Shown: positions 1-64,000 of the stretch, one piece after another
Layout: every line of letters begins with the position of its first letter
Position numbering within the stretch: position 1 is the first letter of the stretch
Assembly: GCF_003015185.1 (NCBI RefSeq)
Contig: NZ_CP027860.1
Location: 5,177,001-5,241,000 of the forward strand
DNA from: Ahniella affigens
Lineage (GTDB): Bacteria; Pseudomonadota; Gammaproteobacteria; Xanthomonadales; Ahniellaceae
DNA length: 64,000 nucleotides
Direction of reading: 5' to 3'
Position numbers and translations under genes: made by a program
The notes under the pieces: generated by a model
The model's database searches: none
What the model was told of the DNA's origin: nothing
The model's input: the letters and a program-made list of their open reading frames with translations, nothing else

Positions 1-599
1 TGGATGTCGATGTTCACGAATCCATCAATGCGGGTGGGCCCCGCGCCCAGGTGCAGATTCAGACCCTGCGACTGCGCCGTGAGCGCTAACGCGGCGAGTT
101 GGGGCGACACGAATTCGCCGCGCAGCGCTGCGAGTTCGGTCTTGAGCTCATCGACCGCGGCCAGCAGCGCCATCAGCCGACGTTCCAAGCCGGCGCCCGT
201 GCGCTCGCGCAACGCGCTTTCGGCAAACGCACCGAGGCACTGCACATCGGCGCCCAGGTCATAAACCGAGCGCGCCAGAAAGCGCAGGTGCTTTTGGGCG
301 CGATCGGCGGACCACGCAGCGTCGGGCTCGTTGGCGGCGGGGCTTTCGGCATCAACGAGGACGCCGATCTCGTAGAGATGGGACAGGATTTCCTGCACCG
401 TGCCGCGATGCGGCGGCGGCACTTGCGCGAGCGCCTGCATCAGCCCGCACGGTCGAACGAACAGGCCGAGCAGCGCGACGATCTGCGGATTGTCGATCGC
501 GAAGGCTGGGTGTCGGCTTTGGGTAGTGTGGACCCACCAACGGCCGCCTCGGGCACGGATCAGGGCATCGGCAGCAAGTAACCAGTGGTTGGCAGTCAT
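1..599 (-). CDS. SAM-dependent methyltransferase, N-terminal part (runs off window edge)
   Basis: An uninterrupted minus-strand frame starts at the ATG at 599 and is still open at base 1, so only about 199 N-terminal residues are present. The first ~150 residues are helical and unlike any domain I recognise. The last visible residues, LHLGAGPTRIDGFVNIDI, match motif I and the acidic beta-2 end of class I (methyltransferase type 11/12) enzymes, where LxLGxGx...GWxNxD is typical. Catalysis and substrate cannot be seen. It lies 12 bp downstream of the oxygenase gene on the same strand, so the two are probably co-transcribed. The neighbourhood (2OG oxygenase, sulfotransferase) suggests small-molecule or surface modification; that is inference. 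Confidence 0.7.
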   Translation of the reverse strand, partial: MTANHWLLAADALIRARGGRWWVHTTQSRHPAFAIDNPQIVALLGLFVRPCGLMQALAQVPPPHRGTVQEILSHLYEIGVLVDAESPAANEPDAAWSADRAQKHLRFLARSVYDLGADVQCLGAFAESALRERTGAGLERRLMALLAAVDELKTELAALRGEFVSPQLAALALTAQSQGLNLHLGAGPTRIDGFVNIDI

Positions 600-611
600 G
601 GTGTTGAACAC

Positions 612-1193
612 TCAGAACAGAAAGTACGTGGACAAAATGAACTTGTCGTTGGAGACCGGCGCACAGCCTTGGTGCTGATACATCCAATACGGCGGAAACA
701 TCAGCAGCCGTCCAGCCTTCGGCGCCACCTTCATGCCGAGGTCGACGAACTCGGTTTCGCCCCCGACCTCAACATCGTTCAGATACCAAAGAAACACGAG
801 ATAGCGATTGGCCACCGGACCAATTGAGTCGAAATGTGGCTGAAACTTTTCGCCGCCGCCCACGCGATAGCGCTTGACGATCAATTCGCTGACCTTGGGG
901 CTCGGTGGCACGGGCAGGTGGAGCTTCAACGCTGCGTTGTAGCGTGCCAGGTGCTGCAGCATGTTGTGACCGATGTGCTGGCGGAAACCGGCGTCGGACA
1001 AGGGGCCGATGTCGAGCTCCGTCCAGGCGCTGTCGTCGTGGCCCTCACGAACCCCGCGGCCGTTGACCTTCTGGAAGCGCCTCAGGGCATCAAAGCTCTG
1101 CACCATGCGCGCGCAGAAGGCGGGGTCAAGCGCGTCGTCAAACACCTGAATGGCGGTGGCCAGATCACGTTGGGCAGGCAGGAGGTCGGTCAT
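612..1193 (-). CDS. 2OG-Fe(II) oxygenase (prolyl 4-hydroxylase-like)
   Basis: About 193 residues. The C-terminal half carries the double-stranded beta-helix signature: iron ligands HxD in QPHFDSIG, then the core strands YLVFLWYLNDVEVGGETEF and the C-terminal strand KFILSTYFLF typical of this oxygenase family. A late His in YQHQG is the candidate distal iron ligand. These enzymes hydroxylate a protein or small-molecule substrate using 2-oxoglutarate and O2; the substrate here is unknown. The ATG at 1193 is preferred over a longer frame reaching 1232 because the extra 13 residues are basic and unconserved-looking, though neither start has a strong ribosome site. It is divergent from the sulfotransferase gene, about 60 bp away. 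Confidence 0.82.
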   Translation of the reverse strand: MTDLLPAQRDLATAIQVFDDALDPAFCARMVQSFDALRRFQKVNGRGVREGHDDSAWTELDIGPLSDAGFRQHIGHNMLQHLARYNAALKLHLPVPPSPKVSELIVKRYRVGGGEKFQPHFDSIGPVANRYLVFLWYLNDVEVGGETEFVDLGMKVAPKAGRLLMFPPYWMYQHQGCAPVSNDKFILSTYFLF

Positions 1194-1252
1194 AGGCTTG
1201 CCAAGGAGACTCCGAAACCGACATAGTCGCACGATTCCAAGCCGAGTGTTTC

Positions 1253-3097
1253 ATGTCCAATCAAGACGCTTCTTCCGGTTCTGTGCTGACGCATGCGTTT
1301 ACCTTGCTCCAACAGGGCGAAGGCGCGGCGGCAGAGCGGCTGGTCCGGGCCATTCTGCAGGCGCAGCCGCAACACGCTGGTGCCGCGACCGTGCTGGCCT
1401 TGGCGTGTCTACAGCAGGGGCGGCCACAAGACGCCTTGCCCATTTTCGACCGCTTGTGTGTGCTTGAGCCCAATGAGCCCACGCACTGGGCGAATCTTGC
1501 CAATTGCATGTGCGAAATGGGCCGCGATGCCGACGCGCTGATTCCGATGCAGCAGGCGTTCAAGCTCGGCGCCAACGATCCGGGCAGCTACTTCGCTTAT
1601 GCGCGCACCCTGATTGCGCATCGCCGTTTGCCCGAAGCGTTGCAAGCGATCGATGCGGCGATTCGGCATCAAGGATTTGATGCCGACCTCCGATTGACGC
1701 GCGCTAGGATCTTGACCAGCCTCGATCGGTGGCCGGATGCGAATGCCGAGATCGAGTTGCTCGCACGCCTGCCGATGTCGGCAGCGCAACGGGCGGAAGC
1801 CGGACATGTCCTGCTGCAAACGGGGCTATATGCCGACGCCGAACGGCTGTTCGCGATGGCGTTGCAGCAGGACCCGGAGCTGCTGGATGCCCGCATTGGC
1901 TTGGCACTGACCCAGGAGCGGACGAATCAAGTCCCAGCCGCAGAGCAGACTGCGCTTTTGCTTCCTGAAATCACGATGGATTCGCGCTTGCAGCAGAAGA
2001 TTTGGCAATTGCGAGCCCGATTGGCGCAACGCGGCGGCGACGCGGCAACCGCGCGGGACTACTTGCAGATGCTGCTGGACCCACCGCCGTCCGATCCGTC
2101 TTTGGCGGCTGCGCTCGCGTTTGATCTGGCGCAGGCGGAGGCAAGTCTCGGGGCAATTCCGGCAACCATGATTGCATTGCAGACGGCGCATCAAGCCAAA
2201 CGTGCACAGGTGTCCACGACGCATCCCGAACTGCTGCGACAGGACAGCCTACTCGGCTTGTTGGAGCGTCCGGCACCGGCGCGCGGACCGTTGCGGACGC
2301 CTGCCGATGGTCTAACGGACCCGGTGTTTCTGGTGGGCTTTCCGCGCTCTGGCACGACGTTGCTGGAGCAGCTTCTCGATGCCCATGAGGGTCTGGTGTC
2401 GTTTGACGAGCAGCCGTTTCTGCAACGCTTGATCAATCGACTTGCGCAGGCGGGCAAGCCGTATCCGGAGTCCTTGGCTGACTTGGACGTCGACGTGATT
2501 GGTGGCCTCAGGCAAGCGTACTTTGCAGAGGTCACCAAAGTGACGGCCGGTCGCGCCGGCGGTGCGGGCGGTGCGCTACCGCGGGCCGTCGACAAGAACC
2601 CCCTGAATCTGGCACGGATACCGTTTATCGATACCGTGTTTCCAAAAGCGCACATTCTGTTCGCCGTGCGCCATCCGTGTGATGTGGTACTGAGTTGCTA
2701 TCAGCAGAATTTTCGCGCACCGGCATTGGCGTTGAGTTTCGAGACGTTGCTCAGCACGGCGCAGATGTATGACCGGGTCATGGGATATGTGTTTGGTGAT
2801 TTGGCGCAGATTCGAACGCCAATTCATCGTGTGCGGTATGAGGATCTGGTCGCCGATGTGCAGACGGAAGGCAAGCGGATCTTTCAGTTCCTCGGGCTGC
2901 CGTGGGACGACGAGCTGCTTCGCTTTACTGAACGGGCCCGCGAGAAGCGCTCGATCTCGACCCCGAGTTACAGCCAGGTCGTGCAGGCAGTGAATTCACG
3001 CGCAGTGGGTAAATGGCAGGCCTATGGCGCGTATTTTGACGACGCGGTGATGGCGTGTCTGCGGCCGTGGATCGAGGCGTTCGGTTATCCGGAATGA
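1253..3097 (+). CDS. TPR-repeat sulfotransferase family protein
   Basis: 614 residues. Residues about 10-310 are tetratricopeptide repeats (alternating helical pairs with A/G/L spacing). From about residue 345 a PAPS-dependent sulfotransferase domain follows: 5'-phosphosulfate loop VGFPRSGTTLLEQ near residue 360 and the 3'-phosphate strand FAVRHPCDVVLSCYQQ about 110 residues later, with the later RYEDL segment also typical. The family transfers sulfate from PAPS; the TPR part probably binds a partner or acceptor. The start ATG lies about 60 bp from the divergent oxygenase gene. The acceptor is not predictable. There is no signal peptide, so it is likely cytoplasmic. Confidence 0.88.
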   Translation: MSNQDASSGSVLTHAFTLLQQGEGAAAERLVRAILQAQPQHAGAATVLALACLQQGRPQDALPIFDRLCVLEPNEPTHWANLANCMCEMGRDADALIPMQQAFKLGANDPGSYFAYARTLIAHRRLPEALQAIDAAIRHQGFDADLRLTRARILTSLDRWPDANAEIELLARLPMSAAQRAEAGHVLLQTGLYADAERLFAMALQQDPELLDARIGLALTQERTNQVPAAEQTALLLPEITMDSRLQQKIWQLRARLAQRGGDAATARDYLQMLLDPPPSDPSLAAALAFDLAQAEASLGAIPATMIALQTAHQAKRAQVSTTHPELLRQDSLLGLLERPAPARGPLRTPADGLTDPVFLVGFPRSGTTLLEQLLDAHEGLVSFDEQPFLQRLINRLAQAGKPYPESLADLDVDVIGGLRQAYFAEVTKVTAGRAGGAGGALPRAVDKNPLNLARIPFIDTVFPKAHILFAVRHPCDVVLSCYQQNFRAPALALSFETLLSTAQMYDRVMGYVFGDLAQIRTPIHRVRYEDLVADVQTEGKRIFQFLGLPWDDELLRFTERAREKRSISTPSYSQVVQAVNSRAVGKWQAYGAYFDDAVMACLRPWIEAFGYPE

Positions 3098-3123
3098 CCT
3101 CGCAGTCTGGTCGGGGCTGGTCT

Positions 3124-3173
3124 GCCCGATCCCGTAGGGGCAGACACACGGGTCTGCCCCGACGGGATCGGGC
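3124..3173. terminator. Nested hairpin between converging genes
   Basis: Outer arms GCCCGATCCCGT (3124-3135) and ACGGGATCGGGC (3162-3173) enclose a second inverted repeat, GGGGCAGAC / GTCTGCCCC. The structure sits between two converging genes and reaches the stop codon of the minus-strand gene. There is no T-tract, so termination is an inference; it could equally be a short dispersed palindromic repeat. Confidence 0.45.
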
Positions 3174-3874
3174 TAGGCCGCCAGGCTTGATTCGATGGCG
3201 GGATCGGTCGTGGCTTGTTGGTCAGCTTGGGTGACCGCGTCGGCTGGCGATTTTGGCGTTGCCTGCGCGCGCAACACGGCCGCTTTGCTACGCAACCACA
3301 ATCCTTCCATCTCGCGACTGAAGTTCTTCACTTGCGCGCAGGTTTCGAGCACGGCGCGTTTGTGTTGGGTCGCGTCCAGCACGTTCGCGTACCACAGTTG
3401 ATCCAGCAACTGAATCATGTTATCGGCGGCTGAGAAGTGTTCGAGTGCGCGCTTGGCGTTCGGACAGAACACCGGGAAATGCCGGGTCTGCGCTTGGTAG
3501 CTGATCGCAGGCGGTGCGCCGGCTGCCTGCAGCCATTGGCGATAACGCTCGGTCGTGGTGTGTTGCACGTGAGTGAGGTGCTGGTGGCTTCGCTGGAACA
3601 CATCAGCCAACTTGCTGCCGGTCGCGCCCATATCGCGTTCCATGATCGGAATGGTCACCGACATGCCGTACAGCGCCACCTGCAGTCGGCCAAACAATTG
3701 CTGCAGTAGCTTCTGTGCGAATACCGTTTTCAGACTGATCTCGCAGTGCAGTTGCGGTGCGGACACAGCGGGTCGCCAGGCCCACGGGTCGAAATCGCGT
3801 TGGCGCTTCGCGCGTGGGTTTGGTGTCGTGACCGGCGCCGCCGACGGCGCGGGCGCTTCGATGGTGGCGTTCAT
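3173..3874 (-). CDS. AcaB/DUF1845-like conjugation-associated protein
   Basis: About 233 residues, mostly helical, with a Pro/Ala-rich N-terminal tail. The body resembles the DUF1845/AcaB (TIGR03761) proteins of integrative conjugative elements and IncC plasmids: an early strand-like segment LHCEISLKTVFA, a central PVFCPNAKRAL motif (the family has a similar FCPEAKRFL), and a terminal helix region. This is recognition by pattern, not by alignment. AcaB is a regulator of transfer genes in IncC, which would fit the nearby conjugation operon. The start at 3874 is chosen for GGAG about 6 bases upstream; the frame extends to 3949 without ribosome-site support. Confidence 0.45.
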   Translation of the reverse strand: MNATIEAPAPSAAPVTTPNPRAKRQRDFDPWAWRPAVSAPQLHCEISLKTVFAQKLLQQLFGRLQVALYGMSVTIPIMERDMGATGSKLADVFQRSHQHLTHVQHTTTERYRQWLQAAGAPPAISYQAQTRHFPVFCPNAKRALEHFSAADNMIQLLDQLWYANVLDATQHKRAVLETCAQVKNFSREMEGLWLRSKAAVLRAQATPKSPADAVTQADQQATTDPAIESSLAA

Positions 3875-4099
3875 AAGGACTCCATGATGAACCGACCGAT
3901 TGTCGGTACGGTCAGAATCGGGCTTGGCGGCGTGGCGGTTCCCGCGCAACCTGGCGGGAAATTCGCGCTTTTGCGGCGTTGGCGGCGAGTCTCATGTCTC
4001 AGTGATTGACCAAGACCGTCTCGTAATGCGACGGTATGAGGCAGGAGACCGGGGCCGCGCGCCGCGGTACGCGTGAGATCACCCTTTTCGAGTTTGACC

Positions 4100-5206
4100 A
4101 TGAGCCAAGACAGCCAGTTTCTGACCGCCGCCGAGTTGCCCGAGATTCGCGACTTCTATTTGCCTCTGAACAATGACATGCAGGATGAGTCGATTGAATG
4201 GTTCAGCGCGCGGGCGTTTACCGGCTCTAGTCGCTCGCGTTTGGCTTTTGGCAAAGACCCGGACGTGATGCGCTTCATCCGCGAGGCGCAAAAGGAGTGC
4301 CTGAAGCATGCCAGTACCGTGCACGACACGGCGCGGATCAACATTCTGGATCAGGTGTTCCGAATGCAGATTGTCAACCGCACCGAGAATCGTCGATCGG
4401 TGCATCTGCGCCGGATTCCCAGGATTGTGCCAACGTTGGAAGAAGCCGGCGTCAGCATGGCGATGCGCGAAATTCTGATGGCCGATACGCTGATCAAGGG
4501 CGGGCTGATTTTGATCACCGGCACGAATGGGCAAGGCAAGACGACCGTGCTGAGTTCGACGATTGTGCATCGGCTGCGTCGGCATGGCGGCGCGGCTCAG
4601 ATGATCGAAGACCCGTCGGAATATCCGTGTGACGGCGTGCACGGCGACGGCGTGTGTTTGCAACTGCCGGTCAGCTCCGACATTCCGTCGCAAAACACTT
4701 ACGAGGCCGCGCTGAAGAAGAGTCTGCGCGCGTTCCCGGCGATCAGTGGCGGCGGCACGATGCTCGGCATCGGCGAGATTCGCGACAAAGATACGGCGGC
4801 CGAGGCGCTCAAGCAGTCCGGCAACGGGCATTTAGTGATCGCGACCATGCACGGCCAAACCATCGTGCAGGCGTTGGATCGCCTGGTCACGATGGCGTCG
4901 GAAGTGTTGGGGACGAATCAGGCGCGCATGCTGCTTGGTACGAATCTGCGGATGATCTGCAATCAGTCGCTCGTCAAGTCGATGACGCAACGGGCGGTAT
5001 CGTCGGAGGCCAGTTGGTTCAAGAGCGCCGAGGTATCGGCGGTATTGCTCTTTGCGAACGAGGCCGATGCAAATATGCGGTCAGCGTTGACGCATGGCGA
5101 TCAGATTGCGATCGAAAAGGCCATTGGCAAGCAGTCGGAATTGTTGAGCAGCTATGCCGGCGGCCCGGTTTCGGGCCTGATCAAGCAGCTCGGCAACGTG
5201 CTGTGA
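4100..5206 (+). CDS. PilT/DotB/TraJ-like secretion ATPase
   Basis: About 368 residues. This is a hexameric traffic ATPase of the PilT/GspE superfamily. Walker A is GTNGQGKTTVL near residue 140, the Asp box is MIEDPSEYP, the Walker B region is GGTMLGIGEIRD, and the His box is IATMHGQT. The GQGKT loop and the GGTML substitution for the usual DPDxILxGE resemble the conjugative TraJ/DotB branch more than true twitching PilT. It likely energises a type IV pilus or type IVB-like export step at the inner membrane. The ATG at 4100 replaces an upstream GTG at 4073 because the added residues look unconserved. It is followed 54 bp later by an unknown gene with a similar pre-start sequence (CGAGxTTxGACC). 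Confidence 0.8.
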   Translation: MSQDSQFLTAAELPEIRDFYLPLNNDMQDESIEWFSARAFTGSSRSRLAFGKDPDVMRFIREAQKECLKHASTVHDTARINILDQVFRMQIVNRTENRRSVHLRRIPRIVPTLEEAGVSMAMREILMADTLIKGGLILITGTNGQGKTTVLSSTIVHRLRRHGGAAQMIEDPSEYPCDGVHGDGVCLQLPVSSDIPSQNTYEAALKKSLRAFPAISGGGTMLGIGEIRDKDTAAEALKQSGNGHLVIATMHGQTIVQALDRLVTMASEVLGTNQARMLLGTNLRMICNQSLVKSMTQRAVSSEASWFKSAEVSAVLLFANEADANMRSALTHGDQIAIEKAIGKQSELLSSYAGGPVSGLIKQLGNVL

Positions 5207-5260
5207 GGCGTCGTTCAGCACGTCACGTGGTTCCCTTTGCTTTGAACACGAGATTCGACC

Positions 5261-5770
5261 ATGACTGAAGACAGCATTCATCTGCAGGAGAAGCTCGAGG
5301 CGGTGTTCGGCCAGCCCGAGCAGATTCTCGGCAACAAGACCGGCGCACTGACGCTCCGGTTTCCGAATCGACACGTAGACGTGGTGGAGGTCATTCGCCA
5401 GACCGGCGCGAAGGTCCTGTCGTCAGGCATGACACCAACACGGGTGGGCGGCCCGGCCATCGTGCCGAATGTCGTGGCGCGGCTCGGTGCCGTAACACTG
5501 ATAGTGAAAGGCCGAGTGGACCAGGACAGCCTCAAGGGCTTGGACGTGATCTTGGCCGAGCCGAATCTGATTGGCTCGGCCAATGCCCAGGCAATCTTTG
5601 CGTTTCTGCTGGACACGATCGAGTCAATGCCGGATCCGGAGGAAGCGTTTCTGGGACTGATCTACCACGTGCTCGACACCAAGTTCGAAGAATCGGCGCA
5701 GTCGGGTCGCGCGTTGCTGGGGCGCATGCTGAGCGGCATGGGTCAGTATCTGGAGCAACGCGCGGATTGA
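5261..5770 (+). CDS. Conserved-looking hypothetical protein next to PilT-like ATPase
   Basis: 169 residues, acidic, soluble, with no signal peptide or membrane segment and no motif I recognise. The middle holds alternating hydrophobic strands (VARLGAVTLIVKG) and the end is helical. Codon pattern and reading direction match the upstream ATPase, 54 bp away, and the two starts share a very similar upstream sequence, so it is probably an operon partner. A cytoplasmic accessory role in the same transfer or pilus process is the only inference I would make. Confidence 0.6.
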   Translation: MTEDSIHLQEKLEAVFGQPEQILGNKTGALTLRFPNRHVDVVEVIRQTGAKVLSSGMTPTRVGGPAIVPNVVARLGAVTLIVKGRVDQDSLKGLDVILAEPNLIGSANAQAIFAFLLDTIESMPDPEEAFLGLIYHVLDTKFEESAQSGRALLGRMLSGMGQYLEQRAD

Positions 5771-5951
5771 CGGGCGCCTGAGTCTTGGGATCTTGATCTG
5801 CGCACGCGCCAGCGGGAATCTCACGCCAAAGCAATCCCGGAGGTAACGAGCGGCGGCGCAAGCATTCTGGACGCCCCGTTGGTGCGCTAAATCGTGCCGC
5901 AAACGGTAGGCGGCAACGTGCGGTGCTGACGGCGACGCGATGGCGGAAGTG

Positions 5952-6353
5952 GCCCGCTCCCACTCGCGTGGGAGTTTTGATCGCACCGAAGGTGCGCTGA
6001 TTCGCGCATCAGACTGTCGGCGACGATGGGTGATTCTTACAACGGCACCGTGTGGCAAGTAGCCCTCTCCCCAGCCCTCTCCCACTCGCGTGGGAGAGGG
6101 AGTCGGCTCCCTGCCCCGCTAGGGAGGGTCTGAATAAGTCCATCCTGGACTTTCAGACCCGCACTGAGTCCGGCACGTGTCCGGACTCAGTGCACCAGAA
6201 TCAAGCACTTGCGTGCTTGATTCTGGGCGGGCCATCCATGGCCCGCATCGCCTCTGAACTTGTTCAGAGGCTCCCTAGCGCGAGGGACGGCTGGGAGGGG
6301 GTTACTTGAGATCAGAATCTTCCCCGCTCACAAGTCTATTGGGTCGCAAGCAC
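5952..6353. repeat. Composite dispersed repeat, interrupted copy
   Basis: This gene-free stretch is the reverse-complement counterpart of the repeat block at 50651-51118. Shared blocks include GGTGCGCTGATTCGCGCATCA, GGCAAGTAGCCCTCTCC, CTCCCACTCGCGTGGGAG and the outer end TATTGGGTCGCAAG. The copy is split by the five-hairpin element at 6119-6278. The rest of 5771-6425 shows no convincing gene. Confidence 0.7.
6119..6278 (+). mobile_element. Five-hairpin element, copy 1 (MITE-like)
   Basis: The 160 bp element is bounded by near-perfect terminal inverted repeats (CTAGGGAGGGTCTGAATAAG and the complement of CTTGTTCAGAGGCTCCCTAG). It is almost completely tiled by five hairpins: H1 6126-6160, H2 6161-6193, H3 6195-6226, H4 6227-6246 and H5 6251-6270. 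H1 contains a second nested inverted repeat (GTCCA/TGGAC). It has no coding capacity. It sits inside another repeat, which indicates insertion. Other copies are at 19048 and 57279, with a relative at 45085. Confidence 0.75.
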
Positions 6354-6425
6354 AACGTGTTTTGGCGTGTTTGATGGGTGGGATATAGACGCCCTCAATC
6401 GCAACGTGTCGCGCCATCGGGCTCA

Positions 6426-7271
6426 TCAGGCTGCCTGCAGTGCGGGCAATGGTCCCCGAAAGCGCTTGCGGGCAATGAGGGATCTTAGACTCAGCGCCTG
6501 ATCTTCAGTGAGCCTGCCAATCTGGCGATGCTGCCGGATCGTGTCTTGCAACCAGTCGTGCTGGAACTTGATCGATGGGCTGACACGGCCGTCCATGATC
6601 AATGCCTGCAGGCTGTCGAAGTCGTGTTTGGAGAAGCGAATATCGGGCGCGACCGCCACCATGACGGCGGTCGTTCGCTTTGGCAATTGCGTGCACCAAT
6701 CAGCGCGATGGCGGCCAAGGCGCATCAGGCGAAGGAGGTCGTTAGCACTGCATGCCGATGACGAGCCGAGACGTGGCAGCGCGATCACGCCGTCGGGAAG
6801 GCTTGGTGTCGTCGCCAGCGGCAACAACGGGTCGTCGCTCAGATTGGCGTTCGCGACCGTCTCGGGCAAGTGCCAGCCAGTGTGTCGCGCCACCAGTTCG
6901 CAGAACAGCGGCGACACGATTTCGCCGTCGCGGAGCAATCGGGCCAGCGTTTTCAAGCCGAGTCCGTTGTGCGCATGGCACGCGGCTTTGGCGCTGCCAT
7001 AGCGCGCGACGTGTGCGCGCAGCCATTGCTGCCGGATTTGGTTGCCCTGGTCATCGGCAAGCAACGCGCCGCTGATTGGGTGTTGCAGCCACTCCGCCGG
7101 AATCTGGAACGACTCGGCAACACAGAGCACATGCCGAAGGGATATTTTGCGCGTGCCCTCGAGCACGTTGTCGGCGACGCGCAGATGAATCCGAGTCAGC
7201 TCCGAGAACCAGGATGCGTGCGGCAGAATCTGGCGGATGAGGCAGTAGTTGTCGTGCAGGATCTTGAGCAT
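6426..7271 (-). CDS. Hypothetical protein, possible FlhD-like regulator
   Basis: About 281 residues, soluble, rich in His, Arg and Leu. The first 65 residues (from MLKILHDNYCLIRQILPHA to ISLRHVLCVAESFQIP) resemble the layout of FlhD, in which HDxNxxYLLLAQ is followed by LTLxQxVKLAexNQ. The rest contains a possible helix-turn-helix-like stretch (SAKAACHAHNGLGLKTLARLL) but no clear family. FlhCD-type activators (SetCD, AcaCD) control SXT/IncC transfer, which would fit the neighbouring transfer operon, but the similarity is weak and unverified. The ATG at 7271 has GAGG 8 bases upstream. It lies downstream of traN on the same strand, separated by about 275 bp holding a repeat. Confidence 0.5.
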   Translation of the reverse strand: MLKILHDNYCLIRQILPHASWFSELTRIHLRVADNVLEGTRKISLRHVLCVAESFQIPAEWLQHPISGALLADDQGNQIRQQWLRAHVARYGSAKAACHAHNGLGLKTLARLLRDGEIVSPLFCELVARHTGWHLPETVANANLSDDPLLPLATTPSLPDGVIALPRLGSSSACSANDLLRLMRLGRHRADWCTQLPKRTTAVMVAVAPDIRFSKHDFDSLQALIMDGRVSPSIKFQHDWLQDTIRQHRQIGRLTEDQALSLRSLIARKRFRGPLPALQAA

Positions 7272-7445
7272 GTTGAGCACCTCGTTGGTGTGCTCATTGT
7301 CAGAATCGCGAAGGCGCCCTTACCCGCGAAATCCACGCGTTTTGTCGGGGATTTGTGCCTGCTGCAAAGGAGTCATTGGTCGTGCGGAGGTGGCACTGCG
7401 TGGGCGATTGCATGGATGGGCATCGCAAAATGCTCCTGGTTCTTA

Positions 7446-7512
7446 TCGCGATGCCGCGTTGCAAGTAGCCCTCTCCCCGGCCCGCTTCCACTCGCGTGGG
7501 AGAGGGAGGATG
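7446..7512. repeat. Partial copy of the composite repeat
   Basis: GCAAGTAGCCCTCTCC followed by TTCCACTCGCGTGGGAGAGGG reproduces the core of the repeats at 6050-6100 and 50760-51040. It occupies the gap between traN and the hypothetical gene downstream. Confidence 0.65.
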
Positions 7513-7546
7513 AGAGCATGCGCGGGTTCTGGCGATGCCATTTCGG

Positions 7547-10303
7547 TCAGTTGGGCATCACCCGCAGCTCGGCGCGGTCGTTCGGGTACAGCACGGCGCC
7601 GCCACTTGGGTGATCTAGTTGCAATTCGATGCTGCCGACGAATCCGGCGGGCAACTGCACGATGATGGTCTTGATCCCGGCCTCGTGATCGGCCCAGCTG
7701 ATCGTGTCAGCGGACAGGCTGACTGCGGCTACGGGAAGCGCTGCGCCTTGCAGATCCTGCACACGGGTCACTTGCACCGCAACCGACACCGCGCCACCTT
7801 TTCCTTCGCGGAGAACCTGCGCGAACAACGGGCGGTTCGCCGTGGTCTGGACGAAAGCGGGTGCGAACGCAATTTGTCCCGGCGCGTCGGTCGCGCTGAG
7901 AATTGGCACCTGCGCGCTCGTCTCGGCAAACAGATCGTCACGCACCTTGGCACCATCGATCTGCGCCATGCGGTACGCCGTGCGATCCTGTGTCGTGGGT
8001 CGCGCGCCGTCGGCGAGCTCGGACCCAGTGCCAGTCAGTTGTTCGCTGCTGCTCTGCGCCAGCAAGTTGCTCGCGTCGGGAATCAGCGATGCCGCAGCGA
8101 GGTGCGCCTTGATGTTTGGCAGCGCGACCGACTTCGGGCGGGCTGCCTCGATCAAGAGTCCGCTGCAGTTGGGGTCGCGCGGCGTTCCGAATGGCGTCGT
8201 CGCTTCGGGCGCATCCCGCGCAATGCTCGCGCGGATCTCGGCGCTTGCCACACTGTTGAAGCAGCAATAGACATCCCGCTTATCGAGGCATGCGCCCAGC
8301 ACGTGACGCTCGCAATAGCTGCCGACCGGCAGGCAGTGGCCCAGTTCGCGCTGAATGGCCAGATCGAGCTCCTGCACCGAGCACGCATAGCCGGTGTCAT
8401 CCAAGTATTCGTAGCGTTTGTCGGCGATGAACTCTGCGTTCATTTCGGAAAGCTCACGGCTCGCGCCCACACTGCTGCCCGGGTCCGGATTGAGCGATCC
8501 GTCCTGCCCGGCTGTCACCGTTTCGGGCCCCGAGGTCAACGGCTTCTGGATGTCCGCCAACGCATGCTGGTCCTGCTCGGCCAGAGTCTTCCAGCTGCCA
8601 TGCGCGCCTTGGTCGGCATAGCGCGCGGCGGCGTCACGGGCCTGGCTTCGGCGAATGTGTCGCTGGTATCGCGCGAACCATTCGGCTTCGATATCGGTCT
8701 CGGTTTCGTCGCAACACGAAATGCTGCCGCCTAGCGCCTTGCGGCACTCGTACGCGCGGCCGGGAAAGATGCGCCCTGGCGCTTGGCTGGTGTCCGCACT
8801 GCGCGTGTCGGGTGCCTGCCAATCGCTGGTGAAAGTCTGCGCGATCATCATGCCGGCCATGCCGTCGGCCAAATCGGCCAGGCTCGATTCCTGGTCGCGC
8901 GTGTCCAGGCAATCATGTCCGGCACAACGGATCTGACCGGCGCACGGCTGGGTGGTGGTCACCGTAGCGCTTGGCACCGTCATTGTTTCCGGGCAGTTGT
9001 ATTGCACGGATTCGACATAGCACCACTGACTGTCGGCCATTGCGCCTTCGGTGCAATGACTGGCTTGTAGTTCGCACTGCGGCATCGCTTGCACCAGCGG
9101 CGCGCAGGTGTCGGCGAGCACACTGTCATCGGTTTGATCGACACAGTGCTGACCCTTCGGACCGTCGGTGCAGAAGGAGCCGGATTGAATCTCACAGTGA
9201 TAGCGGGCGCGCGCTGTGGTGCACACGGGCCAGCGTGGGTCTTCGGGTTGGTGACGTTGATCGGGGGGATAGAGCGGCGGAATTGCTTGGGCCTCGGCCG
9301 ATTGCATCGGCGTGCCCGCCAGCACGGGCAGCACGGTTTGCTCGCACGAAAAGTCGGCGCGGCAGAATGCGTCTTCATCGAGCAGACAGTTCGGCGGGTC
9401 AGACGTGACCACCTGACGTACGGCGCGGAGGCCGCCGTGCAAACGAAGCTGGACATCGCATCCGCTGACGCACGCGCCGTCCGTTGCTTCGAGTTGAACG
9501 GTCGCGGTCCAGTTGTTCTCGGGACTAGGGGCGACGATCAGTGACACGACGACCACATCCAGATCGCCCGTCGCAGCAAGCGTTATGCCGACCGGTTGAA
9601 TGTCCGGATCGATGCGCTCGCGAAGGTCATAAGTACGCGTGTCGATCCCGGTAACGCGGATCGTGTCGGTCACCGGCTGCCAGTCTGCATTGCTCGCATC
9701 GATCAGAGTCTGCGTGCGCACACACTGATCGGGTCGGTGCACCCGCTCGCAAATTCGGGTGTGCGGGCGCTGATACGTTTGTGTGCCTGGAGTGACAGTG
9801 GTGACCGGTGTGCAGGCAGGGAAGTCGGGCGCAACCGAGGCGGGGTTGCTGAGTGCCAGTGCGGAGTGCGCGAGCGTTTCGTGCTCGGCCAACCAGAAGT
9901 CCGCCGGTCGTGTCTTCGGTGTCCCGGTGACGACTCGCAGACTCTGCGCCGCCGCACTGCTGTCCTCAGACTGATGGGCAAGGTGATGTTCGCCGGCTTG
10001 GCGCAAGCCGGCTTCATCGCCTTCCAGCGCTTGCAAGCGGTCCTGAACGCCACGATCGCCACCCGGCGTCAGCTGATTGACAGGGATGACCTGGTCCCCA
10101 ATCTGCACGCTGCCCTGTTCGCGCTCGCCCTCGGGGCTGAAGCTCGGCGTATCGGCCTGCTGGATCAGCGCGTGCGCAAAGTCCTGGCCTGCTACAGCGG
10201 TGTCCTGCAGGTCATCGGCATGAGTGGCCGTGGAGCCAAGTGCCAACAGCAGCCACGCCATGCCGCGCCATGGCGCATCGTACTTTATAGATTCACGCAG
10301 CAT
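7547..10303 (-). CDS. traN: TraN, conjugative mating-pair stabilisation protein
   Basis: About 918 residues with a signal peptide (WRGMAWLLLALGSTATHA) and many cysteines, as expected for the outer-membrane mating-pair stabilisation protein of F/SXT-type systems. The C-terminal third has the family's characteristic segments: YECRKALGGSISCC, then CSVQELDLAIQRELGHC, YCERHVLGACLDKRDVYCC and an FGTPRDPNCSG end. Loops in the central domain decide recipient contact in F. The extra ~110 residues after the family core form a beta-rich tail. The start at 10303 overlaps traU by 19 bases; a longer frame to 10363 adds Arg-rich residues before the signal peptide and was rejected. It is the last transfer gene of the operon in this window. 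Confidence 0.85.
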   Translation of the reverse strand: MLRESIKYDAPWRGMAWLLLALGSTATHADDLQDTAVAGQDFAHALIQQADTPSFSPEGEREQGSVQIGDQVIPVNQLTPGGDRGVQDRLQALEGDEAGLRQAGEHHLAHQSEDSSAAAQSLRVVTGTPKTRPADFWLAEHETLAHSALALSNPASVAPDFPACTPVTTVTPGTQTYQRPHTRICERVHRPDQCVRTQTLIDASNADWQPVTDTIRVTGIDTRTYDLRERIDPDIQPVGITLAATGDLDVVVVSLIVAPSPENNWTATVQLEATDGACVSGCDVQLRLHGGLRAVRQVVTSDPPNCLLDEDAFCRADFSCEQTVLPVLAGTPMQSAEAQAIPPLYPPDQRHQPEDPRWPVCTTARARYHCEIQSGSFCTDGPKGQHCVDQTDDSVLADTCAPLVQAMPQCELQASHCTEGAMADSQWCYVESVQYNCPETMTVPSATVTTTQPCAGQIRCAGHDCLDTRDQESSLADLADGMAGMMIAQTFTSDWQAPDTRSADTSQAPGRIFPGRAYECRKALGGSISCCDETETDIEAEWFARYQRHIRRSQARDAAARYADQGAHGSWKTLAEQDQHALADIQKPLTSGPETVTAGQDGSLNPDPGSSVGASRELSEMNAEFIADKRYEYLDDTGYACSVQELDLAIQRELGHCLPVGSYCERHVLGACLDKRDVYCCFNSVASAEIRASIARDAPEATTPFGTPRDPNCSGLLIEAARPKSVALPNIKAHLAAASLIPDASNLLAQSSSEQLTGTGSELADGARPTTQDRTAYRMAQIDGAKVRDDLFAETSAQVPILSATDAPGQIAFAPAFVQTTANRPLFAQVLREGKGGAVSVAVQVTRVQDLQGAALPVAAVSLSADTISWADHEAGIKTIIVQLPAGFVGSIELQLDHPSGGAVLYPNDRAELRVMPN

Positions 10304-11322
10304 TCTTGAAAGTTCCAGACCAGGAATACGAAGTCCTCGCCGACTGCGGGGACGTTTCGCCACTCACCCCAGCGGAAGGTCGTTGCGCCGATCCAGTGAT
10401 TACCCTTGGTTTCGGCAATCGGATGAATGGTCTGCAGCTTGTACTGGTTGCGTGGAATCGTCACCCACGGGATGTCGCGGCACACGGCGCGATCGGACTG
10501 CGTGAGCAGTGCCATGCCGCGTCGATGCATCATCGCCATGGCGCGGGTCGCGGCCAATGAGGCGGCAGCAGGCTCGGAGTCTTTGCCGCTCAGTCCCGAG
10601 AACGGATACATATGTCCCCAACTCCCGGCACACCAAAACAAGCCTGGGATCGGCTGCCAAACGCTTGCCGCGACGGCATCGGCCATGCACGCCGCCTGCG
10701 CGATCGGGTTTGCAAACAACGCCGCTTCGGGCGTCGTGAACATCGACAGCTCTTCGTTGTTCCAGGTGGGATCAAGCTCGCTTGCGTAAAGCATGTCGGC
10801 ATCGGTACTGCCCATTTCGGCGGCGCAGACCGAGTCCGTCAGCATGTCGGTGATCTGACCGACCGGAAAGCGAATGATGTGGAAGTTGTAGAAACTGCCC
10901 GCCTCATCCGCGTCTTCGGTTTCGCGGGCGCCACCGCCTTGCAGCATGGCGCCGTAGGGGCTGCCCTCATCGAACAATTCGAAGTCACTACCCAATGTCG
11001 GGCTGCATCCTTTGCCTGAGCGCACCAACTCAACCACACGCATGGGCTGCCACATCCCGGCAGTGACGCCCGGTGTCGGCGTGCCACCGAGTCGACCGGG
11101 ACACGTGCAGGTTGGGCTGGCGTGCGTGATCGGCACGCTGCCGTCGGTGGTGGCTTGACCGGCGATCGTGATCGGATAGAAGCAACTCCAACAGACCTTG
11201 CTAAAGATGCCACCTTCGTCGAACAGGCCGGCGTCGTTGCACGTCGCGCTGTCCTCACCCGATTCGGCGGCGGCCCATGGCGTGAAAAATAGGCAACACA
11301 GAAGGAGCACGAACCGGCTCAT
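10285..11322 (-). CDS. traU: TraU, T4SS pilus assembly / DNA transfer protein
   Basis: 345 residues with a signal peptide (MSRFVLLLCCLFFTPWAAA). Family features are a Cys-rich N-terminal core (FSKVCWSCFYPITIAG and PTCTCPGR), the WQPMRVVELVRSGKGCSPTLG segment, and a FWCAGSWGHMYPFSG region. TraU is a periplasmic protein needed for DNA transfer and pilus assembly in F. The ATG overlaps the stop of the CsrA-like gene (ATGA), so translation is coupled. Position between traW-type and traN genes matches SXT/R391 and IncC order. Confidence 0.87.
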   Translation of the reverse strand: MSRFVLLLCCLFFTPWAAAESGEDSATCNDAGLFDEGGIFSKVCWSCFYPITIAGQATTDGSVPITHASPTCTCPGRLGGTPTPGVTAGMWQPMRVVELVRSGKGCSPTLGSDFELFDEGSPYGAMLQGGGARETEDADEAGSFYNFHIIRFPVGQITDMLTDSVCAAEMGSTDADMLYASELDPTWNNEELSMFTTPEAALFANPIAQAACMADAVAASVWQPIPGLFWCAGSWGHMYPFSGLSGKDSEPAAASLAATRAMAMMHRRGMALLTQSDRAVCRDIPWVTIPRNQYKLQTIHPIAETKGNHWIGATTFRWGEWRNVPAVGEDFVFLVWNFQECCVNL

Positions 11323-11486
11323 GACTTGGTCTCGGTTTCCAGCCGTTGCACCACGGTTGAGCGCGGCGCAGTGATGCCGAGCTCGACGCCGAACTCGGTG
11401 ATCCGAAGGATTTTGATCCGGATCTCGGCGTCGTGCTCGGGTTGAATCAGGACCACTTCTTCGAGACGGCGTTTAACGATCAGCAT
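11319..11486 (-). CDS. CsrA-like RNA-binding regulator inside the transfer operon
   Basis: 55 residues. The N-terminal strand MLIVKRR matches the CsrA start MLILTRR, followed by the beta-strand pattern IRIKILRI, FGVELGITAP and a VVQR segment that aligns with the RNA-contact VHR (Arg44 in E. coli CsrA). Length and fold pattern fit CsrA/RsmA, but the sequence is divergent, as with the element-borne Csr paralogs (LvrC/CsrT) of Legionella integrative elements. It is overlapped at both ends: 14 bases with the trbC-traW fusion upstream and ATGA with traU downstream. It probably binds GGA motifs in leaders to tune transfer genes or host mRNAs; the target is unknown. The frame extends upstream to 11624, but only from MLIVKRR onward does it look like a protein. 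Confidence 0.75.
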   Translation of the reverse strand: MLIVKRRLEEVVLIQPEHDAEIRIKILRITEFGVELGITAPRSTVVQRLETETKS

Positions 11487-12672
11487 GGCTTTGCGCTCCA
11501 GCAGCAACGGAAACGAGGGTTTCATCAATTCGAAAGCGCGCGTGCTCGGCGCGCACGCGACTCGGCACCGCAGCGATGCCAAAGGCTGCCGCAAATTCGG
11601 CGCGCCACAGCTGAATCGGTACACCGAGTTCGCGTGACCGCGTGTCGAGCCAACGCAGGCTGTCGGCTTCCGGCAGCGCGGTCGTCAGCACCGTGAGCCG
11701 AGTCGTGATGCCTTGGGCCGCTCTTTGTGCTTGCCACGCGAGAGCCAGTTGCCATTGCGCCGGGTCAGTGGCGTCCAAGACCCAGAGCTCTTGCGTGAAC
11801 GGCAGGTGCAACAGCGGATTGACACGCAGCCCGGCGGCTGCAATGACAGTGCCCTCGGCGACAATGGGGTCCTGCACAATAAAGCTGGGGTCGTGCCAGC
11901 GCGTGCGCGTTTGGCGGGCGCTTGGCAACGCGTGCGCTTGCAGGCTTCGATAGAGCGCAGCTTGCTGCTCACGCGCATAAGCGCGCCAATCGATCATTCG
12001 TGCCCGCGCCTGCATCACGCTGATCAGATCCGGTTCGGCGATGTCATGAACGGGGCCGCGCGCGCCAAACGGGCCGCGCTCGCCGTTGGCATGTGCCGCT
12101 TCGAGCCAGGTCGGGTCCAGCATGCCGCCGACTTGCGCCAGGAGCGTCTGTTCGCGATACAACGCGACGACTGGGACGAATTGAACGTTGGCAGTCTGAA
12201 ACGCAGGTGGGTCGATTTCGATGTGCGGCGGACGACGAAGGTTGGCGAATGGGCCGAGTTGCTCGGCCAACCAGAATTTGAAATCGGCAAGACGCGTGTT
12301 GGGCAGCAAGCCGCGAAACACGAGCGTGATGCGCGGATCGCGCTCGGCCAGCGCGAGCGCCGCGGCAAGGTCGGCACGTGGCAGACCACGCGACACAAAC
12401 AGGCGAATGCGCAGTGCCTCGCTTGCTGGTGCGGCAAGCGCCGCGCGCTGCGCGGCCTCGTCGATGCTGGCGTCCACCATGTCTCTGGCACGTCCCGCAA
12501 TCGCGTCGATCGCGACGCGGTCGGCCTCACCAATACGCGCGTCGGCTGCAGCGGGTTGCGCGGCGATGAACGCGCGCGTGTCGGCGTCCAGCGGCGTCGG
12601 CGTCGGTAACGTCTCGGCCGCAGCATGGGCGATCGTCAGACTGAGGAGCGCGGCGATCCAACGACTCACCAT
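11473..12672 (-). CDS. TrbC-TraW fusion, F-type pilus assembly protein
   Basis: 399 residues with a signal peptide (WIAALLSLTIAHAAA). Residues about 85-190 are the TrbC_Ftype thioredoxin-like domain, with the RLFVSRGLPRADL start and ITLVFRGLLPNT strand. Residues about 255-380 are the TraW domain, with WHDPSFIVQDPIVAEG, a NPLLHLPF motif and LWVLDATDPAQ. In F the two are separate genes; fused or adjacent arrangements occur in SXT/IncC-type systems. The product is periplasmic and works with TraU in pilus assembly. Its start overlaps the stop of the peptidase gene, so it is coupled. No frame break between the domains. Confidence 0.82.
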   Translation of the reverse strand: MVSRWIAALLSLTIAHAAAETLPTPTPLDADTRAFIAAQPAAADARIGEADRVAIDAIAGRARDMVDASIDEAAQRAALAAPASEALRIRLFVSRGLPRADLAAALALAERDPRITLVFRGLLPNTRLADFKFWLAEQLGPFANLRRPPHIEIDPPAFQTANVQFVPVVALYREQTLLAQVGGMLDPTWLEAAHANGERGPFGARGPVHDIAEPDLISVMQARARMIDWRAYAREQQAALYRSLQAHALPSARQTRTRWHDPSFIVQDPIVAEGTVIAAAGLRVNPLLHLPFTQELWVLDATDPAQWQLALAWQAQRAAQGITTRLTVLTTALPEADSLRWLDTRSRELGVPIQLWRAEFAAAFGIAAVPSRVRAEHARFRIDETLVSVAAGAQSHADR

Positions 12673-13166
12673 AGTGGCAGCGCCTGCCCGCGCAATTGCG
12701 TTCGGTGAATCAAGCCAAAGTACCGGCTGTCGAACGAGTTCGGAGCGACGCCGAGCAACAGGACCTCGCCTTCGGGGATCACCGCTTGGTCGGCTAAGCG
12801 CGACTGCAAGAGCCCGGCCTTTGCCAGGATCACCGGGTTGATGATGGCGACCCGTTGATCGTTGACGTACAACGCTTGCTGACGAATCTCCAGACGGTCA
12901 CCGGCAACGCCGATTAATTGTTTGACGAACAGCGTGTCATCCGGAATCAACGGGGCCATGCCGTGCATCGCGAATGGCACGTAGTCGCCACGCTCCAGGT
13001 CCGCCGAACGCTTCAGATGCAGGTACACGCGAAACGGGTTCGAGGGCTCGCGTTGCCAGTCGACGCCCAGACCAACACGTGCATTGACCCAAGGCAGCAG
13101 CCAGAACGATCCGAACAGCAGCGCGAGCATGGCGAGAGTGGCGACACGAGGTCGGCGTTTGCTCAT
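12666..13166 (-). CDS. traF: TraF/TrhF-type S26 signal peptidase of the T4SS
   Basis: About 166 residues, one N-terminal membrane segment (TLAMLALLFGSFWLLPWV), then the S26 fold. The expected nucleophile is Ser in EPSNPFRVY, matching the S-x-P-x-x-x-Y pattern of conjugative peptidases, and the general base is Lys in LFVKQLIGVAGDRLEI. It probably processes prepropilin (the VirB2/TraA-like protein encoded upstream). The Met usual after the Ser (SMP) is Asn here. ATGA overlap with trbI gives the start at 13166; the longer frame to 13478 overlaps trbI entirely and was rejected. Confidence 0.8.
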   Translation of the reverse strand: MSKRRPRVATLAMLALLFGSFWLLPWVNARVGLGVDWQREPSNPFRVYLHLKRSADLERGDYVPFAMHGMAPLIPDDTLFVKQLIGVAGDRLEIRQQALYVNDQRVAIINPVILAKAGLLQSRLADQAVIPEGEVLLLGVAPNSFDSRYFGLIHRTQLRGQALPLW

Positions 13167-13432
13167 GGCCGCACCGTTTGTGCCGATGGCGCGGCCAATA
13201 CGTAGCGATGGTCGAGCACGATATAGCCTTGCTGAGACAGTCGGGCGGCAATCGCATCGGCTTGCTGAATAGCCCGATCCGTGCCGAGTTCGGCGCTCAG
13301 CTTGATGACGATCGCATCGCGATCGAGCACGGCGACCGTGGCCGTTGCCGGCGCCTGCGGCGGCCATAGGCGCAGTCCGAACAGGACCAGCAGCGGCGCG
13401 CACGCACACCAGAGCTTCCAGCCGAGACTCAT
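13163..13432 (-). CDS. trbI: TrbI-like F-type T4SS protein
   Basis: 89 residues, one N-terminal membrane anchor (LWCACAPLLVLFGLRLW) and a periplasmic domain ending in strands GYIVLDHRYVLAAP. The pattern VAVLDRDAIVIKL ... QADAIAARL ... IVLxxxxVLxxxP matches F-type TrbI, which in F begins its periplasmic part with VAFNMKQTVDAF and ends with AVILVSPAVVQGAP. It affects pilus retraction or outgrowth. ATGA overlaps at both ends (with traC upstream and the peptidase downstream) show strong coupling. Confidence 0.75.
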   Translation of the reverse strand: MSLGWKLWCACAPLLVLFGLRLWPPQAPATATVAVLDRDAIVIKLSAELGTDRAIQQADAIAARLSQQGYIVLDHRYVLAAPSAQTVRP

Positions 13433-15855
13433 TGTGGCCTCTGCGTGGCGCGCTCGGCGAGCACGGCCTGGATGGCATCCGCCAGACTCAGGCCCGAACG
13501 GCGGTGGCGCTCCAGATCGGCGCGATCACGCGGGTCGGTGGAGTACAGCAATGCGTCGTTTGGACTCACGACCAAGCGACCGATGCCCGCCCCATACTCG
13601 GTCATGCAGAAGATTTCGCTGTAGGCGCCGGGCTCGGTGTGCACAGAGCGCAATTGGTGCAGTTGCCAGTCGGAGAACGGCAAGCGTCCCGTGGCAGCGG
13701 CCGCCTGGATGGACTCCGGCTTTTGTGCGAGCAGATAGATCGACGCACTGTTTTCCGCGATCACGCGACCGCCAGTCATCGCATTGCCGCTACTCGATTC
13801 GTACAGATCGGCAACCGACTGCGTGATGATGCCGACGCTGCCGCCGTGCTTTCGAATGCGGCGATAGAACGAGAAGATGAACGAGGCCATTTCCGGCTTC
13901 GCCAGCATGGCCCAGGCTTCGTCGATCAACAGCAGTTTTCGCACGCCAACATCACCGTGGTAGATGTCGGCATTGATCTGATACATGAGCTGGAGCAGCA
14001 CGACGCGCTGCAAGGCTTCGCGGTGCTCCAGGCCTTGCACTTCGTACACACTGAACGCGTTGCTCAAGTCGAGCGTGTTGGGCCCGTTGAAGTAGCGTCC
14101 GTAGGCCCCCGCGCTGGTGAACGGATGCAGTTGGACGGCGAGGTCGCTGAGGCGCGGGTCCTCGGCGCCATGCAGCGCTGTTGCAACCAGATCGACCGTG
14201 GTGTCGGCGCCGTGTTGTTCGAAGAGCTGCCCCAGCAATTGTCTGAGCGCGGCCCGCTGGTAATCGGAGAGCGGCAGCTTGCTGGTGGCCATGGTTTCGA
14301 AGATGGCAACCAGCATGTCCTCTTCGTCCCGCCAATCGCGAACGAGCGGAAACGGGTTCAGGCCGATGGGTGTTTCGGCGTTGAAGTCGACGAAAGCGCC
14401 CTCTAATCGCTGCGCGAGGTTGTGATAACTCTTGCCAGCATCGATGATGTACACACGGCCGCCCTGTTGGCGGAGATTCAACACCAGTTCGTTCGCGAAG
14501 AAGCTCTTGCCGGCCCCGGTCTTGGCCGCAATGTAGAAGTTCTTGCCCGACTGCGAGTCGAATGGGCAGATCGCCATCAACTCTCCGTCGCGCGCCAGCA
14601 GGCTGATCGTCGGCGATCCGGTGCCACGCCAGCTTCCGAGCAGCGGGGCAAGCGCGAGCGCATGGCGCGTGGTCATGGTTCGATAGCGCTTCAGGAAGCC
14701 TTGCCCGACTGGGTCGGCGCAAAAGGGCATCAGGTTCTGCCAGAGCGGACCCAGGGCGAACGCGTCGAACATGAGTTGCATGCCAAGCTCGCGCCAATAG
14801 GTCTGCGCGTTGGTGGCCGCAGCGCGGGCGCGCTCGCGATCAGGAGCGAATACGGCCAGACCAAGGCTCACCTTGACGATGCGGTCGCCCTGTTTCAGCG
14901 ACTCGTTCATGATCTTGATCGAGTTCAGGCGCTCGCGGTTTTCAGGAAAGTACTTGCTGATCCCTTTGTCGGCTTGGTTGGTCGCATAGAGTTCGTCGGC
15001 CCGGAGCGCAGCGGCGCGGCGATCGTGATCCTCGTACAAGATATTGCAGCTGATCAGACAGGGTTCGCGAATGCCCCGGACACCTGACTGGGTATCGCAC
15101 AGATAGCGCAGCGCGGTGCCGAACGGCAGTTCATCGGGCAGGCGTTTGGGATGCAACAGGCAGACGGTCGTGTCGGCACCCAGCTTGATCTCGAACGGCG
15201 AACTCAGGTCGATGTGTGTATCGGCGTCGAGCAGTTGGTCGGCGATCGGTTGCTCCGGGTCATACTGACCGTCGAGCTCACCGCGCCAGCTCGCTTGTGG
15301 CCCGTGATTCAGCAGCACGTTCATGAAGCGCACATAGCGCGGCGCATCGAGCGTTCGAATCGATACCTGTGCCGAGCGCAGCGCCTGCTCGAAGCTGAGG
15401 CGAAGTTGGTACGCGTCGGTGGCCTGATCGTCGAGATCACGCTGGTCGATGGGCAGACGCACGGTGATGAGAATTTGGCTGGAACGTGCCGACGCGAGAC
15501 GGCCACTGGGGTTGGCGCCTTGCTTCAAAAACTGCGCGCGTTGCCGTGCGGCTTGTTGCAGCAACGCGTTGGTTTGCTGGCGGCGGCGCGCCTGAAAATC
15601 GAGCAGATACGTTTGCACGTCCGGCGACGCGAACCGGCAGATGCTGAGTACGGTGCCAGCTGGAAATGGCTGATTCAGCGCAACCAACAACTTGTCCCGG
15701 AGCAAGTCGCCGCCACCAGCGATGGGCGCGAGCACGACGCCAAAGCCGACAGCGCCATCGAGCAGAAACAATCCGGAATCGGGATCAAATGCCTGCACGG
15801 GAAAGAACTCACCCCGGTGCACGGCTCTTTCGGGAATCGAAGTCGAGGCCGACAT
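13429..15855 (-). CDS. traC: TraC, VirB4-family T4SS ATPase
   Basis: 808 residues. The N-terminal half is the TraC-type domain that engages the inner-membrane complex. The C-terminal half is a P-loop ATPase with Walker A AAKTGAGKSFFANEL, Walker B-like KLLLIDEAWAML and the following IRKHGGSVGIITQS arm typical of VirB4/TraC. It is a cytoplasmic or peripheral inner-membrane ATPase needed for pilus assembly. Its length is close to F TraC (875) and SXT TraC (about 800). A GAGGGGG ribosome site lies 6 bases before ATG 15855. It is 9 bp downstream of the pilin gene. Confidence 0.92.
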   Translation of the reverse strand: MSASTSIPERAVHRGEFFPVQAFDPDSGLFLLDGAVGFGVVLAPIAGGGDLLRDKLLVALNQPFPAGTVLSICRFASPDVQTYLLDFQARRRQQTNALLQQAARQRAQFLKQGANPSGRLASARSSQILITVRLPIDQRDLDDQATDAYQLRLSFEQALRSAQVSIRTLDAPRYVRFMNVLLNHGPQASWRGELDGQYDPEQPIADQLLDADTHIDLSSPFEIKLGADTTVCLLHPKRLPDELPFGTALRYLCDTQSGVRGIREPCLISCNILYEDHDRRAAALRADELYATNQADKGISKYFPENRERLNSIKIMNESLKQGDRIVKVSLGLAVFAPDRERARAAATNAQTYWRELGMQLMFDAFALGPLWQNLMPFCADPVGQGFLKRYRTMTTRHALALAPLLGSWRGTGSPTISLLARDGELMAICPFDSQSGKNFYIAAKTGAGKSFFANELVLNLRQQGGRVYIIDAGKSYHNLAQRLEGAFVDFNAETPIGLNPFPLVRDWRDEEDMLVAIFETMATSKLPLSDYQRAALRQLLGQLFEQHGADTTVDLVATALHGAEDPRLSDLAVQLHPFTSAGAYGRYFNGPNTLDLSNAFSVYEVQGLEHREALQRVVLLQLMYQINADIYHGDVGVRKLLLIDEAWAMLAKPEMASFIFSFYRRIRKHGGSVGIITQSVADLYESSSGNAMTGGRVIAENSASIYLLAQKPESIQAAAATGRLPFSDWQLHQLRSVHTEPGAYSEIFCMTEYGAGIGRLVVSPNDALLYSTDPRDRADLERHRRSGLSLADAIQAVLAERATQRPQ

Positions 15856-15864
15856 GATGCCCCC

Positions 15865-16209
15865 TCAGAACCAGCAGAGATCGTGCGGCGCGGATGGCGA
15901 CAGGCTGGCAAGTCCATCCAACGTGGCGCCGAAGAAGTTGAGGATGACCTGCGGACCGTATTTGACGATGATCAGGAGCCCGAACGCCGACAGAAACACG
16001 ATCAGCCGTTGCGCGATGGCGGCAATGGCCGCGACGACAAAGGCGACAATGACAATGCCCAGGCCGACTGAGCCTTCCAGGTAGTCGAAGATTTTCTGCA
16101 CCAGCGGTGCCAGCTCGTCGTCGGCGACGTTTCCGGCAAACGCAAAGTCAGGGATCAGCAGCAGTAGTGCGGCAATCAGGGCGGTCGCGATTAATGGGAA
16201 TGCTTTCAT
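15865..16209 (-). CDS. TraA/VirB2-like conjugative prepropilin
   Basis: About 114 residues. There is a signal peptide (MKAFPLIATALIAALLLL to FAFA) and two hydrophobic segments (GLGIVIVAFVVAAIAAIA and LIVFLSAFGLLIIV) separated by a short basic turn (QR), the topology of TraA/VirB2/TrbC pilins. The tail after the second segment is unusually long and ends in Cys-Trp-Phe. It lies between traV and traC, where SXT and IncC also place traA. GGAG is found 9 bases before the ATG at 16209. A larger frame up to 16254 was rejected. Confidence 0.8.
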   Translation of the reverse strand: MKAFPLIATALIAALLLLIPDFAFAGNVADDELAPLVQKIFDYLEGSVGLGIVIVAFVVAAIAAIAQRLIVFLSAFGLLIIVKYGPQVILNFFGATLDGLASLSPSAPHDLCWF

Positions 16210-16292
16210 GTTGGGACTCCACGATCCTGGCTCCATCCAGGGTGAACCAGACACCTCATGTGGCTGGTGGAATTGGGGGGTGCGTGCAGCCT

Positions 16293-16811
16293 TCAGTCGG
16301 AATCGGTGCTGGTCGCGCCGGTTGCAATCGGGGTGACCTGGGCCGAGGTATCGGGCATCAGGCTCAGCGACGGTGTGGCCGGCAATGCCGCCTGGCCAAC
16401 GCGCCAGCGCCGCGGCTCGATTTCGGTATAGAGATGGGATCCGGCCACCAAGTCGCCATCGGCGTTTTCAAACGGCGCGATCCAGATGCGCAGAATGCGC
16501 GCTTCCGTCCGCACCGGCATTGGCGTGCGCACCGTGGGCACGGGCTCTGGGGCCGCGGCGACCAGCACGAGTTCGCCGTCGTCCCGTTGATTGAGCTGCC
16601 ACGGGTCATCGGCTGGTAGCGGTGTGGAGCCATTGGCGGTCGCGATAGGATGCCCCGTGACCGCACCATCAGTCTCGGCATAGACCTGCAGGGCCGATCG
16701 GCACGGCTGGCCCTCTGGCACGCCGCAGCTGTAGCGGCTGCTACCGGTGGTGGCACAGGCGCTGCACCACGCGGCGACGCACAGCAGCAAAGTCAGTCGA
16801 GTCAGGGACAT
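16293..16811 (-). CDS. traV: TraV-like T4SS outer-membrane lipoprotein
   Basis: About 172 residues. The N-terminal signal ends in WCSAC, a slightly atypical lipobox. Next come YSCGVPEGQPCRSALQVY, matching the TraV Cys pair (CxxxxxxxC), and later ILRIWIAPFENADGDLV with SHLYTEIEPRRW, the beta-strand typical of TraV/VirB7-like proteins. It anchors the TraB-TraK outer core to the outer membrane. It is the first transfer gene of this operon in the window: traL, traE, traK and traB, normally just upstream, are absent. Met at 16811 is chosen to give a standard signal peptide. Confidence 0.8.
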   Translation of the reverse strand: MSLTRLTLLLCVAAWCSACATTGSSRYSCGVPEGQPCRSALQVYAETDGAVTGHPIATANGSTPLPADDPWQLNQRDDGELVLVAAAPEPVPTVRTPMPVRTEARILRIWIAPFENADGDLVAGSHLYTEIEPRRWRVGQAALPATPSLSLMPDTSAQVTPIATGATSTDSD

Positions 16812-17033
16812 GGCAGGCATTCGGCACAGAAGGAACATGTGCACAGCCTAGGCAGTAGCCGCCCTGCCCTTCCCGCGCAAGCCGCCGTGTTTTTCGCGGA
16901 TATTCCGGCGCAGGTTCACTCCCTGTCGCCGAGTTTGCTGCCAGCGTTTTTGGCTTGAGTCCCGTCGCTATGGGAACTCAAGCGACGCGTTTACGGCCAG
17001 CCTGCACGTTGAAAACGCCAGACCGATGGGCAG

Positions 17034-17927
17034 TCAGCGCTTGCTGCGCTGGCTGAAGGCAACGCTGCCAAGAATCAACGTGGCGGCTATGGCCATGGGC
17101 ACGGTCAACGGCTCGCCGAGCAGCAGCCAAGCCCAGGCGACCGCAAACAGCGGTACGAGGTACGTGACCGTGACGGCACGTGACGCGCCGATGCGGGCAA
17201 TCAATCGATAGTAGAGCGCATACGCAATGCCGGTGCAGAGCACCCCCAACGCCACCGCCGAACCCCATGCCGATACGCTGATCGACTGCGTGGGCCACAG
17301 GTACCACGCAAACGGCAGCAGGCTCAGACTGGCAAAGCTGAGTGTGACCGCGGCCACGGCGATGGGCGGCATGCCGACCAAATAGAGGCGCACCAGATTC
17401 GCGCCGATGCCATACAGCACGGCCGCGCCAGTACCCGCTGCCACCGCCCAACCAATGCTCGCACCTGCGGTCTTAGCGCTCGCCAGCACGACGACGCCGA
17501 CAAATCCGGCAAACAGCGCGAGGCCGCGCTTCCAACCGATGCGCTCGCCGAACATCAATACCGCGAACAGCGCCGTGAACAACACCGCCATCGAGTTGCA
17601 GATCGCGCCGATACCCGCGGGCGCGCGTTGCGCTGCCCACGCAAACAGCGCGAACGGCACCGCCGAATTGATCACGCCAATGACGGCAAGCTTGGGCCAG
17701 ATCGAGCGCGGGAACAACGCGCGCTGGGAGAACAAGAACGGCAGCAGGATGACCGCGCCGAGCGCAAGCCGGATCTCAGCGAGCGGCATAGCGCCGAATT
17801 CAGGTGCGGCGATGCGTTGGAACATGAAGCTGGCGCCCCAGATCGCGGCGAGCACGCCCAACTCCAACGGGCTCAACCAGTCGCGGCGGGTATTTTCGGT
17901 GAGCAGTTCAGCAGGGACAGCATTCAT
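17034..17927 (-). CDS. EamA/DMT-family transporter
   Basis: About 297 residues with ten hydrophobic segments arranged as two EamA halves; the second half repeats the fold (GASIGWAVAAGTGAAVLYG and the closing LLLGEPLTVPMAIAATLIL). Family members export metabolites or amino acids. The gene is divergent from a LysR regulator across about 200 bp, a common arrangement in which the regulator controls the exporter. GAGGA 8 bases before ATG 17927 supports the start. Substrate unknown. It interrupts the position where traLEKB would be expected. Confidence 0.88.
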   Translation of the reverse strand: MNAVPAELLTENTRRDWLSPLELGVLAAIWGASFMFQRIAAPEFGAMPLAEIRLALGAVILLPFLFSQRALFPRSIWPKLAVIGVINSAVPFALFAWAAQRAPAGIGAICNSMAVLFTALFAVLMFGERIGWKRGLALFAGFVGVVVLASAKTAGASIGWAVAAGTGAAVLYGIGANLVRLYLVGMPPIAVAAVTLSFASLSLLPFAWYLWPTQSISVSAWGSAVALGVLCTGIAYALYYRLIARIGASRAVTVTYLVPLFAVAWAWLLLGEPLTVPMAIAATLILGSVAFSQRSKR

Positions 17928-18130
17928 GTAGGGATTCCTCAACACCACCGCCAGGCGCCTTTGCGAGGGGCCGAATCAGTAGTAGACCAGGGACAGCGCA
18001 AGATTCGTTCACAATCCGGACCGATTTCTGCCCATCGGTGCGTTTGCGACTGCTGCGTATTGTCGATAGCCAGCAGCGCGCGACAAGCGCATACTTTCGA
18101 TTCCAGACACAAATCAGATTTGAGGCTGGC

Positions 18131-19015
18131 ATGACCGAACGAACGGAATTCCTGGCGGCGCTTGCGGCATTTGAATCGGCAGCCCGCCATCAGAACTTTG
18201 CGCGCGCAGGCGATGAGCTGCATCTGACTGCCAGCGCGATCAGCCATCATGTGCGCAAGCTCGAAGAACGTCTGGGCGTGGCGCTGTTTGAGCGCCATGC
18301 GCGCGGCGTGCGCTTGACGGTCGAAGGTCGGCAGCTGGCCGATAGCGCCAGCAGCGCGATGGCCGACCTGGAAGGCGTGGCCGCGAGTCTCAGCGCCGCA
18401 CAGCAGAGCTCAGCGCGCGTACGCATCAGTACGTTGCACTCACTGACTTACACCTGGCTGATCCCCATGCTCGCCGATTTTCGGAGCCGGCATCCCGACA
18501 TCCGATTGGGCTTCGATACGAGTGCCAGCCTGACGCGATTCGAAGAAGGCGGCGCGGATCTGGCCATACGCCATGGCCCGGGGCATTGGCCCGGGCTTAC
18601 GGCCATTCATCTGATGAACGATGCCCTGTTCCCGGTCGCGAGCCCAGCGTTTCAGAAACGACACCGAATTCGCAGCGCCGAGCAGTTGCCGAACCTGCCG
18701 TTGATCCACGATCTCGCGCGGCAGGGCTGGCTGGAGTGGTTTCGCGCAGCGTCCATTGTGGTGACGAAGATTGCCGATCCACTGGTGTTCAGCGACAGCA
18801 CGGATGCGTTGCAGGCGGCCGCATCAGGACTTGGGGTAGCGCTGGCCAGACAGCGCATCGTGACGCCTTGGCTTGCGCGCGGGGAGCTCGTGCAACTCCC
18901 CGGACCGAGCGTGCCCACCCGCTGGGAGTATTACCTCGTGTATCCCGCGCATCGGCGACTCAAGCCCGCGGCGCAGGCGTTTGTCGATTGGCTACTGCGA
19001 AATCGTTCGGACTGA
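18131..19015 (+). CDS. LysR-family transcriptional regulator (GcvA-like)
   Basis: About 294 residues. The N-terminal winged helix-turn-helix reads FLAALAAFESAARHQNFARA, then AISHHVRKLEERLGVALFER; the rest is the two-lobed effector domain. The use of a DELHLTASAISHHVRKLE recognition region resembles GcvA-type LysR members. It probably regulates the divergent EamA transporter. The start at 18131 has GAGG 6 bases upstream; a frame opening at 18038 adds residues with no family match. Its 3' end abuts the shortened five-hairpin element. Confidence 0.9.
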   Translation: MTERTEFLAALAAFESAARHQNFARAGDELHLTASAISHHVRKLEERLGVALFERHARGVRLTVEGRQLADSASSAMADLEGVAASLSAAQQSSARVRISTLHSLTYTWLIPMLADFRSRHPDIRLGFDTSASLTRFEEGGADLAIRHGPGHWPGLTAIHLMNDALFPVASPAFQKRHRIRSAEQLPNLPLIHDLARQGWLEWFRAASIVVTKIADPLVFSDSTDALQAAASGLGVALARQRIVTPWLARGELVQLPGPSVPTRWEYYLVYPAHRRLKPAAQAFVDWLLRNRSD

Positions 19016-19047
19016 GTCCGCCAGCAATTGCGACTCCTGGATCGTTA

Positions 19048-19120
19048 CGGAGGGTCTGAAAATGTCCATCCTGGACTTTCAGACCCGCAACGCGTCCGAA
19101 GTTGTTCAGAGGCTCCTTAG
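19048..19120 (+). mobile_element. Five-hairpin element, copy 2 (internally deleted)
   Basis: Starts ACGGAGGGTCTGAAAATG and ends GTTGTTCAGAGGCTCCTTAG. H1 is intact and the terminal repeat is retained, but H2 to H4 are missing, leaving about 73 bp. It lies between convergent genes, and its last bases supply the TAA stop of the minus-strand pseudokinase gene. Confidence 0.7.
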
Positions 19121-20052
19121 CGCAGCGCCTGCTGCAGACGCTGCCAGACGCGGTCGGACCAGCCGTTGCGGGGGCTTGGACTGCGAATGCGGGTGGTGTA
19201 TTGGCGCAGGTCCAGCGCCATGGCCGCGGCGTCGGGAAAGCGCTCCGACGGCTCCGGCTGCAAGGCTCGCATGCAAATCTGCCACACCGCATTCGGCACC
19301 AACGGTGCACGCTCACGCCATGCTTCGCGCGGCAGACCATCGAATGCCGCGGGGCTTTGCGCGCTGACTGCAGCCAGCAGCAACAAGCCCAAGCCATACA
19401 CGTCGGTTTGCTTGCTAACGCGCGTGCCGATGTCGCGCTGCTCGGGCGCCAGCCACGGCGTGTGTTGCGATGGCCCAGACCAGCCCACGTTGCTGCGGCC
19501 ATGCAGATAACGGCTCGTCCCAACGTCCATCAGGACTGCGTGTTGACGCACGATGCGGACATTGGCTGGTGACAGGCGCAGGTGCAGCAGTCCGTGACGA
19601 TGCAACACTGCAACGGCGTCGATGACCGGCAACAACAGGCGGACGGATTCGTTGACGCTGCGCTCGTCGGCGAGATCGAATTCGAAGAGCGCTGGTGCGA
19701 CCAACTCAGGACTGAGCAAATAGCTTCGGCCCGCATAGGTGCCGGCGCCCTGTACGGGCCAAAGACTCGAGTGCTGCAGCGGCGTCCGGCGCAGATCATA
19801 GAGATCGGCATCGGGTTGATCGAGGAACTGCACCACCATGCGTGCGCCGTTGTCGACCCGGCGCGCCCGATACAACCAACCACGACTGCCTTCGGCCAGC
19901 ACGCCGAGCAGCGTGCATGGTCCGATGCGCTGGCCTTGCAGATTCGGCGCCGAATCGCGACCGTTGGTGCGGTGCGCGTTGGCCTCCAGCGGGCTCGAGT
20001 GAGCGATCACGTCTGAGTCGTCGAATTGGTCTGAGTAGCGTTGCAAATTCAT
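19117..20052 (-). CDS. Ser/Thr kinase-fold protein, probable pseudokinase
   Basis: 311 residues with a eukaryotic-type kinase fold over about residues 40-285. The glycine-loop region is LLGVLAEGSRGWLYRARR, but the usual VAIK lysine is Gln (MVVQFL). The catalytic loop HRDLKPxN reads HLRLSPANV, so both catalytic Asp and Lys are lost. DFG is DVG, and APE is kept in PWLAPEQ. The C-lobe with YGLGLLLLAAVS and a closing Arg-rich region is normal. Hence a pseudokinase, more likely a binding or scaffold protein than an enzyme. No membrane segment. The stop codon falls in the inserted repeat element. The role of the neighbours is unclear. Confidence 0.75.
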   Translation of the reverse strand: MNLQRYSDQFDDSDVIAHSSPLEANAHRTNGRDSAPNLQGQRIGPCTLLGVLAEGSRGWLYRARRVDNGARMVVQFLDQPDADLYDLRRTPLQHSSLWPVQGAGTYAGRSYLLSPELVAPALFEFDLADERSVNESVRLLLPVIDAVAVLHRHGLLHLRLSPANVRIVRQHAVLMDVGTSRYLHGRSNVGWSGPSQHTPWLAPEQRDIGTRVSKQTDVYGLGLLLLAAVSAQSPAAFDGLPREAWRERAPLVPNAVWQICMRALQPEPSERFPDAAAMALDLRQYTTRIRSPSPRNGWSDRVWQRLQQALR

Positions 20053-20254
20053 GATGATGGTCTCTTGGCAAGTTCGATCAGACTAGACACGACCGCGCTT
20101 CTGCTTCCCGCGCTTTGCGTTGGCTTTTCGATGAATTGTCGGATCGCGCAAGAGCCGGATGCGCGAAATCCGCGAGAAAGGAGACGTATTGCGCGGGTGT
20201 GAACGGCATGCGCTTGCTTAGTCTGTGTGCTTCTCGCAACAGAATGGATGCACC

Positions 20255-21568
20255 ATGCGGATGTTCCGGTCCATCGCCCGAAGCGCGCTCTTGAGCCGTG
20301 TGTCATGGCTACTGATTACCAGCGTCGCCAGCAACGTTGTGCAGGCCGGCACCATCGTGCTGATCAAACCGGATGGCCAGCGCGTCAGCGTCGCCATGCA
20401 GGGCCAGGGGATGACCGTTGACGCCCGGACCGGCGATATCGAGGTTCCAACCATGCAGGCATCGGGCCAGCTTGGTGATGGCTGGTGTCCGACCACGGCC
20501 ACCAGCGCGCCCGCACAAAGCAGCCCCGCATTGGTTCTCGTACGAAGCAATGGCATTCGGTATCGGATTGCGATCAGCAGCAGTACGCTGCCGAGTTGGC
20601 GTGCGAGTCAGCAAACTCTGGAAGTCACGACAATTGCGCAACAGGCTCAGGCGGGTGATGGCTGGTGTCCGAGCCTCCCCGCCACGGCACCGAGATTTGT
20701 GTCGCCGCTGAGCGCGAGTCCCGCCACGCTCACGGCGCCCGGAACCACGATGCTTAGTTGGTCGACCACACTGGCCACCGCGTGCAGCACGGCCGGCAGC
20801 AGTTTTCCGTCCGGGGTCAGTGCTATTTCGGGTTGGCCGGCCAACGTGCCCGTGCAGAGTTCCGGCACAGTACTGAGCCTGTCGGTAGTCGGGAGCTATC
20901 GATTTCGGTTGACTTGTACCGGTACCGGGGGATCGGTCAGCGGCGACGTGACAGTGCAGGTCAACAGTAGTCCTGGGTCCGGATGCACCGGCACCCATGC
21001 GCCGCCCAATGGGCGAACCCGACAAGCCACCTTTCTACTGGGTGCGAGCGATCTGTGGCAGGCCTCAAACACCGATTGGCCACGCAACGCCGAGATTGAT
21101 TTGACGCGGTGGCATCCGCCTGTGCCGACCAGCATTGACGCTCAGGGCGTCAATCGAAGCTTTCTTGGGCGTTTCGGCAGCAACACGGGCGATACCGGAA
21201 CCATGGAGTTGAAGTCCACATCGTATGCAGCGTTCCAATTTGACACCACCGGCTTTGCGAATCGCGCGGGACAACTCACTTGGGAACAACCCGGCGCGTT
21301 TGGCGCGCCCTTGCTGGTCGCGCTCTCGCCCTGCGCAGGTGACTTCTTTCCGACCGATGCTCGTTGCAAAAGCAATGGTTCGGCCGCCAGCGGGCTGGGC
21401 TGGAGCACGGGTGCCAGTGTCGCCAATTATTGTCCGCTGACTGCTGGTCAAACCTACTATTTGAACGTGATCTTCGGCTCGCCGACGCAGCCGGCGCAAA
21501 CCACGTGTGGGTTTACCGCGTGTCGTTGGCTGTTCTCACAACGCTGTCAGATCGGATGCACGCCATGA
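20255..21568 (+). CDS. Secreted protein with duplicated GDGWCP module, unknown function
   Basis: About 437 residues with a signal peptide (SRVSWLLITSVASNVVQA). Two tandem modules of roughly 65 residues each end in GDGWCP (about residues 75 and 135 of the product). Then comes a Ser/Thr/Pro-rich PKD- or Ig-like beta segment containing two cysteines, and finally a Cys-rich C-terminal domain ending in CxxxCxWLFSQRCQIGC. It is probably periplasmic or outer-membrane exposed. The stop overlaps the start of the lytic transglycosylase (ATGA), so the two are co-translated and probably act together at the envelope. I do not recognise the family. The start is the ATG at 20255. Confidence 0.65.
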   Translation: MRMFRSIARSALLSRVSWLLITSVASNVVQAGTIVLIKPDGQRVSVAMQGQGMTVDARTGDIEVPTMQASGQLGDGWCPTTATSAPAQSSPALVLVRSNGIRYRIAISSSTLPSWRASQQTLEVTTIAQQAQAGDGWCPSLPATAPRFVSPLSASPATLTAPGTTMLSWSTTLATACSTAGSSFPSGVSAISGWPANVPVQSSGTVLSLSVVGSYRFRLTCTGTGGSVSGDVTVQVNSSPGSGCTGTHAPPNGRTRQATFLLGASDLWQASNTDWPRNAEIDLTRWHPPVPTSIDAQGVNRSFLGRFGSNTGDTGTMELKSTSYAAFQFDTTGFANRAGQLTWEQPGAFGAPLLVALSPCAGDFFPTDARCKSNGSAASGLGWSTGASVANYCPLTAGQTYYLNVIFGSPTQPAQTTCGFTACRWLFSQRCQIGCTP

Positions 21569-22116
21569 CGGCGCTTGCGTTACGCGGGCCGATCCAGCAA
21601 TGTCGGCGATCTGTTGATTCCTGCCTGCTGCTCATGTCGATGGTTCGCTCGCTGGTGATGCTGTTCATGCTCATGGTGTCGATGGTGGCCGTCGCCGATA
21701 CCCGCCAGCAACTGCCTGTGGCGCAGTGCATCGACTTGGTCAGTCGTCAGTTTCAGGTCGATCCCTTGCCGATTCACCTGCTGCGTGAAGTGGAAGGTGG
21801 CTGGGAGGGCGCGGTGCGGCAAAACGCCAATGGCAGTGAGGATCTTGGGCCGATGCAGGTCAATTCGATCCATTTGCCCGAGTTCGCGGCGCTTGGCATC
21901 ACGCGTGAGGAAATTCGCGATAACACCGGTTGCCGAAACGTGTTTGTGGCGATCAGTCTGTATCTACGACATTTGCAGGCCGCCAACGGCAACGTCGCGA
22001 TGGCGATTGCCCGGTACCACTCGAAGTCGGCCGCGCATGCCAGTGTGTATCTCGGTCGGATCGCCCGAATCATAGAACGCCGCTTGCAGCGCGAGCGGTT
22101 GTTGGTCGGTCGCTGA
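21565..22116 (+). CDS. VirB1-like lytic transglycosylase
   Basis: About 183 residues. A hydrophobic signal is followed by an SLT (GH23) domain: catalytic Glu in LLREVEGG, the NxxGSEDLGPMQVN segment matching the GLMQI motif, and IARYHSKS matching the AYNxG motif. It cleaves peptidoglycan, typically to let a secretion or pilus machine cross the wall. The ATG at 21565 overlaps the stop of the preceding gene; a shorter start at 21634 would give a cleaner signal peptide. It could serve the T4SS or pilus loci, but it lies 5 kb away from traV. Confidence 0.82.
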   Translation: MTALALRGPIQQCRRSVDSCLLLMSMVRSLVMLFMLMVSMVAVADTRQQLPVAQCIDLVSRQFQVDPLPIHLLREVEGGWEGAVRQNANGSEDLGPMQVNSIHLPEFAALGITREEIRDNTGCRNVFVAISLYLRHLQAANGNVAMAIARYHSKSAAHASVYLGRIARIIERRLQRERLLVGR

Positions 22117-22126
22117 GCACCTTTCA

Positions 22127-25100
22127 CTATTTCTTGGACGCATTCGCGGGTCCGTAAGGCTGCATCTGTTCGAACACCGGCGCAAACCAAGCGGCTGCCT
22201 GGTCGAGAAACTGCTGCGCCAGCAACGCGTCGGTGAACAGTGGCGTGCCACGCGTCAGGAGCCGCCAGCACCAGTCGTTTCGGCCGCTGTAGGCATTGGA
22301 TTCGAATGCCTTCTCTGCCTCGCGGACTCGGGCGCTGGGGTCGGCTTCCACGTAGTTCCAAGCCGATTGGGCCGCCTCGAGTGGCAACAGCAACGGCGCA
22401 TGATAGGCATTTCGACACGCGGAGACGTACGGCTCGCATAATGCAGGAGCGTTCGAATCACTGACGGGAATGTGAATCACGCTGGGCAGTCTCATGCCGT
22501 GGTGCAGCCTAGGGGCAGTCGGCCGTTTCCATTCGGCGATGACCACCAGTTGCTTGGGCCGGCGGTCACTGGCGGCCGCCAACCGAAGCGCGAGCAGCGC
22601 GCTCATGACGCGTCCTGGATTCAGATACGGATCACTCAGCACCAGCGCATCACCGCGCAGCGTCAGCTCACCGTGGACGAGCCCGAAGTCGATTGGCAAC
22701 ACGCGTGTGGGGGCTTGCCAGGCCTGCAGCACCTCAGGCGTCACCTGCTTCCAGCGTTCGGCGCACGTATCACGCAATGCCGCAAAGCTCATCTCGCCCA
22801 ACCGGCCTGCCGGCAGCTCGGCCAATTCGTGCCAGCGTTCGGGCACTTGCTCAAGCACGTGCCCGGCCGACAGCGAGGCCTCCAGCAACTCGCGCTCTAG
22901 ACGGGAGGTGCCGCGCGACTTCAGCCGCAGGGGCTCCAGATCGGGATCGGCCTCGCGGCCTTCATCAAATCGAATCCCAAGCCGACGCTGCACAAACCAG
23001 CGTCCCGGATGGGCCACAAAGTCGAGCAGATCGTGGAGTGACAGCCGTTCGGGTGCCCCTTCAACGGCGCGCAGACGAGCGGCTTCCCAATCCGGTGCGT
23101 CCGTCGTGCCCTGCGCCAAACGCCTGGCCGCCGGCAACCAGGCCGATGCAAAACTGCCACGCTCGAAGCGCTCTGGAGCATGGGGAAGCAATGGCCCGTG
23201 CCGCCACCAGCTGCGGACTGGTGTTTTTTCGAGACTGCGCTGCGGCGCGCCCTCGGCCACGTCCAGCACTTGTGCCAATTCCATCAGCAGATTTGAAGGC
23301 GCTTGCTCTGAGCCGTCTTTTGCCGCTTTGCTGACATAGCTCAGATGCAGCCACTCGCGCGCATTGAGGATCGCTTCCAGAAACAGATAGCGATCTTCGA
23401 CACGGCGGTCGCGGTCGAGGCGTTGCCGCGGTGACCACTTCAGCAAATCATCCGGACCCAAACCAGGATCTTGGCGGGGAAACTGATCGGCATTCAAACC
23501 AAGCACCGCAATGAACCGGAACGGCAAACTGCGGAACGGCACGAGACCAGAAAAGCGGATGCCGCCGGCCGGTGTTGGCGCTTCGGCAGCAGGCTGCCGC
23601 AGTCGGTCGCGTAGACACTCAGCAAAAGCACTGATCGGCAATGGCGTGTGACACTCGGTCAGTAAGGCTTCTTGTTCGAGCCCAGCGAGCAGCGAGGCCA
23701 GCACCTCACGAGGTGCCCGGAACTCGGCGTCAATCGGCCCAAGCAGGCGGGCCAGCCAACGCCTGAGCAATTGGCACCAGCGAGTCAGGCTGTGGTCGTT
23801 CTGCGCCAGTTTGTGCCAGGCATGCAACAACGCCAGCACCGATTCCGCGCGCGCGAGCAGACTCGCTTCGAGGCCGACGAGGGTCCATGGCTCCAAAGCT
23901 GTGTCGGCGGCGTAGCGCGACCACAGGCGCCCGAGACCCGCACCGAGACTGTGTTGATCACTGCCGTCGCCGCGATCGGCACCGTCCCAGCCAAAGCTCG
24001 CATGCACGCGGTCCAGCGCTTGCTCGAGCTTGTCGAGCAGCGCCGGATCGATGTGCCAGTGGCGGCTGACTTCGGGGTGCCGCAGCACGGCGAGCCAGAC
24101 ACTGCGCCGGATTGGCGCATCGGCTTTGGTGAGCAGCGTTTCCAGTAATTGAAACCACGGGTCATGTTCCAGCCAATTCAGATCGGCCACGCGAATCGGC
24201 CAGGCCGGCGCGCTGGCGCTGAACACGGCATGCAGCCAAGGCCGGTAGGCGCTCGGGTCGACTGCCATGATCAGCACTTCGTCCGGGCGCAGATCGGGTG
24301 CATCAAGTACCGCGCGATCAAGGGCCTCGCGCACGGCCTCAAGTTCGCCCCATTCGGTGCTGCACGCATGGATCACCAGGCTGTGATCGTGCGCGTCAGC
24401 CGGCCAGCGTGGCTTGGCCTGATTCTGATGAATCGCGGTTTGCAGAAGCGCCAAACGCGTTTGTTGCTCTGGCCATTCCGCCGCCAGTTCTTCGTCCTGA
24501 TCGGCCACGTCGAGCAAGGCCTCGAACAGGTCGCGACCGGACGTGCCTAGCTGCGACAACAGTGGTGGTCCGGATTCGGCATAGCCCGCTTGCTTCGCGA
24601 TCTGCGCCTTCGTCAACTGCCGCGGTTGATACAAGTCGAGCCAGAACTCCCGGCAGGGATTCTGAAAGTACCAGCGCACCTGAGCGCGTTGACCATAAAG
24701 TCGAAACAGCTCGAGCAGGTCGGGTGGGCAATGATTCAGACCAAAGACCCACAAGTCGTCCCGGCGCGTGGTGTCGACCTTCAAAGCGTGCCTTTGTCGG
24801 CTGATTCGTGTGGTGCGCGTTTCTGCGCCGAGCATTTCTTTGAGCGTGCGCCAGAGCGCTGCTTGCGGTTCGATTGACTGGCCGCGCTCGAACGCGTCGA
24901 TCCAATCGGCACGGTAGATGCTGTAGCGATGGAACAATTCCGCGAGTGCACCGGCCCGACGGAACCGGCGAACGGCACTTTGGCCGGGCTCGCTGTAGGG
25001 CCGACTGTCGAACGGTGCCTGGGACAACAGATCGTAGAGCAGCCAGTGCAGCAACTCAGGCTTGTCGCTCAGCAGATCCGGGTCGACCACGCTCAAGCGT

Positions 25101-25318
25101 TCGAGCCACTCACCGGGCAGCAGAAACTCGTATCCGGCAGCGATTCCGGCTGGACTCCGCTCGGCCAGTGCGGCGCGCAGCCACCGGCTCATGCCTGGAT
25201 GCGCAACGATGATGGTCTGCATCGCGAACGCTTGCGCCGGTTGGTGCGCGGCCAAGTCCGCAGACAACGCATCGGCAAGCCACTCCAGGCGCGCGGCGTG
25301 GCGCACGATGAAGCTCAT
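22127..25318 (-). CDS. recC: RecC, exodeoxyribonuclease V gamma subunit
   Basis: 1063 residues (E. coli 1122). The N-terminus FIVRHAARLEWLADAL and the segment AHPGMSRWLRAALAE match the start of RecC, where VVVQSPGMAQWL is typical, and the sequence stays RecC-like throughout, including PFRSLPFRFIAVLGLNADQFPR. RecC is the Chi-recognising subunit of RecBCD in double-strand-break repair. recB and recD are not next to it. The ATG overlaps the stop of ntrY (ATGA), so it is coupled to that gene. Only 10 bp separate its end from the convergent lytic transglycosylase. Confidence 0.9.
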   Translation of the reverse strand: MSFIVRHAARLEWLADALSADLAAHQPAQAFAMQTIIVAHPGMSRWLRAALAERSPAGIAAGYEFLLPGEWLERLSVVDPDLLSDKPELLHWLLYDLLSQAPFDSRPYSEPGQSAVRRFRRAGALAELFHRYSIYRADWIDAFERGQSIEPQAALWRTLKEMLGAETRTTRISRQRHALKVDTTRRDDLWVFGLNHCPPDLLELFRLYGQRAQVRWYFQNPCREFWLDLYQPRQLTKAQIAKQAGYAESGPPLLSQLGTSGRDLFEALLDVADQDEELAAEWPEQQTRLALLQTAIHQNQAKPRWPADAHDHSLVIHACSTEWGELEAVREALDRAVLDAPDLRPDEVLIMAVDPSAYRPWLHAVFSASAPAWPIRVADLNWLEHDPWFQLLETLLTKADAPIRRSVWLAVLRHPEVSRHWHIDPALLDKLEQALDRVHASFGWDGADRGDGSDQHSLGAGLGRLWSRYAADTALEPWTLVGLEASLLARAESVLALLHAWHKLAQNDHSLTRWCQLLRRWLARLLGPIDAEFRAPREVLASLLAGLEQEALLTECHTPLPISAFAECLRDRLRQPAAEAPTPAGGIRFSGLVPFRSLPFRFIAVLGLNADQFPRQDPGLGPDDLLKWSPRQRLDRDRRVEDRYLFLEAILNAREWLHLSYVSKAAKDGSEQAPSNLLMELAQVLDVAEGAPQRSLEKTPVRSWWRHGPLLPHAPERFERGSFASAWLPAARRLAQGTTDAPDWEAARLRAVEGAPERLSLHDLLDFVAHPGRWFVQRRLGIRFDEGREADPDLEPLRLKSRGTSRLERELLEASLSAGHVLEQVPERWHELAELPAGRLGEMSFAALRDTCAERWKQVTPEVLQAWQAPTRVLPIDFGLVHGELTLRGDALVLSDPYLNPGRVMSALLALRLAAASDRRPKQLVVIAEWKRPTAPRLHHGMRLPSVIHIPVSDSNAPALCEPYVSACRNAYHAPLLLPLEAAQSAWNYVEADPSARVREAEKAFESNAYSGRNDWCWRLLTRGTPLFTDALLAQQFLDQAAAWFAPVFEQMQPYGPANASKK

Positions 25319-27465
25319 GATTCACTCAACTGAAAGCGCAACACAAACCGGGCGCCGCCGCCTTCGGCATTGCCCGCACTGACGGTTCCGCCGTGTTCTT
25401 CGAGCACGCGCTTGACCAACGACAAGCCAAGGCCCGAGCCCTTGGGCTTGGTGCTGCGATACGGCTCAAAGGCGTAGCTCGCGAACTCGGCTGGCAACCC
25501 GGGACCGAAGTCGCGAACTTCAATCTGCAGCACGTCGCCCCGACGGGAACTCGACAAGGCGATCCGTAACGGAATCCATTCGGCGCCCGCCTCGATCGCA
25601 TTGGTCAGCAAGTTGACAAACACTTGTCGCAAGCGATCGCGATCGCCGGGAATCTGGATATCCGTGACTTGAAAGTCGCGTTCGATCTGGCATTGCGCAC
25701 TGGCCTCGTAGAGGCGCGCGACTTGGTCGAGCAATTCCACCGGATTGAGCCGCTCGCGACCCAGCCGCGACGGCTTTGCGTAGGTACCGAAATCGTTGAC
25801 CATCCGCTTCAATGCTTCGACCTGCTGAACGATGGTCTGGGTCGCCCGGTCCAGGAGTTCGCGATCGGGGTCGGACACCTTGGCGCTCAGGCGATGCTTG
25901 AGACGCTCGGCGGCCAGTTGAATCGGTGTGAGCGGATTCTTGATCTCGTGGGCCAGGCGGCGGGCCACTTCGGCCCAGGCGGCCTCGCGGCTGGCCTGCG
26001 CCAGCAGGTTCGCATCGTCGAACACCAGCACGAGACGTTCGCCATGCTCCGACGCCAGACGCAGCGCGCGGACAATCAGCGTACGCCGCATGTCGTGACT
26101 GCCGACATCGATCTCTTCGCGCCACTCGAAGGTCCGCTCACGGTCACGCTTCAACACGCGCGCGAAGAATGGTCCAACGGCCGCGTCCTGCAAACTGGCG
26201 TCGTCGAGGCGCAAACCGCGAAACTCTTGTGGATGCCCAGCCAGCAACGCCTGCGCCGCCTGGTTTGCGATGATGACCTGCTCTTGCTCGACAGCCATCA
26301 CGCCAGCGCTGAGGCGCTCCAGCACCGCCTCCAGCAATTGCCGTTCCCGCTCGATTTGCTGCCGGCTTTGCTCTTCTTTTGATTTGGCCTGGGCCAAGTC
26401 GCCGCTCATGCGGTTGAACGACGCACTGAGGAACGCGATTTCGTCGCGACCGGTCACCGGCACCAGGGATTGCCGGCCAGCCGCGATTTCGCGCGTTGCG
26501 GCAGTCAAACGAACCACAGGTGCGACGACGCGACCGGCGGTGCGCAGCGCAAACCAGAGTGCGGCGAAGGTGGCCGTCAGGGTGATCAATCCCAGAATCA
26601 AGCTGAAGCCGGTTTTGAGCGCGTTGCGCTGAAATCGCAGCTGCTGGTAGTCGACCACGTTTGCTTCGAGCGTTTTCAGTGCGCTGCTCAGCGCATCATC
26701 GAGGGGATACAGCACTTGCAGCACGTGCTCGTCGCCGATGTCATCGACGAATCGATCGAGAACTCGCGTCACGCGCACGCCCCCGCGCTCGGCGGTTTCA
26801 ACTTGGCGCTCGCCCTGATCGAGATCGATGAGCTCATGCGGAGCCGGTGCGTTGACAGTGCCGAGCTCACTGGTGTTGAACGCCAACGCTTCGAGGTTAC
26901 CGTTGGGATCGTAGACGGCGATGTGCATGTCGCGTGCCGTATCGGCATCGACCAACTCGTCCAGATAGTCCTGCATGCCATCCGCGTCGAGCAACGCGAG
27001 CGCGCTGGTATAGGGCCGCGCTTCCCGGTCGAGCGCGTCAGCCTCGCGCGCCAGACTGAGCTGCCCCAGGCGCAGTGCGGCGCGCTGTGCCGCCTCGACG
27101 TCGGCACGAAACCAGCTGTCGATACTGGTGTCGATGAATCGCAATGCAAACGCGGCGACCAGAAACGCCGGTGGGAGTGCGAGCGCGGCAAAAATCAGAC
27201 TCAGCCGGGTCTCCAGGCGCGCGCCAGCGGCGCCGTCACGCGTGCGGCGCCAAAGTTGCCAAAGCTCGGCGCCGATTCGGACCAGCAACGCCAGCAGCGC
27301 CATACCGATGAAGATCATCAGCAGTTGGAACGCGCGCGTGTTCAGCAGGCGGTTCTCGCGTTCGGCATCGATGGTGATCAGGAATGCGGCGAGCAACAAC
27401 AGCAGCAGCGCGCCAATCGGCAGCCAGCGCCAGCTTCGCCACGACTCACGCTTTACGCTTGCCAT
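25315..27465 (-). CDS. ntrY: NtrY-family membrane sensor histidine kinase
   Basis: 716 residues. Three N-terminal hydrophobic segments and a fourth near residue 290 frame a periplasmic region. Then come HAMP, a PAS-like region (LSAGVMAVEQEQVIIANQA), a HisKA box ARRLAHEIKNPLTPIQLAA with the phospho-His, and HATPase boxes N (NLLTNAIEAG), G1 (DFGPGLP) and G2 (KGSGLGLSLVKR). This matches NtrY, the redox or nitrogen-responsive partner of NtrX. The usual order rsmB-DUF4390-ntrY-ntrX is kept upstream, but ntrX is absent and recC follows instead. Confidence 0.88.
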   Translation of the reverse strand: MASVKRESWRSWRWLPIGALLLLLLAAFLITIDAERENRLLNTRAFQLLMIFIGMALLALLVRIGAELWQLWRRTRDGAAGARLETRLSLIFAALALPPAFLVAAFALRFIDTSIDSWFRADVEAAQRAALRLGQLSLAREADALDREARPYTSALALLDADGMQDYLDELVDADTARDMHIAVYDPNGNLEALAFNTSELGTVNAPAPHELIDLDQGERQVETAERGGVRVTRVLDRFVDDIGDEHVLQVLYPLDDALSSALKTLEANVVDYQQLRFQRNALKTGFSLILGLITLTATFAALWFALRTAGRVVAPVVRLTAATREIAAGRQSLVPVTGRDEIAFLSASFNRMSGDLAQAKSKEEQSRQQIERERQLLEAVLERLSAGVMAVEQEQVIIANQAAQALLAGHPQEFRGLRLDDASLQDAAVGPFFARVLKRDRERTFEWREEIDVGSHDMRRTLIVRALRLASEHGERLVLVFDDANLLAQASREAAWAEVARRLAHEIKNPLTPIQLAAERLKHRLSAKVSDPDRELLDRATQTIVQQVEALKRMVNDFGTYAKPSRLGRERLNPVELLDQVARLYEASAQCQIERDFQVTDIQIPGDRDRLRQVFVNLLTNAIEAGAEWIPLRIALSSSRRGDVLQIEVRDFGPGLPAEFASYAFEPYRSTKPKGSGLGLSLVKRVLEEHGGTVSAGNAEGGGARFVLRFQLSES

Positions 27466-27944
27466 GGGCTGGTCCGGGTTTCGAGCTGCCAGCGCCGATC
27501 AAAGCGCGCCGTCATGCGGAGCGCAGGCGGCAGGGCGTCAATGTTGAGGCGTGCGCGCACGAATCCCTGGGTGGCGCCGCCCGCGACGGGCAGGCTGATG
27601 CGGTCCAATGCCGCCAGGAGTTGCGCGCGCGTCTGAAAGACGCGTGGGGCCGACTCGTCGCTCCGCCGCATTTCATAGTGGTCGCTGAGCGGCGAATAGA
27701 CGAGTTCGATCGCCTCGATCGTGCCGGCGCCGGCCAATGGTGCCGTGATGAACTCCAAGCGCAGCGGCACACCGTGATCGAGGGCGTCCAGATGAGTGGC
27801 CGAGAGCCGCAAGTCCAGATCCACATTCAGCCGGTTGCCGGCCGGATCGAGCACGGCCCGGGTGATGTCGAGGGTTCCGGCTGATCCTGAGCACGCCGTC
27901 AGCACGAGCAGGCAGATCAGAACCTGGAGGCCGCGAAGGCCCAT
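27453..27944 (-). CDS. DUF4390 domain protein (lipoprotein-like signal)
   Basis: About 163 residues. The signal region LQVLICLLVLTACSGSAG contains a lipobox-like LTAC. The remainder is a beta-rich domain typical of DUF4390 proteins found between rsmB and ntrY, with LDVDLDLRLS-like strands and a closing RARLNIDALPPALRM motif. Biochemical function is unknown; an envelope location is implied by the signal. It overlaps ntrY by 13 bases and starts 7 bp after rsmB ends, so it belongs to the fmt-rsmB-ntrY operon. ATG at 27944; the longer frame to 28148 overlaps rsmB and was rejected. Confidence 0.8.
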   Translation of the reverse strand: MGLRGLQVLICLLVLTACSGSAGTLDITRAVLDPAGNRLNVDLDLRLSATHLDALDHGVPLRLEFITAPLAGAGTIEAIELVYSPLSDHYEMRRSDESAPRVFQTRAQLLAALDRISLPVAGGATQGFVRARLNIDALPPALRMTARFDRRWQLETRTSPWQA

Positions 27945-27951
27945 GCGCCAA

Positions 27952-29274
27952 TCAGGAGGCACGCCGTTTGAGTACCGCATAAAAGAAGCCATCCAGCCCC
28001 TGCTCGCCGGGCAGATTCTGGCGTCCAAAGCCGGTGTCGCGCCCGAACCAGTCGGCATCGACCGGGCGCAACCAGGCATCGGCCTGGCGTTCGAGAAAGG
28101 CGGCAACCTGGCCGGCATTTTCTTCCTGGAGCACAGAACAAGTCGCATAGACTAGCCGCCCCCCCGGCGCGAGCAAAGCGAACAGACGATCCAGCAGGCG
28201 CGCTTGCGTCTGTTTCAGTGCCTGGACCTGGCCGGGCTTCCGCAACAGGCGGATATCGGGGTGCCGCCGGATGACGCCTGTCCCGGTGCAGGGCGCATCC
28301 AGCAAAATGCGCTCGAACTGGGTGCCCGGTGCAAATGCTTTGGCCGATCCGGCGTCGGCCTGTAGCCAGTCGATGGTTGCAGTGAACTGCATGCGCTGCA
28401 GATTTTCCTGCATGCGCGAGAGCCGCGCGGCAGACACATCGCATGCCTGCACTTGCGCGAGTGGAATCCCCTGCTCCAGGATATGACTGAGCTTGCCGCC
28501 GGGTGCGGCGCATGCGTCCAGCACCCGTTGACCAGGCTGCAGATCGAGCAGGACCACGGCGAGTTGGGCGGCCCCATCCTGCACCGACACGAGGCCATCC
28601 GGAAAGCCTGGCAACTGCAGCACATCCAAGCTGTCGGCCAGGCACAGCGCATCGGGCAAACCGGGAGCAAGTGCCGCATCGAGCCCCTGCTCCGCCAACT
28701 TGGCGCGGTAGTCGGAAACGTTGGCTCGCTGTCGATTGACGCGCAGCCAAAGCGGTGCCGGCTCGTTGTTGGCCTGCAAAATCGCAGCGGCTTGGTCGGC
28801 GCCCCAGTCGCGGCGCAGGCGCTCGATCAGCCAGGTGGGATGGTTGTAGCGCTCGGCATCGGTGCGCGGCGGCAAGGCCCGCAACTGCGCCAATTCGCGC
28901 TGCGCCCGGCGCAACACGGCATTGCCGAGCCCGGCCAGTCCGGGCTGCTCTAAACCGCGAATGGCGTCGACACTGGCCGAGACCACGGCATGGGCGCCAT
29001 CGATGCCCTGATCGAGGCTGGCCAGGGCCAGCAGCAACACCGACTCGACCGGCGCGGCCGCGTTGGGCAAGGGCCGTTCCAGCAAATCGTGCAACCACCG
29101 CTCATACCGCTCGATGCCGCGCAAACAGGCGTACAGCATCGCCCGGGCCAGCGCGCGGTCGCGGGCGTCGGGCAGGTGACGATCGAGTTTGGGGAGTGCC
29201 TCCAGACTGGTCTCGCGACCTTGGCGCAGACCATCGAGCAATAACGCGAGACGCGCGCGGAGATTCTGGTTCAC
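27952..29274 (-). CDS. rsmB: RsmB, 16S rRNA (cytosine-967-C5) methyltransferase
   Basis: About 440 residues. An N-terminal NusB-like RNA-binding domain (residues about 5-135) precedes the Rossmann methyltransferase with SAM motif [17 protein letters not shown]. Two catalytic cysteines are present, in DAPCTGTGV and [11 protein letters not shown]. The enzyme methylates C967 of 16S rRNA using SAM. It starts with GTG at 29274 overlapping the fmt stop (GTGA), the usual coupling in fmt-rsmB pairs; a longer frame running through fmt was rejected. Confidence 0.95.
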
Positions 29275-30206
29275 GCGCGCAAATCCGGGCGGGCGTTGAG
29301 GTAATCCGCGGCGCTGATGACCTTGCCGCCCTCGCGTTGGATCCGAGTCAGGCGCAAGCTGCCCTGCCCGCAACCGATCAACAGACCATGCCGGTCTGCC
29401 TGCAGCAGCGTGCCAGGGGCGCCAGACGTGGCGTCGGCAAGCGCTTCGTACACGCGGAGGCGTTCGCCCAACGCCTTGGTTTCGGCGATCGGCCAGGGAT
29501 TGAATGCGCGGACGCGGTTCGCGAGGTCTTCTGCCGAGCGGTCGAAGTTCAATTCGGCCTCGGCCTTGTCGAGTTTGTGGGCGTACGTGACGCCTACGTC
29601 GGGTTGCACTTCGGGTGCCGGGAGCTGATGGCTGGCCAAGCGGGCCAAGCCATCGGCGAGGCACGTCGCGCCGAGTGCACTCAAGCGATCATGCAAACTG
29701 CCGCCGGTATCGTGGTGGGTGATCGGCGTCGTGACGCGCAGCAGCACCGGGCCGGTGTCCAGGCCCTTTTCCATTTGCATCAGGCAGACGCCGGTTTCGG
29801 TGTCACCCGCTTCGATGGCGCGCTGAATGGGCGCGGCGCCGCGCCAGCGTGGCAACAACGACGCGTGGACATTCCAGCAGCCGTGACGTGGAATCGCCAA
29901 CACCTTGCTCGGCAGTATCAGGCCATAGGCGACGACGACCATCAGGTCTGGTGCCAGCGCCGCGAGTGCGTCGCGATCGGCCGCCTGCTTGAAGTGTTCG
30001 GGCTGCATGACCGGGACGCCCGCAGCCAGCGCCCGTTGTTTGACCGGGCTCATGACCAAACCACGGCCACGGCCGGCCGGTCGATCCGGTTGCGTGTAGA
30101 CGGCGACGCACTGATGGCCGCTGGCCAGCACGGCATCCAGACAGGGCACGGCGAATTCCGGCGTGCCCGCGAAAACGATTCGAAGCGATGAGGCGGGGGT
30201 TGTCAT
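29271..30206 (-). CDS. fmt: Fmt, methionyl-tRNA formyltransferase
   Basis: 311 residues. The N-terminal formyltransferase fold is [17 protein letters not shown] with the folate site motif [18 protein letters not shown] and the ETGVCLMQM strand. The C-terminal OB-like tRNA-binding domain starts near residue 210. It formylates the initiator Met-tRNA in the cytoplasm. def, its usual upstream partner, is not in the window; upstream is an unrelated dehydrogenase-like gene. It is coupled to rsmB by overlap. Confidence 0.96.
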
Positions 30207-30266
30207 CCCACCATCTTGCCAGACCCAACCGCCGCTTGCGCGGGCGGAATCGAGCGCGCCGCGTGC

Positions 30267-31304
30267 TTACACCAAGCGACAACCGCTGAGGCTCAGCACA
30301 AAGTCCTTGCCGAGCAGTTTGGACGGGGTATAGAAACCGCCCGCAGGCTGTTTCGCGCGCACGGCCTCGAGAATTTTCAGGGCCGATTCGGCCGTGAGGT
30401 CGTAGCCGTTCGGCGTGCGCAGCTGCTTTTTGACTTCCTGCCCGGCGGCGTTCCGAACCTCACCCCACACCACGGTATCGGTGTTGGCACGCTTGTCATC
30501 GCCCGGCCCACCGCTGCGGACCTTCGACTTGAGGTAGTTCTGCACCGGCCCAATGCCCAGCAGCCAGCGCACCCAATTCAGGCGGCGCACGCGCTCGGCG
30601 GTCGCGGGGGGCACGCCCATGTAGACCTCGACATTCGGAATGCCGGTCGACACGAACGAGGTGTAGACGTCTCCCCACGGAATGGTCATGGCGAAGCGGG
30701 CGTCGCCGTCGCGGTCAAAGGTGCGGGTCTTGTACGCCAGCGGCACGCGTTCCAGCTTGCCGTCCCGACGGATGCGACCACCCTTGCCCAGGCCTTCGAC
30801 GGCGGTCTTCGCCGTCCCTTGGCTCGGGCCACCGCCCGCTTCAAAGGCCAGTACGAGTTCCGTCGCATCGGGCAGTTCGGCCTTCAACATGGATGCCAGA
30901 CAATCGGTCGGTACCACATCAAAACCGGTGCCCGGCATGATGACGATGTTCTTGTCGACAGCGCGCTGATGCTGGGCGTGCGCGTGTGCGAACACATCGA
31001 GCTCACCCGTGATGTCGAGGTAATTGGCGCCGACGGCCAAACAGCCCTCAATCATGGGGGCCGCGGTCGCGGAATACGGGCCAGCGCAATGCAGCACGGT
31101 GTCGATGTTCTGGAGCGCCGAGCGCACCGTCTCCGGGGCATCAAGCGGAAACGTGCGCACCGGCAGGTTGTATTGGGCACCCAGCGCGTTGATCGACTCG
31201 GCATTGCGGCCCGCGAGCACGGGCTGATGTCCGGCCTTCAGGGCGCGCTCGAGAATCAGGCCTGCGGTGTAGCCATTCGCACCGTACAGCATCCAACTAC
31301 CCAT
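30267..31304 (-). CDS. Saccharopine dehydrogenase / trans-acting enoyl reductase family
   Basis: About 345 residues. The N-terminal Rossmann motif is YGANGYTAGLILERAL (GxxGxxG-like), then AGRNAESINALG and the HCAGPYSATAAPMIEGC segment typical of this family of NAD(P)-binding proteins. Members include the mycobacterial trans-acting enoyl reductase and eukaryotic saccharopine-dehydrogenase-like oxidoreductases; the substrate is probably a lipid. The ATG at 31304 has GAGGAG 6 bases upstream. It lies 10 bp downstream of the thiolase, so a lipid-metabolism operon is likely. Confidence 0.82.
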   Translation of the reverse strand: MGSWMLYGANGYTAGLILERALKAGHQPVLAGRNAESINALGAQYNLPVRTFPLDAPETVRSALQNIDTVLHCAGPYSATAAPMIEGCLAVGANYLDITGELDVFAHAHAQHQRAVDKNIVIMPGTGFDVVPTDCLASMLKAELPDATELVLAFEAGGGPSQGTAKTAVEGLGKGGRIRRDGKLERVPLAYKTRTFDRDGDARFAMTIPWGDVYTSFVSTGIPNVEVYMGVPPATAERVRRLNWVRWLLGIGPVQNYLKSKVRSGGPGDDKRANTDTVVWGEVRNAAGQEVKKQLRTPNGYDLTAESALKILEAVRAKQPAGGFYTPSKLLGKDFVLSLSGCRLV

Positions 31305-31314
31305 GATCCGCTCC

Positions 31315-32595
31315 TCAGCGTTCGACAATCGCGGCGACGCCCATGCCGCCGGCGGTGCAAACCGAAATCAGTGCCCGACCGCCGCCCTTCTCTTTCAGCA
31401 ACTTGGCAGCCGTGGCCAACACGCGGCCGCCGGTCGCGGCAAACGGGTGTCCAAAGGCGAGCGACGAGCCGACCACATTCAGTTTGGCCGGATCAATCGC
31501 GCCCAACGCGTCAGGCATACCGAGCTTGTCGACACAGTAGGCGCGGGTTTCCCAGGCCTTCAACGTACACAGCACCTGGGCTGCGAACGCCTCGTGGATT
31601 TCGTAGTAGTCGAAGTCCTGCAGGGTCAATCCCGTCGTTTTCAGCAGGTTTGCGACGGCCTGAGTCGGTGCCATCAGCAGCCCTTCGCCCGCGACAAAGT
31701 CGAAGGCCGCGACGCGTGAGTGCGTGAGATAGGCAAGCGGCTCATGGCCTTCGGCGCGTGCCCAGTCTTCGCTCGCCAGCAACGTGGCCGAGGCGCCATC
31801 GGTCAACGGCGTGGAATTGGCGGCCGTCAATGTGCCCTTGCCAGAGACTTTGTCGAACGCGGGCTTCAACGTCGCGAGTTTTTCCAGGGTGGTTTCCGGA
31901 CGCAGAATGTTGTCCCGCTCCAAGCCTTGGAACGGGGTGACCAAATCCTTGAAGAAGCCGCGCTCGTAGGCTGCGGCGGCCTTTTGATGCGATTGATACG
32001 CAAGCAGGTCTTGGGCCTCGCGGGTGATGCCCCATTCCTTCGCCATCATTTCGCAGTGATCACCCATGGACTTGCCCGTCCGTGGCTCGGCCACACCCGG
32101 AAAACCCGGCTTCAGTTCGCCCAGCGAAAAGCCTTTCAGAAAGGCGCCCAGGCGCTGCCCCATCGTCTTGGCGCGATTGACGTTCAGCAGGCGCCGCCGC
32201 AACTTGTTGCCCAGGACGATCGGCACGTCGGACGTGGTGTCGGTGCCGCCGGCGATGCCAACATCAATCTGACCGAGCGCGATCTTGTTACCGATGTGAA
32301 TCGCCGTATCGAGGCTCGTGCCGCACGCCCGCGCCATGGTGATGCCCGGCGTCTTGGGCGACAATCCAGAACCCAACGCGACTTCCCGCGCAATGTTCCA
32401 GTCGGAGCTGAGCTTCAATACGGCACCAAGCGCCACCTCGCCGACTTCCCGGCCATTCAGGCCAAACGCCTCGACCAGACCGCCCACAGTCTTCACCGAC
32501 ATCGGGTAATTGCCGAGTTCAAAATAGGCCGTGTTGTTGCGGCAGAACGGAATACGGCGACCGCCGAGAATGGCGACACGTCGGGCTTGGCTCAT
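31315..32595 (-). CDS. Thiolase (acetyl-CoA C-acyltransferase, FadI-like)
   Basis: 426 residues. The nucleophilic Cys is in ARACGTSLD near residue 89, the His base in YEIHEAFAAQ, the second Cys in SVCTAGGMG and the GHPFAATGGR motif closes the site. This is a thiolase that cleaves or condenses acyl-CoA; the N-terminal insertion and overall length resemble FadI more than FadA. No partner hydratase/dehydrogenase subunit is adjacent. It probably forms an operon with the following oxidoreductase gene. Confidence 0.88.
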   Translation of the reverse strand: MSQARRVAILGGRRIPFCRNNTAYFELGNYPMSVKTVGGLVEAFGLNGREVGEVALGAVLKLSSDWNIAREVALGSGLSPKTPGITMARACGTSLDTAIHIGNKIALGQIDVGIAGGTDTTSDVPIVLGNKLRRRLLNVNRAKTMGQRLGAFLKGFSLGELKPGFPGVAEPRTGKSMGDHCEMMAKEWGITREAQDLLAYQSHQKAAAAYERGFFKDLVTPFQGLERDNILRPETTLEKLATLKPAFDKVSGKGTLTAANSTPLTDGASATLLASEDWARAEGHEPLAYLTHSRVAAFDFVAGEGLLMAPTQAVANLLKTTGLTLQDFDYYEIHEAFAAQVLCTLKAWETRAYCVDKLGMPDALGAIDPAKLNVVGSSLAFGHPFAATGGRVLATAAKLLKEKGGGRALISVCTAGGMGVAAIVER

Positions 32596-32681
32596 GGTCG
32601 GCTCCTGAAATCGGTGAGAGGGCCGATGCTAACCACAATCCGCTGGAGCGCGACAGTCGAAAGACTGGGTAGCGGGCACGA

Positions 32682-33116
32682 TCAGCCGGTCAGGGGCGCC
32701 AGGTAGGTGAAGGGAGACCAGGGCAGATTCCGCAGCAGGCCAAAGCCGAGGTACAGAACGAGCCAGAACCAGACATTCGCGACCGGTTTGACCAGGGCCT
32801 CATACCACCTTGGCAGCGGCCGGAACTGCCGAAGGATCAAGCCCGGCACAAATGGCAGCGTGAACAACAGCAGCGCGTTCATGTGCAGCGCGCGCAACAC
32901 GTCGAAATGCAGCAATGCATGCACCGCCCGCGTGCTGCCACACCCGGGACAATGCCAACCGGTTACCTGATGAAAATAGCAACCCGGAAACGGGCTCCCC
33001 GACTGGCTTGGGTCGATCTGATAAACCATCGCCAGCCCAAAACCAAGCAGGGCTGCGATCGGAACGATCCACAGCCCATGCCAGGCAGCGCGCGGCAGCG
33101 CCATCACACGCACCAA
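32682..33116 (-). CDS. DUF2752 membrane protein
   Basis: 144 residues, three hydrophobic segments. The motif PGCYFHQVTGWHCPGCGSTR followed by AVHALLHFDVLRALHMN is the signature of DUF2752, with its CPxCGxTRA element. Function unknown. The four cysteine/His residues could bind metal. It is 12 bp downstream of a CD225-like gene on the same strand; DUF2752 and DUF4190/CD225 genes are often neighbours. Confidence 0.85.
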   Translation of the reverse strand: MVRVMALPRAAWHGLWIVPIAALLGFGLAMVYQIDPSQSGSPFPGCYFHQVTGWHCPGCGSTRAVHALLHFDVLRALHMNALLLFTLPFVPGLILRQFRPLPRWYEALVKPVANVWFWLVLYLGFGLLRNLPWSPFTYLAPLTG

Positions 33117-33128
33117 ACGATCCGAATC

Positions 33129-33509
33129 TCAGCGGATCATGTTTTCGATCATTTGCGGATTGAGCGCGAACTGGAAGACCAGCGACGCAATCCAGAACAG
33201 CAGGCACAGCACGCCAATCACCGCTGTGACGATGCTCCAGATCTTGGCTTGGCTGGCGGCTTTCTGCCCGTCCAGCGTGTTGCCAGCCGCCGCAAAGGAT
33301 TTGGCCTTGTTGGCTTGGACAATGGCGAAAATACCGGTGCCGAGCGCAACCGGCAGGCAGCAACAGGCCATGAGGTTGAACAGGGTGCCGAGCACGGTCG
33401 ACAGGATCGCAAACACCATGTAGTCGGGTACAGGTGTGCCGCCGGACGGCGGGCTGTACATGGGCGCCTGCGGGGGCCCCGGTGGGGGCGATTGCATCGG
33501 ATCATTCAT
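33129..33509 (-). CDS. CD225/dispanin-like membrane protein
   Basis: About 126 residues. A Pro/Gly-rich N-terminal tail (SPPPGPPQAPMYSPP) precedes two membrane segments separated by KAKSFAAAGNTLDGQKAASQ, the arrangement of bacterial CD225 (interferon-induced transmembrane-like) and DUF4190-type proteins. GGAGGAG lies 8 bases before ATG 33509; an upstream extension was rejected. Function unknown; the partner DUF2752 gene follows directly. Confidence 0.82.
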   Translation of the reverse strand: MNDPMQSPPPGPPQAPMYSPPSGGTPVPDYMVFAILSTVLGTLFNLMACCCLPVALGTGIFAIVQANKAKSFAAAGNTLDGQKAASQAKIWSIVTAVIGVLCLLFWIASLVFQFALNPQMIENMIR

Positions 33510-33698
33510 TGTTGTCTCCTCCAGAACCCCGATGCAATCACAAAGACTGTCGGCTGCCAAGGTGTGATCAGGGGATTGATGGGTGGTTGACCCGGACTCC
33601 GGCTCCCAGTCCTGACCGGAACCCGCCACAGAACCGCCATGTTCCGGGCGGTTTGTCGCGTTTTGGTCGAAATGTGAAGACCAGCGCGCGTCTCGGGC

Positions 33699-34034
33699 TC
33701 AAACTTTTTTCACGAATTCCGACTTCAGTTGCATCGCGCCGAACCCGTCGATCTTGCAGTCGATGTCGTGGTCGCCGTCAATCAGACGAATGTTTTTGAC
33801 CTTGGTGCCCACTTTGAGCGCGGACGAGCTGCCTTTGACTTTCAGGTCTTTGATCACGGTGACCGAATCGCCGTCTTGCAGGACATTCCCGACCGCATCG
33901 CGCACCACTTTCGCGGCTTCTGGCGCATCTGCAGCCGCGGCGGTCCACTCATTCCCGCATTCCGGGCAGACGAAATTGCTGCCGTCTTCATAGGTGTAGG
34001 TGGATTGGCATTTCGGGCAGGCAGGCAGGGTCAT
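33699..34034 (-). CDS. yjdM: YjdM/PhnA-family zinc ribbon protein
   Basis: 111 residues. An N-terminal zinc ribbon with CPKCQS and [10 protein letters not shown] is followed by a C-terminal beta-barrel containing [17 protein letters not shown] and [23 protein letters not shown], nearly the YjdM/PhnA consensus. Historically called an alkylphosphonate utilisation protein, though it is not part of the C-P lyase. It stands alone, with a short gap to neighbours. Confidence 0.93.
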
Positions 34035-34124
34035 GAAAGTCCTTGGGCGCGGCCGGGGTGTTGGTCGCGCGTCTGATGGGATTGGGAGTGGGAATCGGTT
34101 GAAACCGGCGCCGGTCGGCTTGCG

Positions 34125-34868
34125 CTATTCGTCGTCGGCCTTGCGGATCTTGTCGAAAGCCTTCAATTGCCAAGGCCGCATTGCCAACACGAGGCTCATG
34201 CCAACACGCTCGCTGGCGGCCAGGGAGTTGTCACGAGCCAGCAGCAGATCGAACTCGCGTGCAAGGTCTTCCAGGCGTTGCTTCATCAGGGCGGCCGTCG
34301 GTTCGCTGACGGAACCGGCGAGCAGCACCAGCTTTTCGTCAGCGCCAGTGAACGGTCGGGCGAAGAATTCCGGCAGGAGCTGACGGGCAAACAACTGCTC
34401 GATCGGACCGCCGTTGCGCCAACGGAAGTTGCGTGCGGTGCGCAGGCGCACCTTGTTCATCGGCTGCAATTCGATAATGCCGAGGCGATCGAGTTTGGCG
34501 AGCAGCAACGTCCAGTCCGGTTTCGAGAACTTGTAGCGGGACAGCACTTCCTCTTCGCTGAAGCGATTGATGGCCAGATACAACGCCAGAAACAGGCGCG
34601 GATCGGCCACCAGCGCCTCCTCCTGATCTTCGCTGAGCTCGGAAACGGGCGGCTTTTCCGAGCGCGAGAATTCGAGCAGCTCCTGGAGATCGCAGCCGAT
34701 CGCAACGCAAATGGATTCGAGCTTTTCCAGCGTCATGTCGGCATGCGAGAACCAGCGCTTGACCGAGGCCTCGCTGATATCGATCCGGCTGGCGACATCG
34801 GCATACGTCATGCCGCGCGCCTTGATCAGTCGCTTCAGTGCATCAACCAGTTCAAGGCGCAAGGTCAT
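34125..34868 (-). CDS. XRE-family helix-turn-helix regulator
   Basis: About 247 residues. The N-terminal HTH (DALKRLIKARGMTYADVASR followed by SEASVKRWFSHADMTLEKL) is Cro/CI type. Residues about 75-240 form an unassigned helical domain with RFSEEEVLSRYKFSKPDW. The ATG at 34868 is preferred over a TTG six bases earlier because GAGGG is then 6 bases from it. It lies just 10 bp downstream of the M1 peptidase gene on the same strand; target unknown. Confidence 0.85.
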   Translation of the reverse strand: MTLRLELVDALKRLIKARGMTYADVASRIDISEASVKRWFSHADMTLEKLESICVAIGCDLQELLEFSRSEKPPVSELSEDQEEALVADPRLFLALYLAINRFSEEEVLSRYKFSKPDWTLLLAKLDRLGIIELQPMNKVRLRTARNFRWRNGGPIEQLFARQLLPEFFARPFTGADEKLVLLAGSVSEPTAALMKQRLEDLAREFDLLLARDNSLAASERVGMSLVLAMRPWQLKAFDKIRKADDE

Positions 34869-34877
34869 GGCCAACCC

Positions 34878-36719
34878 TCACTTCAACACGGCGTCTACGG
34901 AGGCTTGCGCAATCGGGTGATACCCAGGCCGCGCGACTTGGTAGACCTCGCGCGCCCAGGCCTTGCCTGCTGGGGTTTTCGCGAGTTCGCCCCAAAGCGG
35001 CATCATCAGCTTGCGCCGACCAATGCCGATCAGATGGGCGCGCATGGGCGCGCGAATCGGCTCGTACCCGGCGCGAATTCCGGCGAGGAACCAGCGCATC
35101 GCGATTTCGGCGTTCTTGGTGTCGGACAGGTGGTACGCCGCATCCAAGTCGGCGAGCTTGTCCTGGCTCAGGTCGGTAGGCAGTTCGTTCAGAAAGTGCA
35201 GCCATTGCTGGGTCACCCAGCTGCCGGCTTGCAGTGCTGCGGCTGACTTGGCGCCAGCCAGGAAGTCGGTCCGCGCGGCGTCCACCACATCAAAGGCCGG
35301 TGCGGCCGTCAGCGGCGCCGAAGCCGGCAATCCCGGCTGGTACAGCCATTCCTCGACTTCCAGACGCGGAAAGGCGGCATCGTGCTTATCGAAAATGCGG
35401 GTGCCAAAGAAGTTCAGGAACTCATCGGTGCCGACGCTCTGGAACGCGTGGCTGTCGAACCATTCCCGCAAGATCGGATCGAACGTGTCGCGACCCAGCC
35501 GCTTTTCGATGGTGCGAAGCAGCCATTGGCCTTTGTCATAGGGCACACCGCTCAGGCCGTCGTCAGGATCGCGGCCAGCGAGGTCGACTACCAGGCGTTG
35601 ATCCGGCGCCGGCAACTCTTTCAGTTCGGCCATCAGCTCGCGCTGGCTGATCACCTGCTCCATCTTGGCCTGGTTCTGCCCGAACACGGCTTCGACGATG
35701 CGGTTCTCGACGTAGCTGGTGAAGCCTTCGTTCAACCAGATGTGCTCCCAACTTTCGTTGGTGACCAGGTTGCCGGACCAGGAATGCGCGAGCTCGTGGG
35801 CAATCAGGCTGACCAGTGACTTGTCGCCGGCAATGACTGTCGGCGTGATGAAACTGAGCCGTGGGTTTTCCATGCCGCCAAACGGAAACGATGGCGGCAG
35901 GATCAGCAGGTCGTAGCGACCCCAGCGATACGGGCCGTACAAGCGCTCGGTTGCGGCGATCATGGCCTCGGTGTCTTCAAATTCCTTAGCGGCCGCTGCC
36001 AGGCGGCCGGGCTCGGTGTACACACCAGAGCGCGGACCGATCGATTGGAAGGCCAAGTCGCCCGCGGCAATCGCGAGCAGATAGGACGGGATTGGCTGCG
36101 GCATGTTGAAGCGATAGCCGCCAGCGCCAGTCGCGTTCGGATCGTTGTCCGCGCTCATCACGACGCGAATGCCTTGGGGCGCCGTTACATGTGCGCTGTA
36201 CGTGAACCGCACCGCAGGGGTGTCTTGTAGCGGCACGAACGAGCGCGCATGCGCGGCCTGCGCCTGCGAAAACATGAACGGCTTCTGCTTGCCGAGCGTC
36301 TGCTCAGGGCTCAGCCACTGTAGACCAGACGCTTTGGGTGACGTGCGGTAGTAGACCCGGACCAGATTCGGATGCCCGGCGAAGCGGATGGTCAGCGCTT
36401 GCCCTTTGATGGCATTGCGCGACCCGAGCGTGAAGCTGGCGCGGTGCCACTTGCCCGCATCAGTCTTGACCAGCACGCGGTCGATACTGAGGTCTCGGGT
36501 ATCGAGATCTAGCCGACCGGCGTCGGGTTTCTTCCAGTCCAGACTCAGGTCGGCAAAACCGGCCAACTGTTGCTTGTCGAACTGCACGTCCAGATCAAGA
36601 TACAAGTGCTTGATGCGTACCTCGTCGAGACGCGCGGCGGAGTGATGGTCCCGTTTGATTTCGGCCAGCGCCGGCGCGGCGACGAGCCAGGCCAGCAAGG
36701 TCCATTTCAGGATTCGCAT
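34878..36719 (-). CDS. M1-family metalloaminopeptidase (LTA4H-like)
   Basis: 613 residues with a signal peptide (WTLLAWLVAAPALA). The zinc site is HELAHSW near residue 307 with the third ligand Glu in WLNEGFTSY, and the exopeptidase motif is FGGMENPRLSF. The C-terminal helical domain suits the leukotriene A4 hydrolase-type subfamily. It is probably a periplasmic aminopeptidase supplying amino acids from peptides. AGAGGA upstream of ATG 36719 supports the start. It is followed by the XRE regulator gene. Confidence 0.93.
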   Translation of the reverse strand: MRILKWTLLAWLVAAPALAEIKRDHHSAARLDEVRIKHLYLDLDVQFDKQQLAGFADLSLDWKKPDAGRLDLDTRDLSIDRVLVKTDAGKWHRASFTLGSRNAIKGQALTIRFAGHPNLVRVYYRTSPKASGLQWLSPEQTLGKQKPFMFSQAQAAHARSFVPLQDTPAVRFTYSAHVTAPQGIRVVMSADNDPNATGAGGYRFNMPQPIPSYLLAIAAGDLAFQSIGPRSGVYTEPGRLAAAAKEFEDTEAMIAATERLYGPYRWGRYDLLILPPSFPFGGMENPRLSFITPTVIAGDKSLVSLIAHELAHSWSGNLVTNESWEHIWLNEGFTSYVENRIVEAVFGQNQAKMEQVISQRELMAELKELPAPDQRLVVDLAGRDPDDGLSGVPYDKGQWLLRTIEKRLGRDTFDPILREWFDSHAFQSVGTDEFLNFFGTRIFDKHDAAFPRLEVEEWLYQPGLPASAPLTAAPAFDVVDAARTDFLAGAKSAAALQAGSWVTQQWLHFLNELPTDLSQDKLADLDAAYHLSDTKNAEIAMRWFLAGIRAGYEPIRAPMRAHLIGIGRRKLMMPLWGELAKTPAGKAWAREVYQVARPGYHPIAQASVDAVLK

Positions 36720-36866
36720 GGATCAGTCCTCTAACTTGTTGTTGTGGTGACAGCCCAACATGATCGCGCAAGTCCGGGCCTACGGCATGTGCCGGGCAGC
36801 ACGCCGCCGGCCCGCGCGGGGCTCGACATAGTGTGCTCGGTGCGGTGTTAGCTGCCGGTTTCCCGC

Positions 36867-37283
36867 CTATTTGCCTGCCTTCAACAGATCGCGAATTTCG
36901 GCGAGCAGCTTTTCCTGGCTGGTCGGCTCGGGCGGGGCGGCCGGTGCCGCGGCTTCGGCGCGCTTCAGACGGTTCATGACTTTGACCACGAGGAAAATGA
37001 CGAACGCGACGATGATGAAGTCGATGATCGACTGGATGAAGGCGCCGTAGCCAATCGCGACGGCGGGAACGACTGTGCCATCAGGATTGGTCTTTTCACC
37101 GAGGTTCAATGCCAGATCGGCGAAATTCTGGCCAGAAGTGAGATAGCCGATGATCGGCATGATGATCTTGTCGACCAATGCGCCGACGATCTTGCCGAAG
37201 GCCGCACCAATGACCACACCGATGGCCAGGTCCATGACATTGCCGCGCATTGCGAACTCTTTGAATTCCTTGATCATGCTCAT
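36867..37283 (-). CDS. mscL: MscL, large-conductance mechanosensitive channel
   Basis: About 138 residues. [20 protein letters not shown] is the characteristic N-terminal amphipathic helix and TM1; TM2 is [18 protein letters not shown]; the cytoplasmic helix ends [12 protein letters not shown]. It releases solutes during hypo-osmotic shock. ATG 37283 follows GGGGAG. A longer frame to 37496 was rejected. Confidence 0.97.
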
Positions 37284-37329
37284 CGGTGAAGGCTCCCCTT
37301 TAGAATGGTGATGGTATATAGGTGCCCGA

Positions 37330-37887
37330 TCAGGGCGTGGAATCAGTGGCGTCGTAGCGGGATTCTTGCAGACGAACCTGCCCGTCGGTCGCGATCTGGA
37401 GCTCAAACCAGCGGTCGTATTCGGTGTCGCTGATCGGCGTGACGGCCTGCCCGGTCCACGCCTGGATGATGGCCGGCACGGTGTTGCTGTGACCAATGAC
37501 GAGCACCTTGCCGCCCGCTGCCTCGGCCAGGATTTTCTGCTTCAGCGCGTCGGCGTAGGCGTTCAGATCCTGGTTGATTGCCAGCACTTGGACCGGTTGT
37601 CCGGCCAGTTTGGCGCATGGCTCCGCCGTGGCCTGGGTCCGCCGATATTCGGTGGCAACGACGAGTCGCACGCCCGTTTGGCAATAGCGGCTCGCAATGC
37701 TGGCGGCGCGCGCTTGGCCGGCGTCCGTCAATTCCGGGTCCTTGCCGACAGCTTGCTTCTCGGCGTGGCGCAGCAAAACGACCGTCGTGACCGGTGGCGC
37801 CGATTCCGAATCGGGCGTGACCGCATGGGCCGATCCTCCCAGCCAGCTTGCACCCATCAAAACGGACCAGATCAACAGCATTCGCAT
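37330..37887 (-). CDS. Secreted histidine phosphatase family protein
   Basis: About 185 residues. A signal peptide ([21 protein letters not shown]) is followed by the phosphohistidine motif VVLLRHAEK; the second His motif is [13 protein letters not shown]. This is a SixA/phosphoglycerate-mutase-like fold, probably periplasmic; phosphatase substrate unknown. AAAGGAG lies upstream of the ATG at 37887, which overlaps the end of the ATL gene by one base. Confidence 0.87.
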
Positions 37888-38267
37888 CAGGCTTGCTCCT
37901 TTTTCGTTCGTTTGGGCGGCAGCGGCGGCCCCCATAATGCGGCATCCAGCGAGTCCTGCGCGCTCGACGCGTAAATTTTCAGATCGACCCGACCGGCCAC
38001 CACTTTCACGCCTTCGGCCTTCAGGCGTCGACTCTGCTCGCGAAAGGGGCTTGTCCCGGCCGGAAAGGCAATCCGCCCATCGGAGCGCAACACCCGGTGC
38101 CATGGCAGGTCTGGATCTTCGGACGCCGATAGCGCCCGCGCCACCAACCGGGCCCGCCCAGGCCAGCCGGCGCGGGCGGCGAGCACGCCATAACTCGACA
38201 CGCGGCCAATGGGAATGGCACGGACGGCGGCCTGGATATCGGCCAAGGCGGGATTCGGGGCGTTCAT
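37887..38267 (-). CDS. Alkyltransferase-like protein (ATL, MGMT family without Cys)
   Basis: 126 residues. It has the winged-helix DNA-binding half of O6-alkylguanine transferase (IPIGRVSSYGVLAARAGWPG and ARLVARALS), but the active-site PCHR reads PWHR, so it cannot accept an alkyl group. This is the mark of ATL proteins, which bind O6-alkylguanine and hand it to nucleotide excision repair. Length fits the family. It is directly upstream of the histidine phosphatase gene on the same strand. Confidence 0.9.
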   Translation of the reverse strand: MNAPNPALADIQAAVRAIPIGRVSSYGVLAARAGWPGRARLVARALSASEDPDLPWHRVLRSDGRIAFPAGTSPFREQSRRLKAEGVKVVAGRVDLKIYASSAQDSLDAALWGPPLPPKRTKKEQA

Positions 38268-38443
38268 CCCGCTACGATAGCGCCATCGTCGATCGGGCTG
38301 AATCCGTCGACCGGGGCGTCTTTGGATGTCATGCGGTCTCGACCGGCATGCCCGCCCTTTGATCGATAGGCTCTGAACGCGTTCAGGGCTTCAAAATAAC
38401 CCGTACACAGGACGTATGCGGGTGGAACCATCTGGAGAAAGCC

Positions 38444-38848
38444 ATGCGTACCTTTGAAGATATCCGTAAGCACGTGTCGTCGCAGTTTGAGCTCAACACC
38501 AATGACGCCTATCAGCTGAGTTTCGACTTTCTAACCGCCGACGGTCGCACCCAGGGCGTGTTTCTGGGCGAACTCGAAGCCGAGGCGGCCCGCCGCTATT
38601 TGCGGGTGTCGACCCCGGTCGCCCCGCTCAGCACGTCCGACGCCGCCCGCGCTCTGGAGTTCAACTGGGCCCAGCGCGTTGGTTATCTGGCGCTGTTCGA
38701 CCTGGACGGAGAACCATATTTGCACTTGTGCGAGAACCGCCCCTATTCGAGCCTGGATGCCGGCGAGATCGACGCCGTTGTGCGCGAAGTTGCGACCTTG
38801 GCCGATCGCCTGGAACAACTCCTGCGCCGCGGCGAGGACGTGGTCTGA
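38444..38848 (+). CDS. Hypothetical protein upstream of a glycosyltransferase
   Basis: 134 residues, acidic, soluble, alpha-beta; no motif recognised. Segments such as VSSQFELNTNDAYQLSFDF and a C-terminal helix ending DRLEQLLRRGEDVV suggest a small folded domain. GGAGAAAGCC precedes the ATG. Its stop overlaps the probable start of the glycosyltransferase, which suggests translational coupling. Confidence 0.7.
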   Translation: MRTFEDIRKHVSSQFELNTNDAYQLSFDFLTADGRTQGVFLGELEAEAARRYLRVSTPVAPLSTSDAARALEFNWAQRVGYLALFDLDGEPYLHLCENRPYSSLDAGEIDAVVREVATLADRLEQLLRRGEDVV

Positions 38849-39666
38849 GCCTCGCGCTCATCCTGGTCAGTCATGACAGTGGCCCGCTGCTGGAAGCCTG
38901 CCTGAGGCGGGCTGCCGGCGCGGCGTCGGTGTCGGCAATCCGGTTGATCGACAACCACTCGAATGATGGTGTGCCAGAACGCGTTGCGGCACTTTTCGCC
39001 GATGATTCGCGCTTTTCGATGCAGAAGCGGGCTGATAACCCCGGATTCGGGACGGCCTGCAACCAGGGTGCAGCGTCTTGTGATAGCGACTGGTTGCTGT
39101 TTCTCAACCCAGACTGCGACGTTGACCCCGAGACGGTCGATCAGTTGCTGGCGCGCGCGCAGGCTGCAGTGAATCCGGGCGTGATCGGCCTGGCGTCCCG
39201 CACGCCGTCAGGCCAGTTGGAGCGCGCAACGACCCGGCTGTTGCCGAGCTGTTCGCGACTGCTCTTTGGCCCACGGCAGGCCCAGTTGGACGTCGCCAAA
39301 CCGTGGCAAGAGGTCGAAGCCGGTTCGGGCGCACTCATGCTGATCTCACGCCGGCTGTTCGAGCAACTCGGCGGCTTTGATCGGGATTTCTTTCTGCATG
39401 CCGAAGATCTGGACTTGATGGCGCGGGCCCGCAAGTTCGGTGCTCAAAACTATGTCGCCCTGGATCTTCGAGCCACCCATCATCAGGGCAGCTCCAGTCA
39501 GCAGCGGCCTTGGTTCGTGGCTTGGCACAAACATGTGAACCTGGCGCGCTTTTTGTGGCGGCATCCGCAGCATGTCGGCGATCGTCTGCTTTGGCCTGCG
39601 CTGGCACTCGGGCTCATGGTGCATGGCGTTTGGGAAGCGGCGCGAATTGCGATTCGACGCCAATAG
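38845..39666 (+). CDS. Family 2 glycosyltransferase
   Basis: About 273 residues. The GT-A fold begins LALILVSHDSG; the nucleotide-sugar motif is LFLNPDCDV and the acceptor-side region GGFDRDFFLHAEDLDLMARA is typical of rhamnosyl/WbbL-like GT2 enzymes. A C-terminal helix (LWPALALGLMVHGVW) may bind the membrane. The start is uncertain: the frame has no ATG/GTG/TTG near the conserved N-terminus. A CTG at 38845 overlapping the upstream stop is the best-placed codon; the only upstream alternative is GTG at 38728, which overlaps 121 bases. Confidence 0.82.
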   Translation: MSLALILVSHDSGPLLEACLRRAAGAASVSAIRLIDNHSNDGVPERVAALFADDSRFSMQKRADNPGFGTACNQGAASCDSDWLLFLNPDCDVDPETVDQLLARAQAAVNPGVIGLASRTPSGQLERATTRLLPSCSRLLFGPRQAQLDVAKPWQEVEAGSGALMLISRRLFEQLGGFDRDFFLHAEDLDLMARARKFGAQNYVALDLRATHHQGSSSQQRPWFVAWHKHVNLARFLWRHPQHVGDRLLWPALALGLMVHGVWEAARIAIRRQ

Positions 39667-39672
39667 GCTGCC

Positions 39673-40134
39673 CTACTCGCTGGCCGGCGGCGCCTGATCC
39701 AGCCGCACGCACACCTTGCCGCGTTCCTGCAACACCGCGAGTTGAGCAAAGGCTTGCCGGTAGGCTTCCGAAACCGCCTGCACCTCTGCTGTTGCGGGAT
39801 CTTTGCTCAGCACGATCAGCTGGAAGCCCGGCTCCTGCCAGAGTTTGCCGCTGTCGTCGCGCCATTGGCCGTGTGAAGCCAGCCAGCTAAACCCATCCGG
39901 AAACTGCGGGCTCACCGTCGCGTCGAGGAATCCTTGCCAGTCCGCCTCGGTGACCACACTGCCGTCGGCCTTGTTGCGACCGAAGTACAGGACAAAGCGA
40001 TCATGCAACTGCTCCGTCTCGGTGCAGCGCGTTAGGCCAATGCGCTCGGCATCGTGGACTTTCACTCGGATGCAGCCGCCCAGGGTAATCGGCAGCAACA
40101 CCAACATCAGCAGCGACGGGATCAGACGGTTCAT
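39673..40134 (-). CDS. DUF3574 lipoprotein
   Basis: 153 residues. The lipobox LPITLGGC anchors it. The body matches DUF3574: FVLYFGRNKADGSVVTEADW, FLDATVSPQFPDGFSW, GQWRDDSGKLWQEPGFQLIVL. Function unknown. The ATG overlaps the stop of the upstream membrane protein, so the two are coupled. Confidence 0.88.
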   Translation of the reverse strand: MNRLIPSLLMLVLLPITLGGCIRVKVHDAERIGLTRCTETEQLHDRFVLYFGRNKADGSVVTEADWQGFLDATVSPQFPDGFSWLASHGQWRDDSGKLWQEPGFQLIVLSKDPATAEVQAVSEAYRQAFAQLAVLQERGKVCVRLDQAPPASE

Positions 40135-40514
40135 GGCGGGGTATTCCTTGAGATTCGCCGAAACAGATGCGCGCGCCGGCCTTTGCGCAATTCGATGAGC
40201 TCCGCTTCGATGATGATACTGGCAGCGCGCTCCGGGATCGGCACGAGTCGGCGCTCGAACGGACTCAGAATCAGCGCGTCACGCTGAAAGACGATCTGCC
40301 AACGCATCTGCGTATCGGGCGCGAGTACGACGAGTTGGCGGAGCAGAAAGGGCACCTCGCCGGCCGAGAGCGTCAGGTTGTGCCCATCAAACCCCGAGAC
40401 CAGCGCGCGCCTGAGTAACAGCCGCCGGAAAAACGGCAGACTGTTGATCGATCCGGTCAGAATGCCCCAGATCATGATCCAGAATTTGAGCAACAGCGCG
40501 AGCAGGAACTCCAC
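40131..40514 (-). CDS. Hypothetical membrane-anchored protein
   Basis: 127 residues. A long N-terminal hydrophobic helix (FLLALLLKFWIMIWGIL) is followed by a basic soluble domain with strands VVLAPDTQMRWQIVF and LILSPFERRL. No family recognised. Its stop overlaps the DUF3574 lipoprotein start. The two probably act together at the inner membrane, by context only. Confidence 0.7.
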   Translation of the reverse strand: MEFLLALLLKFWIMIWGILTGSINSLPFFRRLLLRRALVSGFDGHNLTLSAGEVPFLLRQLVVLAPDTQMRWQIVFQRDALILSPFERRLVPIPERAASIIIEAELIELRKGRRAHLFRRISRNTPP

Positions 40515-40540
40515 AGTTCAGCAACCGGCGGGACAGGTGC

Positions 40541-40834
40541 TTACAGCGTAGCGAGGCGGTTTTGGAATGGGAATGGTGGCGCGGTCGGGCCGTTCACTAC
40601 GGCGCGAATCCCGCTGACGCGCCCACGCTGCGAGCCACAAACATCGCGCAGGCTTTGCGCCATGCTCAAGTTTGCCGGGTCAGCTCGATCGGCCGCGGCG
40701 GCATTCGATTTGGTCTTGGCCAGGTCGCGCCTAGTGGCGTCGCGCAATGCTTGAGTGGCAAATCCTGATGCGGCGAACCTCGTGGCATCCAGAATCTCGT
40801 CGAAGCGTTGCGCGGGCGTGATGTATTCGGTCAA
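40541..40834 (-). CDS. Small hypothetical protein, uncertain
   Basis: 97 codons starting from TTG at 40834. Composition (AAAADRADPANLSMAQSL) is plausible for a short helical protein, but there is no clear ribosome site. A different frame just upstream (ending at 40831) also looks protein-like at its end (LAELIQTNCVAGAVIARQ), so a frameshifted or decayed toxin-antitoxin-like cassette with the RHH gene upstream is possible. Confidence 0.3.
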   Translation of the reverse strand: MTEYITPAQRFDEILDATRFAASGFATQALRDATRRDLAKTKSNAAAADRADPANLSMAQSLRDVCGSQRGRVSGIRAVVNGPTAPPFPFQNRLATL

Positions 40835-40907
40835 CCATGAGACCCGTCAGGTCCGATCGTGGCCATCTGGCGCGCGATGACCGCGCCCGCCACGCAATTG
40901 GTTTGGA

Positions 40908-41201
40908 TCAGCTCAGCGAGCTCGCTTGAATCGGCAGCCGCTCGAATGCCTCGATCGCTGCTTGCATGGCTCGGTCTTCGTCTTGGCCGAACAAGTGATA
41001 GCCACCGCGACCAACCACTTCGCGAACCGGGGCGGCGGAGAACGACATGGCCTTGGTTTCGTCGGCCAAAGGGTTCATGCCGAGGCCCTGTTTTACCAGG
41101 TGCAGGATGACGTCGTTGATCGCCCACGACCGATCGCGCGCCAAGTTCTTGATGCGTTCTGCCACTTCTGGTTCGATGCCACGCAATACGAAATCTGCCA
41201 T
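40908..41201 (-). CDS. Ribbon-helix-helix antitoxin-like protein
   Basis: 97 residues. The N-terminus (MADFVLRGIEPEVAERIKNL with WAINDVILHLVKQGLG) follows the strand-helix-helix pattern of FitA/Arc-type DNA-binding antitoxins. The C-terminal half ends DEDRAMQAAIEAFERLP. No recognisable toxin gene follows, only an uncertain short frame. It may be an orphan regulator. Confidence 0.6.
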   Translation of the reverse strand: MADFVLRGIEPEVAERIKNLARDRSWAINDVILHLVKQGLGMNPLADETKAMSFSAAPVREVVGRGGYHLFGQDEDRAMQAAIEAFERLPIQASSLS

Positions 41202-41284
41202 GACCGGGTCCGTAACAAGTCGTTGCTAAGTATAGACCACCTGCAACACTTTGAAACTGAGACGCTGGTCCGGTTTTGGTGCGA

Positions 41285-42733
41285 TCAGGCGGGTTTTTCG
41301 CGCCGTCTGTCGGTTTGCCAAGCGAGCAACAAGCAGGAAATCAAGGCTGGGATGCCAATCAGCGCGGTCCCGACAAAGAACCAGGCATAGGCATCGATCA
41401 GTCCGAAGTGGGGTTTGAGGGCTTCGACGGCGAGCCCCGACAGGCCCTTCGCGACCTTGCCGAGCAACGCGTAGGCGGAGCTCAAAAGCGCGTATTGAGT
41501 GGCGGAATAGCCGAGATTGGTTAGGCTCGACATATAGGTGACCAGTGCCGTTCCAGCGAATCCGGCCGAGAAGTTGTCGATTGCCATGGCGGTGCCGAAT
41601 ACCGGCAGGCTACCGCCTTGCCAAGCCAACCAGGAGAAGGCCAAGTTTGAGCCGGGACCGAGAATGGCGCCGATGATCAACGCACGAATTGCGCCGTATC
41701 GAAGCGCTGTCACCCCGGCGGCTGCAATTCCGAAAAATGTCGCGATCAGACCAACAGATGCGCGGATCTCGCCGACAACAGCCTTGTCCAAGCCAAGATC
41801 CACATACAGCGGATTGGCCATGGGCCCCATCATGAAGTCAGCCAGTCGGTACAGACAGACCGTGACCAGCATCAGGACTGCCAGGCGGCCGTGGGTCTTG
41901 ATGAACAGATAAACCGGTCCATAAATTGCGTCGACAATTCGCTCAACGAGCCTACCGATCGGCGCGAGCACGCGGCGAAGCTTTGGCCTGTCAGCCAAAA
42001 ACCGTTCGATCCAGCCAAAGACTCGTTCAACCGTGGTGGCTTTCAGTCCGTATCTGTAAGTCAAAAATGTCGCCAGGGTCAAAGCCGGCCGCTCTGGCCT
42101 CGCTGGCTCCAAGACTCGCCAAGTCGCGATTAACCCGACACCCATCAACAAGCCCATGACCTGATAGGACAACGGCCAGCCGAGGTCGGCCGCGACAATC
42201 AAAATCACCGCATCGGTCAGCAGCAGTGCGCCGCGATAGCCAAGCTGGCTCGCCGCAGTCAGGAGACCGAGTTCGTCGGAATCGGCCGCTGATTCGATAC
42301 GCAACGCATCAATGCCAATGTCCTGGGTGGCCGACGCGAACGCCGCGACGACAATCAGCAGGCAGAAGCCAAATAGCTGTTGGCTCGGCGATAGAAATCC
42401 GGTACCGAACAGGGACAGCATCAACACGATTTGGGTCAGTGCCACCCACCCGCGCCGACGGCCCAGCCATTTGCCCAGGATCGGCGCGTCGAACTGATCC
42501 ACCAACGGCGACCAGAGCCACTTGGCGGTGTAAGCCATGCCCACCCACGACAAGAACCCAATCGTGCTGAGCTCCAATCCTTCTTCGCGTAGCCAGAAGC
42601 CAAGTGTGTTGCCGACCAGCATGAACGGCAGCCCGGACGCGAACCCGAGCATCAGCAGGGTCAGCACCTTGGGTTTGCCAAGTGCCTTCAGGACATCGAG
42701 CGTGGTGATCGGTTTCTTGGCTTCAGCGCTCAT
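41285..42733 (-). CDS. ampG: AmpG-family muropeptide permease
   Basis: About 482 residues, MFS fold with 12 or more hydrophobic segments. The N-terminal signature GFASGLPFMLVGNTLGFWLR and FATQDIGIDALR-like FASATQDIGIDALR are typical of AmpG, which imports 1,6-anhydro-muropeptides for cell-wall recycling. A cytoplasmic insertion rich in charged residues follows the middle segments. The ATG at 42733 overlaps the exoIII stop by 11 bases, so the two form an operon. Confidence 0.9.
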   Translation of the reverse strand: MSAEAKKPITTLDVLKALGKPKVLTLLMLGFASGLPFMLVGNTLGFWLREEGLELSTIGFLSWVGMAYTAKWLWSPLVDQFDAPILGKWLGRRRGWVALTQIVLMLSLFGTGFLSPSQQLFGFCLLIVVAAFASATQDIGIDALRIESAADSDELGLLTAASQLGYRGALLLTDAVILIVAADLGWPLSYQVMGLLMGVGLIATWRVLEPARPERPALTLATFLTYRYGLKATTVERVFGWIERFLADRPKLRRVLAPIGRLVERIVDAIYGPVYLFIKTHGRLAVLMLVTVCLYRLADFMMGPMANPLYVDLGLDKAVVGEIRASVGLIATFFGIAAAGVTALRYGAIRALIIGAILGPGSNLAFSWLAWQGGSLPVFGTAMAIDNFSAGFAGTALVTYMSSLTNLGYSATQYALLSSAYALLGKVAKGLSGLAVEALKPHFGLIDAYAWFFVGTALIGIPALISCLLLAWQTDRRREKPA

Positions 42734-43490
42734 AATCGACGACGTGCGGGGCGTGATCGGAGAATTTCGGTTCGGCGTGAATGCTGCTGGCACGCAATTT
42801 TGGGCGTAGCGTCGGGCTGACCACTTGGTAGTCGATGCGCCATCCCACGTTTTTCGCCCGAGCCTGGCCGCGTTGCGACCACCACGTGTAGTCCTCGCCG
42901 GACGGGTTCAGATGCCGATAGCTGTCGACCCAGCCGTGCTGGTGGAACAGGAGGTCGAGCCAGGCGCGCTCTTCAGGCAGGCAACCCGACGTCTTCTGGT
43001 TGCTCTTCCAGTTTTTGATGTCCTTCGCGGTGTGGACAATGTTCCAATCCCCACACAGCACATATTCGCGGCCATTCTTGAGCCATTCGCTGAAGATAGG
43101 GGTGAGATACGCGAGAACCTCAAATTTGAACTGCTGCCGTTCCTCAGCCGACGATCCGGACGGTAAATATAGCGAAACAACACTCAAATTGCCGAAACGT
43201 GCTTCGATATAGCGCCCTTCGCGATCGAATGGTGTCCAGCCCAGCCGATCAATCACTTGGTCCGGCTGCTGGCGGGCGTAGATCGCGACGCCGGAGTAGC
43301 CTTTCTGCTCGGCATTGTTGAAAAAGCGCTGGTAACCCTGGGGCCGGAACACGGCGTCGTCGAGTTGCTCGGTCTGGGCTTTGGTCTCCTGGACACACAG
43401 GCAATCGATTCCTTGCGCCGCAAACCAGTCGAAGAACCCTTTGCTCGCCGCCGAGCGAATGCCGTTGGCGTTGAAACTGACGATGCGCAT
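42723..43490 (-). CDS. xthA: Exodeoxyribonuclease III
   Basis: 255 residues of the EEP nuclease family: FNANGIRSA, VQETKAQ (metal-binding Glu), CGDWNIVHTAKDIKNW (catalytic Asp/Asn), the GWRIDYQVVSP segment and a terminal SDHAPHVVDY with the catalytic His. It acts as AP endonuclease and 3' exonuclease in base excision repair. The first codon is ATG 43490. It is followed by ampG with an 11-base overlap. Confidence 0.94.
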   Translation of the reverse strand: MRIVSFNANGIRSAASKGFFDWFAAQGIDCLCVQETKAQTEQLDDAVFRPQGYQRFFNNAEQKGYSGVAIYARQQPDQVIDRLGWTPFDREGRYIEARFGNLSVVSLYLPSGSSAEERQQFKFEVLAYLTPIFSEWLKNGREYVLCGDWNIVHTAKDIKNWKSNQKTSGCLPEERAWLDLLFHQHGWVDSYRHLNPSGEDYTWWSQRGQARAKNVGWRIDYQVVSPTLRPKLRASSIHAEPKFSDHAPHVVDYER

Positions 43491-43637
43491 GCCGATGCCG
43501 TCCCTGGGAAAGCGCGGATCGTATCAGCATCGGTTCTGGGGTCGGGATGGCAGACGGCTGCAGACTGCCCAGTAGCCGCGGCAAGCGGCTGCCAGTCTGG
43601 CGATCACGATCTTTCGGGACAATTTCGATTCGCACTT

Positions 43638-44050
43638 TGTGGGAGGGCCTTCAGGCCCGAATCAAGCTTGCGGCAAGATTCCTTCGCGGCTGAAGCCGCT
43701 CCCACAAAACCATGGAGCTCGACCGCGCTTGCGGCAAGACTGATTCGCTTCGTGTGGGAGGGCCTTCAGGCCCGAATCAGGCTTGCGGCAAGTTCGTTCG
43801 CGGCTGAAGCCGCTCCTACAAAAGGCGAACAGGCAGCGGCCGATACGGCAAGGCAGTTTTCTTGTTGTAGGAGGGCCTTTAGGCCCGAATCAAGCTTGCG
43901 ACACGTTCTGTTCGCGGCTGAAGCCGCTCCTACAAAAGGCGAACAGGCAGCGGCCGATACGGCAAGGCGGTTTGCTTGTTGTAGGAGGGCCATTAGGCCC
44001 GAATCAAGCTTGCGACAAGCTCTGATCGCGGCTGAAGCCGCTCCTACAAA
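43638..44050. repeat. Four-unit REP array, ~114 bp period
   Basis: Units begin TGTGGGAGG or TGTAGGAGG at 43638, 43753, 43866 and 43980. Each holds a hairpin AGGGCCTTCAGGCCC-like and ends with GCGGCTGAAGCCGCTCC(C/T)ACA. Linkers after units 2 and 3 (AAGGCGAACAGGCAGCGGCC and on) are almost identical, so the array grew by tandem duplication. Frames across it are repeat artefacts. The palindromic core is a known type of REP in Pseudomonas and Xanthomonas relatives. It fills the gap between exoIII and the next gene. A related pair of hairpins follows 50532. Confidence 0.85.
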
Positions 44051-44073
44051 TGGGCGGCTTGCAGCAGCCTGAC

Positions 44074-44520
44074 TCAGCCGTCGAAGCCGCCACCGAACAT
44101 CTGGTCGACGCTGACGGTTGGGGCTTGCTCGAAGGCGCCACCGAACATCGTATCGCTCTGTTCGTCGAATGCCGCGACAAAAAGGGTATCTGGGGACGGC
44201 TGAGCCGCCATCGCTGGAGCCGACGCATGTTCGGGTGCACGCACCCAGAATGCGCCAATCGCCAGCGCGCCAATCGCGGCGGCCGCCAGCACCGGCGGCA
44301 TGCCGGCCTCGCGCCACCAGGTTTGCAGCCGATCGAACCACGACCCGGCCTGCACCCGAGCGACGTCCTGGGCCAGGGTTTGTGCCAGTGGTTCGGTTGC
44401 CAGCGCGAGCTTCAACGCGCGAATGTCGTCGGCGTGGCTGAGATCGAGCAATGCACGCTGATCACCGGCCAGAATGCCAGCCAATTGGTGAGTCGTCAGT
44501 TTGGATGCCTGGTCAGTCAT
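44074..44520 (-). CDS. Membrane protein paired with ECF sigma factor, possible anti-sigma
   Basis: 148 residues. About 85 cytoplasmic residues precede one membrane segment (VLAAAAIGALAIGAFWV). The roughly 45-residue C-terminal part is then outside and contains three similar motifs: DTLFVAAFDEQ, DTMFGGAFEQ and DQMFGGGFDG. Placement immediately after, and overlapping by 8 bases, an ECF sigma gene makes an anti-sigma or sigma-regulatory role likely, but no zinc-anti-sigma (HxxxCxxC) motif is present. The repeated tail resembles the C-termini of exported proteins further along the window. Confidence 0.65.
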   Translation of the reverse strand: MTDQASKLTTHQLAGILAGDQRALLDLSHADDIRALKLALATEPLAQTLAQDVARVQAGSWFDRLQTWWREAGMPPVLAAAAIGALAIGAFWVRAPEHASAPAMAAQPSPDTLFVAAFDEQSDTMFGGAFEQAPTVSVDQMFGGGFDG

Positions 44521-45058
44521 CGATGTTCTCGCCTCCGCGCGCTCGCAGTCGATCCTTCAATTCTTCAATGCCGCGGTAGGACAATTGCTGGGCCGAGGCA
44601 ATGGAAATGCCGAGCAGGCGGGCGATTTCGTCGGCAGTAAAGCCTTGAATCGCGAGCTTGACCGGCAAGCGCCGGCGCTCGGGCAGTTCATGGATCTCGG
44701 CCAATAAGCGCTTGCGCCACTCGTCGGCTCGGGCTTCAAGCTCCGGGTTGGGGGCTTGGGCCAGAGTGGGGTCCAGGTCGGCCTCGTCGGTATCGGCAAG
44801 GTCTTCCGTGGGGCGGTTTTCGACGCGCCGAAGCGCATCGACCACCGTGGTTACGACCACTCTCTGTATATAAGACGCAGGGAACTCAACTTTTTTGTCA
44901 CTTTCCAGCGTTCGCCAGAGTTTGATACGGACTTCCTGCTCAATATCGTCCGGATCCAGGCCCTGGCCGCGCCCACAATGCTGCTCGACCAGCACCCTGA
45001 GGCGCTGGCCGAACTGCGCCAGGAGCGCGGTCAGTTGGGCTTGTCTGGAGTCTGGCAT
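44513..45058 (-). CDS. ECF-type RNA polymerase sigma factor
   Basis: About 181 residues. Region 2 contains DPDDIEQEVRIKLWRTL and VVTTVVDALRRV. Region 4 shows the HTH with GFTADEIARLLGISIASAQQ and a final RLRARG helix. These sigma-70 family members are usually held by a membrane anti-sigma factor, here probably the overlapping downstream gene. A short linker is acidic (DLADTDEADLDP). ATG 45058 chosen, as the extension to 45118 has no sigma sequence. The hairpin element lies directly upstream. Confidence 0.85.
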   Translation of the reverse strand: MPDSRQAQLTALLAQFGQRLRVLVEQHCGRGQGLDPDDIEQEVRIKLWRTLESDKKVEFPASYIQRVVVTTVVDALRRVENRPTEDLADTDEADLDPTLAQAPNPELEARADEWRKRLLAEIHELPERRRLPVKLAIQGFTADEIARLLGISIASAQQLSYRGIEELKDRLRARGGENIDD

Positions 45059-45084
45059 GCACAAGGGTCTGGCTGCGGGGCCCG

Positions 45085-45250
45085 CTAGCTTATTGACCCG
45101 GCAGGAAATAATCAGCAAGTTCCGGCCGGGTCAAGCGCGCGGGCCACGGATGGCCCGCCCGCGCCAGCACGATGCACTGGCGCGGGTTTCGAACCGGAGC
45201 CGTGCCGGACTCGAAACGAATTGAGTTGAACCGGAAGTTCAACGCAATTC
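45085..45250 (-). mobile_element. Divergent five-hairpin element in a divergent promoter region
   Basis: Five adjacent hairpins on the minus strand: 45218-45250, 45186-45217, 45159-45185, 45139-45158 and 45093-45134. In order and content they parallel H1-H5 of the element at 6119: the H2 segment GAGTCCGGCAC and H4 (GCGGGCCATCC/GTGGCCCGC) are shared, while H1, H3 and H5 have different but self-complementary sequences. The rest of 45251-45480 between the two genes shows no gene. Confidence 0.55.
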
Positions 45251-45480
45251 ATGCCGGATCAATATTGGCGACGAACGCGGCTCGCCAAGCTGCCCCTTGC
45301 CGCATTGCACCCAAGCCGAGCACAATCCGGCTTCTGGTTGTGTGGGGTCCTCGGTTTCAGGATCGGCTTGGTTCATGGTCCGACAGCGGAGTCTGTCTGC
45401 CTGAGCCGGGTTAAACCTGTGCCAGACTTGCCAACGAGTCGGCGCAATCGTGCCGATTTGCCGTCCGCTAGGGAGCACGT

Positions 45481-48225
45481 GTGTCCGGAATTCTGGTAGT
45501 CGAACGTTCAACAACCTTGAAGCATCTCCTGCAGCGAACCATGCAGGCGGCTCAGGTTGGCAGTTGGGCCGAACTCGACAGTTACGCCGACACGCTCGAC
45601 CACCTGCAGCGTGCCCGCGATCTGGGCCAGCCCTACGCGCTGGTGATTCTCGGCGCGCCGGCACGGATGACCCGCGATTTTGACGATCTCCTCCTTTACC
45701 TTCGGAATCCGCGCGAATTGAAAGTGCCAGTTCTGGTACTCGCGCATGAACGCACAGCCGATCTCTCGGTGTTTCTGACCGCACGCCCAGAAACCCAGTT
45801 CTTGCTATGGGCCAACTTTTCGAAGATTCCGACAGTCATCCGCCAGGCTGTCGGAGCGCCCGCGGCGCCACCGGTCAGCGCACCAGAACCAAATCGGATC
45901 GATCGCGCAAAAGCCGAGATCGCCCGCTCAGAACAAGCATCCCAAGACCGCCGACCAGCGGCACCCGTCGCGCCGTCGCAGCCCTCGGCCAGCACAACCA
46001 CGACCGCGCCTGGAATCGTGCGTAAGCCGGCTCCCACAGCCGTGCCAGCCGCGGTCGTTGAGCCGCCACCCGCAGCGCCCACCGATGACAGCCCTCACAA
46101 AGAGCCCAATGGCATCCATGTGCTGTTTGTGGATGACTCGGCCAGCGTGCGTCTTGCGTACAAGCATTTGCTTGAACGCAATGGCTACGGTTGCGATGTG
46201 GCCGCCTCGATCAGCGAGGGGCTCAGCAAAGCCCAGGCACAGCAGTTCGACTTGTTCGTACTCGATTATTTTCTGCCCGATGGCAGCGGTGATGAGTTGT
46301 GCCGGCGTTTGCACGCGATCAGCAAGTATCGCGACACGCCGGTTGCGATCATTACCAGCACGTACCGGGAAGACATTATCCGCAAGTCGCTGGAGGCGGG
46401 CGCCCTGGAGTGCACGTTCAAGAACGAGGCGAAGGAGCTCTTCCTGGCGCGCGTCCGGAGCCTGGCCAGCCAGGTCTTGATGCACAAGCAAGTGCTGGCC
46501 GAGAAGCAGCGCCTGGGTGGCATTCTCGGGTCGGTCGGCGATGGTGTGTACGGGGTCGATGCGCAAGGCATGCTGAGCTTCATCAATCCGACGGCGCTGC
46601 GGCTCCTGGGTCATGACGAGGAGTCCGCGCTGATTGGCATGCGGGCGCATGACGCCATTCATCATTCCGACGATCAGGGCTCGACCGTTCGCGAAGCCGA
46701 TTCGCGTCTCGCTCAGGCCTACCGGAGTGGTGAGCAGATCAACCGCTTGGAAACATTTTTCTTTGATCGGGACCGCCGCGTGGTGCCGGTCGAATGCTCC
46801 GTCCACCCCCTGATGTTTCAGGGCAAGCGCGACGGCGCTGTCGTGGTGTTCCGCGATATTTCCGAACGCAAAACGGCAGATCGTTTGAAGTGGGAATTGA
46901 GCCACGACAACGCCACCGGTCTGTTCAACGCGCGCCACTTCACCCAACTTCTGAGCCAGGAGCTCGGCAGACGGCGCGAGGCGGGCGGGTACTCCGCTGT
47001 GCTGTACATCGACATCGACCGGTTCACTCACATTGTCGATATCGCTGGAAGCGAAGCCGCAGACCAGATTCTGGTCGATTACGGTCAGATGATCAGCAAG
47101 CGCCTGCGGGACGGCGATGTGTTGGCACGGCTCGAAGCCGATCGGCTCGCGCTGCTCCTGACGAATGTCCAGCTCGACAACTTGTTTACGGTAGCCGATG
47201 GCTTTCGCGAACTCGCGCGGCAGGTGTTCTACCCGTTGAATCGCCTGCGCCGACACGCCACTGCGTCGGTCGGGGTGGCCGTGTTGTCGCGCGATACACC
47301 GTCGCCAGAGTACGTGATCGAGCACGCCCGCGTGGCGTGCCGCAGCGCCAAGCATCGTGGTCGCGATCAGACCCAGATCTACGTGGGTGAGCACGACGTG
47401 CGTGTCGCGCGGGAGCTGGAGGCCGGCTGGATTTCGCGCTTCAAGGAAGCGATCGAGGAAAACCGCTTCGAGTTCGCGGCGCAACCTATTGTGCCCATCA
47501 CCGATGTAATCGGCGCCCCCGATAGCCCCGAGGGCAGCTGGCGCTTGGGCAATCGTGAGCACGAGGTGCTGTTCGAACTGCTGATCCGGATGCGCGAACG
47601 CAAAGGCGAGTTTGTGTCGCCGGCCGTCTTCGTGCCACTGGCCGAGCGCGTGGGCATGATGTCGAAAATCGATCTGTGGGGCGTGCGCCACGTGCTCACT
47701 GTGCTGCAGGAGAAGAACGCGTTTGCCGGTCGTGTGGCCTTCAGTATCAATCTGTCGAATCAGACCCTGGCGGACACCGAAGCGATGTCGGCCATCTCGG
47801 ACTTGATCAGATCCAGTGGCGTGCCACCGAAGTCGTTGGTGTTCGAGATCACCGAAACCAGCGAGATGACATCGATGCATCTGGTCCGCAAGCACATGAA
47901 TTTGCTGCGCGGCCTGGGCTGCCGGTTTGCACTCGACGACTTCGGCACCGGTTTCTCGTCGTTTACGCATCTCCGCCACTTGCCGGTCGACTTCGTCAAA
48001 GTCGAAGGCAGTTTTGTCGAAGGCATGGCCGACAATGATCTCGACCACACCATGGTGTCGAGCATCGTCAATCTCGCGAAGTCGATGAAGCTTGCCGTCA
48101 TTGGCGAGCATGTCGACTCGGCAGCAACGTTGTCATCGCTGCGCGCGTCGGGCGCCGAGTATGCGCAAGGGCACTACCTCGGCGCGCCGAAGAAGCTCGC
48201 GGATCTAGACTTCAGCTCGTTTTGA
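45481..48225 (+). CDS. Response regulator with PAS, degenerate GGDEF and EAL domains
   Basis: 914 residues, GTG start with GGAG upstream. Residues 1-120: a receiver-like domain, lacking clear phospho-Asp context. After a Pro/Ala-rich linker, a second receiver (about 212-330) with HVLFVDDSAS and FVLDYFLP. A PAS domain follows at about 345-455, then a GGDEF-like domain in which GGDEF reads EADRL, so cyclase activity is doubtful. The EAL domain at about 640-910 keeps ELLIRM, INLSNQTL, LVFEITET, DDFGTGFSS and an E in IGEHVDS, so c-di-GMP phosphodiesterase activity is possible. Overall design recalls FimX-type regulators of type IV pili. Location is cytoplasmic. Confidence 0.85.
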   Translation: MSGILVVERSTTLKHLLQRTMQAAQVGSWAELDSYADTLDHLQRARDLGQPYALVILGAPARMTRDFDDLLLYLRNPRELKVPVLVLAHERTADLSVFLTARPETQFLLWANFSKIPTVIRQAVGAPAAPPVSAPEPNRIDRAKAEIARSEQASQDRRPAAPVAPSQPSASTTTTAPGIVRKPAPTAVPAAVVEPPPAAPTDDSPHKEPNGIHVLFVDDSASVRLAYKHLLERNGYGCDVAASISEGLSKAQAQQFDLFVLDYFLPDGSGDELCRRLHAISKYRDTPVAIITSTYREDIIRKSLEAGALECTFKNEAKELFLARVRSLASQVLMHKQVLAEKQRLGGILGSVGDGVYGVDAQGMLSFINPTALRLLGHDEESALIGMRAHDAIHHSDDQGSTVREADSRLAQAYRSGEQINRLETFFFDRDRRVVPVECSVHPLMFQGKRDGAVVVFRDISERKTADRLKWELSHDNATGLFNARHFTQLLSQELGRRREAGGYSAVLYIDIDRFTHIVDIAGSEAADQILVDYGQMISKRLRDGDVLARLEADRLALLLTNVQLDNLFTVADGFRELARQVFYPLNRLRRHATASVGVAVLSRDTPSPEYVIEHARVACRSAKHRGRDQTQIYVGEHDVRVARELEAGWISRFKEAIEENRFEFAAQPIVPITDVIGAPDSPEGSWRLGNREHEVLFELLIRMRERKGEFVSPAVFVPLAERVGMMSKIDLWGVRHVLTVLQEKNAFAGRVAFSINLSNQTLADTEAMSAISDLIRSSGVPPKSLVFEITETSEMTSMHLVRKHMNLLRGLGCRFALDDFGTGFSSFTHLRHLPVDFVKVEGSFVEGMADNDLDHTMVSSIVNLAKSMKLAVIGEHVDSAATLSSLRASGAEYAQGHYLGAPKKLADLDFSSF

Positions 48226-48275
48226 TGGCCGATAGGTTCGGCCATTCTGAGCCAATGTGAAATTCGCGAGGTGGG

Positions 48276-49709
48276 CTATTCGGGGTTTTCGAAACCGTTC
48301 CGGAAGACGCCACTCGAACCAAGCCGGGTCAGAACGACGTCCGTATCGTTGCCGTTCCAAACCCGGGAGCCCACGGCCATGATCAGCCCAGCTGGATCGA
48401 CATACAGCCGCTGCACAAACGAGCGGTTGTTATTTGGATTGCTGGAACTGAACGTGTGTGACCAGCTCGCGACGCCGTTCGTACCGAAGTTTGATTCGGT
48501 CAGCAAGCTCAAGCCATTTGCGCTCGGTGAGAACGCACGCATCTGGCTTGGCGTGGCGGTTCCATTCAGCGGCGCGAATCCGAGGGCAATGAACACATAG
48601 CCTCCATACACGAGGGGCGGCGTGATGCCGGCGTTCGTCAGCGAAAACTGCATTGGCGTGCAGCTGACCAGCACGCTTTCGCCAATGTTGATGCGCGCCA
48701 CCGCCGCGTGGCGCTGCCCCGAGCTCGTGTAGAGCAAACTGGCGGCATAGTCGGTGCCGGTTATTGCGGTGATGCCGATAATCGACGGGATCGCCAGTGT
48801 TGGACAATGGTCGATTCCAACGTTGATATTTGGAATTTGCGGGTACAAGTCAAACGCGATGCCATCGCGCAAGGCGTAGTGTTGCACCACGGTGCGGCTC
48901 GGCAAAGTATCGCCGAGCAAGGTCTGCGCAATGACGTAGGCATTCGCCGGCTGATTGAAATACACCGCAGTGACTTGGCCATCGGATTCGCCACTCGCGA
49001 TGCCAAGCACACTCTGCGCAACCGACGTATCGTGGTTGCTCGTTGCTGGCATCTGCGCAAACGCGGGTTCTTTGACCCCCGTTCCGGATTTCGCCCAGCC
49101 GCCGATGAAGTAGTCGCCACCGGGCAGGCACTCCAGATCGTTGATCGCCTCGTCGCGCTCGCCGCCGCCATCGACAAGGCTGAACACTGCCTTGCCATCG
49201 CTGGAATAGGTCAGGTCCAAGTCACCCGCCGCCGTAAAGCGCACCAACGCCATATCCTTGGGACCACCACTACCCGACGCTCCCGGTGCGCTTGCTGCGA
49301 CCACGAACCGACCTTGTGTGTCTTGGCAGGCATCAATGACGTCCGTGATGTTCAGCGCCTGAAAGTCCACCTTGCCATCACCACCACCGAAGCTGATGTC
49401 GGCAGCGCCCGTGTAGAGATTCCGAGACAGCGCGATGCCCACCAGATTCGTGTCGGCATTGCTGATGTCGACCCGCGCGACCGCAGTGATCTTGCCGTCG
49501 TTCGGATCCGAGAATGCCGCAATACCGAGATCGGTGAATTGGGAGCCCGAGAGGTCGAACGACACGGCCACTCGGCCAGGTGCCGGGGTCGTGGAACTCG
49601 TGAACGTGCCTTCCAGTTCGGCAAAATAATTCAGGTTAAAGGAGCCGGCGTAAGCGGCAGTAGCGACGAGGGTAGCGGCGCAAAAGGCAAGGCGAGTGAC
49701 AGTCTTCAT
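48276..49709 (-). CDS. Secreted beta-propeller-like protein with GFE-type tail
   Basis: About 477 residues. Signal peptide MKTVTRLAFCAATLVATAAYA. The mature part has spaced repeats of the type GDGKVDFQALNI, SSDGKAVFSL and GTNGVASWSHTF, as in delta-60/beta-propeller repeat proteins. It ends GVFRNGFENPE, a tail resembling those of two other products in this window. Extracellular location is inferred. No catalytic motif. The gene converges with the EAL protein; start 49709. Confidence 0.75.
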   Translation of the reverse strand: MKTVTRLAFCAATLVATAAYAGSFNLNYFAELEGTFTSSTTPAPGRVAVSFDLSGSQFTDLGIAAFSDPNDGKITAVARVDISNADTNLVGIALSRNLYTGAADISFGGGDGKVDFQALNITDVIDACQDTQGRFVVAASAPGASGSGGPKDMALVRFTAAGDLDLTYSSDGKAVFSLVDGGGERDEAINDLECLPGGDYFIGGWAKSGTGVKEPAFAQMPATSNHDTSVAQSVLGIASGESDGQVTAVYFNQPANAYVIAQTLLGDTLPSRTVVQHYALRDGIAFDLYPQIPNINVGIDHCPTLAIPSIIGITAITGTDYAASLLYTSSGQRHAAVARINIGESVLVSCTPMQFSLTNAGITPPLVYGGYVFIALGFAPLNGTATPSQMRAFSPSANGLSLLTESNFGTNGVASWSHTFSSSNPNNNRSFVQRLYVDPAGLIMAVGSRVWNGNDTDVVLTRLGSSGVFRNGFENPE

Positions 49710-49968
49710 GGCATACCAGATTTGGGGTTCAAGTCTGAGTACGAGATGGGGCACCCAAATGGGGCAAACCCCAAAGTCGAACACTAGATTGGCGGGTTGA
49801 AATGCCGATTCCGGACCGCTTCGCGAACATCCCAGCTTGGTGCCGCAGCTTGGGAAGACACCCCAATTTGTGGCCAGCAACTTGCGCGAATGACGAACCA
49901 ATACTGGCGGCCATGCCATGGCTGCCTAGAATCGCCACCAGATTCGGAAGCCTTGACCTGGAGGCAGC

Positions 49969-50532
49969 ATGACACCCACTACCCAGCGCCGGAACAAGCT
50001 GGCGCTGTACGTCTATTTGCTGGTCGCAGCCTATGGTGTCGTCTTGACACTCTGCCAACCGGTGAAGGTTGAGCTGGGCGTAAGTCAGCTCAGCGCCAAA
50101 CACGTCAACGACCTGCTTGTCGCACACTACGGCTCGAAGCTCCACGCGGTGCAATGGCAGACCGACCCTGCGGTCCAAGGCTGCAACCGGCTCAGTTTTC
50201 GGGCCACCGAGACCATATTGGACCGACCAACCCTGGTCCGGCGCTTCTCGGACAGCATGAACGCCGCAGGTGGCGTTGCGTGCGGCTCTGGCCTCAGTGT
50301 TCAGACCCTGCCCCCTGCGGTACTCGGGTGGCTACCGCTGCTTGCGCTGGGTTTGTTTTGGCTGATTACGTTTGTCCTGCCCGTCCTGTTGAACCAGGGT
50401 GTATCTGCGCCGCCAGGGCAGCTCCAATCCCTGCTGGTCTCCTATGCCAGCCGATGTTGCCTGGCGTTGAGCCTGGCTGTGCTCGTAGTCATGATGGGCC
50501 GATTGGCTTGGCTCTTTTCAAGCGCAGGCTAG
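49969..50532 (+). CDS. Hypothetical membrane protein
   Basis: 187 residues, three hydrophobic segments (LALYVYLLVAAYGVVLTLC, LLALGLFWLITFVLPVLL, CLALSLAVLVVMMGRL), with a Cys-containing soluble loop between the first and second. GAGG precedes the ATG. No family recognised. It is divergent from the preceding secreted protein gene and followed by repeats. Confidence 0.65.
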   Translation: MTPTTQRRNKLALYVYLLVAAYGVVLTLCQPVKVELGVSQLSAKHVNDLLVAHYGSKLHAVQWQTDPAVQGCNRLSFRATETILDRPTLVRRFSDSMNAAGGVACGSGLSVQTLPPAVLGWLPLLALGLFWLITFVLPVLLNQGVSAPPGQLQSLLVSYASRCCLALSLAVLVVMMGRLAWLFSSAG

Positions 50533-50650
50533 TTGCGGACTGGTCTTGCGGCAAGATCGGTTCGGGCCTGAAGGCCCTCCCACAAACAGCGAATCAAGCT
50601 CGCGGCAAGAATGACTCGGGCCTGAAGGCCCTCTCATCAATCACGCCATA

Positions 50651-51118
50651 ACCCATTGGTCTTGCGACCCAATAAATTGCGGGTGGTGATGATTCTGACC
50701 GCAAGTAACCCCCTCCCTTGGCCCTCCCCCGCGCTCGCGGGGGAGGGAGAAATGCTCCCTCTCCCACGCGAGTGGGAGAGGGCTGGGGAGAGGGCTACTT
50801 GCCACACTGTGCCGTCGTGAAAATCGCGCATCGTCGCTGACAGTTTGATGCGCGAATCAGCGCACCAAAGGGGCGGCTAGACTCCCACGCGAGTGGAAGC
50901 GGGCTGGGGAGAGGGCTACTTGCGACACTGTGCCGTCGTGAAAATCGCGCATCGTCACTGACAGTTTGATGCGCGAATCAGCGCACCAAAAGGGGCGGCT
51001 AGGCTCCCACGCGAGTGGAAGCGGGCTTTGGAGAGGGCTACTTGCCACACTGTGCCATCGTAAGAATCGCGCATCGTCGCTGACAGTTTGATGCGCGAAT
51101 CAGCGCACCTTCCGTGCG
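50651..51118. repeat. Composite repeat with three ~121 bp tandem units
   Basis: Units start CTCCCACGCGAGTGG at 50761, 50882 and 51004 and share AGAGGGCTACTTGC, ACACTGTGCC and TTTGATGCGCGAATCAGCGC. Outer part 50651-50760 contains a palindrome CCCTCCCCCGCG/CGCGGGGGAGGG that is the intact form of the site interrupted by the five-hairpin element at 6119. The gap 50533-51198 has no gene; hairpins like those of the REP array lie at 50540-50640. Confidence 0.8.
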
Positions 51119-51129
51119 ACCATAGCTCC

Positions 51130-51182
51130 CAAAAAAAGGCCCCCGCTCAGTCAAGAGGCCTGGACATCATCCAGGCCTCCTG
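51130..51182 (-). terminator. Probable terminator of the FG-GAP gene
   Basis: On the minus strand, downstream of the stop at 51199, GAGGCCTGGA and TCCAGGCCTC form a perfect 10 bp stem with a five-base loop, followed 17 bases later by GGGGGCC and a run of seven T. Placement and T-run suggest intrinsic termination, though the spacer is longer than usual. Confidence 0.6.
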
Positions 51183-51198
51183 CGCAGACACTACCGAA

Positions 51199-54072
51199 TC
51201 ACTCGAAACCGTTGGCAAACAAATTCGGGTTGATGCGAACCAGGTTGTACGGGGCCGGCCCCACTTGGCTCGTACGCGAAGTAACCGTCGACCCGGAGAT
51301 CACACTGGCAATATTGCCGCCACCTACCACCATGAACTCGGTGTAGCTGGCTGAACCGGCGGTTGACTTCAACGTCACGCGAACTTCGAGCTTCTTGTTA
51401 CTGGCAGCCGCAATGGGCACCAGGTTGCCGAGGGCCTGTGAGTAATTGACCTGCAGGCTGCCATCACCGGCCACGGCGGCAGTGCCAGCCGAACCGATCA
51501 CCAGACCATCCATCAAGATCGCCACACTCGCCACGGCCTGTTCCACTTCCGCTCGGATCATCGCCGCGCCAGGCGACCACACATCGCCGGTGTAAACGAC
51601 TTTCTTGAAATAGACGGTTGATCTCGTGATCGCGATGCTCGCATCCTCGTCGAATCGACCCGGGTTCAGGATCTCGCCATCAAACGCGATCGCCGATTGT
51701 CCCGCCGACATCACCACCGGCAGCCCGCCGGGATAGTTCACATCGCCCGCCTCGGCAATTGCTGAGATGTTCATGGAAAAGTTGACGCCGGTGCTCGTCG
51801 TATAGGCCGCATCGGGCAAGCTGTCGCGGTTGATGTCCAAAGCGGTGACGTCATTCGCAGCTGTGCTGGTGAGTCGGCGGCGGCTCCAATGATCGTCCAA
51901 ACCTTCGCGGGAGTAGAGGTACACACCCGTATCGGTGGCGGTCAGCACGTCTTCGAGACCATCGCGGGTCCAGTCGGTGACTGCATAGCCGTTGATTGCT
52001 GCGGATGGCGACTGATCGATCACAGTGTATGGGGATGCCGGCGTGTTGGTTGGATTCCACCAGGCCAGGTCGCCGGTTCCGGTCATGAACAGGACCTCCG
52101 GGGCGCGATCAGCGTCCAGGTTTGCAGTGGCGCACTTGCCGGTTTGACCAATGTCCTGGACTTGCACCATTTGCGCAGTCTGGCCCCAACCGATGCTCAC
52201 CGTGTAGGCGTTCATCTGATAGCTGAGACCATCGGATCCACAGGCCAGTGGCGAGTCAGCAAAACCGACGTAGTCGGGCAGCACCGTCACCGTACTCGGC
52301 AAGATGCCGCTTGATGCGCGTGGGTTTGACGTTGACCAAGTGGTGCCGGTATTGCGCAAAGCCATCAGTGCGCCGTTGGTGTTGCTGCCAGCAAACAGGT
52401 CGTCGTACTCGTCATCGCTCAGAACGTTTCCGGTTGCAATCGTCGAGGCACCGGCGAAGTCAGCGATCTTGCTGTCGGTCCAGCTGAAGAATCCCGAGTC
52501 GTTCTGGATCACCGTCCGCACGGCACCGGCGTTGGGCACCACGTACGCATAGTCCATCCGGGAATCATTGTTGAAATCACCAATGCTAAAGTCGCTCGGC
52601 GTGTTCGCCAGAATCTTGAAGATGGGTGCCGCGAACGTGGTGCTGCCGCTGCCCTTGAGCATCTCCATGTGCGAGCCACTGGCCAATGGCTTCAGGGCCA
52701 GCAGATCATCGATGCCGTCGCGATCGGTGTCCCCCGCCTCGATCCGGGTCAACCCCGCCAGGGGCGTCGCCTGAGTCGTGGTGCCAAATCGCGATTCCAG
52801 TCGTTGCGCGGTATTTCGGACAAACTTGAAACTGCCGTTTTCCAGTCGAACCAGGAGATCGCTGTCAGCGTCGCCGCGAGCGTCACCGGTACCAATCTGC
52901 GTAATGTTGGACGCAAAGCTCGTGATGGTTTGCTTGGACTGGCTGGAGCCTGCGAGCCCGGTTTGGTGCAAGACCAGATCACGCCGTTGTTCGACTGTTG
53001 GACCTTCAACCGTGACGATGTCCAGAATCCCGTCTTCATTCATATCGGCCGCGACGACGCCCGATCGGTTAACGCCTGGTTCCACGACACCGTACATGGT
53101 GTAGCTGGACCAGCCGGTATCGGGATGGTACTTGCGGAGAAACAGGTTTACCGAAGCCGTCACCAATTCTGGCCAACCATTTCGATCCAGATCCGCGAAG
53201 AACTGGGGCTCGTGAAAGAAATTGACGTCGAACGAGCTGTCGGTCGTGGCTGTAAACACGCCGGTCCCCTGATTCGTAAAGAGCCGCGAGGCGGCGGTGT
53301 AGCTCTGCGTACCGTTCCAGGTGGTTTGAAAATTGACGAGGATGTCGACATCGGTGTCGCCGTCGAAATCGGCGACGGTCAGTTGCGAGTAGTCGCTGAA
53401 ATGTTGCGATTGAATCGTCGTTTCGGTGGCGAAAGCACCCAGGTTGTTCCAGCGAATTCGCAAGTTGCCGCGATCGACATGGACATCGTTGACGGTCGCG
53501 AGGAATTCATAAGTCGAAAGAATCCCAATATCGGCATCGCCATCGTTGTCGAAGTCGGCGACGCGGGTTTGATAGGTGTGAATCCCCAGCGTGTTCCCGT
53601 TGGAATCGGTCCAATCCCGGCGGTCACCCAACGTGAACGCGTTGGTGTTGCTACCCAGGTAGACCTGCAGCGTGTAGTCACCGGTCTGGCCCACCCACTC
53701 GACAATGCGGGCGATGTCGGGAATCCCGTCACTGTTGAAGTCATCCACCGAGAACGCTACGCCGCGAGGCGTGCAACTGGGACAGACCGGCAACGAAATG
53801 CCTGGTAGGGCCACGGTGCCATAGCGCAGCGGGTCGAGTGGGGTCGGTGTTTTGGGATGTGCAATGCGATTGCCGCCCGCATACCAGGACGCTTCGCCAT
53901 CGCCATTGAAATCAACGCCAACCGGCTTGCGGGCATCCGACCAGGGGTGCGCCACACCGTCCAAATCGGCAGGCATGTCTTCAACGACGAAAGGCGAGGC
54001 AGCGGCGTCCAGGCATAGGGTGATAGCCAGGGTGAGCAAAGCAATGCGGGGGAACAAGTTGTGGCGTTTCAT
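51199..54072 (-). CDS. Secreted FG-GAP/VCBS repeat protein with GFE tail
   Basis: About 957 residues. Signal peptide LFPRIALLTLAITLCLDAAA. Many Ca-binding-type loops DxDxDGxxD-like follow: DFNSDGIPDIARI, DFDNDGDADIGIL, DFDGDTDVDILV, DMNEDGILDIVTV, DTDRDGIDDLLAL and DWTRDGLEDVLTA, as in integrin-like FG-GAP propellers. The C-terminus is a beta domain ending INPNLFANGFE. Probably extracellular or surface. No catalytic motif. ATG 54072 has GGAG upstream. It sits next to a collapsed gene with a related tail. Confidence 0.85.
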   Translation of the reverse strand: MKRHNLFPRIALLTLAITLCLDAAASPFVVEDMPADLDGVAHPWSDARKPVGVDFNGDGEASWYAGGNRIAHPKTPTPLDPLRYGTVALPGISLPVCPSCTPRGVAFSVDDFNSDGIPDIARIVEWVGQTGDYTLQVYLGSNTNAFTLGDRRDWTDSNGNTLGIHTYQTRVADFDNDGDADIGILSTYEFLATVNDVHVDRGNLRIRWNNLGAFATETTIQSQHFSDYSQLTVADFDGDTDVDILVNFQTTWNGTQSYTAASRLFTNQGTGVFTATTDSSFDVNFFHEPQFFADLDRNGWPELVTASVNLFLRKYHPDTGWSSYTMYGVVEPGVNRSGVVAADMNEDGILDIVTVEGPTVEQRRDLVLHQTGLAGSSQSKQTITSFASNITQIGTGDARGDADSDLLVRLENGSFKFVRNTAQRLESRFGTTTQATPLAGLTRIEAGDTDRDGIDDLLALKPLASGSHMEMLKGSGSTTFAAPIFKILANTPSDFSIGDFNNDSRMDYAYVVPNAGAVRTVIQNDSGFFSWTDSKIADFAGASTIATGNVLSDDEYDDLFAGSNTNGALMALRNTGTTWSTSNPRASSGILPSTVTVLPDYVGFADSPLACGSDGLSYQMNAYTVSIGWGQTAQMVQVQDIGQTGKCATANLDADRAPEVLFMTGTGDLAWWNPTNTPASPYTVIDQSPSAAINGYAVTDWTRDGLEDVLTATDTGVYLYSREGLDDHWSRRRLTSTAANDVTALDINRDSLPDAAYTTSTGVNFSMNISAIAEAGDVNYPGGLPVVMSAGQSAIAFDGEILNPGRFDEDASIAITRSTVYFKKVVYTGDVWSPGAAMIRAEVEQAVASVAILMDGLVIGSAGTAAVAGDGSLQVNYSQALGNLVPIAAASNKKLEVRVTLKSTAGSASYTEFMVVGGGNIASVISGSTVTSRTSQVGPAPYNLVRINPNLFANGFE

Positions 54073-54336
54073 GGTTGCGGTCTCCGTGAGGTCTTGTTTG
54101 GAGATACGGACCGCCTGATCGAAACCCGCCACGCTGATGGGTCACTTTTTCGGATCGGCTCGGCAACCATGTTGCAGGGACGTTTTTGCGCTTTCGCCGT
54201 GCGATATGCCGACGACCGTCGTTTGGTTCGGACTCCTGGGTTCGATCGATGGCTCGGCCCATCAATCGGGCAGTGGTTGAATACGGTCGTCACACAACGG
54301 CCAGACCTGATCGCCGATCCTCAACAACGACCAACG

Positions 54337-54766
54337 CTATTCGAATGCGTCGGCGAACATCGCATCTGGTGCACTCGTGGCATTCGCTTCAATGGCACCG
54401 ATGTCGCACAGGGTCGCGGGCCTTGGAAAGCCCCGCTGATCCTCGGGAACCAATGCGCAGTTCGCCTGTGCCACCGCATTGATCAGCGGGCTGCCCGTGC
54501 TAGGCGCGATTCAGCGTCACCGCGCCATTGCCATGGATCTCGACACTGCGACTCAGGCTGAATGGCGTGCTCAACATTATCGTGCCCGCCAGACCAGGCT
54601 GAATATTGATCTGATCGTCGGCCGCGGCAAGATTGATGGCGTCACGGAGACTGCCCGGTCCGCTATCAGCCAGTGTCGTCACCGTCCACGTGGCAGCAGA
54701 TGCCGCGCTCACGAGGCTGGCGCTGAGAACCACGGTCCATGCACCGTAACGAATTGCCTTTAGCAT
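54337..54766 (-). pseudogene. Collapsed parallel beta-helix (choice-of-anchor Q type) exported protein
   Basis: From ATG 54766 a signal peptide and WTVTTLADSGPGSLRDAINL, the typical N-terminus of CSLREA/choice-of-anchor Q proteins, run for 88 codons to a TAG. Immediately downstream, in another frame, the typical C-terminus appears: PLINAVAQANC, DQRGFPRPATLCDIGAIEA and the tail DAMFADAFE, ending at a TAG at 54337-54339. The large middle part, usually several hundred residues, is missing and the ends are out of frame. Only the ends of the gene survive. Confidence 0.75.
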
Positions 54767-55025
54767 GCTGCGCTCCTGATGGGGAAACGTCCGAGGACTC
54801 GAGGTCTGTTTTGACCCAAGCCTGATGTCGGACTGTTAACGCAGAAGCGGAAGATGGTGCGCAGATCGGTCAGCTGATTTCGGCGCTCAAGGCCGATGCG
54901 TCTTGCGCCATTCGATCATCGCAGGCAGCAAGGCTGGCGGATCGCACGGAGAGACGGGTGCAAGCTCGCCGGAAAGCGGGCCAGCGTGACGCGTGCCCGC
55001 GCGCCACGCCGTGCCATCGTTTCTT

Positions 55026-55277
55026 TTAGCCGCGGAGCTCGACCGCCTTGGCTGCGGTCAGCAGGTCCTTGGAGGTCTTGGCAATCAGGTCGGTCTGGGC
55101 TTGCAGGTTGTCGACCATCGCCACCGCGAAGCGAAGTTCCGCCGGTGTGGTCCAGCCGGGTTGTCGAATGATCAGAATGAGGTCGCGAAGATCAGTGCCC
55201 TTGCCAAGATTGGCGAGCGCCTTGCTGAGCGCGGTGATCTTCTTCTGTAGAACGGCATGTTGTGCACGAGTTGCCAT
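55026..55277 (-). CDS. Small hypothetical cytoplasmic protein
   Basis: 83 residues, mostly helical, Lys/Ala/Leu-rich (LQKKITALSKALANLGKG and AKTSKDLLTAAKAVEL). GGGAGGAAG lies 4-8 bases before ATG 55277, the strongest ribosome site in this region. No family recognised. It is separated from its neighbours by gene-free DNA on both sides. Confidence 0.65.
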   Translation of the reverse strand: MATRAQHAVLQKKITALSKALANLGKGTDLRDLILIIRQPGWTTPAELRFAVAMVDNLQAQTDLIAKTSKDLLTAAKAVELRG

Positions 55278-55925
55278 GGTACTTCCTCCCAAGAGATGGT
55301 GACACGCTGTCACCGGAGTGATGTGGTTACGAATTGGCATCTGCTGCCCTGCCCGACCGGCGCGCCGGTTTGATGCTGGCGCTGTGGACTGAGGCAACAC
55401 AGGTTGACGTGCAGATCACTTGGCCAAACCAGGCACGGCCCGACTGGTGCCGGCTGCAGCAACCTGTGCCTGGACACAGGTCCTGTCGATGCTGATACCG
55501 GCGTGTGACCGGCTCAGCGCAAGTGATCCCCTCGTCTTTCCCAATCTATAGAACGCCGGGCCGCAACATTGTGCACAGTGATTTGTCCCGTCAGCGCAGC
55601 GCTAGGTTGGAGTGGGATCAAAACGGTGATGCCTGACGACACCTGCGTACGCTGCCGCCGTCTTTGAAGCCGGGCCGGTTGTTCCAGGCCTATGACCAGA
55701 CGGCGTGATGGCGCGACGGAAGGCTCAAGGTTCGCTTCAGCATCTCGCTGCGTGCGGCGGACGCCTGATGACTCGCGTGCAACGATTCGGAATCGGTCAG
55801 CCGTGGCAAATGGTGGTCACACGGCGAGTAGTGTTGAGAAGGCGAGAATCACGACGTCGCAAGGAGGTCGGGCCCCGCAAAGGTCGGCCCAGAGGCCGAC
55901 CTTTGTACAGACTAGGACAGTTCGA
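55278..55925. other. Gene-free stretch
   Basis: No convincing coding region on either strand: the only frames are Arg-rich and lack ribosome sites. It holds some imperfect palindromes near 55430-55490 and the hairpin at 55878-55905. It presumably contains the promoter of the 55026 gene. Confidence 0.5.
55878..55905. terminator. Hairpin after the exported protein gene
   Basis: CAAAGGTCGGCC and GGCCGACCTTTG form a perfect 12 bp stem with a four-base loop about 20 bases beyond the minus-strand stop. Only short T-runs flank it, so it may be a bidirectional terminator. Confidence 0.55.
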
Positions 55926-56735
55926 TTAAGCCGTTTGGCGCCGAACCACGAGCACACCGGCCAGAGCCAGCAGACCCATCAACGACCAAAGGGCCCAAGG
56001 CGTGTTCGCGGACACCGGGGCGGCTTCGCCGGCGCAACGACCATCAATGGCAAACGAGAACGCAAGTGCTGGCGGGCCGATCACAGAATCGACAGGCGTC
56101 CAGTTCGCCACACCCGCACCCGGCGCAATGATCACGCCGTTGTCCGTGGTACTGGCCAGTCCTGCCGACGCCGCAAAGAAGTTGTTGAAAGAAGCAGCGT
56201 TGGACGCTGCGGTTGCACCGTAGCCGGAGATCCAATACCGCGTGCCCGAGGTGAGCACCAAATTGGTCGGGTTGAAGGCGACTTCATGAATGCTTGTGCC
56301 GACGCCGAACGCGCCAAGCACGACGGACGATGTCTGTTGGGCGGTGGCGAACGGAATGATCGAGTTGGTTGGTGCAGGACTGTTTCCCGTGCCGTCGTCC
56401 TGGTAAAGGTCAATTGCGAACGGCTGCGGTGCGGCGTCGGCCTGCACCATCTGCGTCCGGATCTGCGTGACCAGGATCTGATTGTTGGGGCAGCCGGCCA
56501 GCGTCAGCACGAAGTCGTCGGCAGAACGGGCGGTAAGCGTGCCCGAGCTGTCCTGAGATGCCAACGAGGTGCTCCCATCGGACTGCTCGTTGTCATACAA
56601 ACCACCTGGCGGCACGTACGAGCCACCGGCCGGGATGCCACGCGTCACGGTGGCTTGGTTGAACAAGTTCTGGGCATTCACCGGCGCGTACGCCGCGACG
56701 GCCAGGATCGAAACAAGGAGCAAGGGGGCTTTCAT
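55926..56735 (-). CDS. Secreted protein with IPTL-CTERM-like sorting end
   Basis: About 269 residues. Signal peptide MKAPLLLVSILAVAAYAPVNA, a beta-rich domain with two cysteines (DDFVLTLAGCPN and AIDGRC), then a C-terminal end WALWSLMGLLALAGVLVVRR: a Pro/Trp-containing start, one membrane helix and terminal Arg residues. This matches the plan of IPTL/PEP-CTERM signals, sorted by exosortase-like or related systems, although the leading IPTL motif reads SANTP. Start 56735. No catalytic motif. Confidence 0.75.
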   Translation of the reverse strand: MKAPLLLVSILAVAAYAPVNAQNLFNQATVTRGIPAGGSYVPPGGLYDNEQSDGSTSLASQDSSGTLTARSADDFVLTLAGCPNNQILVTQIRTQMVQADAAPQPFAIDLYQDDGTGNSPAPTNSIIPFATAQQTSSVVLGAFGVGTSIHEVAFNPTNLVLTSGTRYWISGYGATAASNAASFNNFFAASAGLASTTDNGVIIAPGAGVANWTPVDSVIGPPALAFSFAIDGRCAGEAAPVSANTPWALWSLMGLLALAGVLVVRRQTA

Positions 56736-57088
56736 GGCAGATATCTCTCGATGGGGGCAGCAAAACCCAGCGAGCGTAACAAGACACGTGCTTAAACGGC
56801 GGCGTTGTAACGCAAATTTCTGAATCCAGTCCAGTCTGGGTCTGAAATGGCCAGTGGTTCCGGGTGTCTTGCGGGCGCTGGACCCCGGGCACGTGCCATA
56901 GCGTGTCGACCAGTGACGCCTAGTGGGACGACGCAACTTGCCGCTCCTCGACCGGCTACGCAAACTATATGGCGACACCCGCAATGGGGTAATCAATTTG
57001 AAATTTGGCGCATCGCAATTTGTCTGAAGGTAATTCAAGCATTGCGCATCGCCGGGTCGGCGTCAGCCGCGCCGCTCAGTGGCAGACC

Positions 57089-57237
57089 CTATTGTCGTCA
57101 TCCTGGCGCAGCTGGGATCCAGGGCAATCTTGCGCCAACGATCGGTCTGGCGCGCCGTGCGCCATCGTTGCGACCACGCCGCACGATCGCCCTGGATCCC
57201 GGAATCCGCTGCGCGGCTTCCAGGATGACGACAATAG
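57089..57237. repeat. 149 bp inverted-repeat element
   Basis: Ends are CTATTGTCGTCATCCTGG and its exact complement CCAGGATGACGACAATAG. Internal segments GGGATCCAGGGC / GCCCTGGATCCC are also inverted. No coding capacity. It lies in the 57 kb gap next to a five-hairpin element; the rest of 56736-57088 shows no gene. Confidence 0.7.
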
Positions 57238-57278
57238 TGACGCAAGCACTCGAGCACGTTCGATTCGTTCGGGCGGAC

Positions 57279-57461
57279 CTAAGAGGGTCTGATTAAGTCC
57301 ATCCTGGACTTTCAGACCCGCACTGAGTCCGGCACTCAAGCCTGCCCCGGCGAAGGCCGGGGTCCGGACTCAGTGCTCCTGAATCAAGCACTGACGTGCT
57401 CGATTTTGGGCGGGCCGTCCATGGGCCGCATCGCCTCTGAACTTGTTCAGAGGCTCCCTAG
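57279..57461 (+). mobile_element. Five-hairpin element, copy 3 (extended H2)
   Basis: Same order as the copy at 6119: H1 with GTCCATCCTGGAC, H2 arms GCACTGAGTCCGG/CCGGACTCAGTGC enclosing an extra GCCCCGGCGAAGGCCGGGG hairpin, a partly decayed H3, a mutated H4 and perfect H5. Ends at CTCCCTAG, 18 bp after the stop of the metalloprotease gene on the minus strand. Confidence 0.75.
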
Positions 57462-57478
57462 ACGTTTCCATGAAGTCT

Positions 57479-58816
57479 CTACGGCGAGTGTTCGATCAAG
57501 TATGGTTCCAGAGCCGGACCAGCGGCCGCGCGAAAGCCGGACGACAGCACCAATTGCTGGACCTGCGCCGCGTTGACGCGTACTTGCAGGCGCAATTCGG
57601 TGTGATCGGCAGACCAGCCCTCCACCGCTTCGACACGCAACACGTTCGCCTCGCCCAACGGGCCAGTGTCAAAGCCTCGATACCGAGGGTTCATCGGTGC
57701 TGAGAACTGAATGGTGATCGTGCTCAATGCTGGCGCTGCAGGACGACTCGCCTCATTCAGACCCGTCACCGCAAGCACACGTGGCTGTTGCGCCCGATAG
57801 CGTTCTGCCAAAACTGACAACGGCTCCCGAAAGTAGCCTGATTGATCCACCAGCTTCTGGACAGCCTCGGCATCCTGATAGTCAAGTGCAATCAATTCGC
57901 GATTTGCTTCAGCTGAATCGCCGTGCTGATCGAAGTACGCCCGGGCGATAGCATCGCCGACGTAGTAACCCAGATCACGAATCCCGAATGCGTTGTCGGC
58001 ATCGTTGTAAAGCCAATCATCCCAGTTCGGACTAAACATCTCGGCCGCGAATCGCTCGCGCACCGGGTTGGCATGCCCTGCCCCATACGCCAGCGCTGGT
58101 GAGGCCGAGGGTCGCCCCATGGCTTTGGTCGACACGAACTCGGCCACGCCTTCCTGCAAACTCACCGCCAGCAAATTGCTGCCAAAGGCGCCTTGCTGCG
58201 TGTGTACGTACTCATGGACATTCAACAAGGCCAGGTTCTGAATCGGGTTCGTGTCGAAGTAGCGGCGCAGATTGCCCGCCAAAGGCTCGGGTAGCTCGTC
58301 GGTAACCGCTGACGGGTCGGCCATTGCAATCTCGGCGCCAATCAGAACCTGATCGTTGAGCGTGGTGCCACCCGACATCAGCGCGCCGATCGTGAACGTC
58401 ACCGTCGCCGGTTTGGCTTCGGGATACAACTCACGAAGTTTGGCCAGGCCCGCGTCGATGTCTGCTGCGTACTGATCGGCATTCAGCGTGTTGGCGCGAA
58501 CCGACGCAAAGAAGCGCGGGTAGTGGTTGATCGCATCCAGGTAGTCATCGACCGAATAGTTGCGCCGCGCCATCATCGCATGCAACCCGGCCGACCCGGG
58601 GTCGATATACACGCGCTTGAGGATCTCGACCTGCTTGGTCCGCGAGTCGGTCTCCCTGATCTGATTATAGGCTTGCCAGAAGCGCGGGATGTCGGCGGTG
58701 ATGACTTGCCGGGATTCGTTAGACGTCGCTGTCGCTGCTTGGACGCTCAGGGCAGCCAGGCATAACAGCACGATGGTGCCGAAGGTTGGCAAGGTCCATC
58801 TGCGTGTTCTTAGCAT
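57479..58816 (-). CDS. Secreted zinc metalloprotease-like protein (HExxH)
   Basis: About 445 residues. Signal peptide FGTIVLLCLAALSVQA. A zinc motif HEYVH with downstream LQEGVAEFVS supplies two His and a Glu, followed by WDDWLYN and YYVGDAIARAYF, a pattern seen in DUF2268-like/GldB-type metalloproteases. A C-terminal beta domain ends the protein. Probably periplasmic or exported. ATG 58816 chosen to fit the signal peptide; substrate unknown. Confidence 0.72.
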   Translation of the reverse strand: MLRTRRWTLPTFGTIVLLCLAALSVQAATATSNESRQVITADIPRFWQAYNQIRETDSRTKQVEILKRVYIDPGSAGLHAMMARRNYSVDDYLDAINHYPRFFASVRANTLNADQYAADIDAGLAKLRELYPEAKPATVTFTIGALMSGGTTLNDQVLIGAEIAMADPSAVTDELPEPLAGNLRRYFDTNPIQNLALLNVHEYVHTQQGAFGSNLLAVSLQEGVAEFVSTKAMGRPSASPALAYGAGHANPVRERFAAEMFSPNWDDWLYNDADNAFGIRDLGYYVGDAIARAYFDQHGDSAEANRELIALDYQDAEAVQKLVDQSGYFREPLSVLAERYRAQQPRVLAVTGLNEASRPAAPALSTITIQFSAPMNPRYRGFDTGPLGEANVLRVEAVEGWSADHTELRLQVRVNAAQVQQLVLSSGFRAAAGPALEPYLIEHSP

Positions 58817-59028
58817 GGGCGGCTCTGCATGGGGCGCGAACGGGATGCAGCCCACGGAGCGACTGCGGCGAATCCGATTTGATGCCGCGAGTTTGGGGTT
58901 GGTTTAGTTGTTTGCACTAAGCGCGCGATGTCGCGCTTGTGGTGGCACGCATGCTTTGCGTCGATCGTAAAGTTCGCCGCGTCTGGCGCGGCGCCACGGA
59001 AGCATTCGTTGGCAGGTAAATCGATGAG

Positions 59029-59064
59029 CGTTGCTTGGATCCGAGAGATCGGATCCAAGCAACG
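59029..59064. terminator. Perfect 16 bp hairpin with GAGA loop
   Basis: CGTTGCTTGGATCCGA and its complement flank the four-base loop GAGA. It lies 11 bp downstream of the minus-strand stop at 59075 and could end transcription, though it lacks a T-tract. Confidence 0.5.
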
Positions 59065-59074
59065 AGGTCACGAA

Positions 59075-59500
59075 TTATGGGAACTCAGTCTCATCGTCAC
59101 AGGAGATGGACTGTGATCCGACTCGACATTCGGTAGTCCAGCTGCTGTTCCACAGGATCGTTACCCACTGCCATGAGCCGGCCGCGCCACCACCGCTACC
59201 GCCCGCGATAACAGCGTATGTGCCAGAAGCCATGAGGGAGAACTCGGTTGTACTTGGATTTCCATCAATCTCTGCGGGCGTCCAGTCCCCGTAGAGCCCC
59301 ATTTCTTCGTTCAAGAGTCTGATCGACTGTCCTGGTTGAAGCGTGTAGTTTCCGTACTCGACCAACAGAATCTGTCGCAACGCCGGGGTCAAGACAATGG
59401 GATTGATCGACACATTCCTGTAAGCCACCGGGTCCGCAAGCGCATAGAGGCTTGACAGGAGCAGCACGGCTGCAAGCAGAAGCTTTGATACCTTCTTCAT
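59075..59500 (-). CDS. Small secreted protein, unknown
   Basis: About 141 residues with a signal peptide (LLLAAVLLLSSLYALA), beta-rich, with one Cys pair near the C-terminus (TECRVGSQSISCDD). GGAGGAAAA precedes ATG 59500. The DNA is visibly AT-richer than the flanks, suggesting recent acquisition. No family recognised. Confidence 0.65.
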   Translation of the reverse strand: MKKVSKLLLAAVLLLSSLYALADPVAYRNVSINPIVLTPALRQILLVEYGNYTLQPGQSIRLLNEEMGLYGDWTPAEIDGNPSTTEFSLMASGTYAVIAGGSGGGAAGSWQWVTILWNSSWTTECRVGSQSISCDDETEFP

Positions 59501-59555
59501 TTTTCCTCCAAGTGTTCGTACTAAAAATGAAATCTGAACCACTTCATGACGTATC

Positions 59556-60569
59556 TTATTTGCAGCACCTCCCCGCGACTTCTTGCGCCAGTTCGTTAGC
59601 CATTCTGATTTGCTCTTGCGTTAATCCACCGGCATTCCCGGAACTCGTCACCGAATAGACCGCAGCATCATTTTCGTGCTGCGAGATCAGCTCCTGCAGT
59701 CGTTGCCTCTCGGTTGCCATGCTTTCTGGTGTGTGACTGAGACGGGACTTTAGAACGTTAATCGCAGCGAGGCTGTATCCTAAGGACTGCACCGGATCTG
59801 CTTCGTAGATTGACGGAGCCTGCGTAAAATCCGATCCTCCATGCAGGACAGAACGAAGCATCATCGCATCGATGTTGCCTGCGGCAATCTCTTCGTCCAT
59901 GTACTTTGTCGCTTGCTTCTTATATTCGTATAGCTGTCGGTTCCCCTCATTCAGAGAGCGATCTGAGACATCTGGCCGGCCCAAACTGATGTAGTCTCGC
60001 TTTGCTGCCCAGTCCCCAGATTCGGCGAGCATTCCTATCGCTTCAATAGCAGCTTGGCGCTGTTCTTTTGAAACGTTTCCACATCGGGAATATAGGGCTG
60101 CAATTTGCATCAACCGCATCTTGCTGGGCGGGTTTCCTGTATTGCTAGCCTGCGCCATTATTTCACTGCGCATGTCTTCGTAGCTCCTTGGCGAGAAGGG
60201 GGCGAATCCTCGCTGCGAGCATGCGATATTGGCGTCCCAGATCGCTTTTGCTGCTTTCAGATCGCCCTTTTTCATCAGGTTCAGCCATCCACTGAACTGA
60301 GCGCCAAAGTTCTGGATCTCATATCTATCTGCATTTCGTGGATTCATCAGCAAGTCCGCCTGCTTGGATATAGCGGCGAATTCAGGATCGTCCGAGAAGC
60401 GCCTTACTTCGTTAAGCGCTTCCTCCGTACCATCAGTCGCGTAGATAGTAGGGTCTCGTGTAGTTTCGGACTCTACTGTTGGATCGACTTCCATGCTGCG
60501 GTCGTGGGTCGCCGTAAAGTAGAGGGCTACGACTATGAGCACGACAATTGCGGCGAGTAGCTTTTTCAT
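59556..60569 (-). CDS. Membrane-anchored helical repeat protein, unknown
   Basis: 337 residues. N-terminal hydrophobic anchor (KLLAAIVVLIVVALYFTA), then a soluble helical domain with Sel1/TPR-like pairs (AAIEAIGMLAESGDWAAKRD, EEIAAGNIDAMMLRSVLHGG) and conserved-looking cysteines, ending RCCK. AT-richer codon use than the housekeeping genes. It is upstream of the small secreted protein, with a 55 bp gap; the two may form an operon. Confidence 0.65.
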   Translation of the reverse strand: MKKLLAAIVVLIVVALYFTATHDRSMEVDPTVESETTRDPTIYATDGTEEALNEVRRFSDDPEFAAISKQADLLMNPRNADRYEIQNFGAQFSGWLNLMKKGDLKAAKAIWDANIACSQRGFAPFSPRSYEDMRSEIMAQASNTGNPPSKMRLMQIAALYSRCGNVSKEQRQAAIEAIGMLAESGDWAAKRDYISLGRPDVSDRSLNEGNRQLYEYKKQATKYMDEEIAAGNIDAMMLRSVLHGGSDFTQAPSIYEADPVQSLGYSLAAINVLKSRLSHTPESMATERQRLQELISQHENDAAVYSVTSSGNAGGLTQEQIRMANELAQEVAGRCCK

Positions 60570-61246
60570 CTTTGTAGTAGGCTCGTTCTAGTGACGTAGT
60601 TCGGGCTATCGACTGGCGATACAAGTCTATGGATGCGGATTCTTAAAGTCTGAGACTCTAAAAATTGGCTAAATGAGACTGAAAGGATTCATGGTTCGGT
60701 AGAAGTGGGCGAGTGCACAGTCTGCGCAGCCTCATCCCCAAGTTAAGTGAGTGGTTTTATGATATTTCGGTCAACCGAATATTTCAAATCCTCCCATATA
60801 CATCAGCGCTATTGGCGCAGGGCTCCCGGGGCACGTTCATAGCTTGTGTTGTGCACCACGGTTGCACGCCTCTTCAGCGCATACAGACTGCGATTGCTGC
60901 GGCCAGGGTTTTGGCTGCCAAGCTAAATTCAACGAATTGATGGTGCATTTTGATCAACTGAGCCGCGGCTGCCATCTTTTAATGTCCAACCCGTCTCAGT
61001 GGTTCTGATCTCAGCCGTTGGCCGGCAGTCGTCGTTACGATGTCTTGCGCGACCGGGGTTTCCGTATATTCCTTCAACGTCGGAAGTGCAGCACACACAG
61101 CCATCGACTGGTTGAATCTCAATGTACTGTGGCCATCCGCGTCGATCAGTAAAGCAACGGTGCGGCCCGTGCGCTGTACTCTTAAAGTTTGGCTCGGTTG
61201 TTTTGTCCATAGCATCCTTGCTTGAGGGATTGATTGCTTCTGTCCA
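60570..61246. other. AT-richer stretch, at most one uncertain small gene
   Basis: Except for the doubtful gene at 60929-61210, no convincing gene is visible. Base composition is close to that of the 59-60.5 kb genes and unlike the pilus operon. It could be remnants of an acquired segment. Confidence 0.4.
60929..61210 (-). CDS. Possible small hypothetical protein
   Basis: 93 codons. AAGG is 5 bases before ATG 61210. The sequence (PHRCFTDRRGWPQYIEIQPV) is not low-complexity, but no family fits and an overlapping frame at 60979-61215 is also open. It would be the last gene after the PilT-like ATPase. Confidence 0.3.
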   Translation of the reverse strand: MDKTTEPNFKSTAHGPHRCFTDRRGWPQYIEIQPVDGCVCCTSDVEGIYGNPGRARHRNDDCRPTAEIRTTETGWTLKDGSRGSVDQNAPSIR

Positions 61247-62308
61247 TCAACGCCGGAACCGTTTCAGGAACTCCTGCAAGCTCGGCTTTTCGGCGCGATT
61301 CAGGAAGCTCGTTTGTTGATCGAGTGGTTCGGCGAGACCGCCGAGATCGTTGTCGCGGATGTTGCCGGCAACGGGCGATTTTTCGCCGCTGCTATACAGC
61401 AACTGGCCTTCGATGCGGCCTTGTGCCCAACCGGTTTGGGTCGGGTCCAGGTGCAGGGTTTGGGTGATGATCAGGCGCAGCGCGCTTGCGGTGAGATCTT
61501 GTGCTTGGTGTTGGCCTAAGTCGCGGGTGGCCATTGCAATCAAGCGGCGCAGCGCGCTTTCGATCGAACTGCCATGTAGCGTCGTCAGCACCAGATGACC
61601 TTGGTTCGCGGCGCGCAAGACTTCGGCGGCGCTCGCTTGATCGCGCACTTCGCCGAATAGCAGCATCGTGCCGCCCTGGGGTGCAGTCGGATAGGCGCGC
61701 AACGCGGTTCGAAGCGCGCGGATATAGGCTTCGGCCGGATCGAGTGTAGTGTCCACTTCGGTCTGCACGCATTTGCCTTGGCCATGCCAACCATGGAGCG
61801 GCATTTCGATCGGGTCTTCGATCGTTGTCATGTAGCCACTGTAGCGCTGCAAACGCGTCGCACCAATCGATGCCAGCGTGACGCTCTTGCCAGAACCTGT
61901 CGGCGCAACCACGAGGACCAAACCGCCACGACATAAGTCTTCGAGCTCGAACAACTCACGCCATAGGTGCGGTAGGTTCAGTTGCTCTAGCGCTGGCACG
62001 GCAGCGGGCAGACGGCGCATCGCGGTCATGATGCCGTCGCGGCAGGGATAGCGTTCCACGCGGAAGCACGCTCCCGACCCGAGGTCCAGTCTGCTACTGC
62101 CTGGATTGGTGAGCATCTGAACTTCGGAACCGAGGCGGCGAAGTAACATTTCGTGGTCACTACTCGTGGCTTGGGCGCGCTGGCCTATGCCTACGGAACA
62201 GTCACCCAGAACGAGCTCACCGTTTGCATCGTGTTTTAGGTGGAGGTCTCGGATGCTCGCTGGGATGTCGAGCGCCTGTGATGGGATGAACCTGATCAGC
62301 GTGCTCAT
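61247..62308 (-). CDS. Second PilT-like ATPase, next to pilin genes
   Basis: 353 residues. Walker A APTGSGKSVTLASIG near residue 134, Asp box TIEDPIEMP, then HGWHGQGKC, Walker B region GGTMLLFGEVRD, and His box LTTLHGSS. A hexameric motor of the PilT/TraJ/DotB group that assembles or retracts a pilus or drives export. It shares a His-Gly insertion and the GGTML variant with the 4.1 kb ATPase. Start ATG 62308. It lies 3 bp downstream of the pilin genes. Confidence 0.85.
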   Translation of the reverse strand: MSTLIRFIPSQALDIPASIRDLHLKHDANGELVLGDCSVGIGQRAQATSSDHEMLLRRLGSEVQMLTNPGSSRLDLGSGACFRVERYPCRDGIMTAMRRLPAAVPALEQLNLPHLWRELFELEDLCRGGLVLVVAPTGSGKSVTLASIGATRLQRYSGYMTTIEDPIEMPLHGWHGQGKCVQTEVDTTLDPAEAYIRALRTALRAYPTAPQGGTMLLFGEVRDQASAAEVLRAANQGHLVLTTLHGSSIESALRRLIAMATRDLGQHQAQDLTASALRLIITQTLHLDPTQTGWAQGRIEGQLLYSSGEKSPVAGNIRDNDLGGLAEPLDQQTSFLNRAEKPSLQEFLKRFRR

Positions 62309-62311
62309 GAA

Positions 62312-62833
62312 TTAGTCGCTCAGCAAGACCACAGACCGGGTGTTAATCGTGCAAACAGTCGTTAAAGTTGCTTCGGAGGGCATGGTCTGACCGACGACGG
62401 TCTTGACGTCCGTGGTGCCGGTTCCCAGTACGGAATTGCTGACAGCGATCGCGTCGATTAATGGCCAAGACGTCAGAATGACCCGTCGGCAAGTATCTGG
62501 CCGAAGCACCGAGACGACAAGGCGCATACGGGTGTTATCAGTGGCGTCGGCAGCCACGGTGATCGTTCCGTTCAGGGGGTGCCGGATGTCGGTGCCGTTA
62601 AGAATCCATTTCTGCGGCAGGTTTGGAACGATCTCGTCCTTCGTGATCCCAACGTAGCTGGTCGACTGTTCGTAGTTGCTTCGCCCGGTTGTGATGATCA
62701 GTTCCAGCAGCTTCGAGAAGTCGGCGTCTTCGAGATCGCTATAGGCCTCACGTGCGATCGGAATGCCGACGGCAGCAATCAGCGCGCCTAGCAGCAGCAC
62801 GATCATGAATTCCTGGAGGGTGTAGCCACGCAT
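62312..62833 (-). CDS. Prepilin-like protein, class IVb (third pilin)
   Basis: About 173 residues. The short leader MRG is followed by YTLQEFMIVLLLGALIAAVG: prepilin cleavage site, Glu at +5 and a hydrophobic helix. C-terminal region has LNGTDIRHPLNGTITV and a Cys pair DTCRR / TVCTI. It resembles the PilS-family pilins of thin conjugative pili. Start 62833; the longer frame was rejected. It precedes the ATPase. Confidence 0.8.
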   Translation of the reverse strand: MRGYTLQEFMIVLLLGALIAAVGIPIAREAYSDLEDADFSKLLELIITTGRSNYEQSTSYVGITKDEIVPNLPQKWILNGTDIRHPLNGTITVAADATDNTRMRLVVSVLRPDTCRRVILTSWPLIDAIAVSNSVLGTGTTDVKTVVGQTMPSEATLTTVCTINTRSVVLLSD

Positions 62834-62835
62834 GT

Positions 62836-63354
62836 TCAGCTGCCTTCCATGTCTAGGGTGTTGTTGGTGGCGGCGCAAGCGTCGAGGTCGGCTGTAACCA
62901 ACGTCGCGGTGCTGCTCGTCTTGCGAACGACGGCATTCAACTGCACCCGCGGGTAGTGCAGCCAGGCTTGCCGGATCAGCGCGCGGCATTCGCTGCTGCT
63001 TAAGTTGCTGAGTCGGATCCAGAACGCAAAGTTGCCATTCGGAACCAAGCGCAACGGCCGGTTCAGCGCCGTGCGCAGAGAGTCAATGTTGCCACCGGAC
63101 AGTGTGCGCTGATTGACCGGGACCAAGTCTGCCAACTGGGCAGTCGTCAGCGTCGCGTAGCCATCGGCTTGGTTCGCACCGAGCTCCTTGGTGCGCGCTG
63201 CTGCCCGGTGCGCAAGGTCTAAGGTTTCGTTGACCTTGCGGCGGGTGTCGAGCATCGACGCGAACGCCAGGATCCCGGCAGCCACCAACGCTGCGAGCAG
63301 CAAGGTCAGACTGAGATTCATCAGGCTGTAACCGGTTTGGCGGTAGGTTCTCAT
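62836..63354 (-). CDS. Prepilin-like protein, class IVb (second pilin)
   Basis: About 172 residues. Leader MRTYRQTG, then YSLMNLSLTLLLAALVAAG, a helix without Glu at +5. Then SGGNIDSLRTALNRPLRLV, similar in placement to LNGGNI of the neighbouring pilin, and Cys residues SECRA / DACAA. The missing Glu suggests a minor or initiating pilin. It ends 2 bp before the next gene starts, so the group is one operon. Confidence 0.75.
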   Translation of the reverse strand: MRTYRQTGYSLMNLSLTLLLAALVAAGILAFASMLDTRRKVNETLDLAHRAAARTKELGANQADGYATLTTAQLADLVPVNQRTLSGGNIDSLRTALNRPLRLVPNGNFAFWIRLSNLSSSECRALIRQAWLHYPRVQLNAVVRKTSSTATLVTADLDACAATNNTLDMEGS

Positions 63355-63414
63355 AGGTATGTTCGCGTCTTCAGGGAGAAGGGGGCCATCCATGGCCCAT
63401 GTGGGGGTACGTCC

Positions 63415-63978
63415 TTATTGGTTGGTGAACACCACAGTTGTCGGCTGTGTTGCAGACTGACAGTTTGTATCCGCCAGAGTCTTCGTGTAGGCCACGACGG
63501 ATGCGCCCTTGCTGTCCTTAACCGCAGTACCGTTGACGGTGATTCGTTCAAACTGGCCTTCTACGCCGGCGACAACTTTTGAGCATGAGGCAACGTCCAT
63601 CGACATCGTGATGGTGTATGCGCCGTCGGTATTCGTAGGCGGGTACGTTGCGACACCAAGCGTGACGTTTCCGAGTCCGATTGGATTCTTGATGTTGCCA
63701 CCATTCAGACGGTTGGCAGGCAAAGACTGATTGCCGGCGAGCGTCGCGACAGCCAATCCGGTGTAAGGGCCGCCATTCGGAAACTCGCTCTTGATGCCTA
63801 CTTGGATTTGGCTGAGCAGCTCTTTGGAGTCATTCACCTTGCCAGCGGACTGGCTCCACACAAACGCCGCCAGCAACCCAGCAGCGCCAAGCAGAATCAG
63901 CACGTTGTAGAGATTGAATTCGAGGATGCTGTTACCAGCGGTTTGGGACTTGGACGGAACTGCTTTGACGTTACGCAT
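63415..63978 (-). CDS. Major pilin-like protein, PilS/class IVb type
   Basis: 187 residues. A long leader ends in AG, then NSILEFNLYNVLILLGAAGL with Glu at +5. Mature part has NRLNGGNIKNPIGLGNVTL and a Cys pair (ASCSK / DTNCQ). The long leader and PilS-like N-G-G motif match IncI thin-pilus pilins. AGGAG lies 8 bases upstream of the start at 63978. It probably continues an operon that extends beyond the window. Confidence 0.82.
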   Translation of the reverse strand: MRNVKAVPSKSQTAGNSILEFNLYNVLILLGAAGLLAAFVWSQSAGKVNDSKELLSQIQVGIKSEFPNGGPYTGLAVATLAGNQSLPANRLNGGNIKNPIGLGNVTLGVATYPPTNTDGAYTITMSMDVASCSKVVAGVEGQFERITVNGTAVKDSKGASVVAYTKTLADTNCQSATQPTTVVFTNQ

Positions 63979-64000
63979 GGGGTTTCTCCTGGTGGTTGCC

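Follow-up and report, generated by a model that had tools for sequence, protein, structure and literature searches.

The interior of a MITE is usually regarded as a deletion remnant of its parent IS, and the TwoAYGGAY RNA motif is characterized by two hairpin loops with AYGGAY. The latter motif is named, and its groups are given, in PMC2864571 (this and the other papers with PMC numbers are cited from excerpts). A YTAR duplication is given for IS5 in PMC10359306, and REP elements are palindromes of 20-40 bp with a GTAG or CGTC tag (PMC3733652). The high-affinity site of the regulator CsrA is an ANGGAX hexaloop on a stem, and the GGA of a DNA hairpin loop is also cited as CsrA-bound (PMC4005645). 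The repeat of CsrB reads CAGGA(U/A/C)G, and CsrA is described as bridging 10-63 nt and as possibly disfavoured by very stable stems (PMC7652899).

The element studied here lies in the window (i.e., the whole stretch of 64,000 nucleotides of Ahniella affigens DNA that was analysed) and shares features with several of these systems. Like IS5-family MITEs, it is short and has terminal repeats and YTAR-like duplications in common with a resident IS5-family element, but its interior is not an IS remnant, and it recurs across the order and beyond with ends that differ by lineage. With REP/BIME and REPIN sequences, it shares dispersed, mostly intergenic palindromes and a high copy number; however, its terminal repeats and target duplications are shared with an IS5-family element, and we rejected an assignment as a REP element because this is a 152-bp unit with IS ends rather than a tagged palindrome of 20-40 bp. 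In its hairpin loops, GGA stands in contexts of the ANGGAX and CAGGA(U/A/C)G types, which recalls the CsrA/RsmA-sequestering sRNAs CsrB, RsmZ, RsmW, and RsmV; the element differs from these in being a dispersed mobile repeat with two GGA loops per unit, in showing no predicted promoter at the window copy, and in staying under the Rfam thresholds. The TwoAYGGAY motif also has two GGA hairpin loops but is not among the Rfam matches of the element and its relatives. RsmU of Xanthomonas campestris, compared by description alone, is likewise a GGA-bearing, RsmA-sequestering RNA from the same order, but it is an sRNA from an mRNA 3' UTR and is not presented as a repeat in the excerpt of PMC7694677.

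The inverted repeats and the sequence at 6119-6278 were as described in the original prediction. The 160-bp unit proposed there does have terminal inverted repeats, the right one being 85% complementary to the left across 26 nt, but the element proper is 152 bp with CTAG outside (Table 1). We interpret this outer CTAG as a target-site duplication because identical 4-bp flanks were found in 25/30 best copies, where they are mostly CTAG, TTAG, and CTAA, and also TTGA, AAAG, ATAG, and CTAT; over all 106 full-ended sites, the two flanks agree exactly at 56, differ by one base at 29, and differ by at least two at 21. The predicted fold of 6100-6300 consists of five adjoining hairpins closed by the terminal repeats, as had been claimed, with perfect stems in H2-H5 and a 2-nt bulge in H1. 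The plus strand of this region folds at -136.7 kcal/mol, compared to -79.4 (sd 5.0) in 200 shuffles (z -11.4), and the minus strand at -135.0 kcal/mol, compared to -76.0 (sd 5.1). We take the GCAA loop of H3 to be of the GNRA type. The element is intergenic, between genes at 5261-5770 (+) and 6426-7280 (-) (positions from our own gene caller, without comparison to an annotation), and the list of open reading frames of at least 150 aa has none over it, so that the claimed lack of coding capacity holds at that size. Just upstream, a second palindrome, CTCCCACTCGCGTGGGAG, occurs in two copies at 5953-5974 and 6079-6100.

Table 1. Coordinates of the element, its parts, and its copies and relative in the window
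Feature	Position	Strand	Remarks
Left target-site duplication, CTAG	6119-6122	.	Same letters as 6275-6278
Five-hairpin MITE, 152 bp	6123-6274	-	Strand is that of the proposed RNA
Left terminal inverted repeat	6123-6141	+	18/19 bases agree with the start of the 1223-bp resident IS
Hairpin H1	6126-6160	-	Minus-strand loop AGGAU inside CAGGAUG
Hairpin H2	6161-6193	-	
Hairpin H3	6195-6226	-	Minus-strand loop GCAA
Hairpin H4	6227-6246	-	Minus-strand loop AUGGAU, C before and G after
Hairpin H5	6250-6271	-	Contains the right end
Right terminal inverted repeat	6256-6274	-	Reads GGAGCCTCTGAACAAGTTC from the right end
Right target-site duplication, CTAG	6275-6278	.	Same letters as 6119-6122
Copy with internal deletion	19049-19116	-	H1 and right end kept; flanks TTAC / TTAG
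Relative with other stems	45139-45249	+	Opposite orientation; loops keep ACGGAU (H4) and CGGAA (H1)
Copy with additional hairpin inside H2	57283-57457	-	Flanks CTAA / CTAG

The ends of the element match those of a resident IS5-family element (NF033581), which is 1223 bp long and bounded by 18-bp inverted repeats (GGAGGGTCTGAACAAGTC). This IS is present in 13 full copies, each 0-1 base different from the first, and its 4-bp flanks are identical in 13/13 of them (12 YTAR and one CTTA). The left end of the MITE agrees with the left end of the IS at 18/19 bases and with its right end at 17/18. Beyond 9-base chance matches, the similarity of MITE and IS in this pair (class A) is limited to these end repeats, and an origin of the interior as a remnant of the resident IS was rejected for class A on that ground. 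From the ends and the kind of duplication shared with the resident IS, the identical flanks, and the many sites, we consider it almost certain that the element is an IS5-type MITE moved by this IS. Searches of plasmid records returned no relatives of the element, and relatives of the resident IS at 60-90% identity.

Copies are numerous in the genome, and the possibility that they occur only in the window was refuted by searches of this genome with both the ends and RNA models. With up to 3 mismatches allowed, the end pattern gave 159 matches on one strand and 148 on the other, compared to 0 and 0 for a reversed control; RNA model R1 has at least 150 genome matches; and a profile over the retrieved loci gives at least 124 genome sites with 146 units (matches of at least 60 bits, at places from the best 40, 40, and 150 scored candidates). 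Called genes contain only 2/124 of these sites, in line with the predicted intergenic placement. Within the window, the copy reported at 19048-19120 has the internal deletion described, with corrected limits of 19049-19116, and a weak match to minus-strand model R2 (see below) at 19055-19163. The copy reported at 57279-57461 has the enlarged H2, through an added hairpin, and its limits were corrected to 57283-57457; the added hairpin is a CCCCGGCGAAGGCCGGGG palindrome, and copies of similar length (~175 bp) are present at other genome sites. The relative placed at 45085-45250 is real, being found at 45139-45249 (+) with an E value of 6e-11 by an RNA model built without it, in opposite orientation and with differing stems, and it has at least nine genome matches including itself (best 40 of 107 candidates scored). 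A weak match to the minus-strand model was also seen at 27977-28088 (-) (E 4e-4).

At 10/124 sites, the H1-H4 module is repeated in tandem, two to five times and usually with one H5 (C1:62659-63318, 213732-214137, 1106044-1106449, and seven more in this genome). The period is 127 bp in those arrays that were read, and half of the ten consist of three units. Another array, with five diverged units at C1:3397633-3398261, lies below the 60-bit cut-off of the site count, and at C1:3273519-3273658 a diverged unit (71% identity) lies ~80 bp from a near-perfect copy (3273740-3273899) on the same strand.

The layout of the element is found well beyond this genome. In the family, 5/10 genomes have a match, own included (best 40 candidates scored), and with a relative as query, at least 35/299 genomes of the order match, own included (up to 2 candidates scored per genome), many over H2-H4 only; these relatives have the same layout with other outer hairpins. 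Model R2, which covers H4 to H1 on the minus strand and favours GGA, matches at least 30/151 genomes of the order in 23/64 genera, own included (up to 24 candidates per genome), so the minus-strand layout H5-H4-H3-H2-H1 recurs. In a sample of the class, R2 matches at least 30/274 genomes in 25/222 genera, own included (up to 13 candidates per genome). The H2 stems of the class-wide loci are quite different, and since this set was found with a model that favours GGA, it gives no unbiased loop count. Among 40 class loci, drawn from 28 of the 29 further genomes matched in the class search, an exact 4-bp repeat together with inverted ends was found in 19, compared to 90/775 mismatched controls; 11 of the 19 are 150-164 long with a repeat that is YTAR-like or nearly so, and the remaining ones, with odd lengths or repeats, may be due to chance. 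Two loci (L051 and L054) are one insertion with identical printed flanks in two family genomes, which may reflect either common ancestry or common contigs.

Named genomes were also scanned with a pattern wholly inside H2, which gave at least 118 stretches; it is from these named relatives that the class is taken to be Gammaproteobacteria. Among the stretches listed, all those naming a group below Gammaproteobacteria/Proteobacteria belong to Lysobacterales/Xanthomonadales or to families and genera that we take to be placed there (Rhodanobacteraceae, Lysobacteraceae, Rhodanobacter, Dyella, Fulvimonas, Mizugakiibacter, Rehaibacterium, Pseudomarimonas, Aquimonas, Lysobacter, and Xanthomonas). When the H2-pattern records were sorted by eye, at least four end classes were seen, and a search for transposases in the genomes of 10 loci gave 14 transposase loci. 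The class B partner, in the genome of locus L120, is an IS of 1295 bp with ends CACGCTGTTGAGAAAG and CAGGTTGTTGAGAAG and CTAG on both sides. This IS encodes a transposase of 364 aa (NF033581, 261 bits) that shares 22% identity with the class A enzyme, and the class B ends match the IS, together with a 13-14 base match at 503-516 within it. Class B ends lie on both sides of transposase loci L322 and L321 (in L321 with flanks one base apart), and L327 and L331 represent one IS with another, class-A-like end (GGATGCTCTGATCTATT). No IS was found for end classes C and D among the 14 transposase loci of the 10 genomes; the class D motif matches at L318 and L320 are not oriented toward each other as ends would be. 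In one class C carrier genome, the IS at L327 / L331 is bounded by 20-bp inverted repeats (TAGGGATGCTCTGATCTATT) and encodes an NF033581 transposase that is shortened. From the pattern of differing ends and differing transposases, we infer that the chassis has been transferred from one transposase to another.

Having delimited the element and its relatives, we turn to the interior. In an alignment of 24 minus-strand sequences (20 of the 22 one-per-assembly references plus four copies from the own genome), 22/34 pairs change on both sides, in a structure predicted from that same alignment and with H2 near-invariant because it is fixed by the search pattern. The both-side changes amount to 128 cells, compared to a shuffled mean of 34.5 (0/500 shuffles reach 128) and to at most 24 cells when the partner is slid by one to three columns. 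Strands can be told apart by G-U pairs: among assembly-majority non-Watson-Crick pairs, G-U on the minus versus plus strand stands at 38:14 over H1, H3, H4, and H5 (7:4, 13:2, 7:3, and 11:5, respectively). Counted by cells, the ratios are 15:14 (H1), 51:6 (H3), 9:17 (H4, reversed), and 41:14 (H5), and in the held-out records (see below) 13:11, 26:5, 6:16, and 22:7; the mismatch counts of the first set, like the loop counts made along with them, include every record with an adequate score for that hairpin, not the 65 good records alone. The minus strand also folds better in 17/22 assemblies (p 0.002), in 55/68 own copies, and in 24/28 class genomes, although the search model biases this last figure. 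Common descent makes assemblies, and likewise stem groups, non-independent.

Private mutations in the own genome, read from 68 ungapped full copies out of 146 units, favour neither strand (23:20 for singletons and 42:35 for distinct changes; by cells the ratio is 101:59, owing to a few variants common to several copies), so single insertions look unconstrained as RNA, and selection on single copies as RNA is unsupported. We therefore read the constraint, with kinship uncorrected, as acting on propagating lineages and not on single insertions. With this qualification, the covariation, the loops kept on different stems (see below), and the lineage-level strand asymmetry suggest that the interior is probably constrained on the minus strand as RNA, which gives the structured RNA of the original prediction real, albeit indirect, support.

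The loops point to a candidate partner. In the first set of 80 loci (L120-L199), 81 exact H2-pattern matches were found, of which 71 were kept and 10 were too close to the locus end; 65/71 kept records have good H1, H3, and H4, and one good record each was taken from 22 of 24 assemblies (L161 is an unconvincing element, and in L132 a wrong hairpin was taken as H1). As the pattern lies in H2, the loop counts are unbiased by the search. GGA is present in the H4 loop in 21/22 assemblies and in the H1 loop in 20/22, and in 63/65 and 61/65 of the good records, respectively. In the 21 H4 loops with GGA, the base three positions ahead of it is C in all 21, the base two ahead is A in 19, and the base directly ahead is free (T6 C2 G6 A7); GGA is followed by U in 17 and then by G in 21. 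By stem group, GGA is the rule in 10/11 groups for H4 and 10/12 for H1, compared to 0/15 for H5 and 0/14 for H3, although the grouping is crude and some groups are a single stem shifted by one or two bases. The held-out set (L200-L237; 38 loci with 40 matches, of which 35 were kept and 30 were good) comes mostly from first-set assemblies and thus represents held-out copies, not new genomes; in its 30 records, GGA is found 23 times in H4 (7/30 have an H4 loop without it), 29 times in H1, and never in H3 or H5. In the own genome, mutated cells are 8/408 at the six GGA positions, compared to 166/1632 at other unpaired and 449/8296 at paired positions (permutation p 0.023 versus all positions and <1e-5 versus unpaired ones).

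There are thus at least two consensus-type GGA hairpin loops, two per unit and more in tandem arrays. Within a unit, the GGA of H4 and H1 are 96 nt apart, beyond the 63 nt bridging limit in the excerpt of PMC7652899; across units of a tandem array, the distance is 31 nt. No match at gathering score was found in Rfam for the window, and the Rfam families that bind CsrA stayed under their thresholds for the window and relatives alike: one relative matched RsmW with an E value of 0.003 and 36.5 bits at a threshold of 52 (best of 10 matches listed for 20 loci), and relatives reached 15 bits for RsmV at a threshold of 100. An L-myc IRES match covering part of the element plus flanking sequence (E 4e-6, under the gathering score) and permissive matches to naRNA4, SprD, sX8, and others were treated as chance or composition. 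Overall, the loops resemble the CsrA/RsmA site, and CsrA/RsmA is a plausible partner, a proposal that we rate at even odds or somewhat below.

We tentatively propose that the element is a MITE mobilised in trans by the 1223-bp IS5-family element of this genome via their common ends and inserted at YTAR-like sites, and that its interior is an old module, arranged as H5-H4-H3-H2-H1, which propagating lineages have kept as minus-strand nucleic acid, most likely RNA. Transcription entering a copy from outside would yield an RNA that displays GGA in its H4 (ANGGAN) and H1 (AGGAN) loops and that would presumably bind and partly sequester CsrA/RsmA, or be shielded by it; a benefit to the spread or tolerance of the element is a guess. 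This chain as a whole, from IS5-moved MITE through minus-strand RNA module to CsrA/RsmA partner, is built on sequence comparison, and we consider it somewhat more apt to fail than to hold. Weighing against it are the lack of a predicted promoter and of an orientation bias, the private mutations, the reversed H4 ratio by cells, the held-out H4 loops without GGA, the distance between the two GGA of a unit, the very stable stems, and the Rfam scores under threshold. An unlikely but serious alternative is that the element is a plain IS5-type MITE, with hairpins that matter as DNA only (as cruciform or single-stranded forms in replication or transposition) or that are kept perfect by template-switch correction, and with loops that are simply inherited. 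Template switching is able to produce compensated changes without selection. The same transposition evidence (common ends, target duplications, many sites), the private mutations without strand preference, and the lack of a predicted sigma-70-like promoter in 5900-6500 (window copy only) would all suit it, as would the orientation relative to neighbour genes, where no preference was found (relative to the minus strand at the 111 classified sites, the flanking genes are co-directional at 30, opposite at 30, convergent at 32, and divergent at 19, with 11 further sites left unclassified). DNA-level recognition would also accommodate the CsrA-bound DNA hairpin loop cited in the excerpt of PMC4005645. 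On the other hand, the lineage-level asymmetry of 38:14 speaks against a plain MITE, though minus-strand single-stranded DNA could give the same, and so does GGA retained at H1 and H4 on differing stems but not at H3 or H5.

The surroundings of the copies bear on two further explanations. Stabilisation of upstream mRNA has been proposed for REP sequences, and a 3'-UTR element of this kind, kept through host benefit, would agree with sites nearer to gene 3' ends (median 62.5 bp, 124 ends) than to 5' ends (median 193.5 bp, 98 ends) and with the excess of convergent over divergent neighbours; however, proximity to 3' ends is also expected under selection against insertions in genes or promoters, and given the absence of orientation bias, we regard this explanation as quite improbable. 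The bidirectional terminator spread via duplication, which the original prediction had offered beside a MITE and a structured RNA, could draw on the strong hairpins and on the convergent genes that flank 32/111 classified sites, but inspection found no T run 3' of any hairpin of the element, and the single terminator-like site in 5900-6500 (6014-6029) lies outside it, which makes a terminator barely credible. Of that three-way interpretation, the MITE is thus well supported by IS-type ends, target duplications, and more than 100 sites, the RNA is supported indirectly, and the terminator is not. The RNA module may also serve another partner, with AGGA loops as a Shine-Dalgarno-like decoy or as sites of another protein, or with the RNA acting on the transposase or its mRNA. 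Although the RNA-level and loop evidence suits any GGA-loop binder, H4 fits the ANGGAX hexaloop including its free N (PMC4005645, in excerpt) and H1 fits the CsrB repeat (PMC7652899, in excerpt), CsrA being the only binder compared, and we think another partner improbable.

If the GGA loops of the preferred RNA module do bind CsrA/RsmA, a mobile-element family would distribute sites for a global post-transcriptional regulator, which bears on the persistence of repeats and on the buffering of the Csr/Rsm network. A broader and more speculative reading, which we doubt more than we believe, is a class-wide MITE superfamily whose common part is the five-hairpin RNA chassis and not the ends, with terminal hairpins exchanged between IS5-family transposases and a mobile CsrA/RsmA sink multiplied in tandem arrays. 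The conserved part here is the interior and the variable part the ends, and if the superfamily reading is true, transposons would spread global-regulator binding sites through gammaproteobacterial genomes. In the open-licence literature that was searched, we found no paper on a MITE with CsrA-type loops, and PMC3733652, PMC4383904, and PMC5955585 had no bearing on one. As for the protein, the own genome has three CsrA-family matches over the cut-off. A small CsrA-family gene is located in the window at 11337-11486 (-), with a gene for a TrbC-type conjugative transfer protein on one side and one for TraU on the other, and a further match lies on the second contig (C2:146851-146997).
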